Assembly (NCBI RefSeq): GCF_018205975.1 | Contig: NZ_CP073577.1 | Coordinates: 2,976,001 to 3,040,000 of the forward strand | DNA length: 64,000 bases | Source: Erythrobacter sp. JK5 | GTDB taxonomy: Bacteria > Pseudomonadota > Alphaproteobacteria > Sphingomonadales > Sphingomonadaceae | Reading direction: 5' to 3' | Part shown: positions 1 to 64,000 of the stretch, in pieces | How the letters are laid out: every line of letters begins with the position of its first letter | How positions within the stretch are numbered: position 1 is the first letter of the stretch | Translations under genes and position numbers: made by a program | The notes under the pieces: model-generated | What the model saw: the letters and a program-made list of their open reading frames with translations, nothing else | What the model was told of the DNA's origin: nothing | Databases searched by the model: none

Positions 1-465
1 GATGCGTGCGCCGTCTACTTCCCCGACAAGCTGCATCAGGTCCTTGTCCGAGGAGACGATGGTGACATTCCACCCCTGCCGCTGCGCCTCGCGGGCATAG
101 GATGCGATCAGGTCGTCGGCCTCCAGCCCCGCTTCCTCGATGCAGGGCAGGCTGAAAGCGCGGGTCGCATCGCGGATCAGCGGAAATTGCGGTCGCAGAT
201 CTTCGGGCGGCTCGGGCCGGTTGGCCTTGTATTCGGGATAGATGTCGTTGCGAAAGCTCTTCGAATCCTTATCGAGAATTACCGCCAGATGGGTCGGATC
301 CTCGGCATCGGTGAGGTCGGTCGCGAGCTTCCACAGCATCGTGGTGTAGCCATAGACCGCACCCACCGGCGTCCCCTCGGGATTGGTCAGCGGGGGGAGG
401 CGATGATACGCGCGGAAGATATAGGACGACCCGTCGACCAGGTAGAGATGCTTTTGTTCGGACAT
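1..465 (-). CDS. polA: DNA polymerase I, N-terminal part (gene runs off the left edge)
   Basis: The first 155 residues are present and read in one open frame to the window edge; the start ATG is at 463-465. The protein opens MSEQKHLYLVDGSSYIFRAY and contains the acidic pocket of the FEN-like 5'-3' exonuclease domain (VILDKDSKSFRND, then EADDLIASYA and IVSSDKDLMQLV). These are the signature stretches of the bacterial Pol I exonuclease, which removes RNA primers and damaged strands during lagging-strand synthesis and excision repair. The 3'-5' exonuclease and polymerase domains would lie outside the window. The 275 bases between this start and the lipoprotein gene at 741 hold divergent promoter DNA with no further gene visible; a short direct repeat (ctttctacg) is seen near 550. 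Confidence 0.93.
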   Translation of the reverse strand, partial: MSEQKHLYLVDGSSYIFRAYHRLPPLTNPEGTPVGAVYGYTTMLWKLATDLTDAEDPTHLAVILDKDSKSFRNDIYPEYKANRPEPPEDLRPQFPLIRDATRAFSLPCIEEAGLEADDLIASYAREAQRQGWNVTIVSSDKDLMQLVGEVDGARI

Positions 466-740
466 GGCCGGGTGCTAGCAGCACCGCACGGCTCGCGTAA
501 GCCGAAACGAGGCCGGATTCGCGATGGCGGCTGCTCCGCTGGGGACACTTTCTACGAACTTTCTACGGTGGAAAAAGGCAAGAAAAAGGCAAAAATATGG
601 CCATTTCGCCTCATTTCGCTTGCATTGCCTTATTCTGGCCCTTATTTGGGGCGGCAGAGTCGGGGGTCAGAAACTCGGCTTCGGCGCCTCCCCGATCAGG
701 GGACGCGCGTAACCCACTCGCTGTTTAAGGAATTGATATT

Positions 741-1022
741 ATGCGTAAGATCGTTCTCGCCGCCGCCATCGCCACCTCGGCTCTGGGCCTCGCTGCTTGC
801 GAACAGACCGCCGACGAAGCCGGCGAAACCGTCGACGCCATGGCTGCCGACGCCGAAGCCAATGCTGACGCTGCCGGCGCTGCCGTCGAAGGCGCTGCGG
901 ACGCCACCGGTGAAGCCGTCGAAGGCGCTGCTGACGCGACTGCCGAAGCTGCCGACAACGCTGCGACCGAAGCCGAAGCCGCGATGACCGGCCAGACCGA
1001 AGAGGCAGCCGCCAACGACTAA
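741..1022 (+). CDS. Small alanine-rich lipoprotein with internal repeats
   Basis: A 93-residue protein with a clear lipoprotein signal peptide: MRK, a hydrophobic stretch, then the lipobox LAAC with Cys20 as the expected lipidated residue. The mature part is almost entirely Ala, Glu, Asp, Thr and Gly, with a near-tandem repeat (AVEGAADATGE then AVEGAADATAE) that should form an acidic amphipathic helix, as in small entericidin-like or Lpp-like envelope proteins. A strong Shine-Dalgarno (aaggaa) lies 8 bases before the ATG, and a rho-independent terminator follows at 1075, so it is probably monocistronic and well expressed. The function is unknown; a cell-envelope role is inferred only from the signal and composition. 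Confidence 0.8.
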   Translation: MRKIVLAAAIATSALGLAACEQTADEAGETVDAMAADAEANADAAGAAVEGAADATGEAVEGAADATAEAADNAATEAEAAMTGQTEEAAAND

Positions 1023-1074
1023 GTCGGGCGCTGCTGTCGCTCCTGCAAACCGGGAGCGACGGTCAACGAAAAGA

Positions 1075-1104
1075 GGGCGGTGCCGTGAGGCGCCGCCCTT
1101 TTTT
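1075..1104. terminator. Bidirectional rho-independent terminator
   Basis: A ten-pair stem (gggcggtgcc / ggcgccgccc, one G-T wobble) with a GTGA loop and a run of T on the plus side; the other side gives ctctttt on the minus strand. It can end both the lipoprotein transcript (plus) and the serine hydrolase transcript (minus, ending at 1131). Confidence 0.85.
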
Positions 1105-1130
1105 CTTGTGGCAATTTAAATCGAAAAGGA

Positions 1131-2150
1131 TCAGCCGCCGGTGCGCTGCCCGTTGGTCCACACTCGGCGATTGCGGGCCTTGGCGGCAAACCCATCGTAG
1201 AGCGCACGTGCGATTGCGGCGATCCGCTCCTCGCGCGCGCTGCGCGACCCCTGTCCGGTCACGTAGATCGCCACTGCGATCGCGCGGCCATCGGGGGATT
1301 CGATGATGCCGATATCGCTCGAAGTGTTGTTGAGCGAACCGGTCTTGTGGCTGACCCGGGCGGCGCTCGGCATGTTGGCCACGATCCGGCGCTTGCCGGT
1401 CACCGTGCGGCTCATCGCGCCGAGCAGGACGCGGCGGCTCTGGTCCGAAAGGAAGTCGCCGCGATAAAGGCCTTGCAGCAGCCGCACCATCGCTTTGGGC
1501 GTGGCGGAATCGCGCGGGTCGATCCAGCTTGCCGGATCGTACTCGCCATCATCGCGCACCAGCGTGGCGATGTCGCGGTCGATCGAAAAGTCGTTGATAC
1601 CCTGCCGCCGCATCCACGCATTGACCTTGTCCGGACCGCCGACTGCCGCGAGCAGCGCATCGGTGGCCGGGTTGCTGGAGCGGGTAATCATGATCTCGAT
1701 CAGGTCGATCGCCTGCATGTACTTGCCTTCGCGCACCGGTGCGGCGGCGGACGAATACTTGGCCGATCGGACCGGGATCAGCAGCGGAAATTCGCTGGTC
1801 AGCGAATAGCGGCCCTGTTCGACCATTTCGAGATAGGTCGCGGCCACCGCGATCTTGCTGGTCGAAGCCATCGGGAACAGCTGGTCACCCAGCACCATGA
1901 TCATCTCGCCGCTCGACAGATCCATCGCAGCGACGCCGATCCGGCCCTGATTGCCATCGGCGAGCTCGGCGATGCGTTGCTCGAACCCGCTTTCGTAGAC
2001 CGCTTCGTAGGTCTGCGGGTTGCGCAGCTCGGTTCCGAGTGCGCTGTCGAAGCTGGCTTCGAGGTCGTTCGTCTGCGCAACGGCAGGAGCGGCAGCGAGC
2101 GCAAGGCCGGAGAGAACAGCGAAACAGGTAGAAAACCGAAGAAGTGCCAT
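1131..2150 (-). CDS. Class A beta-lactamase-like serine hydrolase
   Basis: A 339-residue exported protein: a signal peptide of about 26 residues ending AVAQ, then a serine beta-lactamase/PBP fold. The nucleophile motif STSK is at 96-99, SSN at 158-160 takes the place of SDN, and the KTG triad is at 269-271. The canonical omega-loop ExxLN of class A enzymes is not recognisable; the equivalent stretch reads GEYDPASW near 202-209, so deacylation of beta-lactams may be poor or use another residue. This fits the broad family of class A-related serine hydrolases, which includes true beta-lactamases and enzymes of unknown substrate. The ATG at 2150 was chosen because it opens the signal peptide; the frame is open upstream to 2354 but that part is not signal-like. 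The 297 bases up to the divergent gene at 2448 show no other gene. Confidence 0.82.
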   Translation of the reverse strand: MALLRFSTCFAVLSGLALAAAPAVAQTNDLEASFDSALGTELRNPQTYEAVYESGFEQRIAELADGNQGRIGVAAMDLSSGEMIMVLGDQLFPMASTSKIAVAATYLEMVEQGRYSLTSEFPLLIPVRSAKYSSAAAPVREGKYMQAIDLIEIMITRSSNPATDALLAAVGGPDKVNAWMRRQGINDFSIDRDIATLVRDDGEYDPASWIDPRDSATPKAMVRLLQGLYRGDFLSDQSRRVLLGAMSRTVTGKRRIVANMPSAARVSHKTGSLNNTSSDIGIIESPDGRAIAVAIYVTGQGSRSAREERIAAIARALYDGFAAKARNRRVWTNGQRTGG

Positions 2151-2447
2151 CGACAAAAAATACTCCGTCAGGGTTACTGGCGACTTAACGGCACCATTGT
2201 ACCGGTCGGCGATTCGCTGCGGCAAGCGCTCGATTCGGCGCGTGCGATGAACGGTGCGTCGCGCGCGACCGGATTCGCGAATCGTGGCCCGGTCCGCTGG
2301 CTCCGAGCAATCTTCTATCTCAAAACGACGAACGGCTGCGCGATCCTGTTGCAAACGTGCAAGGATGGTGCGGGGTTATGAAATCGGTCTTGACTGCGCG
2401 ACCCGGCGCTGCACTTTGGCAGTCAATTCACCACAAACAGGACCCCC

Positions 2448-4754
2448 ATGACCCCCACATCTTCCCCGCTGCGCGGTTCGCGCGCGCTCTTCACCGCCAT
2501 GCTGCTCGGCAGTTCGACCTTCGCTTTCGCCCAGTCGGCGCCGCAGATCATCCAGCCCGGCGCGCCAGGACAGGACAGCCGCGTGCTGACCGCCGACGAA
2601 GCGACCCAGCTTGCCAGCGCCAAATACACCGATGCCGACGTCAGGTTCATGCAGCACATGATCGTGCACCACCAGCAGGCGCTCGACATGGCGCAGCTGG
2701 TCAAGGATCGCACCAACACCGAGGAAATCGTCGCCATCGCGGGCCGGATCGAAGCCAGCCAGGAGGACGAAATGGCCTTCATGCGCGAGTGGCTGAGCGC
2801 GCGCGGCGAACCGGTCGAAATGCCCGGAATGGCCGAACACGCGGTGCACCTGCACCACATGATGGCGGGCATGGCCTCGCCCGAACAGTTGGCGGCGCTG
2901 GCGGCGGCGCAGGGAACCGAATTCGACCGCCAGTTCCTGACCCTGATGATCGCCCATCACGAAGGCGCGGTCGACATGGTCGAGAAACTGCTGGAGCAGC
3001 CGGGCAGCGCGGCCGACCCGGTGCTGTTCCGCTTCGTCGGCGACGTCGAGAACGACCAGAAGGCCGAGATCGACAAGATGGACCTGGTGCTCGCCGGGCT
3101 GTCGCCCGATCCGCGCGCCACGCTTGCCGCGGGGTTCGACGGTGCTGGCGAGGCGATCCTCAACCTGCGCAAGGTGGTGAGCCTGTCCAAGCCCGCCGGG
3201 TTTTTCGATCCCGAAAACCCGGCCGACCTGCGTCCGGCGGTGCCGCCGCGTGAGGATGACGAGAGCGACGAGGAGACAAGCGAAACCGCCGCGGCGGCCG
3301 AAAATGCCTCAGCCGCCGTCACCGAGGCAGCAGACCCGGATGCCGAAGACCCGACCGAGCGCGACGGGAATGGCGAAAGCCTCACCCAATTTGCCGAGCG
3401 CACCCCGCTGCTCGACTTTGCGAACACCGACATGGCGTTCTTCAACGACATCATGATCGCGGGCAATTATCACGGCTTCAACATCTACAGGCTCGGCGCG
3501 GACGGTGTGCCCAGCCTGATGAGTTCGGTCGTATGCCCCGGTGGGCAGGGCGACGTATCGGTGGTCGGCGATCTGCTGGTGATGAGCGTCGAGCAGACGC
3601 GCGGCCGGATCGATTGCGGGTTGCAGGGTGTCGAGGCCGACGTCAGCACTGAACGCTTCCGTGGCCTTCGCATCTTCGACATCTCCGATCTGACCCGTCC
3701 GCGCCAGGTCGGCGGGGTGCAGACCTGCCGGGGGAGCCACACGCACTCGATCGTGAGCGCCGACGACGAGCGGATCATCGTCTACAATTCCGGCACCTCG
3801 CGCATCCGCGAACAGGAAGAGCTCGCCCGCTGCGTCGACAATCCGTCCGACACCCGCACCGCGCTGTTCAGCATCGATGTGATCGAAATTCCCGTCGCGG
3901 ACCCGGCCAAGGCGCGGATCGTGAAAAGTCCGCGGGTCTTCGCCGATTACGAGACCGGCGAGATCGCGGGGCTTTGGACCGGCGGCGACAGCGGCGATGG
4001 AACGCAGCGCACCGCACCGACCGACCAGTGCCACGACATCACCGTGTTCCCGTCGAAGAACCTCGCCGCCGGCGCATGCTCGGGCAACGGCATCCTGTTC
4101 GACATCACCGACCCGCTCAATCCCAAACGGATCGACGCGGTGTTCGACAAGGGTTTCGCCTACTGGCACTCGGCCACGTTCAACAATGACGGAACCAAGG
4201 TGATCTTCACCGACGAGTGGGGCGGGGGCGGGCGACCGCGTTGCCGCGCGTCGGACCCGATGACCTGGGGCGCCAACGCGATCTACGACATCGTCGAGGG
4301 CAAGCTCGAATTCCAGGCGCATTACAAGATGCCCGGGCCGCAGAGCGACAAGGAGAATTGCGTCGCGCATAACGGCTCGATCATTCCGGTGCCGGGCCGC
4401 GACCTGTTCGTGCAGTCGTGGTACCAGGGCGGGATCAGCGTGATGGATTTCACCGACAGCGCGAACCCGAAAGAGATCGCCTATTTCGATCGCGGCGCGA
4501 TCAGCGAAGACCAGCTGGTGGTCGGCGGCTACTGGTCGTCCTACTGGTACAACGGCCGGATCTACGCGACCGAGATCACGCGCGGGATCGACGTGTTCGC
4601 GCTGGAACCGAGCGATCACCTGACCCCCGCCGAGATCGCTGCGGCGGAGGCGGCTTCGTATGCGGATACGCGTTTCAATCCGCAGACGCAGACCCAGGTG
4701 ACGTGGGACGCAGCGGCAATCGAAGCTGTCGAGGCGAGCCGCAAGGGCGGCTGA
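2448..4754 (+). CDS. Secreted DUF305 - LVIVD beta-propeller fusion protein
   Basis: A 768-residue protein with a signal peptide (about 1-29, ending AFAQ). The N-terminal half carries the two paired His/Met motifs of the ferritin-like DUF305 fold: MQHMIVHHQQA at 68-78 and LMIAHHEGA at 166-174, with a His/Met-rich stretch between them. DUF305 proteins are often linked to copper or silver handling. An acidic low-complexity linker (about 265-312) leads to a C-terminal domain of repeated blades of the form RIFDISD / LFDITD / VMDFTD, the pattern of LVIVD-repeat beta-propellers. The likely role is a periplasmic or surface metal-binding protein; no enzymatic residues are evident. It ends 5 bases before the convergent gene at 4760. 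Confidence 0.8.
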   Translation: MTPTSSPLRGSRALFTAMLLGSSTFAFAQSAPQIIQPGAPGQDSRVLTADEATQLASAKYTDADVRFMQHMIVHHQQALDMAQLVKDRTNTEEIVAIAGRIEASQEDEMAFMREWLSARGEPVEMPGMAEHAVHLHHMMAGMASPEQLAALAAAQGTEFDRQFLTLMIAHHEGAVDMVEKLLEQPGSAADPVLFRFVGDVENDQKAEIDKMDLVLAGLSPDPRATLAAGFDGAGEAILNLRKVVSLSKPAGFFDPENPADLRPAVPPREDDESDEETSETAAAAENASAAVTEAADPDAEDPTERDGNGESLTQFAERTPLLDFANTDMAFFNDIMIAGNYHGFNIYRLGADGVPSLMSSVVCPGGQGDVSVVGDLLVMSVEQTRGRIDCGLQGVEADVSTERFRGLRIFDISDLTRPRQVGGVQTCRGSHTHSIVSADDERIIVYNSGTSRIREQEELARCVDNPSDTRTALFSIDVIEIPVADPAKARIVKSPRVFADYETGEIAGLWTGGDSGDGTQRTAPTDQCHDITVFPSKNLAAGACSGNGILFDITDPLNPKRIDAVFDKGFAYWHSATFNNDGTKVIFTDEWGGGGRPRCRASDPMTWGANAIYDIVEGKLEFQAHYKMPGPQSDKENCVAHNGSIIPVPGRDLFVQSWYQGGISVMDFTDSANPKEIAYFDRGAISEDQLVVGGYWSSYWYNGRIYATEITRGIDVFALEPSDHLTPAEIAAAEAASYADTRFNPQTQTQVTWDAAAIEAVEASRKGG

Positions 4755-4759
4755 ACCCG

Positions 4760-5962
4760 TCAGGCGACCGGCGGGACTGGCGACGTCCGGTCCCGTCGCC
4801 GGTGCTGCGCGCGCGCTGTGTGCGACAGGGCAGCATGCAGATCGCCCAGACCGAAATTGCGAACCCGCTCCAGCAGGTCCGCCCCGGCGGCGTCGTGCTT
4901 CGCGCGCGCATCGCTGGCGAAGGTCTGGCCCGGTGCTTTTGCATGGCGCTCCGCCACATCGGCCAGGCGCCGCGCCTCCTCCTGCGTCGGTTCGATGCCG
5001 CACTCCGGCAGGAAGGTATCGCAAACGGCAGCAGGTAGGTCCGCATAGTCGCACAGTTGTACGCCGTGCCGCTCGGCCGCATCGAGCCCGCGGCGCGCGA
5101 TTTCGGTAATCACCATCGCTGCGAAATCGGTCGGATCGACCGAGGATGAATCGGGCAGACCGTAGGTTTCGAGCGGCAGCACCCCCTTGGCCGCATGCAT
5201 GCCCGGTACGCGTCCCAGGGAAACCAGCACTTCGACCGGGTCGCGGAACAGGAACACCGCCCGGGCCAGCGGGAACAGCGCGATCACCCGGTCGAGCGAA
5301 AGGGTGTGCCAGGCATCGAGCTTGATCGCACGCAGGCGCGCGCGCTCGCCAACATCGGGGGCCAGCGCCGCTGCCATGCCGCGGACGATCCGGGCATCGA
5401 CTTCGCCGGCCAGATAGAGGCGCAGCGCCTGATCGAACGGGGGCGGCTCGGACAGCACGGTGACCCTGTCGAGCGCCGCGAGCATCTGTGCGACCAGTGT
5501 CGATCCGCAGCGCGACATGTGGAAGACCAGCAGGTCCGGCTGGTCGGTTTCAGCGAACTTTGCCACGGCCTCGACCGGGGTCGCGCAGCGCAGCAGCCGG
5601 TTGAGCGGATGGGCCCGCGCACGCATCGCGTCGTCTTCGAAGAACGGGCTGGCGAGCGGCTGGAACAGGAAGTGCACCCACTCGACATGCCAGCCATCGT
5701 GCTCTTCAAACAGCCGCAGCGGGAGCCATCCGCGCGGCGGAGCGTCGATCGAGCGCCATTCCCGCGAGCCGGTGCCGGGCATCGTCCGACCGGACAGGAC
5801 CTGCAGCCAGGCCGCTTCGGTCGCGCCGAGTTGCGCCAGTTCGCGCGCCAGCGATGCCGGGTCGGTGATCGCCACCAGACTGCGCATTAGCGCGGTATCG
5901 CCGATGATCCTTTCGATCGCTGTCGCGACCCCGCTTGCGCTCACCGCAGCCGGTCCGGGCAA
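4760..5962 (-). CDS. Sulfotransferase-like P-loop protein
   Basis: An ORF of 400 codons if read from the first start. It has a sulfotransferase-type phosphosulfate-binding loop, HMSRCGSTLV, at about 148-157, followed later by AVFLFRDPVEVLVSLGRVPG, the usual 3'-phosphate-binding Arg/Ser helix of PAPS-dependent sulfotransferases. The about 145 residues before the loop are not recognised. The acceptor cannot be guessed. The start is uncertain: the longest form begins with TTG at 5962 without a visible ribosome site, GTG at 5944 is an alternative, and ATG at 5887 is also possible. It lies 34 bases after the host-attachment gene on the same strand. Confidence 0.72.
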   Translation of the reverse strand: MPGPAAVSASGVATAIERIIGDTALMRSLVAITDPASLARELAQLGATEAAWLQVLSGRTMPGTGSREWRSIDAPPRGWLPLRLFEEHDGWHVEWVHFLFQPLASPFFEDDAMRARAHPLNRLLRCATPVEAVAKFAETDQPDLLVFHMSRCGSTLVAQMLAALDRVTVLSEPPPFDQALRLYLAGEVDARIVRGMAAALAPDVGERARLRAIKLDAWHTLSLDRVIALFPLARAVFLFRDPVEVLVSLGRVPGMHAAKGVLPLETYGLPDSSSVDPTDFAAMVITEIARRGLDAAERHGVQLCDYADLPAAVCDTFLPECGIEPTQEEARRLADVAERHAKAPGQTFASDARAKHDAAGADLLERVRNFGLGDLHAALSHTARAQHRRRDRTSPVPPVA

Positions 5963-5996
5963 ACCGCCGTCGCATGACGGCGACCGGGCGAACCGA

Positions 5997-6404
5997 TCAT
6001 GACGCGGCGATGATCCTCTCGATTTCGTCGCTGGTCTGACCGGTCAGGGTCTTGTCCAGCTCGCCGACGAGCCGGCTCTTGAGTTCGGAGTGGTAGTGCT
6101 GGCGCATCTCGCCCAGCGTCTTCGGGTCGGCGATGACGAGCACGTCGTGGAGGTCGTTCGCGATCGCCTTGGCATTCAGCCATTCGGCCGCAGCGGCTGC
6201 ATGGCCGAGTTCTTTCAGATCGGTCCGGCCGTGGCGCTGGCCGATATCGTCCTGGTGCTTCACGCCAGCGCTGAAGTTGGTGACGTCGAGCTGCGGGCTG
6301 TTTTCCTTGCGCAGCCTGGGCTCGAGCGGCGGGCCCTCGTTGCGGAACAGCAGAAAGGTTTTGCCATCGACCACGGCGACGTGGGAATTCTTCGGTAGTC
6401 TCAT
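5997..6404 (-). CDS. Host attachment protein family (PF10116-like)
   Basis: A 135-residue protein resembling the family annotated as protein required for attachment to host cells, first described in Agrobacterium. Typical features are the opening strand HVAVVDGKTFLLFRN, the central KHQDDIGQRH stretch, and a release-factor-like half (DVLVIADPKTLGEMR, then KTLTGQTSDEIERII). The fold resembles eRF1/Pelota domains, so the historical name may not reflect its true job. The start at 6404 is supported by a strong ribosome site (aggagg) 8-9 bases upstream. A bidirectional terminator at 6467-6502 separates it from groL. Confidence 0.85.
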   Translation of the reverse strand: MRLPKNSHVAVVDGKTFLLFRNEGPPLEPRLRKENSPQLDVTNFSAGVKHQDDIGQRHGRTDLKELGHAAAAAEWLNAKAIANDLHDVLVIADPKTLGEMRQHYHSELKSRLVGELDKTLTGQTSDEIERIIAAS

Positions 6405-6466
6405 GGAACGTGTCTCCTCCTTCAGCCCAACGCGCGAAGGGGCGGATTGTTGCATTCCGGCCATAG

Positions 6467-6502
6467 AAAAAGCCCCGCCGGATCGCTCCGACGGGGCCTT
6501 TT
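6467..6502. terminator. Terminator downstream of groL
   Basis: A GC-rich hairpin (gccccgccgga / tccgacggggc) flanked by A-run and T-run, placed just after the groL stop on the minus strand. Tracts on both sides let it work in both directions. Confidence 0.8.
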
Positions 6503-6526
6503 GCATGCTTTCGCAATGTGGCGGAC

Positions 6527-8182
<1,656 letters not shown>

Positions 8183-8285
8183 TCAAATCTGTGTGATCCC
8201 CCGCGCCGAAAACCGGTTTGTGAGCGGGGGCCTTGTCCTGAATGAGAAGTCGTTCCCGCCTGCGCGGAAACGCGCGACCCGGTGA

Positions 8286-8573
8286 TCAGGCGATCACTCC
8301 CATGATGTCGCTTTCCTTCATGATCAGCAGGTCTTCGCCGTCGATCTTGACTTCGGTGCCCGACCACTTGCCGAACAGCACGCGGTCGCCGGCCTTGACG
8401 TCGAGCGGGATGCGGTCGCCATCGTCGTCGCGCGTGCCTTCACCCACGGCGACGATCTCGCCTTCGCTGGGCTTTTCCTGAGCGCTGTCGGGAATGATGA
8501 TGCCGCCAGCGGTTTTCTGGTCGGCTTCGATGCGACGGACCACGACGCGGTCGTGCAGAGGACGAAATGCCAT
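8286..8573 (-). CDS. groES: Co-chaperonin GroES (Hsp10)
   Basis: A 95-residue GroES with the standard opening [12 protein letters not shown], the mobile-loop stretch [19 protein letters not shown], and the closing [13 protein letters not shown]. It caps the GroEL ring during the folding cycle. It is the first gene of the heat-shock operon; upstream lie a CIRCE operator and a probable sigma-70-type promoter. Confidence 0.97.
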
Positions 8574-8608
8574 ATTGTATGACCTTTCTACTTTGGTTGA
8601 TGTGTCTC

Positions 8609-8635
8609 TTGGCACTCTCCCCTCGAGAGTGCCAG
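8609..8635 (-). promoter_or_regulatory. CIRCE operator (HrcA binding site)
   Basis: A nine-base inverted repeat with a nine-base spacer, ttggcactc - N9 - gagtgccag, very close to the CIRCE consensus TTAGCACTC-N9-GAGTGCTAA. It lies 36 bases before the groES start, where HrcA would repress at normal temperature. The outermost positions deviate from the consensus but the GCACTC/GAGTGC core is perfect. Confidence 0.93.
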
Positions 8636-8642
8636 CGAGGGG

Positions 8643-8671
8643 CATGTGGTTTCGGGAACCGGATGAGTCAA
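8643..8671 (-). promoter_or_regulatory. Probable groESL promoter
   Basis: On the minus strand, TTGACT (8666-8671) is followed after 17 bases by CACATG (8643-8648), placing the start of transcription at or just before the CIRCE element, the usual arrangement. The -35 box is good and the -10 box is weak. A heat-shock sigma factor site cannot be excluded. Confidence 0.5.
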
Positions 8672-8807
8672 GCGACCGCCAGCTAAATTTTTTCAGGCCG
8701 GCGGAGATTGCGGCTTCGTTCAACAGGTCTATTGGAACCTCCGGGGTCGTTTCCCATTTGATGGGTAAGCCCTCGTCATAAAATTGCGCGGTACAGGAAT
8801 TTTCCAA

Positions 8808-9644
8808 ATGAAGATCGGCACTGATATTTCAGCCCTCAACATGACCGAAACGGCGCTGGTGTGGCTGCGCCTGAACTTCATGGACATCATCGGCGGTTTC
8901 GCGGTCCTCTTCATCGGGCTGTTCCTCGCCAGCGTGATTTCACGGGCCGTTTCGCGCGCGCTCAATTCGGGAGATCGCTTCGAACCGACCGTGGCGCGGT
9001 TTCTGTCGAACGTAGTGAAATATGCGCTGTGGGTGGTGGTGCTGGTCACCGTGCTCACCCAGTTCGGGGTCGAAACCACCAGTATCCTCGCGGCGCTGAG
9101 CGGCGTTGCGCTGGCGATCGGCCTGGCGCTGCAGGGAACGCTCAGCAATGTTGCGGCGGGCGTGATGATCCTGCTGCAAAAGCCGTTCAGGGTCGGCGAA
9201 GCGATCAATGTCGGCAACATCACCGCGACGGTCCAGAATATCGGCCTGTTCACCACCGAGCTCAAGCAGTTCGACGGGCTGTTCGTGATGATCCCCAACG
9301 CCGAATTGTGGAACAAGCCGATCGTCAATTTCCATCGCCATCCGACCCGCCGGTTCGAACTGGTGGTCGGCATCGCCTACAGCGACAGCATGGAGGAGGC
9401 GCGCACCCAATTGCTCGGCCTCGCGCACGCCGATGAGCGGGTGCTCAAGGATCCCGAGCCGGTTGCTTTCGTCAACACGCTGGGAGACAGCTCGGTCGGG
9501 ATCGGCCTTCGGGTGTGGTGCAGCATCGACGATTACATCGGCCTGACCTGGGACCTGACCGAAGCGGCGAAAGCCAGGTTCGACGAGGTCGGGCTTACGA
9601 TCCCGTTCCCGCAGCGCGAAGTGCTTACCCGACAGGCGGCGTAA
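8808..9644 (+). CDS. Small-conductance mechanosensitive channel (MscS family)
   Basis: A 278-residue protein matching the minimal MscS plan: three membrane segments (about 15-45, 65-85 and 90-125), the pore helix rich in Gly and Ala ([24 protein letters not shown]), then the beta domain opening [24 protein letters not shown] and a C-terminal alpha-beta vestibule. Such channels open under membrane tension and protect cells in hypo-osmotic shock. The ATG at 8808 is preferred over the in-frame TTG at 8784. Its last 20 bases overlap the 3' end of the convergent MATE gene. Confidence 0.92.
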
Positions 9645-11043
9645 CGCGTGCGCCGACCGGGCGCAGCGTCAGGCCCAGCCGCTCGCGCGCCATCCAGCGG
9701 CGCGTCAGCAGCACGGCCGCCGAAGCGAGCCCGGTCGCCAGGCCGATCCATACGCCGGTCCCTTCGAGCCCGGTAAAGAAACCGAGGCCGATCGCGAGGC
9801 CAAAACCGGGCACCCAGTAGCTGAAGATCGCGATCCACATCGGCACGCGCGTATCCTGCAATCCGCGCAGCGCGCCCGCGGCAACCGCCTGCACCCCGTC
9901 GACCAGCTGGAACATCGCCGCAAGCACGAGGTATTGCAGCGCGAAGCCGACCAGCGCGGCATTCTGGGGGTCGCTCACATCGACATAGATGCGCAATAGC
10001 AATTCCGGCGCGAGCACCATCGCCGATGCGGTCATGGACATGAACCCCGCGCCGAGCGCGAGCGCGACCCAGCCCGCGCGCTGGATCCCCACCGGGTCGC
10101 GCGCACCGTAATAATAGCCGACCCTGATGGTGACCGCCTGCCCGACTCCGAACGGCACCTGAAACGCCAGCGCCGCGAGCTGCAGCGCGACGATGTGCCC
10201 GGCCAGTTCGGACGCACCGAACCGCCCCATCAGGAATGCCGCCGCGCCGAAGATTCCCGCCTCTGCCGTCACTGTCAGCGCGATCGGGGCGCCGATCCGC
10301 ACGATCAGCCAGAAGCGCTGCCAGTCGGGCCGCCAGAAGCGGTAGAAGATGCGGAATCGCGCCAGTGCCGGATCGGCAAGGATCGCCGCGACATAGGCCG
10401 CGAGGGTGAACAGCGCGGTGATGATCGTCGCCACCGCAGCGCCGGTCAGGCCCAGCGCGGGCGCGCCGAGATTGCCGAAGATGAAAGCATAGTTGGCGAG
10501 CGCGTTTACCCCGATCCCGAGCCCGGTGATCGCGGTCGCGAAGATCGGTCGGCCGAGCGCGGACACATAGTTGCGCAGCACCGCCGCGAGCACCATCGGC
10601 ACCATCGAGTAGACGATCACCAGATTGTACTCGTTCGCCAGCGCGATGATCGACGGCTGCTGTCCCGTCATCCGCATCACCGGGTCGAGCAGCAGGCACA
10701 CGCCCATGCCCGCGATGCCGCTGATCACCGCGAGCCACAAGGCCATGCGGGTCGCACGGCGAACCGGCCGGAGCGAGGGCGATCGGGCACCGATCGCTTC
10801 GGCGATGAGCGGCGCGACCGCACCGGTCAGCCCGGTCAGTGCCCACAAGACCAACCCGAACAGCGAAACCGCCAGCGCCGATGCCGCGAGCGGTTCTTCG
10901 CCCAGCCGCGCGATGAACATCACGTCGATCGCGTAGGTCAGCATCTGCAGCAGGTTGGCGAGCGCCAGCGGCCAGGCGAGCCCGAGGGTCGCGCGGGTTT
11001 CCTCGCCCCAGCCCGGCGTATCGTGATCGTGCGTGTCGCGCAT
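9625..11043 (-). CDS. MATE family multidrug/Na+ efflux transporter
   Basis: A 472-residue membrane protein with twelve predicted hydrophobic segments in two similar halves. It carries NorM/MATE signatures: LAWPLALANLLQMLTYAIDVMFIARLGEEPLAASALA at the N-terminus (quoted here as the family's first two helices) and a related VPFGVGQAVTIRVGYYYGA stretch at the start of the second half. It would export cationic drugs by Na+ or H+ antiport; the substrate cannot be told. The ATG at 11043 was preferred to the first one at 11106 because the extra 21 residues are Arg-rich and overlap the terminator of rplL. The gene lies downstream of rplL but behind a terminator. Confidence 0.9.
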   Translation of the reverse strand: MRDTHDHDTPGWGEETRATLGLAWPLALANLLQMLTYAIDVMFIARLGEEPLAASALAVSLFGLVLWALTGLTGAVAPLIAEAIGARSPSLRPVRRATRMALWLAVISGIAGMGVCLLLDPVMRMTGQQPSIIALANEYNLVIVYSMVPMVLAAVLRNYVSALGRPIFATAITGLGIGVNALANYAFIFGNLGAPALGLTGAAVATIITALFTLAAYVAAILADPALARFRIFYRFWRPDWQRFWLIVRIGAPIALTVTAEAGIFGAAAFLMGRFGASELAGHIVALQLAALAFQVPFGVGQAVTIRVGYYYGARDPVGIQRAGWVALALGAGFMSMTASAMVLAPELLLRIYVDVSDPQNAALVGFALQYLVLAAMFQLVDGVQAVAAGALRGLQDTRVPMWIAIFSYWVPGFGLAIGLGFFTGLEGTGVWIGLATGLASAAVLLTRRWMARERLGLTLRPVGARVTPPVG

Positions 11044-11104
11044 AAAGCCGGCCCGGATACGCGCGCGGCCGAGTCGGGCAAAGCGAAAACGCCGCGCACA
11101 ATAC

Positions 11105-11136
11105 AAAAGGGCGGCGCCATCGCTGGCACCGCCCTT
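11105..11136 (-). terminator. Terminator after rplJ-rplL
   Basis: On the minus strand, gggcggtgcc - agcgat - ggcgccgccc followed by tttt, 40 bases after the rplL stop. The stem is the same sequence as the terminator at 1075. Confidence 0.88.
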
Positions 11137-11177
11137 CGTCTGATCGGTCGGAACCGATCGAAGCGTAAGCGAAAGGC

Positions 11178-11555
11178 TTACTTGAGTTCGACGGTCCCGC
11201 CGGCTGCTTCGATCTTGCCCTTGATCTCTTCGGCTTCGGCCTTGTTGACGCCTTCCTTGAGCGGCTTGGGCGCGCCTTCGACGAGACCCTTGGCTTCGGT
11301 GAGGCCCAGGCCGGTGATGGCGCGGACTTCCTTGATGACCTGGATCTTCTTGCCGCCGTCGCCGGTGAGGATGACGTCGAATTCGTCCTTCTCTTCAGCC
11401 GGTGCGCCGGCGTCGCCGCCGCCAGCCGGACCAGCAACTGCAACTGCAGCAGCAGCCGAAACGCCCCACTCTTCTTCGAGGGCCTTGGCCAGTTCGGCCG
11501 CCTCGAGGACGGTCAGCTTCGACAGTTCTTCAACAAGCTTGGCAATATCAGCCAT
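11178..11555 (-). CDS. rplL: 50S ribosomal protein L7/L12
   Basis: A 125-residue L7/L12: N-terminal dimerisation helix ([25 protein letters not shown], the family's opening), an Ala/Gly-rich flexible hinge, and a C-terminal domain with [20 protein letters not shown] that contacts translation factors. It forms the ribosomal stalk with L10. It is 81 bases after rplJ on the same strand and followed by a terminator. Confidence 0.98.
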
Positions 11556-11636
11556 GATGTATCACTCCAAAATGTTCGGGGCGGCCTTTCGAGGTCACAC
11601 CCCAGATATGTTTCGTCTCTTCGCGAGAAACGTCTC

Positions 11637-12152
11637 TTACGCAGCTTCGCTGGCGCCATAGGCACCGAACACGCGGGCCAGCTTGGCAGCCGGGGCGTTG
11701 ACGACCTGGGCAACCTTGGTTGCCGGGGCGTTGACGAGACCCACGATCTTGCCGCGCAGTTCGTCGAGGCTGGGCATCGAGGCAAGTGACCTCACGCCAG
11801 CTTCGTCGAGCACCTGCGTGCCCATCGATCCACCGACGATTTCCAGCTTGTCGTTCGACTTGGCGAAATCGACAGCGGCCTTGGCAGCCGCGACCGGGTC
11901 GGAAGACCAGGCCAGCGCGGTCGGGCCGTTGAGGAATTCCTCGAGCCCGACGTAATCGGTATCTTTCAGGGCGAGCTTGGCGAGACGGTTCTTCGCAACC
12001 TTGTAGGATGCACCAGCATCGCGCATCTTCGTGCGCAGATCGGTGGACTGATCCACCGTCAGGCCGAGGTTGCGGGTCACGACGACCACGCCAACCTCTT
12101 TGAAGACGTCGTTGAGCTGGGCAACCGCTTCGGCTTTTTGCGAACGATCCAT
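11637..12152 (-). CDS. rplJ: 50S ribosomal protein L10
   Basis: A 171-residue L10, starting [20 protein letters not shown] and containing the usual [13 protein letters not shown] rRNA-binding stretch; the C-terminal helix would carry the L7/L12 dimers. The ribosome site aaggag lies 7 bases before the ATG. Usually rplJL is preceded by rplKA and followed by rpoBC; here the pair stands alone on the minus strand, with a LuxR-type gene upstream and rpoBC 4.3 kb away in the opposite direction. Confidence 0.97.
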
Positions 12153-12478
12153 GCCTTACTCCTTCACTATGGCCGCGTGACATATGCCGCACGACCGGCT
12201 CACATTTTGCCCTGCCGCTAACCGACAAGGCAAAGTCCAACGATGGGGAAGGAGGGTGAGCTACAACGGCTCGAATGCGACGCCCTTACATGGGGCCGCG
12301 AAAATCTCTTTTCCCCGCCTAGGCTGCAAATTAAGAGCGGCCAATTCCGCTCAGCAACTGTCTCGGACGGATGACTGATTTCCAATTGGGTTTCTCAGTC
12401 GAGCGCGCGCTTAGCGGATTTGCTGCAGGAGTCAACTTCGGCGTCATCTGCCCCGAGTATCCGGACCGGGGCCAATTC
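12153..12478 (-). other. Untranslated region upstream of rplJ
   Basis: The 326 bases between the LuxR-type gene and rplJ hold no convincing gene. On the minus strand they must include the rplJL promoter and a long leader, where autogenous control by L10 is common in bacteria. A weak promoter-like pair (TTGCTG, 17 bases, TTAATT) is seen about 12320-12355, and a six-base inverted repeat (gactga / tcagtc) at about 12371-12398. I could not fold the leader by eye well enough to claim an L10-leader RNA. Confidence 0.45.
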
Positions 12479-13198
12479 TCATTGACCCAGTCTCAACAAC
12501 CCATGCCTCAAGGCGATTGTGACCGCTTCAATCTTGTTGTGCGCGCCCAGTTTTGCGTAGACCCGCCTCATGTAGGTGTCGACAGTGGCATTCGACAGTC
12601 CGACGATGGTGGCAATATCCGCGACCGACTTTGCGGATGCCGCCCATCGCAACACCTCAAGCTCTCTGGGCGAGAGATCCACTTGACGCATGAATCTGTC
12701 GCGAACGATGGTGCAAATCCGCACATGAGCGATTTGTCCAATTCCCATAAGGGTTTGCAGCAGTTGCTCGTCGCTCGCTTCGATGCGCCGCCCAATATCA
12801 AAAGTCGAATAGCTCTCTCGGCCGTTAGGTCCGAACAGGGGAACGGAAAAGCCATCGAGCATACCTAGCTCGCCCGCCAGCTTCACGAATTGCCTTTGCT
12901 TTTCGTTGAGTTCGGTATCGGCCAGAATTCTTCTCCACGTTCTCGGCCTTCCGGACTGCATGACTGCGTCTGGTATTGGATCATGTTTGCGAAACGCCGG
13001 GTCGTCGTACAACTTGATGAGCTCTTCGCTGAAGCCGTAGTAGAAGATCCGGGTCTCTGGGTGGACCTGGGAGTAGAACGCGGGAGACATGTGGTAACTT
13101 GCCCTTATGACACCGAGATTTTGCACCTCGCTAACCCAGCGCTCTCCGATCTCTTCAAGCACATTCAGGTTCTCGATATCCCTGATGAATGCAAACAC
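12479..13198 (-). CDS. LuxR-family regulator with autoinducer-binding domain (solo)
   Basis: A 239-residue protein with the two-domain plan of quorum-sensing regulators: an N-terminal acyl-homoserine-lactone-type pocket (about 20-165) and a C-terminal LuxR helix-turn-helix (LSPRELEVLRWAASAKSVADIA, about 176-235). Of the conserved ligand residues of TraR, the equivalents of Tyr61, Asp70, Pro71 and Trp85 are kept as Y64, D73, P74 and W88, but Trp57 is replaced by Leu60. No luxI-type synthase is in the window, so this is a candidate LuxR solo. It is transcribed toward rplJ and is divergent from the winged-helix gene at 13404; the 205 bases between the two genes probably hold both promoters. Confidence 0.88.
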   Translation of the reverse strand: MFAFIRDIENLNVLEEIGERWVSEVQNLGVIRASYHMSPAFYSQVHPETRIFYYGFSEELIKLYDDPAFRKHDPIPDAVMQSGRPRTWRRILADTELNEKQRQFVKLAGELGMLDGFSVPLFGPNGRESYSTFDIGRRIEASDEQLLQTLMGIGQIAHVRICTIVRDRFMRQVDLSPRELEVLRWAASAKSVADIATIVGLSNATVDTYMRRVYAKLGAHNKIEAVTIALRHGLLRLGQ

Positions 13199-13403
13199 CG
13201 TTCAACCCCCGATGCTCAGTCTACCGTCGAAATCCCTTGCCCTTCTGGCTGGCGATCCTTCCCACTACGTACATTTGCGTAAAGGATCTAAGGGGCAGAG
13301 TGTAGCGTAGTTCCGTGTCTGGAAATCGGCCAAATTTGACCTGATTTTATTGTGATCAAGAAGCAGACGCAATTGCGATCTGCCTAACAGGGATCGCAAA
13401 TCA

Positions 13404-13886
13404 ATGCACAGACTCACTTACGAAGATCTGTTGTTTCTTCGACAAGGAATCGATTCGCTACTCGCCGAGCATGGAGGCGACGATGACGCTCAGTCCGAAG
13501 GAGGCGAGGATGGTGAACCAATAGATAGATCGCCAACCTTTCCCAGCGTCCGGACTATAAAGTCGACGATTCGGCGTCGGAAGCTTCGCAGCAAGTTCTT
13601 CGATGAGAAACTGTTCTTTGATCCTTGCTGGGAAATGCTGCTCGATCTCGCGCTTGTTGAGGCGGAGGGTAGGCGTGTTGCGATTACATCACTCTGTATC
13701 GCTTCGGGGGTCCCTCAAGTCACAGCCCTGCGACACCTCAACATTCTTGCAGAGGCTGGGTTAGTTGAACGGCAGCCGGATCCTATCGACAAGCGCAGAG
13801 TGTTCGTTGCACTTACTCCGAATGCCTCGAAAGCATTGGCGCAGTACTTCCAGATGGCGAATCAACCCCTTCCTCTTGCCGCCTGA
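13404..13886 (+). CDS. MarR-like winged-helix transcriptional regulator
   Basis: A 160-residue protein. After a short acidic N-terminal segment (EHGGDDDAQSEGGEDGE), the C-terminal two thirds are a winged helix: LASGV-type recognition helix (CIASGVPQVTALRHLNILAEAGLV) and a wing DPIDKRRVFVALTP, the pattern of MarR/ArsR-like repressors and of the sphingomonad family with RRKLRSKFFDEKLFFDPCW. The ligand and targets are unknown. It diverges from the LuxR-type gene and may regulate the shared intergenic region. Confidence 0.82.
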   Translation: MHRLTYEDLLFLRQGIDSLLAEHGGDDDAQSEGGEDGEPIDRSPTFPSVRTIKSTIRRRKLRSKFFDEKLFFDPCWEMLLDLALVEAEGRRVAITSLCIASGVPQVTALRHLNILAEAGLVERQPDPIDKRRVFVALTPNASKALAQYFQMANQPLPLAA

Positions 13887-13962
13887 TGTAGAAGTGGCGA
13901 GCCAACTGGGGCTTTAGTCCCTGCAGGCTCAGCCACTTCTCTCTATTGCTCTATTTCAGCGG

Positions 13963-14190
13963 TCAGACCGTTTCATAGCTTAACAAGTCCCCCGGCTGGC
14001 ACTCGAGTTCGCGGCAGATCGCGGCGAGGGTGGAGAAGCGGATCGCCTTGGCCTTGCCGGTCTTGAGGATCGAAAGGTTGGCGAGGGTGAGGCCAACCCG
14101 CTCGGCGAGTTCGGTCAGCGTCATGCGGCGTTCGTGCAGCAGGTCATCGAGTTTGACCATGATCGTGGCTCCTTCGTCGTCGGCTGGCAT
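13963..14190 (-). CDS. HTH regulator of the HipB/YozG type
   Basis: A 75-residue Cro/C1-type helix-turn-helix protein (MTLTELAERVGLTLANLSILKTGKAKAI) ending CQPGDLLSYE, the mark of small YozG-like regulators. These small repressors typically sit next to DUF2975 membrane proteins, as here. The start at 14190 overlaps the DUF2975 stop by one base (TGATG), implying translational coupling; ATG at 14160, with a good aggag site 8 bases upstream, is an equally plausible start and would give the 65-residue conserved core. The likely operator is the inverted-repeat array at 14886-14974. Confidence 0.88.
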   Translation of the reverse strand: MPADDEGATIMVKLDDLLHERRMTLTELAERVGLTLANLSILKTGKAKAIRFSTLAAICRELECQPGDLLSYETV

Positions 14191-14717
14191 CACACGGTCC
14201 CTTCGAGGTCTTCGCGCAGGGCGGTTCCGTGGCGAAATACGCGGGCGAGCACGAACAGGGTGAGGACAAGGACGATACCGCCCACATCGAATCCGGCATC
14301 GATCGTTCCGGGTTGCTCCCCCGCCAGCTTGGCTATGTAGAGGCCAAGGCCGGCGACCGGCAGGGCGATCAGATTCAGCGCCAGCATCAGCCACGCCATT
14401 CGTGTCAGGCGATCTGCGTTCTCTGGCACGAAGGGATCGCCTTCACCCACGCTCTGAACGATTCGAAGCATGTTCCTGAAGAACATGAAAGCCAGATAGA
14501 GCAGCCCGGCAACTCCGGTCAGCAACAGTGCGATGAGCCAGTATGCGTACCGGGGCAGCTCCGCAGCCTCGATATTGGCCCCCAGGTCCGCGCCGAAGAT
14601 CAGAGTGGCAGGTATTCCCAGCACGACAAAGAAACCTGCGAATGCGAGGATGCCGAGCATGAAGTAGATGACTCCTTTTGCCGCAAGCAGCAGCGGGTCG
14701 TTGGGTGTGTCTTGCAT
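14190..14717 (-). CDS. DUF2975 family membrane protein
   Basis: A 175-residue integral membrane protein with four hydrophobic segments (about 11-40, 58-80, 107-130, 143-165), and the motif EGDPFVPENADRLTRMAW between the second and third, typical of DUF2975. Function unknown. It sits between a 39-residue secreted peptide gene and the HTH regulator, all on the same strand, in the arrangement expected for a small sensor-regulator cassette. Confidence 0.85.
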   Translation of the reverse strand: MQDTPNDPLLLAAKGVIYFMLGILAFAGFFVVLGIPATLIFGADLGANIEAAELPRYAYWLIALLLTGVAGLLYLAFMFFRNMLRIVQSVGEGDPFVPENADRLTRMAWLMLALNLIALPVAGLGLYIAKLAGEQPGTIDAGFDVGGIVLVLTLFVLARVFRHGTALREDLEGTV

Positions 14718-14747
14718 TTTGGACGCTCCCTATGCGTTGGATCGGGA

Positions 14748-14867
14748 TCAGGCGACGATCGGTGCGAAGGCATGCGCCGGGGGAACGGCGACGATCGCGC
14801 CGATCGAAGCGAAAGCGAGAAGCACGGCCGCGCAGGCCGCCAGCGAGTGGTTGAGAAATCTGGACAT
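14748..14867 (-). CDS. 39-residue secreted peptide upstream of the DUF2975 gene
   Basis: A short ORF from ATG at 14865-14867, preceded by a strong ribosome site (aggag, 7 bases). The peptide starts MSRFLNHSLAACAAVLLAFA, followed by a hydrophobic run and an AHA signal-peptidase-like site, leaving only a few mature residues (FAPIVA). Short secreted peptides of this style are common in sphingomonads beside DUF2975 genes. It is the first gene after the inverted-repeat promoter region, 30 bases before the DUF2975 start. Function unknown. Confidence 0.6.
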   Translation of the reverse strand: MSRFLNHSLAACAAVLLAFASIGAIVAVPPAHAFAPIVA

Positions 14868-14885
14868 ATCGAACTCCTATATACG

Positions 14886-14974
14886 CCTTATTGAAAAACA
14901 ATAAGGACGGTCTAAGAGCGATTCGATTTATTGTCAATCAATAATATTGAAAAACGATATAGGCGTTATCGTTT
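14886..14974 (-). promoter_or_regulatory. Array of inverted repeats, probable operator-promoter
   Basis: Four inverted repeats lie within 89 bases upstream of the peptide gene: ccttattg-N5-caataagg (14886-14906, perfect), ttattg-N5-caataa (14928-14944, perfect), atattg-N5-cgatat (14944-14960, one mismatch) and aaacgata-N7-tatcgttt (14952-14974, perfect). Three share the ATTG-N5-CAAT design. On the minus strand a TTGACA -35-like box (14932-14937) lies inside the second repeat; the matching -10 is weak. The HTH protein encoded 0.7 kb downstream is the natural candidate ligand. Confidence 0.65.
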
Positions 14975-14978
14975 GGCA

Positions 14979-16079
14979 CTATTCCGCCGCGCCGTGCTCC
15001 AGCGCTTCGCACCAGCATTCCAGCACGTTCTGGCGGTACCAGCCGCCAATCCTGAACCGATCGCCGGGCTTTGTTTCGCAGGGTTCGCTTGCGATCGTGT
15101 TGATCCACCAGTGGTGGGCGTGATTGGCCGCAGGGGCATTTTCGTATCGAATGCCCTCGCCGAACGTGAATTCGATCCACTGCGCCATCCCGCTGACCCG
15201 CCCGCCGGTGCTCCGGATTTCCAGTTCGTTCATCCCGCTCATGGCGAGCGGCGATGTCATGTCGAAATCGAACGCGAACAGGGTCGCCGGGTCACTGGCA
15301 AGCTTCAGGTTCGGATCGCGCGACGGAACCGCTTCGAGGTTCTGGAAATGCGGGGAGAAGAGCGAAACGTCGAACCCCTCGATCGTATCGGGCGCACCGA
15401 CCAGTGCCGGGAACTGCGCCAGCGCCACCTTGATGCTTGCCCGGTTGGGAAGGAATGTTGCGTCCGGCGTGGCCAGGCAACGCCGCGCGTGGGCCAGCGA
15501 TCGCAGGACATCCTCGTACAGAAGGTCGGTCGAAAACAGTTCGGAGACGATCAGGTCGGCCCCGCCATCGAGGTCCGTCTCCCGGTCAAGCTTGGTGGAA
15601 TGCCGATCGAACACGGTGATCCTGTCCGCCAGGCCATTGGCCGCGATCACCGATTTCGCGCGATCGGCCAGCATCCGGTTTGCCTCGCAGGCGATCACCC
15701 GCTTCGCGCCGGCCCGCGCGGCCATCATCGCAAGCAGCCCTGAACCCGTACCGATATCGAGGACGGTCTTGCCGGGGGCGTGGATCTGCAGGGCCCGGTG
15801 GTAAGCGGAGTTGCGGTCGGCATCGTGCAGCATCTCCAGATGGAAGCCCGGCACCTTGTGCTGCAATATCCGCGCGCCAAGAGCCCGCCAGAGCGGTGCG
15901 CCCTCGTTGTGAGCCAGGACCCGATCCACCAGCGCAATCGCCATGCCGCCTGCCTTGCTCGCGGCAAGCGCCTCGCCCATTTCCAGGAAATCGTTCGGAT
16001 TGTTGAGCGGATCGCGCCGCTGCACTTTGGGGGACTTGCCATTGTTCACCCGTTCAACCGAATGACCGGACGATTGCAA
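14979..16079 (-). CDS. PRMT-like protein arginine methyltransferase
   Basis: A class I SAM-dependent methyltransferase of up to 366 residues. Motif I VLDIGTGSG is at 106-114, the acidic post-I region is VIACEANRM, and the double-E loop typical of PRMTs is present as SELFSTDLLYED (179-190). A C-terminal beta-barrel-like half follows, closest in layout to PRMT7-type enzymes. It would transfer methyl groups from SAM to protein arginine; targets are unknown. The reading frame begins with TTG at 16079 and GTG at 16049 is an alternative; no good ribosome site is visible for either. It diverges from rpoB. Confidence 0.82.
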   Translation of the reverse strand: MQSSGHSVERVNNGKSPKVQRRDPLNNPNDFLEMGEALAASKAGGMAIALVDRVLAHNEGAPLWRALGARILQHKVPGFHLEMLHDADRNSAYHRALQIHAPGKTVLDIGTGSGLLAMMAARAGAKRVIACEANRMLADRAKSVIAANGLADRITVFDRHSTKLDRETDLDGGADLIVSELFSTDLLYEDVLRSLAHARRCLATPDATFLPNRASIKVALAQFPALVGAPDTIEGFDVSLFSPHFQNLEAVPSRDPNLKLASDPATLFAFDFDMTSPLAMSGMNELEIRSTGGRVSGMAQWIEFTFGEGIRYENAPAANHAHHWWINTIASEPCETKPGDRFRIGGWYRQNVLECWCEALEHGAAE

Positions 16080-16420
16080 GGTCTATCGCCCGCCGCGCTC
16101 GCCAGTCACGGCCTCCGAAAGGTCTTTCGATCGGGTGGGTCCAAGGTGATTGACTCGGGTGAAACGCATTCCTACATGGCTGTCACACGCCAGCTACGAG
16201 ACAGGCCGATTCATGCGCGGGGATCGGTTCCAGAATAGAAGCGGCGCTCGCCATATTCGCGACGGATTGTGAAGCTGCACCCCGGCAGCCCGGAAGGGTT
16301 GCGTCGAGGCGTGCGGCTCTTTTGCGTCGTTTATGGCCCCGTTTCGCGCAACACAGGCGATCACTTTCGGCGAGCGGGACCACTTCCCGCGAGCTCACAA
16401 TGAAGAGGCAACATCCCCTC
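16080..16420 (+). promoter_or_regulatory. rpoB upstream region with a probable promoter
   Basis: The 341 bases before rpoB hold no convincing gene. A good promoter match lies at 16150-16178: TTGACT, a 17-base spacer, TACATG. This would leave a leader of about 235 bases before the rpoB ATG, as expected if rpoBC has its own promoter here instead of following rplJL. Confidence 0.5.
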
Positions 16421-20629
<4,209 letters not shown>

Positions 20630-20633
20630 TCGC

Positions 20634-20756
20634 ATGACGGAACGGTATCAGGGCATCGGCAAGGCCAGGAAGATCGCGATTGCGGCGGCAATCATCGGCT
20701 TTCCGTTTCTGGCACTCTTCGCTGCCGCTTCCCTGATCGACCCTTCCGTCGGCTGA
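20634..20756 (+). CDS. 40-residue membrane microprotein between rpoB and rpoC
   Basis: An ORF of 40 codons in the rpoB-rpoC gap, starting 4 bases after the rpoB stop with a good ribosome site (ggag, 8 bases before the ATG). The product has a basic N-terminus (MTERYQGIGKARK), one membrane-spanning stretch (IAIAAAIIGFPFLALFAAASL) and a short polar tail (IDPSVG). It must be co-transcribed with rpoBC. No family is recognised, and a role is not inferred. The start, the site and the clean membrane helix are the reasons to believe it; codon-level conservation would settle it. Confidence 0.55.
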   Translation: MTERYQGIGKARKIAIAAAIIGFPFLALFAAASLIDPSVG

Positions 20757-25108
<4,352 letters not shown>

Positions 25109-25143
25109 GCCGCCTTCGGTCCATCGGACGCCGACCGAACAGA

Positions 25144-25177
25144 CCCCGCCGAAGCGCCATGCTTCGGCGGGGTTTTT
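25144..25177 (+). terminator. rpoBC operon terminator
   Basis: A perfect 12-pair stem (ccccgccgaagc / gcttcggcgggg), five-base loop and five T, 35 bases after the rpoC stop. Confidence 0.93.
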
Positions 25178-25247
25178 CATGGCCGGTATCCGGCTTGCGG
25201 CGATGCGGGGTGATGATACTCTGTGGTTTCCTGAGGGAGGGAAGCCC

Positions 25248-25958
25248 ATGAAAAGAGTTGCACTTACCATCGCGGCCGCATGCCTGCTGGTGCCGGCCCA
25301 TCTGGCCGCCCAGGACGATGGAGTCGTGATCGTCACCGCCAGCCGGTCCGACCGCTCGAATTACGAATTCTACGATGACGACCAGTCGGCGATCGGCCTG
25401 ACCCGCACTGCAGACTACTTCGTCAAGCCGCTGTTCGTGAATTCGGATTCGCGCGATGCTGGCGAACGCAGGCGCGAGCTTCTGGCGATGTTGCGCGCGA
25501 CCATCGAACGGGCACCCGGAGCGGGGATCGCACTGGTTGCGGGCAGTTACTCGCTGCAACCGGTGACGCTGGAAAACTACGAGGAACTGCCGATCGGTTA
25601 TGGCGGGCGTCCCGACACCAGCCGGGTGCAGATCTTTGCCCGCATCCCGGTTCGCGGCAGCAATCAGCGCGCGCGCGACGCCGACAAGCAGATCGAGGCC
25701 TTTGCCAAGTCGATTCCGGCGACCGGGCGCTCGTTCATCGAAACCGGCAGCACTTCGCTGGCGATCACCAATCCCGACCAGTACCGTCTCGAGGTGGTGA
25801 AGACGGTTGCCGAGGAAGCCAAGCGCTACGCGGCGCAGTTTGGCAGCGATTACGGAGTCGAGATTCAGGGTCTGGATTCGGAGCTCTACTGGCAGCAGGC
25901 GAGCGAGACCGAAGTGTTCCTGTATATCGACCACAGTTTCGTCATCAGGCCGAAATAG
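25248..25958 (+). CDS. Secreted protein, possibly SIMPL-like
   Basis: A 236-residue protein with a signal peptide (MKRVALTIAAACLLVPAHLAA). The mature part has alternating strands and helices, with a basic/acidic mix and the block VQIFARIPVRGSNQRARDADKQIEAFAKSIPATGRS. The layout resembles SIMPL-type (DUF541) periplasmic proteins, but I do not see a decisive motif, so this is only a suggestion. ATG at 25248 has a ribosome site (gggaggg) close upstream. It begins its own transcript after the rpoC terminator. Confidence 0.65.
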   Translation: MKRVALTIAAACLLVPAHLAAQDDGVVIVTASRSDRSNYEFYDDDQSAIGLTRTADYFVKPLFVNSDSRDAGERRRELLAMLRATIERAPGAGIALVAGSYSLQPVTLENYEELPIGYGGRPDTSRVQIFARIPVRGSNQRARDADKQIEAFAKSIPATGRSFIETGSTSLAITNPDQYRLEVVKTVAEEAKRYAAQFGSDYGVEIQGLDSELYWQQASETEVFLYIDHSFVIRPK

Positions 25959-26038
25959 GTGCGCTGAGAAGGTAAATAGCTATTGCGAGGCGTTTGCAAT
26001 AAACGTATGGGAGTCAGGTCTATTCCACGAAGGTCAGG

Positions 26039-26485
26039 ATGCCCATGAGCCGTCACCATATCCCGACTGTCCGCGCACTCTCCACCATCGCCCGACTGGC
26101 CAGTCCGCCCCGCATCGAGGATACCGGACCCGTCGCCGCGCGCTTCATCTATTCGCTGCGCCTGATCGCCGTCCACGAACGGGCGGGACGCGATCCGGTG
26201 CCGGAACTGGCCTTGCGGCTCGGCAGCGTCGAGATTGCCGCACGAACGCTCGCGCTGTCGCAGACAATCACCGCCACGTGGCCGGAGAACATCCACGTTT
26301 CGCGGTTCTGCTGCGGGCTGCTCACCCATGACGAGGCGACCATCGGCGCGCTGATCGATGCGGTGTGCGCGCGGAGCCGAACCGGCTTCGAGCATGCGAT
26401 CGAAGGCTTCGTCCGACCGGAACGGATGTATCGTCTCTGGGACGCTGGCATTGCCCTTGTCGAGGCAGAGCATCGCCGCGCGTAA
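26039..26485 (+). CDS. Hypothetical protein upstream of gltX
   Basis: A 148-residue, probably cytosolic and helical protein with no recognised domain. It has an LRLIAVHERAGRDPVPELALRL stretch and two Cys near the middle (RFCCGLLTHDEAT). Two in-frame ATG codons lie at 26039 and 26045. It ends 39 bases before gltX on the same strand, so co-transcription is likely. Function unknown. Confidence 0.6.
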   Translation: MPMSRHHIPTVRALSTIARLASPPRIEDTGPVAARFIYSLRLIAVHERAGRDPVPELALRLGSVEIAARTLALSQTITATWPENIHVSRFCCGLLTHDEATIGALIDAVCARSRTGFEHAIEGFVRPERMYRLWDAGIALVEAEHRRA

Positions 26486-26524
26486 CGCTTGCCGCGCAGC
26501 CATGTGCTGGCTACCGGACTGCAC

Positions 26525-27874
26525 ATGACTGTCACCCGTTTCGCCCCGTCCCCGACGGGCCGCCTCCATGTCGGCAATATCCGCACCGCGCTGCACAACT
26601 GGATGCTGGCCCACAAGTCTGGCGGGACATTCATCCTGCGGATCGATGACACCGATGCGGAGCGCAGCCGCGAAGAATATGTCGAGGCGATCCGCGCCGA
26701 TCTGGCGTGGCTGGGGATTGCTGCGGATCGCGAGGAGCGGCAATCGGCGCGGCTGGATCGCTACGAAGCGGCCTTCGAAAATCTTAGGGAAGCCGGGCGG
26801 ATATATCCCGCTTACGAGACGCAGCAGGAGCTCGAACTCAAGCGCAAGATCCAGCTGGGTCGCGGTCTGCCGCCGATCTACGACCGTGCGGCCCTGGCGC
26901 TTTCCGAGGAACAACGTGCCGCCAAGGAGGCCGAGGGTATCCAGCCGCACTGGCGCTTCAGGCTCGATCAGGAGGAACCGATCGGCTGGGAAGACGGCGT
27001 CCGCGGCACGCAGAAATTCGACCCCGCACAGCTTTCCGATCCGGTAGTCCGGCGCGCCGACGGGTCGTGGCTGTACATGCTGCCGAGCACGGTCGATGAT
27101 ATCGACATGGGCGTCACGCAAGTGCTTCGCGGTGAGGATCACGTTTCGAACACTGCCGTTCAGATTCAGATGTTTACCGCACTCCATGCTGCACAATTCG
27201 CTGCAGCAAAACAGGTGCCCGATTTCGCCCATGAGGCCCTGCTGGTAGGCAAGGAGGGCAAACTGTCCAAGCGTCTCGGCTCGCTCGGCTGTGACGCGTT
27301 TCGTGAGCGCGGGATCGAACCCGAGGCGATCGTCGCGCTGCTGGCGCGGCTCGGCACGTCGTTGCCGGTCGAACCGATCGCCGACCGCGCGAAGCTGCTC
27401 GAGACATTCGACCTGTCGACCTTCGGCCGTGCCCCGGCAAAATTCGACGATGCCGAGCTGGACCGGGTCAACACCGCCATCGTCCACGCCATGCCGTTCG
27501 ACGCGGTCAAGCATCGCCTGCCCGAAGGGATGGACGAAGCCGGCTGGCACGCGGTGCAGCCCAACGTGGCGACCGTGGGCGAAGTGGGCGAATGGTGGCG
27601 GCTGGTCACCGGTCCCATCGAACAGCTCGAATTCTCGGACGAGGACCGCGCCTATCTCGCCGAAGCCGCCGCAACGCTGGAGTGGGGCGAGGACCCGTGG
27701 CACGCGCTGACCGCGGCGCTCAAAGACATGACCGGGCGCAAGGGCAAGGCCCTGTTCCTGCCGCTGCGGCAGGCGCTTACGGGCATGGACCATGGCCCGG
27801 ATATGGGCGAACTGCTGCCGCTTATCGGCGAGGAGGCGGCGCGGCGCAGGCTGGAGCGCGCGGCGGCGTCGTAA
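26525..27874 (+). CDS. gltX: Glutamate--tRNA ligase
   Basis: A 449-residue class I synthetase. The N-terminus MTVTRFAPSPTGRLHVGNIR contains the HIGH-type motif (HVGN), ILRIDDTD follows, and the KMSKS-equivalent is KLSKR in VGKEGKLSKRLGSLGC. It attaches glutamate to tRNA-Glu, and in many alphaproteobacteria a second GltX-like enzyme acts on tRNA-Gln with later amidation; which role this one plays cannot be told here. The start at 26525 gives the conserved N-terminus. Confidence 0.95.
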   Translation: MTVTRFAPSPTGRLHVGNIRTALHNWMLAHKSGGTFILRIDDTDAERSREEYVEAIRADLAWLGIAADREERQSARLDRYEAAFENLREAGRIYPAYETQQELELKRKIQLGRGLPPIYDRAALALSEEQRAAKEAEGIQPHWRFRLDQEEPIGWEDGVRGTQKFDPAQLSDPVVRRADGSWLYMLPSTVDDIDMGVTQVLRGEDHVSNTAVQIQMFTALHAAQFAAAKQVPDFAHEALLVGKEGKLSKRLGSLGCDAFRERGIEPEAIVALLARLGTSLPVEPIADRAKLLETFDLSTFGRAPAKFDDAELDRVNTAIVHAMPFDAVKHRLPEGMDEAGWHAVQPNVATVGEVGEWWRLVTGPIEQLEFSDEDRAYLAEAAATLEWGEDPWHALTAALKDMTGRKGKALFLPLRQALTGMDHGPDMGELLPLIGEEAARRRLERAAAS

Positions 27875-27996
27875 CAGCGGGGTCCGGGCCGAGGAGCTTT
27901 TCGACCCGATGCCGTCCTTAACTTCAAGTCAAACACTTTTGGCTAACCCGGTAGACCACGCAGTCTGAGCAGCGGTCCGATCGGGAGAGAGACGAC

Positions 27997-28275
27997 ATGC
28001 CTTCGACGCAGAACGGAGAGGCTTCGACGGGCTTCAGCGCGCTCGTGCGCTATCGCACGCGTCGCAAGATGGAAATGGAAGTCCTCGACATCGGAGCGGG
28101 CGGATGCCTCGTCGATGCTCGCGGATGGTCCGTAAAACCTGGCGAGAAAGTATCGGTCAAATTGCCAAACCTCGCCTTTGTCGCGGCCAATGTCGTATGG
28201 ATCGAGAACAGCCGCGCGGGGATCGCGTTCGAGGAGCCGCTCTACGGCCCGACGCTCGAGCATCTCACCAGCTGA
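27997..28275 (+). CDS. PilZ domain protein
   Basis: A 92-residue, single-domain protein: RYRTRRKMEMEVLDIGAGGCLVDARGWSVKPGEKVSVKL is the body of a PilZ barrel (RxxxR c-di-GMP contact and D/NxSxxG-like DIGAGG). The first Arg motif is partly kept, so c-di-GMP binding is possible. Ribosome site gggag lies just before the ATG at 27997. The gene is followed by a 230-base gap with repeats. Confidence 0.82.
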   Translation: MPSTQNGEASTGFSALVRYRTRRKMEMEVLDIGAGGCLVDARGWSVKPGEKVSVKLPNLAFVAANVVWIENSRAGIAFEEPLYGPTLEHLTS

Positions 28276-28293
28276 ATTCCGCCGGATGATTCC

Positions 28294-28392
28294 ATTGGCG
28301 AAGTTGACACACCTGACACGGTGTCACCCGCCAACTCCCGTCTCAACCTTATGAAAAGCCGACAGTTTTCGTCGAATTGGTGAAGTTGACAC
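28294..28392. repeat. Direct repeat and palindrome in the gap between convergent genes
   Basis: The 17-base sequence attggYgaagttgacac occurs at 28294-28310 and 28376-28392 with one difference, 82 bases apart. Between them is a 13-base palindrome tgacac-g-gtgtca (28314-28326) that contains the same TGACAC core. Both neighbouring genes end here (plus at 28275, minus at 28506), so this is not a promoter for either. No gene was seen in 28276-28505. Confidence 0.6.
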
Positions 28393-28505
28393 TATTCCAA
28401 CTCGAAACGCGCCTGTCCGAGGACGCGACAGTGAACCGACGATGCGAAAGAGCATCATCGAATTAACGTATCGGCGCTTTGTAGGAAAACGGTTCCGCTT
28501 GCGCG

Positions 28506-30011
28506 CTACCCGGCGTGCTTATCCAGTTCGGCTCCGGTCAGCGTTACGATGTGCAGCAGGTTGGTACTCCCCGGCGTTCCGAACGGCACGCCCGCCAGCA
28601 CGACCTGCTTCGATCCCGCCGTGCCGAATCCGTGGCGCAGGGCCATGCGTTTGCCCTTGGCGATCATCTCTTCGAAACTGCCGATATCCTTGGTCGCGAC
28701 CGCGTGCGCGCCCCAGAGCAACCCCATCCGCCGCGCGGTACGCATCGACGGCGTGAGCACCAGCATCGGCGTTGCCGGGCGTTCGCGCGCCACCCGCCGC
28801 GCGGTCGATCCGCTGGAAGTGAACACCGTGATCGCGCTGATCGGCACGGTGTCGGCGATGGTCATGCAGGCATGCGCGAGCGCATCCGATGTGGTCGCAT
28901 CGGGCGGCGTATCGAGAAACCGGACGCGGTCGATATAGCCTTCGTCGCCTTCGACCTGGGTGGCGATCGAATGCATCATCGCAACCGATTCCTCGGGCCA
29001 GTCACCCGCCGCGCTCTCGGCCGAAAGCATCACCGCATCGGCGCCATCGTAGACCGCGTTGGCCACGTCGGAGACTTCGGCGCGGGTCGGGATCGGGCTT
29101 TCGATCATGCTTTCGAGCATCTGGGTCGCCACGATCACCGGCTTGCCGGCGGTGCGCGCGGCGTTGACGATCCGCTTTTGCAACGGCGGGACCTCTTGCG
29201 GCTCGAGCTCGACGCCGAGGTCGCCGCGCGCGACCATGATCGCATCGGCCAGTTCGATGATGTCGCCGAGGCGCTTGACGGCCTGCGGCTTCTCGATCTT
29301 GGCGCACAGCGCCGGACCCTGCGCGGCCCCTCGCGGCGCGCCCTTGGCGCGGTGCGCGCCGATCAGCTTGCGCGCCTCGGCCAGATCCTCGGGGCGCTGG
29401 ACGAAGCTGAGCGCGATCCAGTCGGCACCATGCTCGACCGCGAAGGCGAGATCCCTGCGATCCTTGTCGGTCAGCGCCGGGATCGGCACTTCGGCATCGG
29501 GGACATTGACCCCCTTGCGGTCGGAGATCACCCCGCCGACCTCGGCCGAACAGAAGATGCGGTCGTTGTCGGCTTCCTTGACCACCAGCCTGATCTTGCC
29601 GTCGTTGATCAGCAGTCGCTGACCGCGCTCCATGATCCCGAACAGTTCGGCATGCGGCAGGAACACGCGGGTCTCGTCGCCGGGCGCTTCGTCGCGGTCG
29701 AGCGTGAAATGCCCGCCATGGCGGATTACCGCGCTGCCATCCTTGAATGTGCCGACGCGCAGCTTGGGACCCTGCAGATCGGCAAGGATCGCGATCGGGC
29801 GGGCAAACTCCTTTTCGAGCGCGCGGATCGCTCCGATCGCCTGTTCGTGATCGGCGTGGCTGCCGTGGCTCATGTTCAGCCGGAAGGCGTCGGCCCCGGC
29901 TCTGAACAGCTTGCGCAGCATTTCGGGAGAGCGACTGGCAGGGCCGATCGTCGCGAGAATCTTGACCTTGCGACCGCGCGGGTCGATCCTTGTCGCATCG
30001 TGTCTGGTCAT
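28506..30011 (-). CDS. pyk: Pyruvate kinase
   Basis: A 501-residue enzyme opening with RGRKVKILATIGPASRSPEM and carrying the signature IMVARGDLGVELEPQEVPPLQK, with the catalytic-Lys region CAKIEKPQAV and the LPHAELF B-domain. It converts phosphoenolpyruvate and ADP to pyruvate and ATP. The start at 30011 opens the conserved N-terminus; the frame is open upstream to 30068 but without homology. It is divergent from the DUF1244 gene. Confidence 0.96.
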   Translation of the reverse strand: MTRHDATRIDPRGRKVKILATIGPASRSPEMLRKLFRAGADAFRLNMSHGSHADHEQAIGAIRALEKEFARPIAILADLQGPKLRVGTFKDGSAVIRHGGHFTLDRDEAPGDETRVFLPHAELFGIMERGQRLLINDGKIRLVVKEADNDRIFCSAEVGGVISDRKGVNVPDAEVPIPALTDKDRRDLAFAVEHGADWIALSFVQRPEDLAEARKLIGAHRAKGAPRGAAQGPALCAKIEKPQAVKRLGDIIELADAIMVARGDLGVELEPQEVPPLQKRIVNAARTAGKPVIVATQMLESMIESPIPTRAEVSDVANAVYDGADAVMLSAESAAGDWPEESVAMMHSIATQVEGDEGYIDRVRFLDTPPDATTSDALAHACMTIADTVPISAITVFTSSGSTARRVARERPATPMLVLTPSMRTARRMGLLWGAHAVATKDIGSFEEMIAKGKRMALRHGFGTAGSKQVVLAGVPFGTPGSTNLLHIVTLTGAELDKHAG

Positions 30012-30085
30012 CGATCCCAGTGATCCCTCCGTCCGGTTCACGCGAGCTATGGCACAGCCTTCCCGCAACTCAAGGAAATGTCGTT

Positions 30086-30403
30086 ATGAATATGGATCAA
30101 GACCCGCTCGATACCCTCGACGATGCGCAGGCCGCCGCCGCGTTCCGGCGCCTGGTGCGGCACTTGCGCCACCGCCACGACGCGCAGAACATCGAACTGA
30201 TGGGGCTTGCCGGGTTCTGCCGCAATTGCCTGGCCGACTGGATCCGCGACGCAGGGTACGAAGGCGACAAGGCGGCGGCGCGCGCGCTGATCCACGGCAT
30301 GCCGATGGACGAATGGAAGGCGACAAGACAGCAGCCCGCGACCGAAGAACAGATCGCGGCAATGGAAGCGAGCCTGACGAAAAATCGGGCAGATTTGCGC
30401 TAA
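30086..30403 (+). CDS. DUF1244 family protein
   Basis: A 105-residue, helical protein with the DUF1244 core [35 protein letters not shown]. The conserved CRNC-type Cys pair suggests metal or redox binding, but the function is not known. It is preceded by aaggaaatgtcgtt as ribosome site. Confidence 0.85.
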   Translation: MNMDQDPLDTLDDAQAAAAFRRLVRHLRHRHDAQNIELMGLAGFCRNCLADWIRDAGYEGDKAAARALIHGMPMDEWKATRQQPATEEQIAAMEASLTKNRADLR

Positions 30404-30497
30404 AGTTTTCCCGCCTTGTGGACAGCGCGCTTGCCCACGGGCCCTGCTCCGCTAATTCGCGCGTCAACCCAATCTCGAATCACCGGAGACACAATTC

Positions 30498-30734
30498 ATG
30501 GCCGAAGCCACCGACGACCGCCTGCGCCTGCTGATCGAGCGCATCGAACGCCTCGAGGAAGAGAAGAAGGGCATCGCCGACGACATCCGCGACGTCTATG
30601 CAGAAGCCAAGGCGGTCGGATACGACGCCAAGATCATGCGCCAGATCGTGCGCCTGAGGAAGATGAAGCCCGACGACCGCAGCGAACAGGAGATCATCCT
30701 GGAAACCTACAAGGCCGCGCTCGGGATGGGGTGA
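30498..30734 (+). CDS. gapR: GapR-type nucleoid protein (DUF2312)
   Basis: A 78-residue protein of the DUF2312 family, the family of Caulobacter GapR, an overtwisted-DNA-binding nucleoid protein that acts with topoisomerases ahead of replication forks. The sequence is an almost continuous coiled-coil-like helix ([22 protein letters not shown]), then the conserved [28 protein letters not shown]. The family role is established in Caulobacter and inferred here. Confidence 0.93.
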
Positions 30735-30797
30735 GGCGTCGTTGACGGTTCTTCTTTCTGTATAGAGAGGTGATCACGGCGTCGGGAGAGAAACATC

Positions 30798-31145
30798 ATG
30801 CCGAACGAATGGAAAGATGCGCGCGGGGTGATTGTCACCACCACCCCATCGATCGAGGGCAGGCCGATCCAGGAATATTGCGGCATCGTGGTCGGCGAAG
30901 TGATCGTCGGGGCGAACATCTTTCGCGATCTGTTCGCCAATATCCGCGACATCGTCGGCGGGCGGTCGGGCAGCTACGAACGCATCCTGCAAAAGGCGCG
31001 CGACGAGGCGATCGAGGAATTGCAGGCCGAAGCCGCTTCACGCGGGGCCAATGCGGTGGTCGGGATCGATCTCGATTACGAGGTGATCGGCGATACCGGC
31101 TCGATGCTGATGGTCAGCGCCAGCGGGACTGCGGTAAAGGTGTGA
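30798..31145 (+). CDS. YbjQ/UPF0145 family protein
   Basis: A 115-residue member of the YbjQ family (also called heavy-metal-binding domain, DUF74): [48 protein letters not shown]. It ends [10 protein letters not shown], and the stop overlaps the GTG start of the acetyltransferase (GTGTGA). A pentameric fold without known activity is typical of the family. Confidence 0.9.
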
Positions 31146-31651
31146 CGCTTACGATCCGCCATGGCGATCCGGCGGCAGATTCCGCGGCCTGTGCGCGGAT
31201 TTACGCGCCGCACGTCACGGAAAGCTGGGTCAGTTTCGAGCTTGAAGCGCCAGACGCGGATGAAATGGTCCGGAGGATGGCACGCTACGGCACCTCGCAT
31301 GGCTGGCTCGTGGCGGAGCAGGATGGCGAGGTTGCCGGATACGCCTATGGCTCGCCCCACCGCGAGCGAGCGGCCTATGCAAACTCCTGCGACGTTGCAG
31401 TCTATGTCGCCAGAGAAGCTGCGCGACGCGGTATCGGGCGCGCGCTTTACTCCGAACTCCTCTCGATCCTTTCGCGCGACTTTCACGCTGCGTTTGCAGG
31501 CATCGCGCTGCCCAACGAACCAAGCGTGGGACTGCATCGCGCGATGGGCTTCGAGCCGGTCGGCGTCTATCGCGAAGTCGGCTGGAAGTTGGGTGGCTGG
31601 CGCGATGTTGCGTGGTTTCAAAAGCGCCTTGGCCAAGGGAGTGTCGGATGA
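31142..31651 (+). CDS. GNAT acetyltransferase, phosphinothricin acetyltransferase-like
   Basis: A 169-residue N-acetyltransferase read from a GTG codon that overlaps the YbjQ stop by four bases, so translational coupling is likely. The layout of the PAT/Bar branch is seen: [18 protein letters not shown], then the acetyl-CoA loop [10 protein letters not shown] and the closing [21 protein letters not shown]. Enzymes of this branch acetylate phosphinothricin or amino acids such as methionine derivatives; the true substrate is unknown. Confidence 0.85.
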
Positions 31652-32103
31652 TTGCGGTACGCCGCCTCGGACCCGGCGATCTGGCCGGGTACCGGACGAT
31701 GAACGCGGTGTTTTCCGAGGTTTTCGAGGAGCCGGAGAACTACGCCGACAGACCGCCGGGCGATTCCCATGCCAGGGCGTGGCTTGCCAACGCGAACAAT
31801 ATCGCGATCCTCGCCGAAGCCGGGGGCAAGACGGTGGGCGCGCTGGCGGGTTATGTCCTGCCCAAGTTCGAGCAGGAGCGCAGCGAGCTCTTCATCTACG
31901 ATCTCGCCGTGCGCGAAAGCCACCGGCGACGGGGAGCGGCGACCGCGATGATCGAGGAGACGCGCAAGATCGCGCGCAACGTGGGCGCGTGGACCGTGTT
32001 CGTGCAGGCCGACACGACGCCCGAAGACGAACCCGCGCAGGCGCTCTATCGCAAGCTTGCCTCAAGCGAGATCACTGCGCTCCATTTCGATATCGCGCCT
32101 TAG
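31648..32103 (+). CDS. GNAT acetyltransferase, AAC(3)-I-like
   Basis: A 151-residue N-acetyltransferase whose ATG overlaps the preceding stop (ATGA). The sequence resembles the AAC(3)-I aminoglycoside acetyltransferase group: NAVFSEVFEEPENYADRPP, a pantetheine loop ESHRRRGAATAMI, and VFVQADTTPEDEPAQALYRKL. The resemblance to resistance enzymes is family-level and does not by itself prove aminoglycoside resistance. Confidence 0.82.
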   Translation: MIAVRRLGPGDLAGYRTMNAVFSEVFEEPENYADRPPGDSHARAWLANANNIAILAEAGGKTVGALAGYVLPKFEQERSELFIYDLAVRESHRRRGAATAMIEETRKIARNVGAWTVFVQADTTPEDEPAQALYRKLASSEITALHFDIAP

Positions 32104-32185
32104 GCAATTGTCGCGCGGCGCGCGCTTCGCTAGGGCTGCGCCCAACATTCCAAGCCAATTCGAAGAGTTCCCCCAAGGATAGACC

Positions 32186-32932
32186 ATGGCAGGCCATTCC
32201 AAATTCAAGAACATCATGCACCGCAAGGGTGCGCAGGACAAAAAGCGTTCGAACCTGTTTTCCAAGCTCAGCCGCGAAATCACCGTCGCCGCGAAGATGG
32301 GCACGCCCGATCCCGACATGAACCCGCGCCTGCGGCTGGCGGTCAACACCGCCAAGGCGCAGTCGATGCCCAAGGACAACATCCAGCGCGCCATCGACAA
32401 GGCGACCGCGGGCGATGACGAGAACTACGAGGAAGTGCGCTACGAAGGCTACGGCCCCGGCGGCAGCGCGATCATTGTCGAGGCACTGACCGACAACCGC
32501 AACCGCACCGCCACCGCCGTGCGCACCGCGTTCAGCAAGAACGGCGGCAATCTCGGCACCGAAGGCTCGGTTGCGCATGGCTTCGAACGGCTCGGCTATA
32601 TCGAATACGGCCCGGAGGCGGGCTCGGAGGACAAGGTGCTCGAAGCCGCCCTCGAAGCCGGGGCGGAGGATATTTCCTCGTCCGAAGACGGCCACGAAAT
32701 CTGGACCGCCGCAGAAGATCTGCACGCGGTGGCCGAAGCGCTGGAAAAGGCGCTGGGTGAGGCCAAGGAAGTCAAGCTCGCGTGGAAGCCCAACCTCACC
32801 GTCGAGCTCGACGAAAAGAACGCCGGCACGCTGCTCAAGCTGATCGACACGCTCGACGACGATGACGACGTGCAGACCGTGTGGGGCAATTACGAGATCA
32901 GCGACGAGGTGATGGACAAGCTCGACGCGTGA
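32186..32932 (+). CDS. yebC: YebC/PmpR family protein
   Basis: A 248-residue member of the YebC family with the usual start [20 protein letters not shown] and the acidic patch [21 protein letters not shown]. YebC-type proteins are described as transcriptional regulators and, more recently, as translation factors that relieve ribosome stalling. It stands upstream of ruvC as in most proteobacteria. Confidence 0.95.
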
Positions 32933-33024
32933 CCTGGCGCGAATGGCTTTTCGCGGTGGTGCTGGGCGCGGCGTTCCTGCTGGCGATCGCATGGAGGCTG
33001 GGATGGCGGATCGGGCTTGGATAA
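32929..33024 (+). CDS. Possible 31-residue membrane peptide between yebC and ruvC
   Basis: A short ORF starting with GTG that overlaps the yebC stop by three bases (GTGA), 31 codons. The product ([20 protein letters not shown], then [11 protein letters not shown]) is a single membrane helix with basic ends. The overlap favours coupling, but there is no independent ribosome site and it may be chance. Confidence 0.3.
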
Positions 33025-33028
33025 ATTC

Positions 33029-33048
33029 CCCTCCCGCTCGCGGGAGGG
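33029..33048. repeat. Perfect palindrome before ruvC
   Basis: An eight-base inverted repeat, ccctcccg - ctcg - cgggaggg, 12 bases before the ruvC ATG. Palindromes of this CCCTCCCG type are common intergenic elements in sphingomonads. It could fold over the ruvC ribosome site region. Confidence 0.6.
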
Positions 33049-33059
33049 TAAGATAGAGC

Positions 33060-33542
33060 ATGCCAATAATCCTCGGCCTTGACCCTTCGCTCTCCTGCAC
33101 CGGGTGGGGCGTGATCAGGGCCGAAGGCTCGCGCATCACCCACATCGCCAATGGCGAAGTGAAGACCTCGCCGCGCGCACCGATGGCGGAGCGGCTGGCC
33201 GATCTGCATCGCGTGATCGCGGGCGTGATCGCCCAGCACCGTCCCGAACGCGCGGCATGCGAGGAAGTGTTCGTCAACAAGAACCCGCAATCGACGCTCA
33301 AACTGTCGCAGGCGCGCGGCGCGGTGCTGGCCGCGTGCGGCGCTGTCGGGCTGCCGGTCGAGGAACACGCCGCCCGCGCGGTGAAGAAGGCGGTGGTCGG
33401 CACCGGCGCAGCGGACAAGAGCCAGGTGCAGGCCATGCTCCGAATCCTGCTGCCCGGGGTCGAACCTGCCGGGGCGGACGCCGCCGATGCCCTCGCCGTC
33501 GCCATCGCCGATGCCCATCTGGGCCGGGAGTTGCGACGGTAA
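33060..33542 (+). CDS. ruvC: Crossover junction endodeoxyribonuclease RuvC
   Basis: A 160-residue RuvC: the catalytic Asp lies in ILGLDPSLSCTGWGV, the second acid in EEVFVNKNPQSTLKLSQARG, and the last in GADAADALAVAIADAH. It resolves Holliday junctions after RuvAB branch migration. The usual downstream ruvA-ruvB are not found after it in this window. Confidence 0.95.
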   Translation: MPIILGLDPSLSCTGWGVIRAEGSRITHIANGEVKTSPRAPMAERLADLHRVIAGVIAQHRPERAACEEVFVNKNPQSTLKLSQARGAVLAACGAVGLPVEEHAARAVKKAVVGTGAADKSQVQAMLRILLPGVEPAGADAADALAVAIADAHLGRELRR

Positions 33543-33693
33543 TCAGCGGGTTATCAGTGTTGCATGACATGCCACGAAATCGCGGTGCCGCTTGCATTTG
33601 TCGCAACAGCAGCTTCGTGCTAGTGTCTCCCACGGAACAGCTGCAACAAGCTTCAGCCCTTCATCGGTACGCACAACAGGCGGGAGACCAGCG

Positions 33694-34173
33694 ATGAAGA
33701 GACTTGTACTGAGTGTAGCGTCGGCAACGATGATTATCGGAGCCGTTCCGGCACATGCCCAAAGCTTTACCTACGACATTACGTGGCAGCCGGTCGAATC
33801 GGTCGGCGGGATCGACGGTATGGACGGCCCCCAATACCAGGGCGGCAGCGTCAACGGCACCTGGACCACGACCTATGAAGACGGATCGAAGGATTCGGGA
33901 ACGCTCAGGTGCGTCGGGATGGACCAGCCCGATGGCGGCGTTTTTGCGATCCATCTGACGTGCAATATCAAGGGCAGCGAAGGCACGGCCACATCGGTCT
34001 ACGGTTGCAATTTCCTCGGGCCGCGCGGACCCGACACGCCGCTGGGCTGCGTCGGAGGTCTGCAAGGGCGCGAAGGGCCGTTCGCCGATCGGCGCGGCGG
34101 CCTGACGATGGAATGGTATTCCGACACGAAGTCGCGCGGTACCGGCCAGTGGTACAGCCCCGGTCAGCCATAG
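33694..34173 (+). CDS. Secreted hypothetical protein
   Basis: A 159-residue protein with a signal peptide (MKRLVLSVASATMIIGAVPAHA). The mature part is Gly- and Thr-rich with several beta-strand stretches (GGSVNGTWTTTYEDGSKDSG) and two Cys pairs, resembling small beta-barrel secreted proteins. Nothing more specific can be said. A hairpin terminator follows at 34228. Confidence 0.65.
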   Translation: MKRLVLSVASATMIIGAVPAHAQSFTYDITWQPVESVGGIDGMDGPQYQGGSVNGTWTTTYEDGSKDSGTLRCVGMDQPDGGVFAIHLTCNIKGSEGTATSVYGCNFLGPRGPDTPLGCVGGLQGREGPFADRRGGLTMEWYSDTKSRGTGQWYSPGQP

Positions 34174-34227
34174 CGAAGCGACCTGCGGCCCTTGCCTGTG
34201 CAAGGAGCCGGTTCAGGAAAGCCGCGT

Positions 34228-34262
34228 GAAATGGGGGCTTGCGACAGGCAAGTCCCCATTTT
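34228..34262. terminator. Bidirectional hairpin between convergent genes
   Basis: A stem gaaatgggg-gcttgc / ggcaag-tccccattttc with flanking A and T, between the plus-strand gene ending at 34173 and the minus-strand gene ending at 34306. Confidence 0.7.
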
Positions 34263-34305
34263 CATGCGCCCGAGTTGGCGCAGCGCCGATTGACGCGGAA
34301 CAACC

Positions 34306-34584
34306 CTAGTTGGCGCCCGGCGACTGGTTGTCGTTGTCGTCGAGGTCGGCAATGATCACCACAATCCCGGTGATCCACAGCCCCACCAGCAACAGTGCGA
34401 TCACATCGCCGCTCGCGGCGATGCCTTCGCCATCGGCCGAGCGACCCAGCCCGGGCTGCACCTGCGCGCTGGTGTAGAACGCCGGACTGTCACCGGCGCG
34501 CGTGTTCGCTTGCGCTGCCACGGGCGTCATGACAAGGCTACCGGCCGCCAGCGCGACCATCAGATTTCGTGCTGCATTCAGCAT
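34306..34584 (-). CDS. Small exported membrane protein
   Basis: A 92-residue protein with a signal peptide (MLNAARNLMVALAAGSLVMTPVAAQAN), a short linker, one membrane segment (VIALLLVGLWITGIVVIIADL) and an Asp/Asn-rich tail (DDNDNQSPGAN). The ATG at 34584 has a ggag site; the frame's first ATG (34599) is less likely. Proteins of this type are common and unstudied in sphingomonads. Confidence 0.62.
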   Translation of the reverse strand: MLNAARNLMVALAAGSLVMTPVAAQANTRAGDSPAFYTSAQVQPGLGRSADGEGIAASGDVIALLLVGLWITGIVVIIADLDDNDNQSPGAN

Positions 34585-34679
34585 AGGCGCTCCATTCACG
34601 GTGTCGCGTTACGCCAAAAAACTCTAGAAATCGCTAACCATTGCGATCTACCGGCCCTGATTTGCGATAAGGAGGCACG

Positions 34680-35048
34680 ATGGCCATCCATCTCTACGGC
34701 ATCCCCAACTGCGACACGGTGAAGAAAGCGCGCAAATGGCTCGAAGCGCGCGAGCTCGAATACGCGTTTCACGATTTCAAGAAAGAGCCTGTCGATCCGG
34801 CCAACCTGATGGAATGGATCGCGGCTAAGGGTGTCGACACGGTGCTCAACCGTCGGGGAACCACGTTTCGCAAGCTGTCCGATGCAGACAAGGCCGCTCT
34901 CGACGCCGACAAGTCCGGGGCCAAGGCGGTAACCTTGCTGCAACAGCACCCCTCCATGATCAAGCGCCCGGTCGTCGCCCATGCGGGCGGCATCCTGATC
35001 GGTTTCAAGGAAGACGAATGGTCCGCAGCCCTTTCCTCGCATTCCTGA
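34680..35048 (+). CDS. ArsC/Spx family thiol protein
   Basis: A 122-residue thioredoxin-fold protein of the ArsC/Spx family: IHLYGIPNCDTVKKARKWLE, with Cys in the PNCDT motif, and the closing RPVVAHAGGILIGF. Proteins of this branch are often called arsenate reductase-like (YffB); true arsenate reductase activity is not implied. Its 3' end overlaps the next gene by 31 bases. Confidence 0.85.
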   Translation: MAIHLYGIPNCDTVKKARKWLEARELEYAFHDFKKEPVDPANLMEWIAAKGVDTVLNRRGTTFRKLSDADKAALDADKSGAKAVTLLQQHPSMIKRPVVAHAGGILIGFKEDEWSAALSSHS

Positions 35049-36064
35049 TCGGCGCATTCGTTGCCGTCACCCCGATCGCGGTCGCGGCGCAGGACGCGCC
35101 AATCGTGATCGCGCATCGCGGTGCGTCGGGCGAGCGGCCCGAGCACACGCTTGCCGCCTACGAGCTGGCGATCGATCAGGGGGCCGACTTCATCGAGCCC
35201 GATCTCGTCGCGACCAAGGACCTTGTGCTGGTCGCGCGGCACGAAAACGAGCTGTCGGACACCACCGATGTGGCATCGCGCGAGGAATTCGAGGATCGCC
35301 GCCGCGACAAGATCATCGACGGGCAACGGATCGCCGGCTGGTTCGCGGAGGATTTCACCCTCGCCGAGCTGCGGACGCTGCGCGCCCGGGAGCGCGTCCC
35401 CGCTACCCGCCCCGCCAATGCCCGGTTCGACGGGTTGTATCAGGTGCCGACCCTCGCCGAGATCGTGAAGCTGGTGCGCGCCAAGGAAGCGGCGACCGGG
35501 CGGCGGATCGGACTGTATCCCGAACTCAAGCATCCGACCTTCCTGCTGCAGGAAGAAGGGATCGACATGGTCGATCTGTTGCTTCGCGACCTGCGCGAGC
35601 TGGGAATCGGTGCGGGCGATCCGGTGTTCGTTCAGAGCTTCGAGGTCGGGGTGCTGCAGCGGCTCGACCAGCGCAGCGACTACCGGCTGGTGCAGCTGAT
35701 CCGGGATGTGGGCGGACCTGCCGACGAACCGGGCATGCGCTACGAAGAGATGATCTCGCCCACCGGGCTCAAGGAAATCGCCACCTATGCCGACGGGATC
35801 GGGCCGTGGCTCGGACACGTTTTGGGCGAGGATTTGAGCCCGACCGATCTGGTCGCCAATGCCCGTGCGGCGGGGCTGACCGTGCACCCTTGGACCCTGC
35901 GCAAGGAGAACGGTTTCCTTCCGCCCGCGCTCCAGAATGGCGCCGTGCAGTCTGCGGATGGCCGCTATCGCGCGCTGTGGTCGGCGGCGATCGCGAGCGG
36001 GGCGGACGGGTTCTTTACCGACAATGTCGGCGAGCTGGTCGAGCTGCTGGGCGAGGGCAGGTAG
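35018..36064 (+). CDS. glpQ: Glycerophosphodiester phosphodiesterase, periplasmic
   Basis: A 348-residue protein with a signal peptide (to about residue 24, VAVAAQ) and a GDPD catalytic barrel: IVIAHRGASGERPEHTLAAY with the catalytic HR pair, IEPDLVATKD with the metal acids, and ARHEN. It would hydrolyse glycerophosphodiesters to glycerol 3-phosphate and an alcohol in the periplasm. The start lies inside the ArsC-like gene (different frame), implying coupling. Confidence 0.92.
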   Translation: MVRSPFLAFLIGAFVAVTPIAVAAQDAPIVIAHRGASGERPEHTLAAYELAIDQGADFIEPDLVATKDLVLVARHENELSDTTDVASREEFEDRRRDKIIDGQRIAGWFAEDFTLAELRTLRARERVPATRPANARFDGLYQVPTLAEIVKLVRAKEAATGRRIGLYPELKHPTFLLQEEGIDMVDLLLRDLRELGIGAGDPVFVQSFEVGVLQRLDQRSDYRLVQLIRDVGGPADEPGMRYEEMISPTGLKEIATYADGIGPWLGHVLGEDLSPTDLVANARAAGLTVHPWTLRKENGFLPPALQNGAVQSADGRYRALWSAAIASGADGFFTDNVGELVELLGEGR

Positions 36065-36076
36065 CCCGTCCCGCCG

Positions 36077-36496
36077 ATGGCAATTCCGCGCGATCATCCG
36101 ATCATCGTGTTCGACGGCATGTGCGTGCTGTGTTCGGCCAACGCGCAATTCGTGCTGAAGAACGACCGGACGGGAAAGTTCCGGCTCGCCGCGATGCAGG
36201 ACGAGGCGGGCGCGCAGATCCTGCGCGATGCTGGGCTCGATCCCGCCGATCCGCTGAGCTTCATTATCCTCGATGCGGAACAGAATGGTGGCAAAGTGCG
36301 GATGGACAGCGATGCGGTGCTGCATCTGTGGAGCGAGCTGGGCTGGCCGTGGCGGCTCGGTGCGGTGTTCAGGCTGGTGCCGCGTTTCGTGCGCGATTCG
36401 ATCTACCGGCTGATTGCGCGCAATCGCTATCGCTGGTTCGGCAAGCGCGAGACCTGCTGGGTACCGGATCGCGAACAGGCGTCGCGCATCCTGTGA
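36077..36496 (+). CDS. DCC family thiol-disulfide protein (DUF393)
   Basis: A 139-residue protein with the DxxCxxC signature of the DCC family near the start (IIVFDGMCVLCSANAQFV), then ALIARNRYRW-type closing (YRLIARNRYRWFGKRETCW). Proposed thiol-disulfide oxidoreductases of unknown target. It is 12 bases after glpQ on the same strand. Confidence 0.85.
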   Translation: MAIPRDHPIIVFDGMCVLCSANAQFVLKNDRTGKFRLAAMQDEAGAQILRDAGLDPADPLSFIILDAEQNGGKVRMDSDAVLHLWSELGWPWRLGAVFRLVPRFVRDSIYRLIARNRYRWFGKRETCWVPDREQASRIL

Positions 36497-36502
36497 GACG
36501 GA

Positions 36503-37243
36503 TCAGTCGGCACGCCGGGCCGAAAGAATGTAGTTCAGCGATTCGTCGTCCGACAGATGCAGTCCCTTGCCCGGTCGCCACGCGATGCCGCGCCGCTCGA
36601 CCATTTCCAGACCGAGCTCCCCGAGCAGTTCCGCAAGCTCGTCCGGCGTGATGAAGTCGCTCCAGTGATGCGTGCCTTTGGGCACGTAACCCACTGCCTC
36701 GGCCGCGCCGACCAGCAGCAGCCGGGACGCCGCGGTGCGATTGGGCGTGGACATGACCAGCAGTCCGCCCGGCGCGAGCCTGGCGACCACATCCGACAGG
36801 AAGGCGCGCTTGTCGGCAACGTGTTCGATCACTTCGACGCAGGTTACCAGGTCGAAGGTCCCGATATCGAGCCCGCCGACCTCGCCCGTCATGTAGCGGA
36901 TATCCAGCCCCATCGCTGCGGCATGGGTGCTCGCGACCGCGACATTTTCGGCCGCCGCATCGACCCCGGTGACCTCCGCGCCGAGCCGCGCCAGCGGTTC
37001 GCACAGCAGCCCCGCGCCGCAGCCGATATCGAGCGCGCTTCTACCGGCAAGCGGCTTCACGCCGTCGCGATCGGTGTTCCAATGGGCGTCCACCGCCGCA
37101 CGGGCAAACTCGAGCCGCACCGGATTGACCTGGTGCAGGCTCGCCATCTGACCTTTGGGATTCCACCAGTCCCGCGCCAGCGCAGCGAAGTGCGCGGCCT
37201 CCTCGGGCCGGATGGTTACATTTGATACGTTTGCGTTTCCCAT
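36503..37243 (-). CDS. ubiG: Ubiquinone biosynthesis O-methyltransferase UbiG
   Basis: A 246-residue class I methyltransferase: FAALARDWWNPKGQMASLHQVNPVRLEF is the UbiG-specific opening, then ALDIGCGAGLLCEPLARLGA (SAM site) and CVEVIEHVADK. It carries out both O-methylations of the ubiquinone ring using SAM. The gene diverges from lysC. Confidence 0.95.
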   Translation of the reverse strand: MGNANVSNVTIRPEEAAHFAALARDWWNPKGQMASLHQVNPVRLEFARAAVDAHWNTDRDGVKPLAGRSALDIGCGAGLLCEPLARLGAEVTGVDAAAENVAVASTHAAAMGLDIRYMTGEVGGLDIGTFDLVTCVEVIEHVADKRAFLSDVVARLAPGGLLVMSTPNRTAASRLLLVGAAEAVGYVPKGTHHWSDFITPDELAELLGELGLEMVERRGIAWRPGKGLHLSDDESLNYILSARRAD

Positions 37244-37295
37244 GCCGCCTCGTTAGCAGCGCGCGGGAACAGGAACCAGCGGGAGCGTTCGTCCC

Positions 37296-38576
37296 TTGGC
37301 ACGAATAGTGATGAAATTCGGCGGGACCTCGATGGCGGGGACCGAGCGGATTCGCCGTGTCGCGAATATCGTGCGCAAGCAGGCGGCTGGCGGCAACGAG
37401 GTTGCGGTCGTCGTCAGCGCGATGGCGGGCGAGACCGATCGGCTGGTCAATTTCTGCCGCGAGGCGAACGCGCTCTACGATCCGGCGGAATACGACGTGG
37501 TGGTTTCAAGCGGCGAGCAGGTGACGAGCGGGTTGTTGGCGCTGACGCTGCAATCGCTGGGCTGCAAGGCGCGCAGCTGGCTCGGCTGGCAATTGCCGTT
37601 GAAGACCGCCGAAGCGCACGCCAAGGCCCGGATCGAGACGATCGATGCGCCCGGCATGGTCGCGAGCATGGAAGCGGGCGAGATCGCGGTCGTCCCCGGC
37701 TTTCAGGGAATTTCCGATGACGGGCGGATCACGACGCTGGGGCGCGGCGGCTCGGACACGTCGGCGGTCGCGGTCGCGGCGGCGGTGAAGGCCGATCGTT
37801 GCGATATCTACACCGATGTCGACGGGGTCTACACCACCGATCCGCGGATCGTCGCCAAGGCGCGCAAGCTGAAGGCGGTGACCTATGAAGAGATGCTCGA
37901 ACTCGCGAGTGTCGGGGCAAAGGTGCTCCAGACCCGTTCGGTCGGGCTGGCGATGAAGGAAGGCGTCCGCATCCAGGTGCTGTCGAGCTTTGTCGGCGAC
38001 GACGCGGTATCGGCGGACGATCTGCCCGGCACGCTGATCGTGTCGGACGAGGAAATGGACGAACTGGTGGAGAAGGGCCTGATGGAACGGCAACTCGTGA
38101 CGGGAATCGCGCACGACAAGAACGAGGCGAAGATCATCCTCACCCGCGTCCCCGACAAGCCGGGCGCGGTTGCGCATATCTTCGAGCCGCTCGCCGATGC
38201 GCACATCAATGTCGACATGATCATCCAGAACGTCGGCCGCGACAAGGGCGAGACGGACGTGACCTTCACCGTGCCGCAGGCCGACCTTGCCCGCGCGCAG
38301 GCGCTGCTGGAGGACCGGCGCGGAGAGATCGGCTTCAACCGCATCATTACCGACAGCAAGATCGCCAAGATCAGCGTCGTCGGGGTCGGCATGAAGAGCC
38401 ATGCCGGGGTGGCCAGCACGATGTTCCGGGCGCTGTCCGATCGCGGGATCAACATCCAGGCGATCTCGACGTCGGAGATAAAGGTCAGCGTGATGATCGA
38501 CGAAGACGAGACCGAACTGGCCGTCCGCGTGCTGCACACGGCCTACGGGTTAGACGCCGTCGACGAACCCGCCTGA
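37296..38576 (+). CDS. lysC: Aspartate kinase (TTG start)
   Basis: A 426-residue aspartokinase: the ATP-binding KFGGTSMAG starts at residue 7, GRGGSDTSAVAVAAA follows, and there are two C-terminal ACT domains where Lys/Thr feedback would act. It makes aspartyl phosphate, the first step toward lysine, methionine and threonine. The conserved N-terminus (A-R-I-V-M-K-F) requires the TTG at 37296, with gggag 9 bases upstream; the later ATG would cut off part of the first strand. A perfect hairpin (38562-38585) overlaps the stop codon. Confidence 0.95.
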   Translation: MARIVMKFGGTSMAGTERIRRVANIVRKQAAGGNEVAVVVSAMAGETDRLVNFCREANALYDPAEYDVVVSSGEQVTSGLLALTLQSLGCKARSWLGWQLPLKTAEAHAKARIETIDAPGMVASMEAGEIAVVPGFQGISDDGRITTLGRGGSDTSAVAVAAAVKADRCDIYTDVDGVYTTDPRIVAKARKLKAVTYEEMLELASVGAKVLQTRSVGLAMKEGVRIQVLSSFVGDDAVSADDLPGTLIVSDEEMDELVEKGLMERQLVTGIAHDKNEAKIILTRVPDKPGAVAHIFEPLADAHINVDMIIQNVGRDKGETDVTFTVPQADLARAQALLEDRRGEIGFNRIITDSKIAKISVVGVGMKSHAGVASTMFRALSDRGINIQAISTSEIKVSVMIDEDETELAVRVLHTAYGLDAVDEPA

Positions 38577-38585
38577 CGGTTCGTC
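38562..38585 (+). terminator. Hairpin overlapping the lysC stop codon
   Basis: An eight-pair perfect stem gacgaacc / ggttcgtc around the lysC stop. There is no T-run, so it may be only a weak terminator or an RNA-stability element. Confidence 0.4.
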
Positions 38586-38683
38586 GCGGCTGATGCCTCG
38601 GTCCACCGGTATTAACTGCGGATGCTAACTTCTCCTTAACTCTCTGCGTCAACGTTTTGCTCTCCCAGCAGGAGACGCAGCTC

Positions 38684-39349
38684 ATGTCGCTCAAAGCCCA
38701 TCTCGATCCCGTTGCCCCCGGGGACGGAAAACGCCGCCAGCCGCGCCGGGCGCTGCAGCTCGAAACCAGCGGGGTGCTGCCCGGCGGGCTCGAAGCCAAT
38801 GTGACGATCCACAACATCTCAGCCGCCGGTCTGTTGCTCGAAACCGACCTGCCGCTCGACCAGGGCGAAACCCTAGCGATCGAATTGCCGCAGGTCGGGC
38901 AGGTCGCGGCCACGGTGGTCTGGGTCAGCGAGCATCTTTATGGCTGCGCCTTCGACGTGGCGCTGGGGCAGGCGGCGCTCGCCGCGACACAACTGCGCGC
39001 CGATACGCCAGGGGGAGCGGGCTCGCCTGCGCCCGCGCGGCCGGCGCTCGCCGAGCCGCTCGGCATCAAGCTCAACCGGCTGCGCCGCGAACGCGGGATG
39101 ACGCTTGCGCAGGTCGCTGCACAGCTCGATGTCAGCAAGCCGACCGTGTGGGCATGGGAGAAGGGCAAGGCCCGCCCGCTGCCCGACCGCATCGATGCGA
39201 TCGCCGCCGCGCTCGGCGTTCCGGCTGCCGAACTGGGCGAAGCCGCGCCCGACCGGCACGCCGCTGCAGTGGTCGAGGAATGCCGGATCCGTATTGCGAC
39301 TGCCTGCGGCACCGAACCCCAAAACGTTCGTATCATGATAGAGGTCTGA
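38684..39349 (+). CDS. PilZ domain - XRE helix-turn-helix fusion
   Basis: A 221-residue protein made of an N-terminal PilZ-like domain (about 10-105; RRQPRRALQLETSG, IHNISAAGLLLETDLPLDQGE) and a C-terminal Cro/C1 helix-turn-helix (about 122-180; IKLNRLRRERGMTLAQVAAQLDVSKPTVWAWEKGKARPLPDRI). The fusion suggests transcriptional control that responds to c-di-GMP, but the PilZ Arg motif is not fully clear. The ATG at 38684 has a good caggag site. It lies next to a degenerate GGDEF gene. The 239-base AT-rich gap to that gene (39350-39588) shows no gene; a TTGACA box lies at 39536. Confidence 0.85.
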   Translation: MSLKAHLDPVAPGDGKRRQPRRALQLETSGVLPGGLEANVTIHNISAAGLLLETDLPLDQGETLAIELPQVGQVAATVVWVSEHLYGCAFDVALGQAALAATQLRADTPGGAGSPAPARPALAEPLGIKLNRLRRERGMTLAQVAAQLDVSKPTVWAWEKGKARPLPDRIDAIAAALGVPAAELGEAAPDRHAAAVVEECRIRIATACGTEPQNVRIMIEV

Positions 39350-39588
39350 AGCAGTTCTCGGCCAAGTGTTACCCAGAGAACACATTGAAGATTTCCAAGT
39401 TATGGTAAACGTCCCTACGGGTTGATTCGTTTTTTAGTCGAGTGAACTTACGAAACTAACGTTTTTACTTGAAGTATGTCGTTTACAACGGGGAAATTGT
39501 AGACCAGCATTGCTTTGGTTAGTTGTCGTAGGTTCTTGACAGGATCCGGGCCAACAGGGGTAAAAAGTAAAGCCGGGGGCAAATCGGC

Positions 39589-40566
39589 ATGAATATGGGT
39601 CTGAGTGCTGAAGAAGGCATGGTCCTGCACGGCCTGCTTGAAGAGGCGGCGGGAGATATCGTGATAAAGCTCGATCGACGGGGCTTTCTCATCCACGCAT
39701 CGACGAATTTCGGCGAACTGGGTTACGATCTGTCGCTGCTGCTGCTGCTGCCGCATGTCAGCGACCTTGCCGAGGCGCATCACGCGTCGGCACTCCAGGA
39801 ATACACCGACCGGGTACTGGGCGGGAAGGCGCAGGGAGGCTGGATCGAATTTCCGGTGCTGACTTGCGGATCGTCGCCAGACTGCCCGGCGCACGATTGC
39901 CGACGCTGGTACGCGCTGAGCCTGAGGCCGATCGCGGGCGAAGACGGAGCCGCCTGCGGGGCGATGGGCCTGCTGCGTTCGGTGCAGCGGCTGCGCGCGC
40001 TGGAGGGCGAACTGCATGCCTCGGTCCTGACCGACCCGTTGACCGGCCTGTCCAACCGCCATGCGTTTTGCAGCAGCCTTTCGCGGCATCTCGGAGCGGG
40101 TGGCGGCCAGATGGTCGCCGTGTTCGCAGTCGACCGGATGCGCGCGATGTTCATGCAGTATGGCCAGCGAGCCGCCGACGAGATCCAGTGGGGGTTCGCC
40201 AAGTTCCTCGAATCGATGATCTTTCCCGAACATGAGCTGGCGCAGCTGGATGGCGAACGCTTCGGCGTGGTCATTCCGGACATGACACCGCGTGCGGCCC
40301 GCAGCTGGGCGGACGATGTGCTGCGGACCTTCGCGACCCTGACCATCGGCGCGTCGTCCCGGTCGCCGCAAGTGTCCGCGAGTGCCGGGCTCGCCCGGCT
40401 CGAAAGCACGGTAGACTGGACCTTGCGCCAGGCCGAGCTCGGGCTGGTCATGGCGCGCGCCGGAGGCGGAATGCGGGTCGGCCAGTGCGGCCGGTTGCCG
40501 CCGGGATCGCCGGGTCGGGCTGACCACAGCCAGCAATCGCTTGGAGTCGCCAGCGCCGCCCGCTAG
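39589..40566 (+). CDS. PAS-like and degenerate GGDEF domain protein
   Basis: A 325-residue protein. The first half (about 15-130) resembles a PAS sensor (DIVIKLDRRGFLIHASTNFGELGYD). The second half is a GGDEF domain: LTGLSNRHAF is the usual opening, but the active-site loop reads DGERF (about 221-225) in place of GGDEF, and the RxGGDEF substrate contacts are lost. It probably does not make c-di-GMP and may act as a sensor or effector. The Cys-rich stretch LTCGSSPDCPAHDC may bind metal. Confidence 0.8.
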   Translation: MNMGLSAEEGMVLHGLLEEAAGDIVIKLDRRGFLIHASTNFGELGYDLSLLLLLPHVSDLAEAHHASALQEYTDRVLGGKAQGGWIEFPVLTCGSSPDCPAHDCRRWYALSLRPIAGEDGAACGAMGLLRSVQRLRALEGELHASVLTDPLTGLSNRHAFCSSLSRHLGAGGGQMVAVFAVDRMRAMFMQYGQRAADEIQWGFAKFLESMIFPEHELAQLDGERFGVVIPDMTPRAARSWADDVLRTFATLTIGASSRSPQVSASAGLARLESTVDWTLRQAELGLVMARAGGGMRVGQCGRLPPGSPGRADHSQQSLGVASAAR

Positions 40567-40575
40567 GCGGTGACT

Positions 40576-41763
40576 ATGGCTCATATTGCTACAATCCTGC
40601 TGCTTGGTTCCGGCGAGCTCGGTCGCGAATTCGTCATTTCCGCCAAGCGCCTCGGCGCGCGCGTGATCGCCTGCGACGCCTATGATGATGCGCCCGCGAT
40701 GCAGCTGGCGGATTCGCGCGAAGTGTTCCCGATGCTCGACGGCGAGGCGCTGCGCGGGGCGGTGGAAAAGCACCAGCCCGATCTTATCGTGCCGGAAATC
40801 GAAGCGATCCGCACCGAAGTGCTGGCCGAGCTGGAAGGCGAGGGTTTCAATGTCGTGCCCTCTGCCCGCGCCGCGCAGCTGACCATGAACCGCGATGCGA
40901 TCCGCGATCTGGCGGCGGGCGAGCTGAGGCTGGTCACGTCGCGCTATCGCTACGCCGAATCCTTCGAAGACGTGCGCGCGGCGGCTGCGCATACGGGGCT
41001 GCCCTGCGTCATCAAGCCGGTGATGTCCTCGTCGGGCAAGGGCCAGAGCAAGGTCGATCGCGCGGACCAGCTCGAAGCCGCCTGGGACTACGCAGTGGCC
41101 AATATGCGCGGCGACCGGGCGCGGGTGATCGTCGAGCAGTTCGTCGATTTCGATTACGAGATAACCCTGCTGACGGTGCGCCACGCCGGCGGCATCACGT
41201 TCTGCCCGCCGATCGGCCATCGCCAGGAACGCGGCGACTACCAGGAGAGCTGGCAGCCTGCCGCGATGTCGACAGGAGCGCTCGCCGATGCGCAGGAAAT
41301 GGCCGAAAAGGTCGTGATGGCATTGCAGGGCGACGGGCGCGGCTGGGGCCTGTTCGGGGTGGAATTCTTTGTGAAGGGCGAGGAGGTGATCTTCTCCGAA
41401 CTGTCTCCGCGTCCGCACGATACCGGTATGGTCACGCTGGCGGGACAGATGCTGTCCGAGTTCGACCTCCATGCCCGCGCCATTCTCGGCCTGCCTCTGC
41501 CGCTGGTTCTCCTTGCCGCGCCCAGTGCCTCGGCCGTGATCCTCGCGGATCGCGACAGCGCCGATTTCGGTTTCGAAGGGATCGCGGAAGCGTTGGGTGT
41601 CGACCCCAGCGCGGACATCCGCATTTTCGGCAAGCCCACCACGCGGCCCTTTCGCCGCATGGGCGTCGCGCTCGCCTGCGGGAACGACACCGACGAAGCG
41701 CGCGCTTTGGCGAGGAAAGCCGCCGACAAGGTACGGATTGCCTATCGCGATGGAGCCGCCTAA
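40576..41763 (+). CDS. purT: Formate-dependent GAR transformylase PurT
   Basis: A 395-residue ATP-grasp enzyme: ILLLGSGELGREFVISAKRLG, then the ATP-binding MSSSGKGQSK and FSELSPRPHDTGMVTLAGQ. It converts formate, ATP and glycinamide ribonucleotide into the formylated purine precursor. The next gene, purU, supplies formate, which makes the pair a functional unit. ATG at 40576 was chosen over GTG at 40570. Confidence 0.96.
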   Translation: MAHIATILLLGSGELGREFVISAKRLGARVIACDAYDDAPAMQLADSREVFPMLDGEALRGAVEKHQPDLIVPEIEAIRTEVLAELEGEGFNVVPSARAAQLTMNRDAIRDLAAGELRLVTSRYRYAESFEDVRAAAAHTGLPCVIKPVMSSSGKGQSKVDRADQLEAAWDYAVANMRGDRARVIVEQFVDFDYEITLLTVRHAGGITFCPPIGHRQERGDYQESWQPAAMSTGALADAQEMAEKVVMALQGDGRGWGLFGVEFFVKGEEVIFSELSPRPHDTGMVTLAGQMLSEFDLHARAILGLPLPLVLLAAPSASAVILADRDSADFGFEGIAEALGVDPSADIRIFGKPTTRPFRRMGVALACGNDTDEARALARKAADKVRIAYRDGAA

Positions 41764-41816
41764 TCGCGCGGCCATGAGCGATCACCTCGAAGCCAAAGCC
41801 TGTGCCAGCTGCGGGC

Positions 41817-42683
41817 ATGCCTGACCCGCTAATCCTGACGCTGGGCTGCGACGATCGGCCCGGGATAACCGCGCGGGTTACCTCGTTCCTGTTCGATCGT
41901 GGATGCAACATCCTCGAAGCGCAGCAATTCAACGACCGCTGGACCGAAGGCGCGACCGACCGGTTCTACATGCGGGTCGAGTTCGACCGAGACGGATCGT
42001 CGCTGGACCAATTGCGCGCGGACTTTGCCGGGTTCGCCGACGAATTCGGCATGCGCTGGAAGATCGTGCCGCGCGATGCGCCGCGCCGCGTGCTGATCAT
42101 GGTCAGCAAGTTCGATCACTGCCTGGTCGACCTGCTGTACCGCTGGCGCACGCATGAGCTCAATATCGAGCCGGTGGCGATCGTTTCCAATCATCCGCGC
42201 GATGCGGCGATCGGGACCGATATCGGCGATATCCCGTTCCATCACCTGCCAGTCACGCGCGAGACCAAATCCGACCAGGAGGCGCAGGTGCGCCGCATAG
42301 CCGAGCAGACGCAGGCGGATCTGGTCGTGCTTGCGCGCTACATGCAGATATTCTCCGATGCACAGGCGGCGCATTTCGCCGGGCGCTGCATCAACATTCA
42401 CCACAGCTTCCTGCCCGGCTTCAAGGGCGCGCGGCCGTATCACCAGGCGCATGAGCGCGGGGTCAAGATCATCGGCGCGACCGCGCACTTCGTCACCGCC
42501 GATCTCGACGAAGGCCCGATCATCCACCAGGATGTCGAGCGGATCAGTCACGCCGACAGCCCGCACGACCTCGTGCGCAAGGGCCGCGACATCGAACGCC
42601 GCGTGCTGGCCGAAGCGGTGCGGCTGTTCGTCGAGGAGCGGGTGCTGCTCAATGGCAGCCGGACGGTGGTATTTCGGGGCTAG
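41817..42683 (+). CDS. purU: Formyltetrahydrofolate deformylase PurU
   Basis: A 288-residue enzyme with an N-terminal ACT domain ([21 protein letters not shown]) and a C-terminal formyltransferase-like domain holding the catalytic [17 protein letters not shown] and [10 protein letters not shown]. It releases formate from 10-formyl-THF, used by PurT, and balances one-carbon pools. It is 53 bases after purT. Its 3' end overlaps the convergent LytTR gene by four bases. Confidence 0.95.
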
Positions 42684-43450
42684 TCGAGCCAGCCCTTGGC
42701 GCGCAGATCGGCGACCGCTTTGCGGCTGACCGGTACGCTCTCGCCGTTCACCAGAATCAGCCGCAGATCGCGGCCTTCGCGGCTGTTCTGGCTGACAGCC
42801 GATCGCGCCACCCACCAGCTGCGGTGAACCTGCTCGCCGGTGCCTTGCGGCATCGCTGCGACCGCTTCGGCGAGCGGCATCAGCACCATTTCCCGCCGAT
42901 CCCTGGAGTGGACGTGGACGTAGTGATCCTCGACAGACAATGCGAGGACCGGCGGGAAGCCGGACGGCAGGCGCCCATGAAGCTCGGTGTCCGCAACGCC
43001 CACGGTTTCGGTCTCGTCGGCAGGTTCGTCTTCCACGGACCGTGCGTCGCTGCGGGCGTAGAGGATGAAGAACACCGCGAACATCGCGGCCGCGATCCCC
43101 AATGTCTGCGGCCAGATATGGGCAAAGCCTGGCCCGAACATGGCCTGCGGGCCGCCAAGCCACCACAGCACCGCCCACGCGATGATGACGGTCGCCAGAG
43201 GTATCGCGAGGACATAGCCCCAGACGCTGGCGATCCCGACCAGACGTGCCACCGCCTTGCCGACCTGCCCCACCAGCCCGAACAGCAGCCACGCCGCAAG
43301 CAACCCGCCGATCCAGTAGGCCATGCGTGCGCCAAGCTCCATTCCGGCGGGATTGAACAGGTTGGCGAGCGCGATGACGCAGCCGATCAGCGCCACGATA
43401 CCGATCTCGGCGAGCAGAAATTCCCTGCGCGATCCGGAGTTTGCGCTCAT
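42680..43450 (-). CDS. Membrane-anchored LytTR DNA-binding regulator
   Basis: A 256-residue protein with four membrane segments in the first 150 residues and a C-terminal LytTR domain ([24 protein letters not shown] and [12 protein letters not shown], then [10 protein letters not shown]). LytTR proteins of this layout are membrane-bound transcription factors in sphingomonads. Start at 43450 was chosen because the membrane part begins there; ATG at 43495 is an alternative. It diverges from the DUF2306 gene. Confidence 0.85.
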
Positions 43451-43601
43451 GACCGGCCCGTCCGTGGGCGACCGCTCGCGCAGCCTGAGGACCATCCACG
43501 CATCGGCGCGACGTCCTGCGAAGTCGTGCTTTTCATTTCAGTGCTCGACACGAATTTCATCACGGCGACAGACTATCGCGATGATCGACCGGGAGACAAG
43601 C

Positions 43602-44123
43602 ATGAGCGAACAGGTGCGTAAGTTTCGAGTGGCCCGGATGGCCGCGCTGCTGCTCGTCACGGCGGCGATCACGGTGCTGTTCATGGTGCTTTCGCAAATG
43701 ACGGGCGGCTATGCCGCGCCGCAGACGCAGACTGCGGGTCAGCGGTTCACGCTGCCGATCGTAATCCATCTCGCGACGGCGCTGCCTGCGGTGCTGCTCG
43801 GCCCGGTGATCCTGATGCGGCGCAAGGGCGATGCGCCTCACCGTGCGCTGGGCCGGGTGTGGGTCGCCCTGATGCTGACCACCGCCATCGCTTCCGCCTT
43901 CATTCGCGCGCCCGGCGGCGGAATCGCGGGCACCGGCTTCAGCTTCATCCATATCTTCACCGTCTGGACGCTGGTGGTGGTGCCGCTCGGCCTGATCGCC
44001 GCGCGGCAGGGCAAGATCGAGGCGCATCGCGGCGCGATGAAGGGCCTCTATGCCGGACTGTGCATCGCCGGGGCGTTTACGCTGATTCCCGGTCGGCTGC
44101 TGGGCGATCTGGTGTTCGGCTAA
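43602..44123 (+). CDS. DUF2306-like membrane protein
   Basis: A 173-residue protein with four membrane segments; after the first there is the block VIHLATALPAVLLGPVILMRRKGDAPHRALGRVWVALMLTTA (family DUF2306). The ribosome site gggag precedes the ATG at 43602. Function unknown. It converges with the quinoprotein gene, overlapping it by four bases. Confidence 0.75.
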   Translation: MSEQVRKFRVARMAALLLVTAAITVLFMVLSQMTGGYAAPQTQTAGQRFTLPIVIHLATALPAVLLGPVILMRRKGDAPHRALGRVWVALMLTTAIASAFIRAPGGGIAGTGFSFIHIFTVWTLVVVPLGLIAARQGKIEAHRGAMKGLYAGLCIAGAFTLIPGRLLGDLVFG

Positions 44124-46288
44124 CGCCGCGCTACCCTGCCGTTGCCTTCCATCGCCTTGTCCTCGTTGGCGCGCTGGATCACGTAGGCCCGGATCGCTTC
44201 GATTTCCGCCTTGCTGAGGCTGTCGGCAAAGCTTGCCATGCCGTTGTCCTTGAGCAGCCCGTCATGCACCACCGCTGCCCAGGCGCGCGCATCGCCAAGC
44301 GATCCGGCGCGGCGCAGATCGGGCAGCACGGTCGAACCGACCGCCGCCGGCGCGTGGCAGACGGCGCAATAGCGGGCGTATTTCTGCGCGCCCAGCGCGA
44401 TGGTTTCGGGCGATGCGCGGCTTGGCGGCGGATCGAGCGGCAGGCTGGCAAGCTCCAGTTCGGGCGGCAATTCGCCGCTCGCGCCAAGCTTGAACACCAG
44501 CAGCCGAGAGATGTTCTTCACCGGTGCCTTGCTGTTGAGCAGAGCGCCGTCGACGGTGATCGCATAGGCACCGCCCCATCCTGCCAGAACCGCGACATAT
44601 TGTTCGCCATCGACGGTATACGTGATCGGCGGGGCGACGACGCCGGTTTGTGCGGCAAAGCTCCACAGCTGTTCGCCGGTCGCGGCGCTGTAGGCGTTGA
44701 ATTCGCTGCCGGCCGTGCCCTGGAACACGAGACCCCCGCCGGTCGCCAGCAGCCCGCCATTCCACGGGCCGGGATGCTCCACGCTCCAGCGTGGTTCCTG
44801 CTTGACCGGATCCCAGGCGACCAGCATGCCCTTGAGCGTGCCCGCCACCTCGCGCCGGATGCCGAGATCGGGCGGCAAATCCCCTGCGCCGAGGTTGAAC
44901 CCGACATTGAAGCCGCGCGCGCGGTCCGGCTTCCAGTCGGCTTCGGGCGCGTAGACCATTCCCGCTTCGAAGGCCGGGATATAGACCAGGTTTTCGCCCG
45001 GATGATACGCCATCGGATGCCAGTTGTGCCCGCCCAGCGCGCCCGGCGTAACCAGCGCGGGCTGGCCGGTCTTGTCGACCCGTGCCTCGGGGTTTTCTAT
45101 CGGTCGCCCGGTTTCGGGGTCGATCCCGCTCGCCCAGTTGACGGAAACATAGGGCTTGGCGCTGATGAACTCGCCGGTCGCGCGGTCGATCACGTAGAAA
45201 AACCCGTTCTTGGGCGCCTGCATGATGACCTGCCGCTGGGCCCCGTCGATTTCCATGTCGGCGAGGATCATGTGCTGGGTGGCCGTGTAATCCCATGTTT
45301 CGCCCGGCGTGGTCTGGTAATGCCAGACATACTCGCCGGTATCGGGCCGGATCGCGACGATGCTGGAAAGGTAGAGGTTGTCTCCGTCGCCGGTCCCGTC
45401 CTCGCCGGGCGAGCGATAGGCGCGGTTCCACGGGGATCCGTTGCCGACCCCGATGTAGAGCAGGCCAAGGTCGGGATCGTAGGCCATCGAATCCCACACC
45501 GTGCCGCCCCCGCCGATCGCGTCGGACGCGGCGAGCACATCGGTATTCCAGGTCTCCGCCGCCGTTTTCAGATATTCGGGAGAGCTTTCATCCTCTGTCC
45601 CTTCGGGCACGGTGTAGAACCGCCACAATTCCTCGCCATCGCGCGCGTCGTAGGCCGCGACGTAGCCGCGCACACCAAATTCCGCGCCGCCATTGCCGAT
45701 GATGATCTTCCCGTCGATCACCCGCGGCGCGCCGGTCACGGTGTAGCTTTGCGACTGGTCGACCGTCACCGTTTCCCACTGCACTTTCCCGGTATCGCGA
45801 TCGAGCGCGACCAGCCGCCCGTCGAGCGTGCCGAGGAACAGGCTGTCGCCCCAGGTCGCCAGCCCGCGATTGACCACGTCGCAGCAGGCCTTGACCCCGG
45901 TTTCGCCCGGAACTTCGGGATCGTATTCCCACAGCTTCTCGCCGGTAGCAGCGTCGAACGCCTTCACCTTGCTCCATGCGGTGGTGAGGTAGAGCCGCCC
46001 GTCGATCACCAGCGGGGTCGCTTCCTGCCCGCGCGCGGTGTCCATATCCGCGAACCAGGCGAGGCCGAGCTGGCCGACATTGCCCGTGTCGATCTGGTCG
46101 AGCGGAGAATAGCGCTGCTCGGAATAGGTCCGCCCGTGGGTGATCCAGTTGGCGGTGTCGTCGCCCGCCGATACCAGCGTCGCCGAGGTGACGCGGCCGT
46201 CAGCCCCGCCCCCGAGAATGTCCTTGCATCCCGCCAGCGCCAGCACTGCGGCGCACGCGGCTGGGACAGCCCAACGCGTGATGTTCAT
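44120..46288 (-). CDS. PQQ-dependent alcohol dehydrogenase with cytochrome c domain
   Basis: A 722-residue quinohemoprotein, anchored as a lipoprotein (lipobox LALAGC, Cys21). The PQQ domain shows the eight-blade W-motif repeats (LYLTTAWSKVKAFDAATGEKLWEYDP), the vicinal disulfide ACC and the metal Asp-rich WDYTATQ region. The C-terminal domain has a CAVCHA haem site, so electrons pass to a cytochrome. It would oxidise an alcohol at the periplasmic side and need PQQ. Ribosome site gggagagg supports ATG 46288. Confidence 0.93.
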   Translation of the reverse strand: MNITRWAVPAACAAVLALAGCKDILGGGADGRVTSATLVSAGDDTANWITHGRTYSEQRYSPLDQIDTGNVGQLGLAWFADMDTARGQEATPLVIDGRLYLTTAWSKVKAFDAATGEKLWEYDPEVPGETGVKACCDVVNRGLATWGDSLFLGTLDGRLVALDRDTGKVQWETVTVDQSQSYTVTGAPRVIDGKIIIGNGGAEFGVRGYVAAYDARDGEELWRFYTVPEGTEDESSPEYLKTAAETWNTDVLAASDAIGGGGTVWDSMAYDPDLGLLYIGVGNGSPWNRAYRSPGEDGTGDGDNLYLSSIVAIRPDTGEYVWHYQTTPGETWDYTATQHMILADMEIDGAQRQVIMQAPKNGFFYVIDRATGEFISAKPYVSVNWASGIDPETGRPIENPEARVDKTGQPALVTPGALGGHNWHPMAYHPGENLVYIPAFEAGMVYAPEADWKPDRARGFNVGFNLGAGDLPPDLGIRREVAGTLKGMLVAWDPVKQEPRWSVEHPGPWNGGLLATGGGLVFQGTAGSEFNAYSAATGEQLWSFAAQTGVVAPPITYTVDGEQYVAVLAGWGGAYAITVDGALLNSKAPVKNISRLLVFKLGASGELPPELELASLPLDPPPSRASPETIALGAQKYARYCAVCHAPAAVGSTVLPDLRRAGSLGDARAWAAVVHDGLLKDNGMASFADSLSKAEIEAIRAYVIQRANEDKAMEGNGRVARR

Positions 46289-46395
46289 GAAGCCTCTCCC
46301 TCTTGCGCCGCATGTTGCCGCGCAAGTGATTGCTTGTCCATTGTTCGGCAATGAGTCTATGCTCACAAACGGGAGCGACAATTGGGGAGAGCATC

Positions 46396-46863
46396 ATGAG
46401 CGACAGCGAGAATCAGCAGGGCGGCAAGGCGCAGAGCCTGTCCCGCCGCCAGTTCGGGGCCATCACCGGTGCCGCCGCCGTGGCTGCGGGAACTCCGGGG
46501 ATCGCGCAGGCGGCCGGGTTTACCGGCCCAGCCCGGTTCACCGAAAAGACTGTCAGCCTGGCCACCGGCAACGGGCCGGTCGGTGCATATTTCATCCACC
46601 CGGCGGATGGCGCGCACCCCGCGGTGCTGACCTGGCCGGGCGATACCGGGCTGGGCGAGGGCAGCCGCGCCACAGCGCGGCGGCTCGCGCACAAGGGCTA
46701 TGCCGTGCTGGTGCTCGACCGCGAGAGCGGCGATGCCGAAGCGGTTCCCGGCGATGCCGAAGCGGCGCTGAAGTGGCTCGAATCGCAGCCGCAGATCGAT
46801 GCGGAGCGCGGCATCGGTACGCCCGACTGGGCGGAACTTCGCGCGGAGCGCGGCCTCAACTGA
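46396..46863 (+). CDS. Tat-exported, shortened dienelactone-hydrolase-like protein
   Basis: A 155-residue protein with a twin-arginine signal (SRRQFGAITGAAAVAAGTPG). The mature part aligns with the first half of the dienelactone hydrolase encoded downstream (YFIHPADGAHPAVLTWPGD, GYAVLVLDRE, GIGT), but ends just before the position of the nucleophile and lacks the catalytic triad. It is a shortened paralogue, perhaps a pseudogene remnant or a binding protein. A hairpin aacgggcc / ggcccgtt at 46870-46893 separates it from the next gene. Confidence 0.7.
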   Translation: MSDSENQQGGKAQSLSRRQFGAITGAAAVAAGTPGIAQAAGFTGPARFTEKTVSLATGNGPVGAYFIHPADGAHPAVLTWPGDTGLGEGSRATARRLAHKGYAVLVLDRESGDAEAVPGDAEAALKWLESQPQIDAERGIGTPDWAELRAERGLN

Positions 46864-46922
46864 AGCAACGGGCCGGTCACATGGCCCGTTAAGACCCGAT
46901 CGAGGGCAATGGGAGTGCGGCG

Positions 46923-47804
46923 ATGTGCGACGAAGCCAGGCTGGAAAGCTGGGCGCGCGAGGCGATCTCGCGGCGGCGGTTCGGCGCGCTGACCGGCGCT
47001 GCGGTAGTCGCGGCCTGCACGCCGACAGGCGAAGTGGCGAATGGCGAGCCGGGATCGGCGATCGAATTGTCGGAGACCGCCGTGACCTTCGCGACCGCCG
47101 ACGGGACGATGGATGCGTTCTTCGTCCATCCGGCCGACGGCAAGCATCCCGGCGTTATCCTGTGGCCCGACATTGCCTCGATCCGCGAAAGCAAGCGCAA
47201 CATGGCGCGGCGGCTGGCCGGCGAAGGCTACGCCGTGCTGGTGCTCAACCCCTATTATCGCGACGTGACCGGCGAACAATACGCCGACTTTGCGGCATTC
47301 GCGGCGGATGGAGGCTTTCAGAAAGTCCGCCCGTGGCGGGGCAAGCTCGATGCGGATTCGATCGGCCGCGATGCGAGTGCGGCGGCCGGATGGCTCGACC
47401 GGCAGGACGCGGTCGACACCGCGAAGGGTATCGGGACGCAGGGGTACTGCATGGGCGGACCGTTCACCGTGTGGAGCGCGGCGGCGGTGCCGGGCCGGAT
47501 CAGAGCGGCGGCAAGCTTCCACGGCGGCGGACTGGTCCGCGAGGATGACGACAAGAGCCCGCACAGGCTGCTCGATGAAACCCAGGCCAGTTTCCTGATC
47601 GCAATCGCGCAGGACGACGACGCGGAGGCTCCACAGGACAAGCTGACTTTCGGCGAAGCGGCAGCGAGTGCGGGACGCCCGGCGACGATCCGGGTATACG
47701 AAGGGGACCACGGCTGGACCGTCCCCGACAGCCCGGCCTACGCCGAACCCGCTGCCGAAGCCGCGTATGCCGATCTGCTGGAGCTTTACCGCGGGGCGCT
47801 GTAG
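46923..47804 (+). CDS. Dienelactone hydrolase family protein, Tat lipoprotein
   Basis: A 293-residue protein with a twin-arginine signal (SRRRFGALTGAAVVAACTP) that also has a lipobox (VAAC, Cys32). The hydrolase core holds the nucleophile in GYCMGG (Cys176) and the His in YEGDHGW near 256, with Asp in between; the Cys nucleophile is typical of dienelactone hydrolases. Periplasmic or membrane-anchored lactone/ester hydrolysis is inferred, but the substrate is unknown. It is a paralogue of the shortened gene upstream. Confidence 0.85.
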   Translation: MCDEARLESWAREAISRRRFGALTGAAVVAACTPTGEVANGEPGSAIELSETAVTFATADGTMDAFFVHPADGKHPGVILWPDIASIRESKRNMARRLAGEGYAVLVLNPYYRDVTGEQYADFAAFAADGGFQKVRPWRGKLDADSIGRDASAAAGWLDRQDAVDTAKGIGTQGYCMGGPFTVWSAAAVPGRIRAAASFHGGGLVREDDDKSPHRLLDETQASFLIAIAQDDDAEAPQDKLTFGEAAASAGRPATIRVYEGDHGWTVPDSPAYAEPAAEAAYADLLELYRGAL

Positions 47805-47813
47805 CCGCGGGCG

Positions 47814-48821
47814 CTAGCCGCCTTCCGACCAGGACTGGCTCTGATGGTCGCCCGGGTCGGCATTTCCGCGCGCTTTCGCCCGCTCGTTGCTGAGACCGAA
47901 CCGCCCGAACCGGCGGTAGCGCTGCATCCACTTGTCGAGAAACAGACCCAGCGGACGCGGTTCGATCCCCAGGTCGGCAAAGGTGCGATGTTCGCCCGAG
48001 ACCGTGCTGCCGGGCTTCAGCAGCGTCCATTGGTCGCGGCTCATCGGAGTGAGGGGGAGCGCGGCGAACAGGCCGGACACACCGTCGGGCATGGCGAGAA
48101 ACCTGCGGGTGCGCCCCTGCGCTTCGGCGATCCGCCGGTTGATCTCCATCATGCTCAGCTGCTCGGGGCCGCCCAGCTCGTAAATGTGCCCGCCATGCGC
48201 GGCCGGGTCTTCCAGCGCGACCGCAATCGATTCGGCCACGTCATCGACATAGACCAGCTGCAGCTTCGCTTCCGGTCCGAACACCGGCAGCACCGGCAGG
48301 ACCTCGATCATCTGGCCGAACATGTTGAGGAAATTGTCGTCCTTCCCGAACACGATCGAAGGCCGCAGGATCGTCGCCTCGGGGAAGGCGTCCAGCACCT
48401 TGGTTTCCCCCAGTGCCTTGCCGCGGGCATAGGCGGCGCTCGAACCCGCATCGGCACCGATCGCGCTGACATGGACGAATCCCCTGACGCCGCCCGCCTT
48501 GGCGATGCGCGCCATCGTGCCCGGCGCTTCGCCCATCAGCTGCTCGAGATCGCCCGCGAACGCGCCGACCAGATTCACGACGAAATCCGCTCCTTCGAGC
48601 GCAGCCGCCATGCTGTCCTCGCGCGTGATGTCGCAGCGCGCGAATTGCAGCTGCCCGAGATTGGCGAGCGGTTTGAGCACATGCGCCTTTTCCGGGTTGC
48701 GGCTGGCAATCCTGAGCCGCGCGCCGCGTTCGAGCAATGCCTGCGCGACGTAGTTTCCGATATACCCCCCTCCGCCGAAGACGGTGACGAGCTGGTCGGT
48801 AAGCGGCGATTTGATGGTCAT
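47814..48821 (-). CDS. NDUFA9-like NAD(P)-binding oxidoreductase
   Basis: A 335-residue atypical short-chain dehydrogenase: VTVFGGGGYIGNYVAQALLERG near the start is the dinucleotide site, then FVNLVGAFAG and ILRPSIVFGKDDNFLN. These are features of the complex I assembly/NDUFA9 and YwnB-like group. ATG 48821 precedes the conserved region; ATG at 48866 lies in the same frame upstream. The 196 bases to the tRNA on the other strand hold no gene. Confidence 0.85.
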   Translation of the reverse strand: MTIKSPLTDQLVTVFGGGGYIGNYVAQALLERGARLRIASRNPEKAHVLKPLANLGQLQFARCDITREDSMAAALEGADFVVNLVGAFAGDLEQLMGEAPGTMARIAKAGGVRGFVHVSAIGADAGSSAAYARGKALGETKVLDAFPEATILRPSIVFGKDDNFLNMFGQMIEVLPVLPVFGPEAKLQLVYVDDVAESIAVALEDPAAHGGHIYELGGPEQLSMMEINRRIAEAQGRTRRFLAMPDGVSGLFAALPLTPMSRDQWTLLKPGSTVSGEHRTFADLGIEPRPLGLFLDKWMQRYRRFGRFGLSNERAKARGNADPGDHQSQSWSEGG

Positions 48822-49017
48822 GGTCCTGCTGATCCCGGATTCGGTCACACATGCTGGCTGCGCCATGCTTCAACGCGGCGCAATCGGCAAGCGTTCCGGC
48901 CCGATCGTGCGCCGCCGCTGCCCTGGCCTGCGAAACCGGCGTTGACAGGGTGGCACTGCAATCGCTAGTAGCCCGCGCCTACCCAGCGGCGGCATCCGAC
49001 GACCGACCGCGCTCCGT

Positions 49018-49104
<87 letters not shown>

Positions 49105-49218
49105 TTTGTTCTCATCAGAACGTTCCAAAACATTGCAGAAATGGCGGAATTCTGCCATTCTTGACCTCTAGCGCAGAAAGCGAGGTCTTGTTTTGTTCCG
49201 CTTTGTTCCAACGTCTGT

Positions 49219-49279
49219 GGGGGCCTCGGCTGGGGGCTCCAGCTCAAAAGGCCCCAACTTCCAAAAAAGTGAGGCCCCC
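49219..49279 (+). promoter_or_regulatory. Long inverted repeat over the integrase start region
   Basis: The nine bases gggggcctc (49219-49227) are repeated inverted as gaggccccc (49271-49279), three bases before the integrase ATG. The only Shine-Dalgarno-like sequence (gagg, 49271-49274) lies inside the right arm, so folding would hide it. A smaller G-rich/C-rich pair lies between. Confidence 0.55.
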
Positions 49280-49281
49280 AA

Positions 49282-50490
49282 ATGAGCCTCAATGTGCAGG
49301 AAATCAAAGGCTTCCGGGCTGCCGACAAGTCGTATAAGAAATACGACTCGCGGGGGCTGCTGCTTCTGGTGAAGCCCAACGGCTCCAAGCTCTGGTATTT
49401 CAAGTACCGCTTCGGCGGGAAGGAAAAGAAGCTGCCCATCGGCGCGTTCCCAGAGGTCAGCTTGTCGCAAGCGCGCCAGCTTCGCGACCGAGCGCGGCTC
49501 AAGGTTTCCGATGGCATTGATCCGATGTTGGAGCGCAAGCGCAAGAAGGCCAGGATCAAGCTAGGTGCGGCGAACACCTTCGAGGTCATCGCCAATAAGT
49601 ACATCGACGAGAAGATGGTACCGGAAGGTCGGGCGGAGGCCACGCTGCGCAAGGCGCGCTGGTTCCTCGAACTGCTCAAGCCCGCAATCGGCAATATGCC
49701 AATCAACGATGTCGATCCGCAGCTGATGCTGGCGGCGCTCAAAAAGCTCGAGGCCAAAGGCAATCTCGAAACCGCAAAGAAATGCCGTTCGTTTGCAAGC
49801 CGGGTCTTCAGGTACGGCGCTGCTCTTGGTCAGTGCCAAACCGATCCAACCTCGATCCTGCAAGGCGCGCTGGTCACGCCCAAAGCACGGCATTACGCGG
49901 CGATCCTTGAACCCGAAAAGTTGGGCGGGCTACTGCGTGCTATCGATGATTTCGAATGTTACCCGGCGACGAAGTTCGCCCTGAAGATTGCACCACATGT
50001 CTTTGTGCGGCCCGGTGAGCTTCGCCATGGCGAGTGGAACGAGATCGATTGGGACAAGGCCACCTGGACAATTCCGGAAGGCAAGATGAAAGCGCGGAGG
50101 ACCCATGTGGTGCCTCTATCACGCCAGGTGTTGGAACTGTTCCGAGAGCTAAAATCGATTACCGGCAGCAAGGGGTATATCTTCCCTGCGTTTCATACGG
50201 GCCAGCGCCCAATGAGCGAGAATACTATCAACGCTGCATTTCGGCGTATGGGGTTCACCAAAGACGAAGTGACAGCGCATGGCCTGCGCTCAACGGCCTC
50301 GACCATGCTCAACGAGAGCGGGCTCTGGCATCCCGACGCCATAGAGCGCGCTCTCGCCCACGGGGACAGCAACGCTATTCGCGGCGTCTACAATCGCGGG
50401 AACTACTGGGATGAACGCGTAAAGATGGCGCAATGGTGGAGCGACTATCTTGATGAGCTTCGACGAGGCGAAACGAGCCGCGGAACGTAA
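49282..50490 (+). CDS. int: Tyrosine recombinase (P4-type integrase, DUF4102)
   Basis: A 402-residue integrase with a DUF4102 N-terminal domain (GFRAADKSYKKYDSRGLLLLVKPNGSKLWYFKYRF), a core-binding SAM-like region (about 100-200) and a catalytic domain with R243 (RPGELRHGEW), H333/R336 (HGLRSTAS), H360 (LAHGD) and Y370 (GVYNRG). It would insert the island into tRNA-Leu. All catalytic residues are present, so it should be active. See the inverted repeat before the start. Confidence 0.93.
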   Translation: MSLNVQEIKGFRAADKSYKKYDSRGLLLLVKPNGSKLWYFKYRFGGKEKKLPIGAFPEVSLSQARQLRDRARLKVSDGIDPMLERKRKKARIKLGAANTFEVIANKYIDEKMVPEGRAEATLRKARWFLELLKPAIGNMPINDVDPQLMLAALKKLEAKGNLETAKKCRSFASRVFRYGAALGQCQTDPTSILQGALVTPKARHYAAILEPEKLGGLLRAIDDFECYPATKFALKIAPHVFVRPGELRHGEWNEIDWDKATWTIPEGKMKARRTHVVPLSRQVLELFRELKSITGSKGYIFPAFHTGQRPMSENTINAAFRRMGFTKDEVTAHGLRSTASTMLNESGLWHPDAIERALAHGDSNAIRGVYNRGNYWDERVKMAQWWSDYLDELRRGETSRGT

Positions 50491-50696
50491 GGTTAAATGT
50501 AGGAAGCCTTGCGCCCTCAACTCGGTCGGTTGGCTGGTCGCCGCGCAGACCCAATAGCTGCCGATGCCCGCTCCATATTTCAGTGTAACCCGCATAGAAC
50601 TAGTCGAGCGACAGGCAGTGCGCAGCCACCGAAGCAGATGACAACCGCAAAACCAGAAGTTATTCCTCCCTTCGACGTGATCAACAGGGGGAAATC

Positions 50697-51548
50697 TTGA
50701 GCAACGAGCTGGCAACCGTCGACCGCAAGAACTCCATTCCAGCGCATCACTTCAGAGTGCACTTGGACGTAACCAAGCCAGTGCCCGCCGAATACGCCGC
50801 ACAACTGATCAGAATGATCGTTGAAGATCTTCGGGGTTGGGGCTTCGATAAAGTCGAATTGGTCTCCGCCGGTCGGGGCAGCTTTGAGGTCGAGCTTGCG
50901 ACTGACCAAAAGGCTCGCGTTGACCTCGACAAAAGCCGTGTCGAACTTGCCATCGCGCGGCTCAAGCTCAAGATCACGATAGTCGGGGCAGGAACAGCCT
51001 TGCTCGGTGCGGGTGTACTTCTCGCCGAAAAAGTTCTCACAGGTGACGAGACCACGGGAGAAACTGTTCAACATATTCTCGACACATGCGACGGTCGCAG
51101 GTGCTCGATTACGGTAGGTGACGATGTGATCGTTATCGATCGCGATGAGATGACCGGCTACGCCTATTCGCTCGAGGAAGAGCCCGAACCGATTTCTCTC
51201 GAAAGTGCCGTCTCGACCGAGCAGTTAGAGGTGGACATCGGGGATCGAACTCAACGCCGCAAGCGCCCCGACGCTTGGCTGTTAAACACTGCGCGCCCCG
51301 AAGATCAGGACCAAACCACCGACGTCGTCCTGCCGGATGAATCCGACGAACCAAACCTTATCAGGCGCACTATCATAGGTTGGGTGAACAAATACGAGGG
51401 CGACCTCGAGATTGAAGGGCCCGAAGGCATCTTCATCGTCAAAGGGCTCGTGACCAGACTGGACATCCAAGAAGGCGACAGCCTCCGGCTGCACGGCTTG
51501 ACCGATGGGCAGCAAATTTGGCCAGAAAGCATCACGCTGCTAGAATAA
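50697..51548 (+). CDS. Hypothetical protein with one membrane segment (TTG start)
   Basis: A 283-residue protein, read from TTG at 50697 with a gggggaaatc ribosome site. Residues 1-90 are soluble with a helix-strand look (VPAEYAAQLIRMIVEDLRGWGFDKVELVS); one membrane segment lies about 95-113 (ITIVGAGTALLGAGVLLAE); the C-terminal 140 residues are acidic and may form a beta-rich domain (EGIFIVKGLVTRLDIQEGDSLRL). No family is recognised. It is island cargo. Confidence 0.6.
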   Translation: MSNELATVDRKNSIPAHHFRVHLDVTKPVPAEYAAQLIRMIVEDLRGWGFDKVELVSAGRGSFEVELATDQKARVDLDKSRVELAIARLKLKITIVGAGTALLGAGVLLAEKVLTGDETTGETVQHILDTCDGRRCSITVGDDVIVIDRDEMTGYAYSLEEEPEPISLESAVSTEQLEVDIGDRTQRRKRPDAWLLNTARPEDQDQTTDVVLPDESDEPNLIRRTIIGWVNKYEGDLEIEGPEGIFIVKGLVTRLDIQEGDSLRLHGLTDGQQIWPESITLLE

Positions 51549-51562
51549 CTGCGGGTCGAACA

Positions 51563-51919
51563 TCACGCCGCCTCACTTTTCTGCTGGCGCCTACGAGGTG
51601 CCAGCTCCCAGACCTTCGGCATTTTGGCGATGTTCAACTTCTCGCGAAGCTACTCGGCCGCGTTTGGATCGCACTTTATCATCACCTGATCTTCGAGCGC
51701 GCCATCGAACACCGGCGGTCCCGCCCACCGCTCGGTCAATGCGGCACAGTCGACCCGATTGACCGTATCGTCGCCCAGTAGCTCGCCGAACCTGGTCAGC
51801 ACATTGATTGGTCGGGATGCGCGGTCGAAATCGCCGTCACGTCGCGGACCTAGGCCGAGGCGCGACTTTTCGCGATTAAACGTCAAGCTCTTGATCACCG
51901 CATCCCAAAAGCCAAATGT
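51563..51919 (-). pseudogene. Remnant of an island gene with an in-frame TAG
   Basis: On the minus strand a coding-like stretch (SLTFNREKSRLGLGPRRDGD, LTRFGELLGDDTVNRVDC) has no start codon nearby, and after CDPNAAE it meets TAG at 51650-51652; the frame then continues as LREKLNIAKMPKVWELAPRR to TGA at 51563. This looks like a decayed gene, cut at the 5' end and broken by a nonsense codon. I do not recognise the family. The rest of the gap to the gene at 51963 is short. Confidence 0.35.
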
Positions 51920-51962
51920 CTGCGTTCGACACAGTACCAATCGAACCGCCGAAGGCCGGGCG

Positions 51963-52187
51963 CTAAGCGCCCGGTTCCTTCTTCTCGTCGTCCAGCGGCG
52001 TGCGCAGGACGATCCGGCCATTGATCGGCACCACCTCCAGTTGAAGCGAAAAGCCCTTGCGGTCGCGGTGGAACCACGCAGTTCCAATGCGGGTCCAGAA
52101 ACCTTTGTCGCCCTTGTTGGCGACATGCCAGGCGAGGAAGTCCGGCGGATTGGTTTCCTGAGCGGGTGCGGTATTGCTGCGTGCCAT
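51963..52187 (-). CDS. 74-residue conserved hypothetical protein
   Basis: A small protein starting MARSNTAPAQETNPPDFLAW, with KGFWTRIGTAWFHRDRKGFSL and closing in an acidic tail. Its layout, an ATG with an aaagga site and placement in an island suggest a real gene of the plasmid/ICE type seen in sphingomonads. Function unknown. Confidence 0.7.
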   Translation of the reverse strand: MARSNTAPAQETNPPDFLAWHVANKGDKGFWTRIGTAWFHRDRKGFSLQLEVVPINGRIVLRTPLDDEKKEPGA

Positions 52188-52437
52188 GATGATTTCCTTT
52201 CGTGTCTGGTGGCTCGTTGCACCAAACAGGAAGGCCGCACGTCCTAGGGCAGGATTCATGTCCAACACGGGTGACCCCGGCGAAGGCCGGGGGAACCGGC
52301 GCGGGCCGGACATTGAAGGCTGACCGCGTGCGGCCAGTTGGGGTGCCCAAGAACGGAACCGCCTGATCGAAAGGCAACCAAATACATGGCTATCCGTCAC
52401 ACTTGCGCGCAGGATCACTCTCGCCCAAACCTTCGCC

Positions 52438-53253
52438 ATGGCAATCGAGGGCAGTTCACGGAAACGCTGGAGCGAAGAAGAGACGGTGCTCGCGCTGTAT
52501 CTCTACTTCCAGCTGCCGTTCGGAAAGCTGCACTCGGGCAATCCGGAAATCCAGGAGCTTGCCGCTGCGCTCGGGCGCACGAACAGCTCGGTCGCCATGA
52601 AGCTTTGCAATTTCGCCAGCCTTGATCCCAAAATCATCGACAGCGGGCGCAAGGGTCTGGATGGTGCGTCCAAGCTGGATCGCGCCACCTATGCGGAATT
52701 CGGGCAGGATTGGACCGGTCTCGTTTCGCGGGCGGAAGACTTGTGGACTGCGCAGGTCCGACAGTTCGAACTGCCACCCCCGGCATCGCGTCTAAATGAG
52801 AAGCGCAGTGAATTCCGGTTCGAGCCTTATCAAGGCGAGTCCACGACACAGGCCCTTGTGAATCAGCGCGTCGGCCAGGACTTCTTCCGCCGTGCGGTGC
52901 TCGCCAATTACGAAGAGACTTGCTGCATCACAGGCATCGCCGATCCGCGCCTGCTCACCGCAAGCCACATCAAGCCATGGGGCAAGGACAGCGACAACCG
53001 GCACAACCCAGCCAATGGCCTGCTGCTTTCAGCGACACTCGACCGCGCCTTTGATCGGGGGCTGATCACGATTGATCGCCAACGGCGCATACGCGTCTCG
53101 CGGCAATTGCGCGAAAGCCAGAGCCGCGAGACGCGCGACTATTTCCAGCAATTCGAGAACGCGACCTTGCGCTCAGCAATCCGGTTCGATCCTGAACCGG
53201 CGTTTCTCGATTGGCACAATGAACACTGCTTTGTGGATCAACGCGCCGCCTGA
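52438..53253 (+). CDS. HNH endonuclease
   Basis: A 271-residue protein. After a helical N-terminal half (KRWSEEETVLALYLYFQLPF, a helix-turn-helix-like start seen in such nucleases), the C-terminal half has an HNH_2-type motif: CCITGIADPRLLTASHIKPW, then the His/Asn part (HNPANGLLLSATLDRAFDRG). It is typically a single-gene restriction-like or self-standing defence nuclease. It lies upstream of the type I restriction operon but on its own transcript. Confidence 0.88.
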   Translation: MAIEGSSRKRWSEEETVLALYLYFQLPFGKLHSGNPEIQELAAALGRTNSSVAMKLCNFASLDPKIIDSGRKGLDGASKLDRATYAEFGQDWTGLVSRAEDLWTAQVRQFELPPPASRLNEKRSEFRFEPYQGESTTQALVNQRVGQDFFRRAVLANYEETCCITGIADPRLLTASHIKPWGKDSDNRHNPANGLLLSATLDRAFDRGLITIDRQRRIRVSRQLRESQSRETRDYFQQFENATLRSAIRFDPEPAFLDWHNEHCFVDQRAA

Positions 53254-53283
53254 AGTGTCAGGCGGCGCGCGGACTGCCTCCCC

Positions 53284-53667
53284 TCAATGTTCGCTAGCAA
53301 GCATGATGGTGAGCACCCGCCGCGTAACGGCAGGATTGGCGGGGTCCTCGCTGCCGAACCGCAAATCGCGGTCATAGGCATCGATTTGCCAGAACACGGT
53401 TTCGGCAGGGCGCGCCGGTCGCGTCGTCGTCCAGCGACCATCGCTGTCCTGATAGATTGCCCCGAAATCGCGCTCGCCATAAGGATCATTGTCCGACGTG
53501 AAGGCGTCGAAGGTTTCAACCAGCTCACGCACTCGTGACTGATCTTCATCAGGCAAGGCCCGGAAGCCTTCGGTTGCAACGGCAACGCAGGCCAGGCCCA
53601 TTGCCTGCCGCGCCCGGTCATTGAGCCCAGCAATCCGCTCGCTGCGGGAGATTGTGCAGGCGCTCAT
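53284..53667 (-). CDS. DUF3768 family protein
   Basis: A 127-residue protein with the DUF3768 core TRRVLTIMLASEH at the C-terminus and DNDPYGERDFGAIY in the middle. Such proteins are frequent in sphingomonad plasmids and conjugative elements; the function is not known. The start overlaps the stop of the 62-residue gene upstream (ATGA), so both belong to one operon. Confidence 0.82.
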   Translation of the reverse strand: MSACTISRSERIAGLNDRARQAMGLACVAVATEGFRALPDEDQSRVRELVETFDAFTSDNDPYGERDFGAIYQDSDGRWTTTRPARPAETVFWQIDAYDRDLRFGSEDPANPAVTRRVLTIMLASEH

Positions 53668-53852
53668 TGCACTGCCCTCCCGCCGCATTCGCAGAGTTCC
53701 ACCAGCTCGCCGAAATCCTCACGCTCGCCCAATTCCTCTGCAAGGTGCCGCACCGTCCCGAACGGCAAACCGTTCTCATTGGCCAGCATCCGCAACCAGT
53801 CCTCGCGGCATTCGGCCCCGCAAGCCCGGTAGTTCAAGATCGGGTCACCCAT
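53664..53852 (-). CDS. 62-residue island protein, cysteine-rich
   Basis: A small protein with four Cys (YRACGAECREDW and LVELCECGGR), possibly a zinc-binding fold. Its stop overlaps the DUF3768 start by four bases. It is preceded by a region (to about 53990) without a clear gene. Function unknown. Confidence 0.65.
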   Translation of the reverse strand: MGDPILNYRACGAECREDWLRMLANENGLPFGTVRHLAEELGEREDFGELVELCECGGRAVQ

Positions 53853-54201
53853 TTTCTGCCCTCCTTCGGCTGAAAGCCGCATCCGACACGCGGCATGCGG
53901 CCTGCCTTCCGGCGAGGATGGGAGGGGGAGGGAAAACCGGAATCGATGCCCTGGCGCGGGCCAGCGGGCACAGCCCGCCACACGGGGGCTTCTACTTCCG
54001 GTTTCGGGAACGAGAGGGCAAAGCCTTTGGTGTTCCTGCCAGCGATCGCCTGGCGATCCACAAAGAATGGCACCCTTGCAACGGCGCGAAGCCGACGGAG
54101 GCCCTGCGCGCGCGATCAGTGCGCCAGCGGGCGTCCGGCAATGAGAGAGGCAAGAGTGCCTGCGGGTTAGCTCAAAGATGCCGCGCCCTCAGGAGCGCAG
54201 A
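53853..54201. other. Gap of 349 bases without a confident gene
   Basis: The stretch between the two-gene DUF3768 operon (minus) and the gene at 54202 (plus) holds only short overlapping frames. It should hold the divergent promoters. No RNA gene or long repeat was seen. Confidence 0.5.
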
Positions 54202-54681
54202 ATGCGCGGGACAGAGCGCGTCGACCAGGAATTCCCGCTCCGCTTCAAACTGCTCCTGATCGTCACCCGGATGGGCCGGGACTACAGGCCCGGTACGCGC
54301 CAGCGGATAGAGCAGGTTGCCCGGCAGGGCAGCCTACCAGACTTGCTCGAACTGCAAAGAAGAGGGATCCTTAAGCCTGAAGAGGAAATCCAGATGCCTG
54401 ACTTTTCAGACAAGAACGTTTTCGAGATGTACGTCGCCAACGGCATGAGACCTGGCTTCTGGTTGCGCAGGACCACTTGGGGAAACACATGCGCGCGTGT
54501 CGTCGATGTCGGTGAGATCAAGGGCCCGGCACCCTATTTCGGCAACCCAAAGGTCTATGCGGACATCTATGATCTTCGAACTGGAAAGCTGAAAGAGGCC
54601 CGTGCCCGGATTTCTGCTGCCGGAACTTACAAGACCTGGCGCTTGATCGACGCACCAAGTTGGTGGACTGATACGGATTGA
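54202..54681 (+). CDS. Hypothetical protein upstream of hsdR
   Basis: A 159-residue protein. ATG at 54202 has a good aggag site 7 bases upstream; an in-frame ATG at 54178 lacks one. The first 60 residues are helical and basic (FKLLLIVTRMGRDYRPGTRQRIEQVA), the rest contains Trp-rich strands (FWLRRTTWGNTCARVVDVGE, YKTWRLIDAPSWW). No family recognised. It lies 46 bases before hsdR on the same strand and may be in the same operon. Confidence 0.55.
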   Translation: MRGTERVDQEFPLRFKLLLIVTRMGRDYRPGTRQRIEQVARQGSLPDLLELQRRGILKPEEEIQMPDFSDKNVFEMYVANGMRPGFWLRRTTWGNTCARVVDVGEIKGPAPYFGNPKVYADIYDLRTGKLKEARARISAAGTYKTWRLIDAPSWWTDTD

Positions 54682-54727
54682 AGCAAATCGGCTGGCGCAA
54701 CAATGGAACAGGAGCTAGTCTCACTAA

Positions 54728-57700
54728 ATGCCGGGTGGGGCTTCAAATTTTGATTTTCTGGAGAAAAGGGAGCCGCTGCTTTTCAAGCTTGGGGCTCTGA
54801 GCGAAGGCTATTTCACAGAAGATCCAAATACCGCCCAAATCAAACTTCGTCAGTTTGCCGAACTTCTGGCTCAGCTTTCCGCTGCTCACTTCGGGATCGA
54901 AGTCTCTGCACAAGATGCCCAGGTCGATATCCTGCGGCGTTTGAAGCTGGAGTGCGGCATTCCGCGAGAAGTGTCTGACCTGTTCCATACGCTGCGTCTG
55001 AGCGGCAATCAGGCCGTGCACGAGATAAAGGGTGACCACGCATCTGCCCTGGCCGGGCTCAAGATCGCCCGGCAGCTTTCTATCTGGTTTGTGCGAACAT
55101 TTTATGAGCCAGGCCTGAAGTTCGGACCGTTTGCACCGCCGCAGCCTCCCCGCGATAGCTCGGAAGATGTGCTGGTCGAGATCGAGGCACTCCGACGAGA
55201 GCTCGAAGCTTCCCAGACAGAAGCAGAACGGCTGCGGTCCGAAGCTGAGCGTGCGGAACGCGAAAGGCGAACCGCAGCACAGATTGCCGAAGACTCCAAT
55301 CAAGAGCGTGCAGTTTGGGAGAAGCTAGCCGAAGAAGCTGATCTCGCCAGACAGGACCTGCAAAATCAGCTCGATTCTGTGGTCCGGTTTGCCAAATCGA
55401 ACAACGCGCCCGATCCCGAAATCGTTGCTGCAAACGCGCAAGATGCCGCCGATCTTATCAACCTCGATGAGGCAGACACGCGGTTGCTGATCGACCAGCA
55501 GCTTCGCGATGCCGGTTGGGAAGCTGATAGCGCCGAGTTGCGGTATTCGAAGGGTGGCCGACCATTAAAGCGGCGCAACCGCGCTATTGCCGAATGGCCA
55601 ACCATGACGGGACCTGCCGATTACGCGCTGTTCTGCGGAATGACGCTTGTCGGAACGATCGAAGCCAAGCGCAAGAATCGAAATGTCATGGCCGTTCTGA
55701 AGCAAGCCGAGCGCTACGCTTCAGACATTCATATGCAGGAATCCGAGTTCGCTGAGGGCGGCCCCTGGTTTGAATACAAAGCTCCGTTTGCTTTCTCGAC
55801 CAATGGCCGACCATATCTGAAACAAGTGGAGGCACTTTCGGGGATATGGCGACGCGATCTGCGCGACCCCAACAATCCCGCCGAAGTGTTGGCCGGGTGG
55901 CCATCTCCGCAAGGTATCCTTGAACGGTTAGCCGTCGACAAAGCTGCCGCAGAGCGGGAACTGGCGGCGCAGCCCTTCGACTTCGGATTTGTTCTGCGCC
56001 ATTACCAGAAGGCTGCCATTGAAGCCGTAGAGCGGGGTCTATCAGAAAACAGGCGAGCGATGCTTGTGGCCATGGCCACTGGCACTGGCAAAACCAAGCT
56101 GGCAATCGCAATGCTTTACCGGCTGATCTCTGCAAAGCGCTTTCGCCGCGTATGCTTCGTCGTGGATCGCAGTGCATTAGGACGACAAACCAAAGACGAG
56201 TTCACGACAACGAAAGTGGTCAGCGGCAAGGCCTTTGCGGACATTTTCGGGCTGAAAGGTCTTGAAGACGTAAAGCCGGACGAAGACACTCGCATCCACA
56301 TTTGTACGATTCAGGGTCTGGTTCGCAGGGTGCTCTATGCAGAAAGCGCCGCTGACGAACCCCCAATCGACCAATACGACTTGATGGTCGTCGACGAATG
56401 TCATCGAGGCTATCTGCTCGATCGGGAAATGTCGGACAGCGATCTGAGCTTTCGCGACCAGAACGACTATGTCTCGAAGTATCGCCGCGTGCTGGAACAT
56501 TTCGACGCCGTGAAAATCGGTCTGACTGCGACACCGGCTCTGCACACGACGGAAATTTTCGGACAGCCCGTTTTTACCTATTCCTATCGTGAAGCGGTGG
56601 TCGATGGTTTCCTCAATGACCATGAGCCCCCCATCCGGATTGCGACCAGGCTTTCTCAGGAAGGTATCCATTTCGCGCGGGAAGACACGGTCGATTTCAT
56701 CCACCCGACTAGTGGCGAGGTTGAGACAGTCACCTTGCCTGACGAAGTCGATTTCGAGGTCGAGCAGTTCAACAAGAGCGTCGTGACCGTACCTTTCAAC
56801 AAGGTCGTCGCCGAAGAGCTCGTGAAGTACATCGATCCGTCTGACCCAGACAAAACCCTGATCTTCGCGGTGTCCAAGGCGCATGCAGACATTCTCGTAA
56901 AGGAGCTGCGTGACGCTTTTCGAAACGCCTATGGTCCCATGAAGGATGAAACGGTCCAGCGCCTCACAGGCGACGTGGACAAGATCGATCGACTGATCCT
57001 CTCGTTTCGCAATGACCCACTCCCCAAGGTCGCGGTGACCGTCGATCTCCTCACTACCGGGATCGATATTCCGAAGATCACCAATCTGGTCTTCATGCGG
57101 CGCGTCAATAGCCGCATCCTTTACGAGCAAATGCTCGGGCGTGCGACGCGCCTCTGCCCCGAGATCGACAAGGAGAATTTCCGCATATTCGATGCGGTCG
57201 ACCTTTATCCTCACCTGGCCGACCTGACCGATATGAAGCCGATCGCGGCTGATCCCAAATTCACATTGACGAAGCTCTTCGAAGAATTGGTTGGTAGAGG
57301 CGACGCCACTCACAAAGAACGTGTTCGTGAGCAAATCATCGTGCGGCTGCGTCGACGATTGAAAAAGCTCACGCCCGAAGCGCGGGCAAGTTTCGAGAAG
57401 GAAGCCGGAGAGACTCCCGAAAGCTGCCTGGACCGTTTCGTCAATGGGGAAGCGATTGATCTGGCAGCTTGGGCAGCCGATCGTCCCCACCTTGGCGCAA
57501 TTCTCGATTGGACCAACGACGACGGAACGCCTCGCTATGTCCCGATTTCGGAACACGCCGATGAGGTCGTTAGCGTTACGCGCGGTTACGGCAGCGCCGA
57601 GAAGCCGGAGGATTTTCTTGATGCTTTCACGCGGTTCGTTCGCGAGAATGTGAACAAGATCGCGGCACTGAAGTTGGTCGTCCAGCGACCACAAGAGCTG

Positions 57701-58108
57701 ACCCGCTCTGAGCTTCGCAATCTACGCCTCGAACTCGATGCGGCCGGGTTCACCGACACGAAAATTCGCCGGGCCTGGGCCGACGCAAAGAACGAAGAGA
57801 TTGCGGCGTCGATTATCGGCTTCATCCGCCAAGCTGCCATCGGCGATCCGCTCGTGCCCTATGGCGAAAGGGTTCGACAAGCGGTGCAAACCATTCTCCA
57901 GCAACGCGATTGGACGGAGGTGCAGCGCAAGTGGATCAATCGGATCGGGTCACAACTCGAGCTTGAAATCGTCGTTGACCGCGCTGCCTTCGACGCCGAA
58001 CCATTTGCCGCGCAGGGCGGCTGGTCACGGATCGACCGGGTCTTTAATGGCAAGCTCGAACAGGTCGTTCGCGACATCAATGAGCAAATTTGGAAAGAGG
58101 CCGGGTAA
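54728..58108 (+). CDS. hsdR: Type I restriction enzyme R subunit
   Basis: A 1126-residue HsdR. The N-terminal about 130 residues resemble a DUF4145-type domain, followed by a charged coiled coil (about 145-215), the nuclease domain with its D...ExK core (ADYALFCGM then VGTIEAKRK, about 297-315), and the SF2 translocase with Walker A MATGTGKTK (449-457), DECH (556-559), and QMLGRATRLCP in motif VI. It drives ATP-dependent translocation and cuts unmodified DNA. The stop overlaps the hsdM start by one base (TAATG). Confidence 0.95.
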   Translation: MPGGASNFDFLEKREPLLFKLGALSEGYFTEDPNTAQIKLRQFAELLAQLSAAHFGIEVSAQDAQVDILRRLKLECGIPREVSDLFHTLRLSGNQAVHEIKGDHASALAGLKIARQLSIWFVRTFYEPGLKFGPFAPPQPPRDSSEDVLVEIEALRRELEASQTEAERLRSEAERAERERRTAAQIAEDSNQERAVWEKLAEEADLARQDLQNQLDSVVRFAKSNNAPDPEIVAANAQDAADLINLDEADTRLLIDQQLRDAGWEADSAELRYSKGGRPLKRRNRAIAEWPTMTGPADYALFCGMTLVGTIEAKRKNRNVMAVLKQAERYASDIHMQESEFAEGGPWFEYKAPFAFSTNGRPYLKQVEALSGIWRRDLRDPNNPAEVLAGWPSPQGILERLAVDKAAAERELAAQPFDFGFVLRHYQKAAIEAVERGLSENRRAMLVAMATGTGKTKLAIAMLYRLISAKRFRRVCFVVDRSALGRQTKDEFTTTKVVSGKAFADIFGLKGLEDVKPDEDTRIHICTIQGLVRRVLYAESAADEPPIDQYDLMVVDECHRGYLLDREMSDSDLSFRDQNDYVSKYRRVLEHFDAVKIGLTATPALHTTEIFGQPVFTYSYREAVVDGFLNDHEPPIRIATRLSQEGIHFAREDTVDFIHPTSGEVETVTLPDEVDFEVEQFNKSVVTVPFNKVVAEELVKYIDPSDPDKTLIFAVSKAHADILVKELRDAFRNAYGPMKDETVQRLTGDVDKIDRLILSFRNDPLPKVAVTVDLLTTGIDIPKITNLVFMRRVNSRILYEQMLGRATRLCPEIDKENFRIFDAVDLYPHLADLTDMKPIAADPKFTLTKLFEELVGRGDATHKERVREQIIVRLRRRLKKLTPEARASFEKEAGETPESCLDRFVNGEAIDLAAWAADRPHLGAILDWTNDDGTPRYVPISEHADEVVSVTRGYGSAEKPEDFLDAFTRFVRENVNKIAALKLVVQRPQELTRSELRNLRLELDAAGFTDTKIRRAWADAKNEEIAASIIGFIRQAAIGDPLVPYGERVRQAVQTILQQRDWTEVQRKWINRIGSQLELEIVVDRAAFDAEPFAAQGGWSRIDRVFNGKLEQVVRDINEQIWKEAG

Positions 58109-59577
58109 TGAACGGACCAAGGGCACGGGAAACCGTTCAAAAGCTTTGGAATGCCAGCAAGAGCCTGCAAGGCGGCGGTGTCAGCTACTATGAGTATGTG
58201 ACGGAGCTGACCTATCTTTTGCTCCTCAAAATGCTTTCCGAGGTGAAGCGTGACGGCAAGCTGCTGGAAAAGCGAATTCCCGCCGAGTATCGCTGGAGCG
58301 CGCTGAAAAAGAAGGAAGGCGAGCCGCGGCTTATCTACTACCGCGAGCTGCTGGTTGCCCTTGGCGATCGCTCGAAGGTGAAGTTCGAGCTGGTCAATCA
58401 GGTGTTCACCGATGCCAAGACATCTCTGACCAAAGCGACGGCACTGACCTCGCTGATTACGGCCATTGACGCAGTCAATTGGTACGAAGCGGAGGAAGAC
58501 GGTCTCGGTGACCTTTACGAGGGCTTGCTTGAGCGCACGACCTCGGAACGCAAATCAAAAGCTGGCCAGTATTTCACGCCCAGGCCGCTGATTGAAACGA
58601 TCATCAAGCTGGTCAAACCAAAGCCGGGCGAGACCATCCAGGATCCCGCTGCTGGCACGGGCGGATTCCTGATTGCCGCCCATCGCGAAATCTGCCGACA
58701 AACCGACAATCTCTTTGACCTCGACGAGAACGATTCCAAGTTCCAGCGGTATAGCGCACTGAAAGGTGCCGAGCTCATCACTGGCACCCACAGGCTCAAC
58801 ACAATGAACCTGCTCTTGCACGGGATAGAGCAGCCGATCGACCTGGCCGATGCGCTGACGAATGAAGGTGAAGACCTTGGCAAGGCGAACCTCATCCTGA
58901 CGAACCCGCCGTTCAACAAGTTCCCTGAGCGGGTGACGCGGAGCGACTTTTCGATCACGGCGGGAGCGGCCAAGGGGCCGCTGCCGTTCATGGAGCACAT
59001 CGTGCGCGCGCTTGAGGACGGTGGGCGTGCGGCAGTGGTCGTGCCAGACAACGTGCTGTTCGAAGACAATATGGGCCGTGAGCTGCGCACCTGGCTCATG
59101 AACCAGTGCAACCTGCATACGATCCTTCGGCTGCCTACCGGCATTTTCTATGCTCAAGGCGTGAAGACGAATGTCATGTTTTTCACAAAGATTTCCGAGA
59201 CCGCAGAAAACGCGACAAAGGAAGTTTGGTTCTATGACCTGCGCGCACAGATGCCGAGCTTCGGCAAGACACGCACGTTAACAGCCGAAGATTTCGCTGA
59301 CTTCGTCAAAGCCTTCGGCGATGATCCGCTGGGTGGGGCCAAGCGAAAAGACCAAGGCGAGACCGGGCGCTTCCGGAAGTTTACGCGCGAAGACATCACC
59401 AAGCGCAATGACAATCTCGACATCTCATGGCTGCGCGATGACGAAGAGGAGGTCGAGGAAGGTCTCACCGAGCCGGAAGACATCGCTGCGGCCATCTTGG
59501 GTCACCTTCGCGCGGCCCTCGCAGAAATCGAAGCGGTCGAAGAGGAATTGGCTGAGACCGATGAGGTCGAGGCGTGA
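58108..59577 (+). CDS. hsdM: Type I restriction enzyme M subunit (N6-adenine methyltransferase)
   Basis: A 489-residue HsdM with N-terminal helical bundle (LWNASKSLQGGGVSYYEYVTEL), SAM motif DPAAGTGGF (179-187) and catalytic NPPF (266-269), all intact. With HsdS it makes the modification enzyme, and with HsdR the restriction enzyme. The GTG of the next gene overlaps its stop by four bases (GTGA). Confidence 0.96.
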   Translation: MNGPRARETVQKLWNASKSLQGGGVSYYEYVTELTYLLLLKMLSEVKRDGKLLEKRIPAEYRWSALKKKEGEPRLIYYRELLVALGDRSKVKFELVNQVFTDAKTSLTKATALTSLITAIDAVNWYEAEEDGLGDLYEGLLERTTSERKSKAGQYFTPRPLIETIIKLVKPKPGETIQDPAAGTGGFLIAAHREICRQTDNLFDLDENDSKFQRYSALKGAELITGTHRLNTMNLLLHGIEQPIDLADALTNEGEDLGKANLILTNPPFNKFPERVTRSDFSITAGAAKGPLPFMEHIVRALEDGGRAAVVVPDNVLFEDNMGRELRTWLMNQCNLHTILRLPTGIFYAQGVKTNVMFFTKISETAENATKEVWFYDLRAQMPSFGKTRTLTAEDFADFVKAFGDDPLGGAKRKDQGETGRFRKFTREDITKRNDNLDISWLRDDEEEVEEGLTEPEDIAAAILGHLRAALAEIEAVEEELAETDEVEA

Positions 59578-60323
59578 CAACCAATCGCGACACCTATTTT
59601 GGTGCACTTGGCCTCAGCCCGCCCGGCGCAAAATCCAAGGGGACGAGACGCACTGCGGCTGGCGAGAGCTCTGATCGTGAGCGGGATGCCCGGCTTGCTG
59701 CTCTCACACGCTCGCATGAGATACGGCAATTCGAGATTGAGCTCTATTGGAAGAGGGCAAACTACTTCTGGCTCCTGCAGGGTGCAGTATTCGCGGCTAT
59801 CGGATTGATTTGGAGAGATGCGAGCGGCTTGATCCCGTCCCTCCTTCCCGTTGGACTCGCTGCTTTGGGCGCAGTTACGGCATTGGCGGGATGGTTATCC
59901 TCTCAGGGGTCGAAGTTCTGGCAGGAGAACTGGGAGCACCACATCGATATGCTCGAAGACGAGTTTGAGGGGCGCTTGCACAAGACAGCGTACGTCGGGA
60001 AGAAGGGCATTCGATGGTCTGTGTCTGGTGTGAACGATCGACTTGCTTTGTGTTTTTGGATCTTCTGGCTTTTTGTTTTGCTGGTAGCCACGAGTAAGAC
60101 CAATCCAAACTGGACTCTCGATCCGCACAAGTTGACCCTGTGCCCAACGGGACAAGAGGTAGGCACCATAGCATGCTGGCTGTTTGCGATTGGCGGGTCG
60201 CTCTATATCCGCGACCGCACCTCCGACATGCATGGCAAGGATGTCGCATACCCTGAGGGCACAATCGAGCTGAAACAAGGTGATGTACGGCCCTATCTTT
60301 TCAGAAGGGAGCCGAAGATATGA
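59574..60323 (+). CDS. RipA-like octameric membrane protein
   Basis: A 249-residue protein with a soluble N-terminal part and three or four membrane segments (about 66-84, 90-110, 155-175, 195-215). The block SSQGSKFWQENWEHHIDMLEDEFEGRLHK is the strongest feature of what I recall as the RipA family of octameric membrane proteins; the assignment is from memory of the family pattern and moderately sure. It starts with GTG within the hsdM stop, so it is translated with the restriction genes, and this placement is unusual. Confidence 0.65.
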   Translation: MTTNRDTYFGALGLSPPGAKSKGTRRTAAGESSDRERDARLAALTRSHEIRQFEIELYWKRANYFWLLQGAVFAAIGLIWRDASGLIPSLLPVGLAALGAVTALAGWLSSQGSKFWQENWEHHIDMLEDEFEGRLHKTAYVGKKGIRWSVSGVNDRLALCFWIFWLFVLLVATSKTNPNWTLDPHKLTLCPTGQEVGTIACWLFAIGGSLYIRDRTSDMHGKDVAYPEGTIELKQGDVRPYLFRREPKI

Positions 60324-61243
60324 GCTCCGAAGCCTTCGGTCGCACAATCCAGCTCTTCTTGGTGGATGGCACTCCCAACGGGCTGCGAAAGGCGACAATT
60401 CATGGTTGGACCGGCCTGACCTTCGTAGCCACTGGCACGACCTTTGCCGCGCTCATTTCACGGCCCGAGTTGGACCGCACCGGCATCTACATTCTCTCTG
60501 GGCCAGATGCCGAGGCGGTTGGGGGCACCCGCTCCTATATCGGTTCGGCCAACAGCGTTCGAGAGCGGATCAAGCAGAGTGCGCAGCAACGCACCTTCTG
60601 GGAAACTGCGATTGCCGTCACCACCAGCGACGACGATCTGTCCAAAGGCCATGTCGAATATCTCGAAGCCCGGCTGATTGAGCTGGCGCTCGCAGCCAAT
60701 CGCGTCACGCTTGACAACGGTACTAGCCCTGCTGGCCAGCGCCGCCGCTTACCTGAAGCAGACCAGGCTAACATGGAGCAATTCCTCGCCAATCTCCGGA
60801 TCATCCTGCCGGTGGTTGGGCTCGATCTGCTCAAGCCTCAGCCGCGCGCGGTTGCGCAGGCCAGCACCCCAGTCGAACAGCGCACTGCGCATGAGACCAC
60901 TTTCGAAATCCGCCACAAGAGCGGCGTTAGTGCCCAGGCCGTAGAAGAGGATGGTGAATTCGTCGTGCTCGAAGGATCGCAGGCGCTCAAGGATCAGGGC
61001 TACGTGATGCAAAGCTATGCCAGCCTGAAGGAAAACCTGATCGCCACGGGCGTACTTGTTCCAGGGGTCAAAGGTATGCTGACCTTCGCCAAGCCCTACA
61101 GCTTCAGCAGCCCCTCCGCCGCCGCTGCCGTGGTGCTCGACCGCAACAGCAACGGACGAACAGAATGGAAGGTGAAGGGCGACAAGCGCAGCTACCATGA
61201 TTGGCAACAGGCGCATGTCCACGGCGAAGGGATTGGGGCATGA
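60320..61243 (+). CDS. GIY-YIG nuclease and DUF4357 protein
   Basis: A 307-residue protein. Residues 55-75 carry the GIY-YIG signature (GIYILSGPDAEAVGG, then SYIGSA), with R82 and the catalytic Glu (VEYLEARL) at the usual distances. The C-terminal about 90 residues fit DUF4357 (SGVSAQAVEEDGEFVVLEGS, SYASLKENLIATGVLV), a domain often tied to restriction systems. It starts inside the preceding stop (ATGA) and its stop overlaps the hsdS start. It could cut DNA or act as a regulator of the complex. Confidence 0.8.
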   Translation: MSSEAFGRTIQLFLVDGTPNGLRKATIHGWTGLTFVATGTTFAALISRPELDRTGIYILSGPDAEAVGGTRSYIGSANSVRERIKQSAQQRTFWETAIAVTTSDDDLSKGHVEYLEARLIELALAANRVTLDNGTSPAGQRRRLPEADQANMEQFLANLRIILPVVGLDLLKPQPRAVAQASTPVEQRTAHETTFEIRHKSGVSAQAVEEDGEFVVLEGSQALKDQGYVMQSYASLKENLIATGVLVPGVKGMLTFAKPYSFSSPSAAAAVVLDRNSNGRTEWKVKGDKRSYHDWQQAHVHGEGIGA

Positions 61244-62808
61244 GCGAGTTGCCGGAAGGGTGGGCGCAAATCACCGTAGGCGAAACTGGCCAGTGGGGAA
61301 GCGGCGGCACACCTTCTTCAAAGAACAAGTCGTTCTATGGCGGGTCGATCCCGTGGATTAGAAGTGGCGATCTGCCAGATGGGCCAATAGTTGCGCACGA
61401 AATCGGAATCACGGAAGAAGGCCTAGCAAACTCATCGGCAAAATGGGTTCCTGAAGGGGCCGTATTAATCGCAATGTATGGCGCGACAATCGGCAAGCTC
61501 GGAATCTCGACATACCCCGTCACTACCAACCAAGCTGTCGCATTTTGCGTGGTCAACGACGCTATTGAACCGCGCTTTCTTTTCCACGGCTTGGCTGCCA
61601 AGAAGCAAGACCTGATCGAAATGGGCCAAGGTGGCGCACAGCCCAATATCAGTCAGCGGCTGCTTAAGGCAGTTGATTTCCCTCTCCCGCCAATTCCCGA
61701 ACAGCGGCGGATTGTGGCGAAAGTGGATGGCTTGGCCGCGTGTACCGCACGCGCACGCAAAGAGCTAGACCGCATTCCCACCCTCATTGCCCGCTACAAG
61801 CAACGCCTCTTGGCGCTGGCCTTCTCTGGAAAGATAATCGGCAAGCGCCCTTCGAAGGGTAAGGCGTTCGACAGCGGCTGTTGGGACGTCCCCGACGACT
61901 GGGATTGGACGCGTTTTGTCGATGTAGCTGAAATTGCTTCGAATTTGGTCAAGCCAGAGACAATCCTAGACCTACCGCATATTGCTCCAGACAATATCGA
62001 AGCTGGCACCGCCCGACTGTTGCCCTATCGAACGATCGCCGAAGACAAGCTCATCAGCGCAAAGAACCGCTTCTATCCAGGACAGGTTCTTTACTCCAAA
62101 ATCCGACCGTATCTGAAGAAAGCCGTAATTGTTGACTTTGACGGTGCTTGTAGCGCAGACATGTACCCAATCAGCGTCCGGTCGGGACTTAATCCGAGAT
62201 ACTTGCTGTATTGGCTGATCAGTGACGACTTCGCGCAGTTCTCCGCCCGCCACGAAGGACGGACAGTGCTCCCAAAAATCAATCAAAAAGCGTTGAACGC
62301 GACGCCCTTTCCTCTGCCGCCCCTAGAGGATCAAACCGAAGTGGTGAGGCGCATCGAGTCCGCCTTTGGCTGGCTTGATCGTCTTGCGAATGAACATGCT
62401 GTGGCTGCAAAGCTCCTCCCGAAGTTGGACGGAGCCATTCTAGCGAAAGCGTTCAGGGGCGAATTAGTGCCCCAAGACCCGAGCGATGAACCAGCCAGCG
62501 CGCTGCTGGAGCGGGTCTCCGTTGAGCGGGCTGAGAGGGCAGCCAGCGCCCGCACCCGGAAATCAAATACAAAGAAGGACCGAGCTATGGTCGCGAAGCC
62601 AGTGTCTACCCGAGATCAGCTCCTGGATGACTGCAAGAATTGGCCAGCATCCGGTCTGACATACGAAGATGTCGCGAAGCGTGTGACCCGTCCCTACCAT
62701 GAAATGCGCGAAGCTTTGTTTGAGCTTCTCTCAGAAGCAAAGCCGCAGATCGTCCAGGCTTTCGATCCTGATCGGGAAATGCTCGTGTTACAGCGAGCCG
62801 CTGCATGA
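61240..62808 (+). CDS. hsdS: Type I restriction enzyme S (specificity) subunit
   Basis: A 522-residue HsdS with two target-recognition domains (about 1-150 and 220-380) and conserved coiled-coil spacers (ISQRLLKAVDFPLPPIPEQRRIVAKVD, then INQKALNATPFPLPPLEDQTEVVRRI). Recognition sequence cannot be read from the protein. The C-terminal about 90 residues (from STRDQLLDDC) form an extra domain with a YDPREMLVLQ-like end, longer than the simplest HsdS. It begins at ATG 61240 in the GIY-YIG stop. Confidence 0.94.
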   Translation: MSELPEGWAQITVGETGQWGSGGTPSSKNKSFYGGSIPWIRSGDLPDGPIVAHEIGITEEGLANSSAKWVPEGAVLIAMYGATIGKLGISTYPVTTNQAVAFCVVNDAIEPRFLFHGLAAKKQDLIEMGQGGAQPNISQRLLKAVDFPLPPIPEQRRIVAKVDGLAACTARARKELDRIPTLIARYKQRLLALAFSGKIIGKRPSKGKAFDSGCWDVPDDWDWTRFVDVAEIASNLVKPETILDLPHIAPDNIEAGTARLLPYRTIAEDKLISAKNRFYPGQVLYSKIRPYLKKAVIVDFDGACSADMYPISVRSGLNPRYLLYWLISDDFAQFSARHEGRTVLPKINQKALNATPFPLPPLEDQTEVVRRIESAFGWLDRLANEHAVAAKLLPKLDGAILAKAFRGELVPQDPSDEPASALLERVSVERAERAASARTRKSNTKKDRAMVAKPVSTRDQLLDDCKNWPASGLTYEDVAKRVTRPYHEMREALFELLSEAKPQIVQAFDPDREMLVLQRAAA

Positions 62809-64000
62809 GGCTGAAGCGCCTTAAAGTCTTGCACACGGTCGGCAGCGGCGGGTTGCTTGACGGGCTAGAGGTATGGCTTGAACGCCCATCGAGCGCGAAT
62901 GAGCATTTGGCTCCATTGTGTCTTCTGGGGCCGAATGGTTCGGGTAAGTCTCAGTTTCTCCAGCTGGTCGCGGAGATATTCCAGGCGGCATGGCATCAAT
63001 GCAGTCCCAGCGAAGAACGGAAATCGTCGAACAGCGAAGTTCTGTTCGAAGTCGATTATCAAATCCGTTCGTCGGAATCAGACGGACCGGTCGACGTCAA
63101 GTTGTCCCGCAAGAAGCAGGGAAAATCAGCAGGCCCTATTGTAATGGAGAGAGCCACCCCAGATGGGTGGGTGGCTGTGGATTCGGAGACAGCCGAGTTC
63201 GGGTCACTCTTACCGTCGCTTTTGATCGGCTACACCTCGGGCGACAACGAAACGCTAAGCATGCCCTTTCTTCTCAGCCGTGCTGGCTACGCAGATGGTG
63301 TAGCCAACGCCGCGTTGCAGGAAGCAGAGTTGCCGCCTGACAACCGAATGCTTCTAATCGACTACGGGACTAATCTTGAGGTTCTGTTTGCGAACTTGAT
63401 GCTGAGCAGCGCCACTTCTCGCAAGGCCATACTTGAGCATGCCCCCTTCGCGATATCGCCTCTTGCCGATGTGTGGTCCGGCTTGCGCATTCTGCCGCAC
63501 CCAGTGCTCCTCCGAAGGCGGCAAAACGCAGCGGACGGAAAGGCATCCAGCTAACAACCGAGCTCGAACAAACGCTGGATAGATTGAAGCGTTCAGCTAC
63601 GTGCTGGTCAGTCGACGAAAAAACCGAAACCTATACCTTCGATTATCTCGTCAGTGATGCGACTCGGGAAGCCTTCTCCCATTTTTTCAAAGACACCTTG
63701 GGCCTTTACCGGGCACTACATAAGTTCGCCCTGCTGAATGACCTTGCGATCCCACGTCCAGCGCGTCTGCGCCTAGAAAGAGCAGTGCGTGAGAGGCGTT
63801 TCGCTTCCCGCTTGCCGGAACCGCAGCAAGAAGATCTGGTCTTCGGGTTCGAAGAGGTCCGCTTCCATTCGACGTCCAGATCCAAGTCAGCTGATGTCGT
63901 AGACTACGTCTCATTGTCGGATGGCGAACACCAGCAGGCCCTCGTCCTCGGCCTCTTTTCAATGATCCGCGAACACAATTCGCTCTTCATACTCGACGAG
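62805..64000 (+). CDS. AAA ATPase of the restriction locus, frameshifted, 3' end missing
   Basis: An SMC/AAA-type ATPase starting at ATG in the hsdS stop (ATGA). Walker A is GPNGSGKS (42-49). The first frame stops at 63554 after GLRILPHPVLLRRR; the family continues in the frame that reads KGIQLTTELEQTLDRLKRSA, and ends at the window edge with SLSDGEHQ (the ABC-type signature) and FILDE (Walker B). One missing C in the run at 63500-63502 would restore H-P-S-A-P-P-K and join the frames. Such proteins are known as restriction-system-associated AAA ATPases. The gene is cut by the window. Confidence 0.8.

Follow-up and report, generated by a model that had tools for sequence, protein, structure and literature searches.

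Embedded defences were reportedly described by Payne et al. in 2024. As far as the accessible portions of the respective papers go, TgvAB is an independent system embedded in a type I restriction-modification (RM) operon (PMC11411939), embedding is also known for DarTG2 and for a pair of an RNA-binding protein and an AAA protein between hsdS and hsdR (PMC12255303), and PrrC, the guardian precedent, is located in a type IC locus (PMC12707154). Partial texts on two further relevant groups state that both activities of Septu are required for defence and that Septu cleaves tRNA-Tyr (PMC13096335), and that PDC systems await characterisation, with PDC-S14 overlapping the restriction-like system GAO_29 (PMC10855318).

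The operon analysed here lies in a stretch of 64,000 nucleotides from Erythrobacter sp. JK5 (the window, to which all coordinates refer). An initial annotation had described six genes reading in one direction with overlap at every junction, and the gene calls bore this out on the + strand from hsdR through the AAA ATPase gene, all five overlaps being real (TAATG between hsdR and hsdM, GTGA between hsdM and the membrane protein gene, ATGA at the next three). The range of 58108 to 64000 given for it contains the starts of five of these genes, but hsdR (54728-58108; NF008521, 1533.8 bits, cut-off 729; EcoEI_R_C and ResIII, with HSDR_N slightly under its own cut-off) begins outside. Together with the N6 methylase gene hsdM (58108-59577; PF02384, 239.8 bits; PDLC03026) and hsdS (61240-62808; PF01420 in two stretches), it forms a type I RM gene set in one operon and, by profile matches and gene content, an ordinary type I core. 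Between hsdM and hsdS lie the genes for a RipA-family octameric membrane protein (8xMP; 59574-60323; PF24838, 120.1 bits, cut-off 30) and for a predicted GIY-YIG nuclease with a C-terminal DUF4357 (60320-61243; PADLOC PDC-S14, 376 bits). The operon does not end with the AAA gene as had been assumed, an HNH-type gene encoding 361 aa following just past the window end (L003:6406-7491, ~64405-65490 in window numbering), its GTG overlapping the AAA stop codon (TAGTG). The same order recurs in other genomes and is more than chance: the annotation of a Sphingobium yanoikuyae plasmid shows it from hsdR through AAA with overlaps of 1-4 bases, and the order M-8xMP-GIY-S was present in 7/73 GIY-anchored loci.

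The whole operon sits on an integrative island, with a tRNA-Leu (CAG) gene as the probable attachment site (49018-49104, +; ARAGORN), a tyrosine integrase gene (49282-50490, +; Pfam Phage_integrase, Phage_int_M and Arm-DNA-bind_3 above cut-off) and an upstream HNH_2 nuclease gene (52438-53253, +; PF13391; PADLOC PDLC04132) that is 96% identical in locus L010. HsdR and HsdM are 98% and 95% identical to those of L010, and HsdS, AAA and HNH are 77%, 94% and 87% identical to those of L011, a locus without HsdR; judged from these identities, the blocks of this mosaic operon differ in history. We read the operon, with a probability of roughly 60%, as a type I RM island operon carrying portable defence modules, in which a C-terminal tail of HsdS would act as an adaptor coupling recognition by HsdM and HsdS to a Septu effector.

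The AAA-HNH pair is Septu-like (PtuAB) by sequence: the PADLOC models for PtuA and PtuB match it, and the PtuA-like ATPase gene adjoins the PtuB-like HNH gene, as in the Septu gene pair. Solved retron PtuA chains match the AAA protein of L011 with E values of 0.0005-0.0016, an OLD-family protein ranking ahead of them with 0.0002; a PDB sequence search with the L011 HNH protein gave nothing convincing. PtuB matches are strong in L010 and L008, and the HNH gene of the window strain has only weak matches to PDC-M62B, PDC-M01B and PtuB and none to Pfam HNH. A class-level search with TIGR04435 returned one genome above cut-off and many weak matches, which is too thin for counts, and a phylum-level search with PDLC00293 returned 9/398 genomes, including that of the window.

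In the window, the candidate PtuAB adaptor is a tail domain of 73 aa counted from an internal ATG of hsdS (62587-62805, +). Measured as residues beyond the profile of AAA-negative HsdS, 72-147 extra C-terminal residues were present in 28/31 AAA-positive loci across several phyla, compared with 0-25 in all 38 AAA-negative loci (Fisher 2.7e-16, uncorrected for relatedness), in a non-random sample gathered via GIY, hsdM, AAA and plasmid searches, whose AAA-negative part is a subset chosen from the loci at hand. The exceptions are L174 and L177, which showed no HNH partner and belong to this count but not to the HsdR count below, and L178, which has an AAA gene and a weak HNH match. Three AAA-positive loci, L093, L183 and L169, stood outside the 31 scored, the first two showing tail-like C-terminal sequence by eye; L181 and L182 have an AAA match only, and the AAA-negative loci L163 and L090 have weak AAA-profile matches (34 and 24 bits) about 5-10 kb away. 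Among 26 loci, tail similarity follows AAA given HsdM (partial Mantel 0.65, p 0.0005) and also HNH (0.61, p 0.0005), whereas similarity in the HsdS core goes with HsdM (Spearman 0.67) rather than with AAA (partial 0.05, p 0.23). The tail thus tracks the AAA-HNH type and the core does the reverse. Whereas the AAA ATPase had been taken for a plain accessory part, the stronger coupling is that of hsdS with the AAA-HNH pair. At the cut-off applied, the tails form 13 clusters and need therefore not share common descent, and a PDB sequence search with the A3 tail profile gave nothing convincing.

Eight HsdR queries and a profile found no HsdR in 17 of 30 loci showing all four of M, S, AAA and HNH, a count that includes the window locus and leaves out L012 (contig ending in AAA) and L020 (contig starting in hsdM), and in which some HsdR-less stretches are short on the hsdM side (L170, 1.1 kb; L184, 2.2 kb; L014, 2.6 kb) or on the other side (L014, L005 and L093, 1.4-1.6 kb). 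In the order sample, HsdR was missing at 4/8 AAA-positive and 0/18 AAA-negative hsdM places (Fisher 0.0047), and a genome-wide search for homologues of the window HsdR at E <= 1e-10 found none in five of seven genomes with HsdR-less loci.

A further lead is a candidate internal translation start in hsdS. Of 28 tails, 24 contain a Met at 60-92 residues from the C-terminus, compared with 34% of control windows, and the Shine-Dalgarno energy at 25 chosen Mets (median -4.3) was better than at 159 other in-frame Mets (-2.1; p 3e-5) and than in synonymous shuffles (p 0.006). The 25 include L174, which lacks a genuine tail, and a non-homologous Met in L011. The site of the window strain itself was no better than its own shuffles (rank 0.61).

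The alternative that survives best, which we nevertheless regard as fairly unlikely, is that the defence genes are independent passengers sharing the type I promoter and a safe site with no mechanical link, and that the tail is a junction-fusion by-product travelling with its neighbour. Independent embedding has precedents in TgvAB, DarTG2 and the pair between hsdS and hsdR named at the outset, 8xMP and GIY-YIG genes are found with no hsd genes nearby, and 6/10 predicted small proteins start at the tail's Met, as if the tail had once been a gene. Moreover, because tail and AAA gene are adjacent, their covariation could come from co-inheritance by recombination alone, without contact. Mere passengers would, however, fit poorly with a tail that is so widely retained and matched to the AAA type, and with an absence of HsdR that is concentrated where PtuAB is present.

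The initial annotation had instead suggested a single machine, with the membrane protein and GIY-YIG as a second nuclease perhaps linking recognition by HsdM and HsdS to damage of the membrane or to another cleavage. The gene overlaps agree with one functional unit, and 8xMP was seen among the M-S loci examined only beside GIY-YIG, its gene having hsdM and the GIY-YIG gene as immediate neighbours on either side in 9/25 M-GIY-S loci; an obligate unit is unsupported, since the other 16 of these loci have GIY-YIG without 8xMP, both genes are often found away from type I loci, and the 8xMP label changes at least four times on the GIY tree and at least three times on the HsdM tree. Using in-house profiles, neither hsdM nor hsdS was found near 8xMP-family genes elsewhere in any of the 26 class-level places fetched (of 27) or of seven order-level genomes, and M and S flanking both sides were not seen in 51/73 GIY loci, some of them on contigs too short for a verdict. 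The two genes therefore look like portable modules, and a single machine is improbable. Absence of the inserted genes from nearly all close relatives, the outcome set against that proposal, was not observed. Three other places in Sphingomonadales have an HsdM with an identity of 80% or more, and there GIY-YIG lay between M and S in 3/3 and the membrane gene in 1/3. The original interpretation is thus partly supported. The predicted 8xMP structure consists of long helices at low confidence (pLDDT 67.6), so that a role for this protein is taken only from its family name, which a relative, P0225, shares (RipA family octameric membrane protein). Foldseek against the PDB yielded nothing at E <= 0.001 for the GIY-YIG and 8xMP models, PDB sequence searches with both proteins gave nothing convincing, and a full-text literature search on the 8xMP name and the RipA octameric membrane protein gave nothing relevant among the matches listed.

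The AAA gene, previously reported as one frame, consists of open reading frames at 62805-63554 (+; TIGR04435 positions 1-235, 116.8 bits; homology stopping at ~63443) and from 63473 beyond the window end to L003:6406 (+; positions 270-567, 255.7 bits), each under the 300-bit cut-off. In blastx against the intact gene of L011, the match leaves frame 1 and continues in frame 3 at about 63,444, with 94% identity on both sides, which makes the change either recent or an assembly error. The gene is intact in relatives of the window strain, which itself lacks an intact PtuA owing to the frame change; its Septu arm is probably dead, with apparently intact genes only for HsdRMS, GIY-YIG, 8xMP and HNH. 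That the operon is a decaying island losing its add-ons, and in practice HsdRMS only, is very improbable, since the other genes are open and the AAA halves still so similar to L011, even though L176 and L179 likewise have their AAA gene split over two frames (and L093 its hsdS).

In the adaptor reading, an adaptor matching PtuAB would have been fused to the C-terminus of HsdS. The M2S complex would scan DNA and methylate self sites and, upon meeting unmethylated foreign sites or being blocked by an anti-restriction protein, the tail would license PtuA, whose ATPase may switch on the nuclease PtuB, with tRNA or DNA as its target. HsdR and PtuAB would serve a shared recognition complex as effectors, either as alternatives or in parallel, with PtuAB able to replace HsdR, which would explain the many relatives without HsdR. 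GIY-YIG/DUF4357, with or without 8xMP, would form a second module in the gap between M and S, probably for backup cleavage, and 8xMP may act at the membrane. We tentatively consider it possible that HsdM-HsdS-PtuA-PtuB is an unrecognised restriction class, in which Septu docks on the HsdS tail in place of HsdR and the tail is also made alone (~65-75 aa) from the internal start, in analogy to the small subunit Cas11 arising from cas8; the window operon would be a hybrid with both effectors. If the adaptor reading is true, type I recognition complexes serve as general sensor platforms accepting different effectors, and the tail is a sequence signature for finding and testing such systems as well as a specific candidate for what links a sensor to Septu activation.

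In the literature searched, mostly at the level of listings, neither an HsdS-Septu adaptor nor an HsdR-less M-S-PtuAB system is described. Like this locus, MADS pairs methylase and specificity subunits with an ATPase, but the matches to MAD2 (85.8 bits, cut-off 720), MAD5 (23.3, cut-off 400) and MAD3 (16.5, cut-off 420) are far under the NCBIfam cut-offs, and membership was rejected. PDC-S14, matched by the GIY-YIG/DUF4357 gene, is a candidate system only, and TIGR04435 (restriction system-associated AAA ATPase), matched by the window AAA in two pieces, records only a neighbourhood in its name. PrrC in EcoprrI, TgvAB in VPI-2 and DarTG2 in the RptR island likewise are extra defence genes within an hsd operon, sometimes guarding it, but with other modules and positions, and the accessible parts of these reports show no HsdS adaptor or HsdR-less variant. 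Septu (PtuAB) and retron-Eco7 (RT-PtuAB) share with the present locus the pair of an AAA ATPase and an HNH protein; here, however, the pair neither stands alone nor is accompanied by a reverse transcriptase, but adjoins HsdM and an HsdS that carries the tail.

The six genes claimed for the window (hsdR, hsdM, a membrane protein gene, a GIY-YIG/DUF4357 gene, hsdS and an AAA ATPase gene) and their five coupled junctions were found as stated when sequence, gene calls and junctions were inspected. In profile searches of the window, HsdR matched NF008521 (1533.8 bits), HsdM PF02384, HsdS PF01420, the DUF4357 protein PADLOC PDC-S14 and the AAA ATPase the restriction-system-associated TIGR04435; the membrane protein is 8xMP, matching PF24838. 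The AAA gene contains a frame change near 63,444, where the alignments with the intact AAA of five related loci (L011, L020, L052, L069, L080) abut in two frames. The gene runs on past the window end, and the next gene encodes an HNH-type protein of 361 aa. While the initial annotation, which suggested that the six genes are one functional unit, described a real finding, the true picture is larger and different from the one drawn: the type I operon is modular, and the link between HsdS and the PtuAB-type AAA and HNH genes, rather than the two genes inserted between hsdM and hsdS, is the most informative thing about it.

A scan with a GIY-YIG alignment, using one genome per species, yielded 73 loci, three of them fragments (L072, L073, L076), and scanning these with profiles placed GIY-YIG between hsdM and hsdS in 22. 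Adding the window, plasmid pKN1 of S. yanoikuyae and L080 gives 25 M-GIY-S loci, nine of which (window, L008, L009, where 8xMP is split over two ORFs, L010, L011, L012, L013, L016 and L162) carry 8xMP directly between hsdM and GIY-YIG. The same gene order, for which a search had been proposed, does recur, as pKN1 has all seven genes from hsdR to a PtuB-like gene. An hsdM-anchored search of Sphingomonadales gave 26 places in 25 of 396 genomes, all 25 besides the window's being retrieved; the M-S gap holds GIY-YIG in five and 8xMP in two of the 26.

The inserted genes are portable. Of 385 genomes sampled at class level, 25 had a PF24838 match above the cut-off, and neither hsdM nor hsdS was found near it in 26 stretches, some of them short, that covered 26 of the 27 non-window places and were searched with profiles made here. 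An order-level search with an RM-type 8xMP alignment matched 9 of 396 genomes, with hsd genes not found alongside in the seven besides the window's and G257. Relatives of 8xMP occur on four plasmids including pKN1, and two examined of the other three had no hsd genes beside them. Two viral contigs (L195, L196) have 8xMP genes on the opposite strand, among what we take to be P2-type tail genes, a placement as expected of cargo genes. GIY-YIG also occurs as M-S-AbiD-GIY-R in Rhodobacteraceae-type genomes, M-S-GIY-R in a Rhodococcus and S-GIY-R on a Roseomonas plasmid. An AbiD-like gene (Abi_2 was checked in L028 alone) directly precedes GIY-YIG in L028, L033, L034, L035, L044 and L045, after hsdS where visible, and an HsdR-type gene then follows in five of the six. 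On the trees, the 8xMP label needs four changes (GIY) or three (HsdM), and L011 has 8xMP yet belongs to a different HsdM clade from the window. A conserved gene pair (about 660–810 and 425–440 aa) adjoins the type I genes in L084, L087, L090 and L094.

The genome containing the window is a single contig of 3.34 Mb. The operon's surroundings look like an integrative island, since an integrase adjoins tRNA-Leu and, on the other strand past the HNH-type gene, there are genes that we take to be an ArdC-like gene, TraI and TraD; the L011 relative of TraI was confirmed as a TrwC relaxase. The ArdC-like gene, probably an anti-restriction gene, lies directly downstream of the defence operon at 7499-8380 of L003, the stretch running past the window end, on the opposite strand, with relatives 90% identical in L010 and 80% in L007. 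Upstream of hsdR, an HNH_2 nuclease (52438-53253) and a 167-aa gene without a family (54178-54681) are kept in L010 at 96% and 92%. A second HsdM with HsdS is encoded elsewhere in the genome (L001, G000:C1:3267837-3268784). Protein identity between the window and L010 is 96% for the upstream HNH protein, 98% for HsdR and 95% for HsdM, and 90, 87 and 88% for the presumed ArdC-like, TraI and TraD proteins; in the middle block it is 46% for 8xMP, 83% for GIY, 34% for HsdS and 28–29% for AAA, and the window's HNH partner has no match in L010. Against L011, where HsdR was not found, the values are 58% for HsdM, 48% for 8xMP, 82% for GIY, 94% for AAA and 87% for HNH, with HsdS 77% identical over 79% of its length. 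The window is therefore a mosaic, in which the block after hsdM was apparently exchanged inside a conserved island.

Among the loci in which M, S, AAA and HNH were all seen, phmmer with eight HsdR proteins plus a profile found HsdR in 13 and not in 17 (L005, L011, L014, L016, L091, L092, L093, L167, L168, L170, L171, L172, L175, L176, L179, L183, L184), the hsdM-side flank being shorter than 3 kb in three of the latter. Large ORFs next to the locus were searched with Pfam in L011, L014, L016, L091, L092 and L093, and none showed an HsdR domain. Five of seven genomes examined with such loci had no homologue of the window's HsdR at E <= 1e-10; of the remaining two, one encodes it solely within a distinct R-M-S locus, and the other has a relative elsewhere that is 33% identical. 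HsdR-less loci extend to Bacteroidota and Bacillota plasmids.

In 28 of 31 loci with an AAA gene, HsdS continues for 72–147 residues beyond the end of a profile built from HsdS of AAA-negative loci; the exceptions are L174 and L177, which lack an HNH partner, and L178, which has a weak HNH match. The excess was 0–25 residues in the 38 AAA-negative loci scored, a small value partly by construction of the profile. A motif-based measure agreed (median 123 residues in 25 measurable AAA-positive loci vs 40 in 26 AAA-negative ones), and AAA relatives sought in the 38 gave two weak matches, 5–10 kb off (L163, 34 bits; L090, 24 bits). Across 26 loci, similarity of this C-terminal tail followed that of AAA (Spearman 0.67) and HNH (0.63) and not that of HsdM (0.24). 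For the HsdS core the pattern was the opposite, with 0.67 for HsdM and 0.21 for AAA, and partial Mantel tests were consistent with both results. Because AAA gene and tail are immediate neighbours, joint transfer alone could be a sufficient explanation of their covariation. The first Met is invariant among eight tails of the window's type, and six of ten matches among database proteins of 68–74 aa begin there (P0241, P0243-P0247).

Judged by its model matches, the AAA-HNH pair is Septu-like. The same slot is held by at least two kinds of AAA-HNH pair, with or without 8xMP. The window's HNH partner matches no Pfam HNH family and weakly matches PDC-M62B, PDC-M01B and PtuB models; the partners in L010 and L008 match PtuB (PDLC00343). 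The L011 AAA matched solved retron PtuA chains at E values of 0.0005–0.0016, with an OLD-family protein ranking ahead (0.0002), and PtuA models matched both pieces of the window's AAA as well as the intact L010 gene (PDLC00293, 554 bits in L010).
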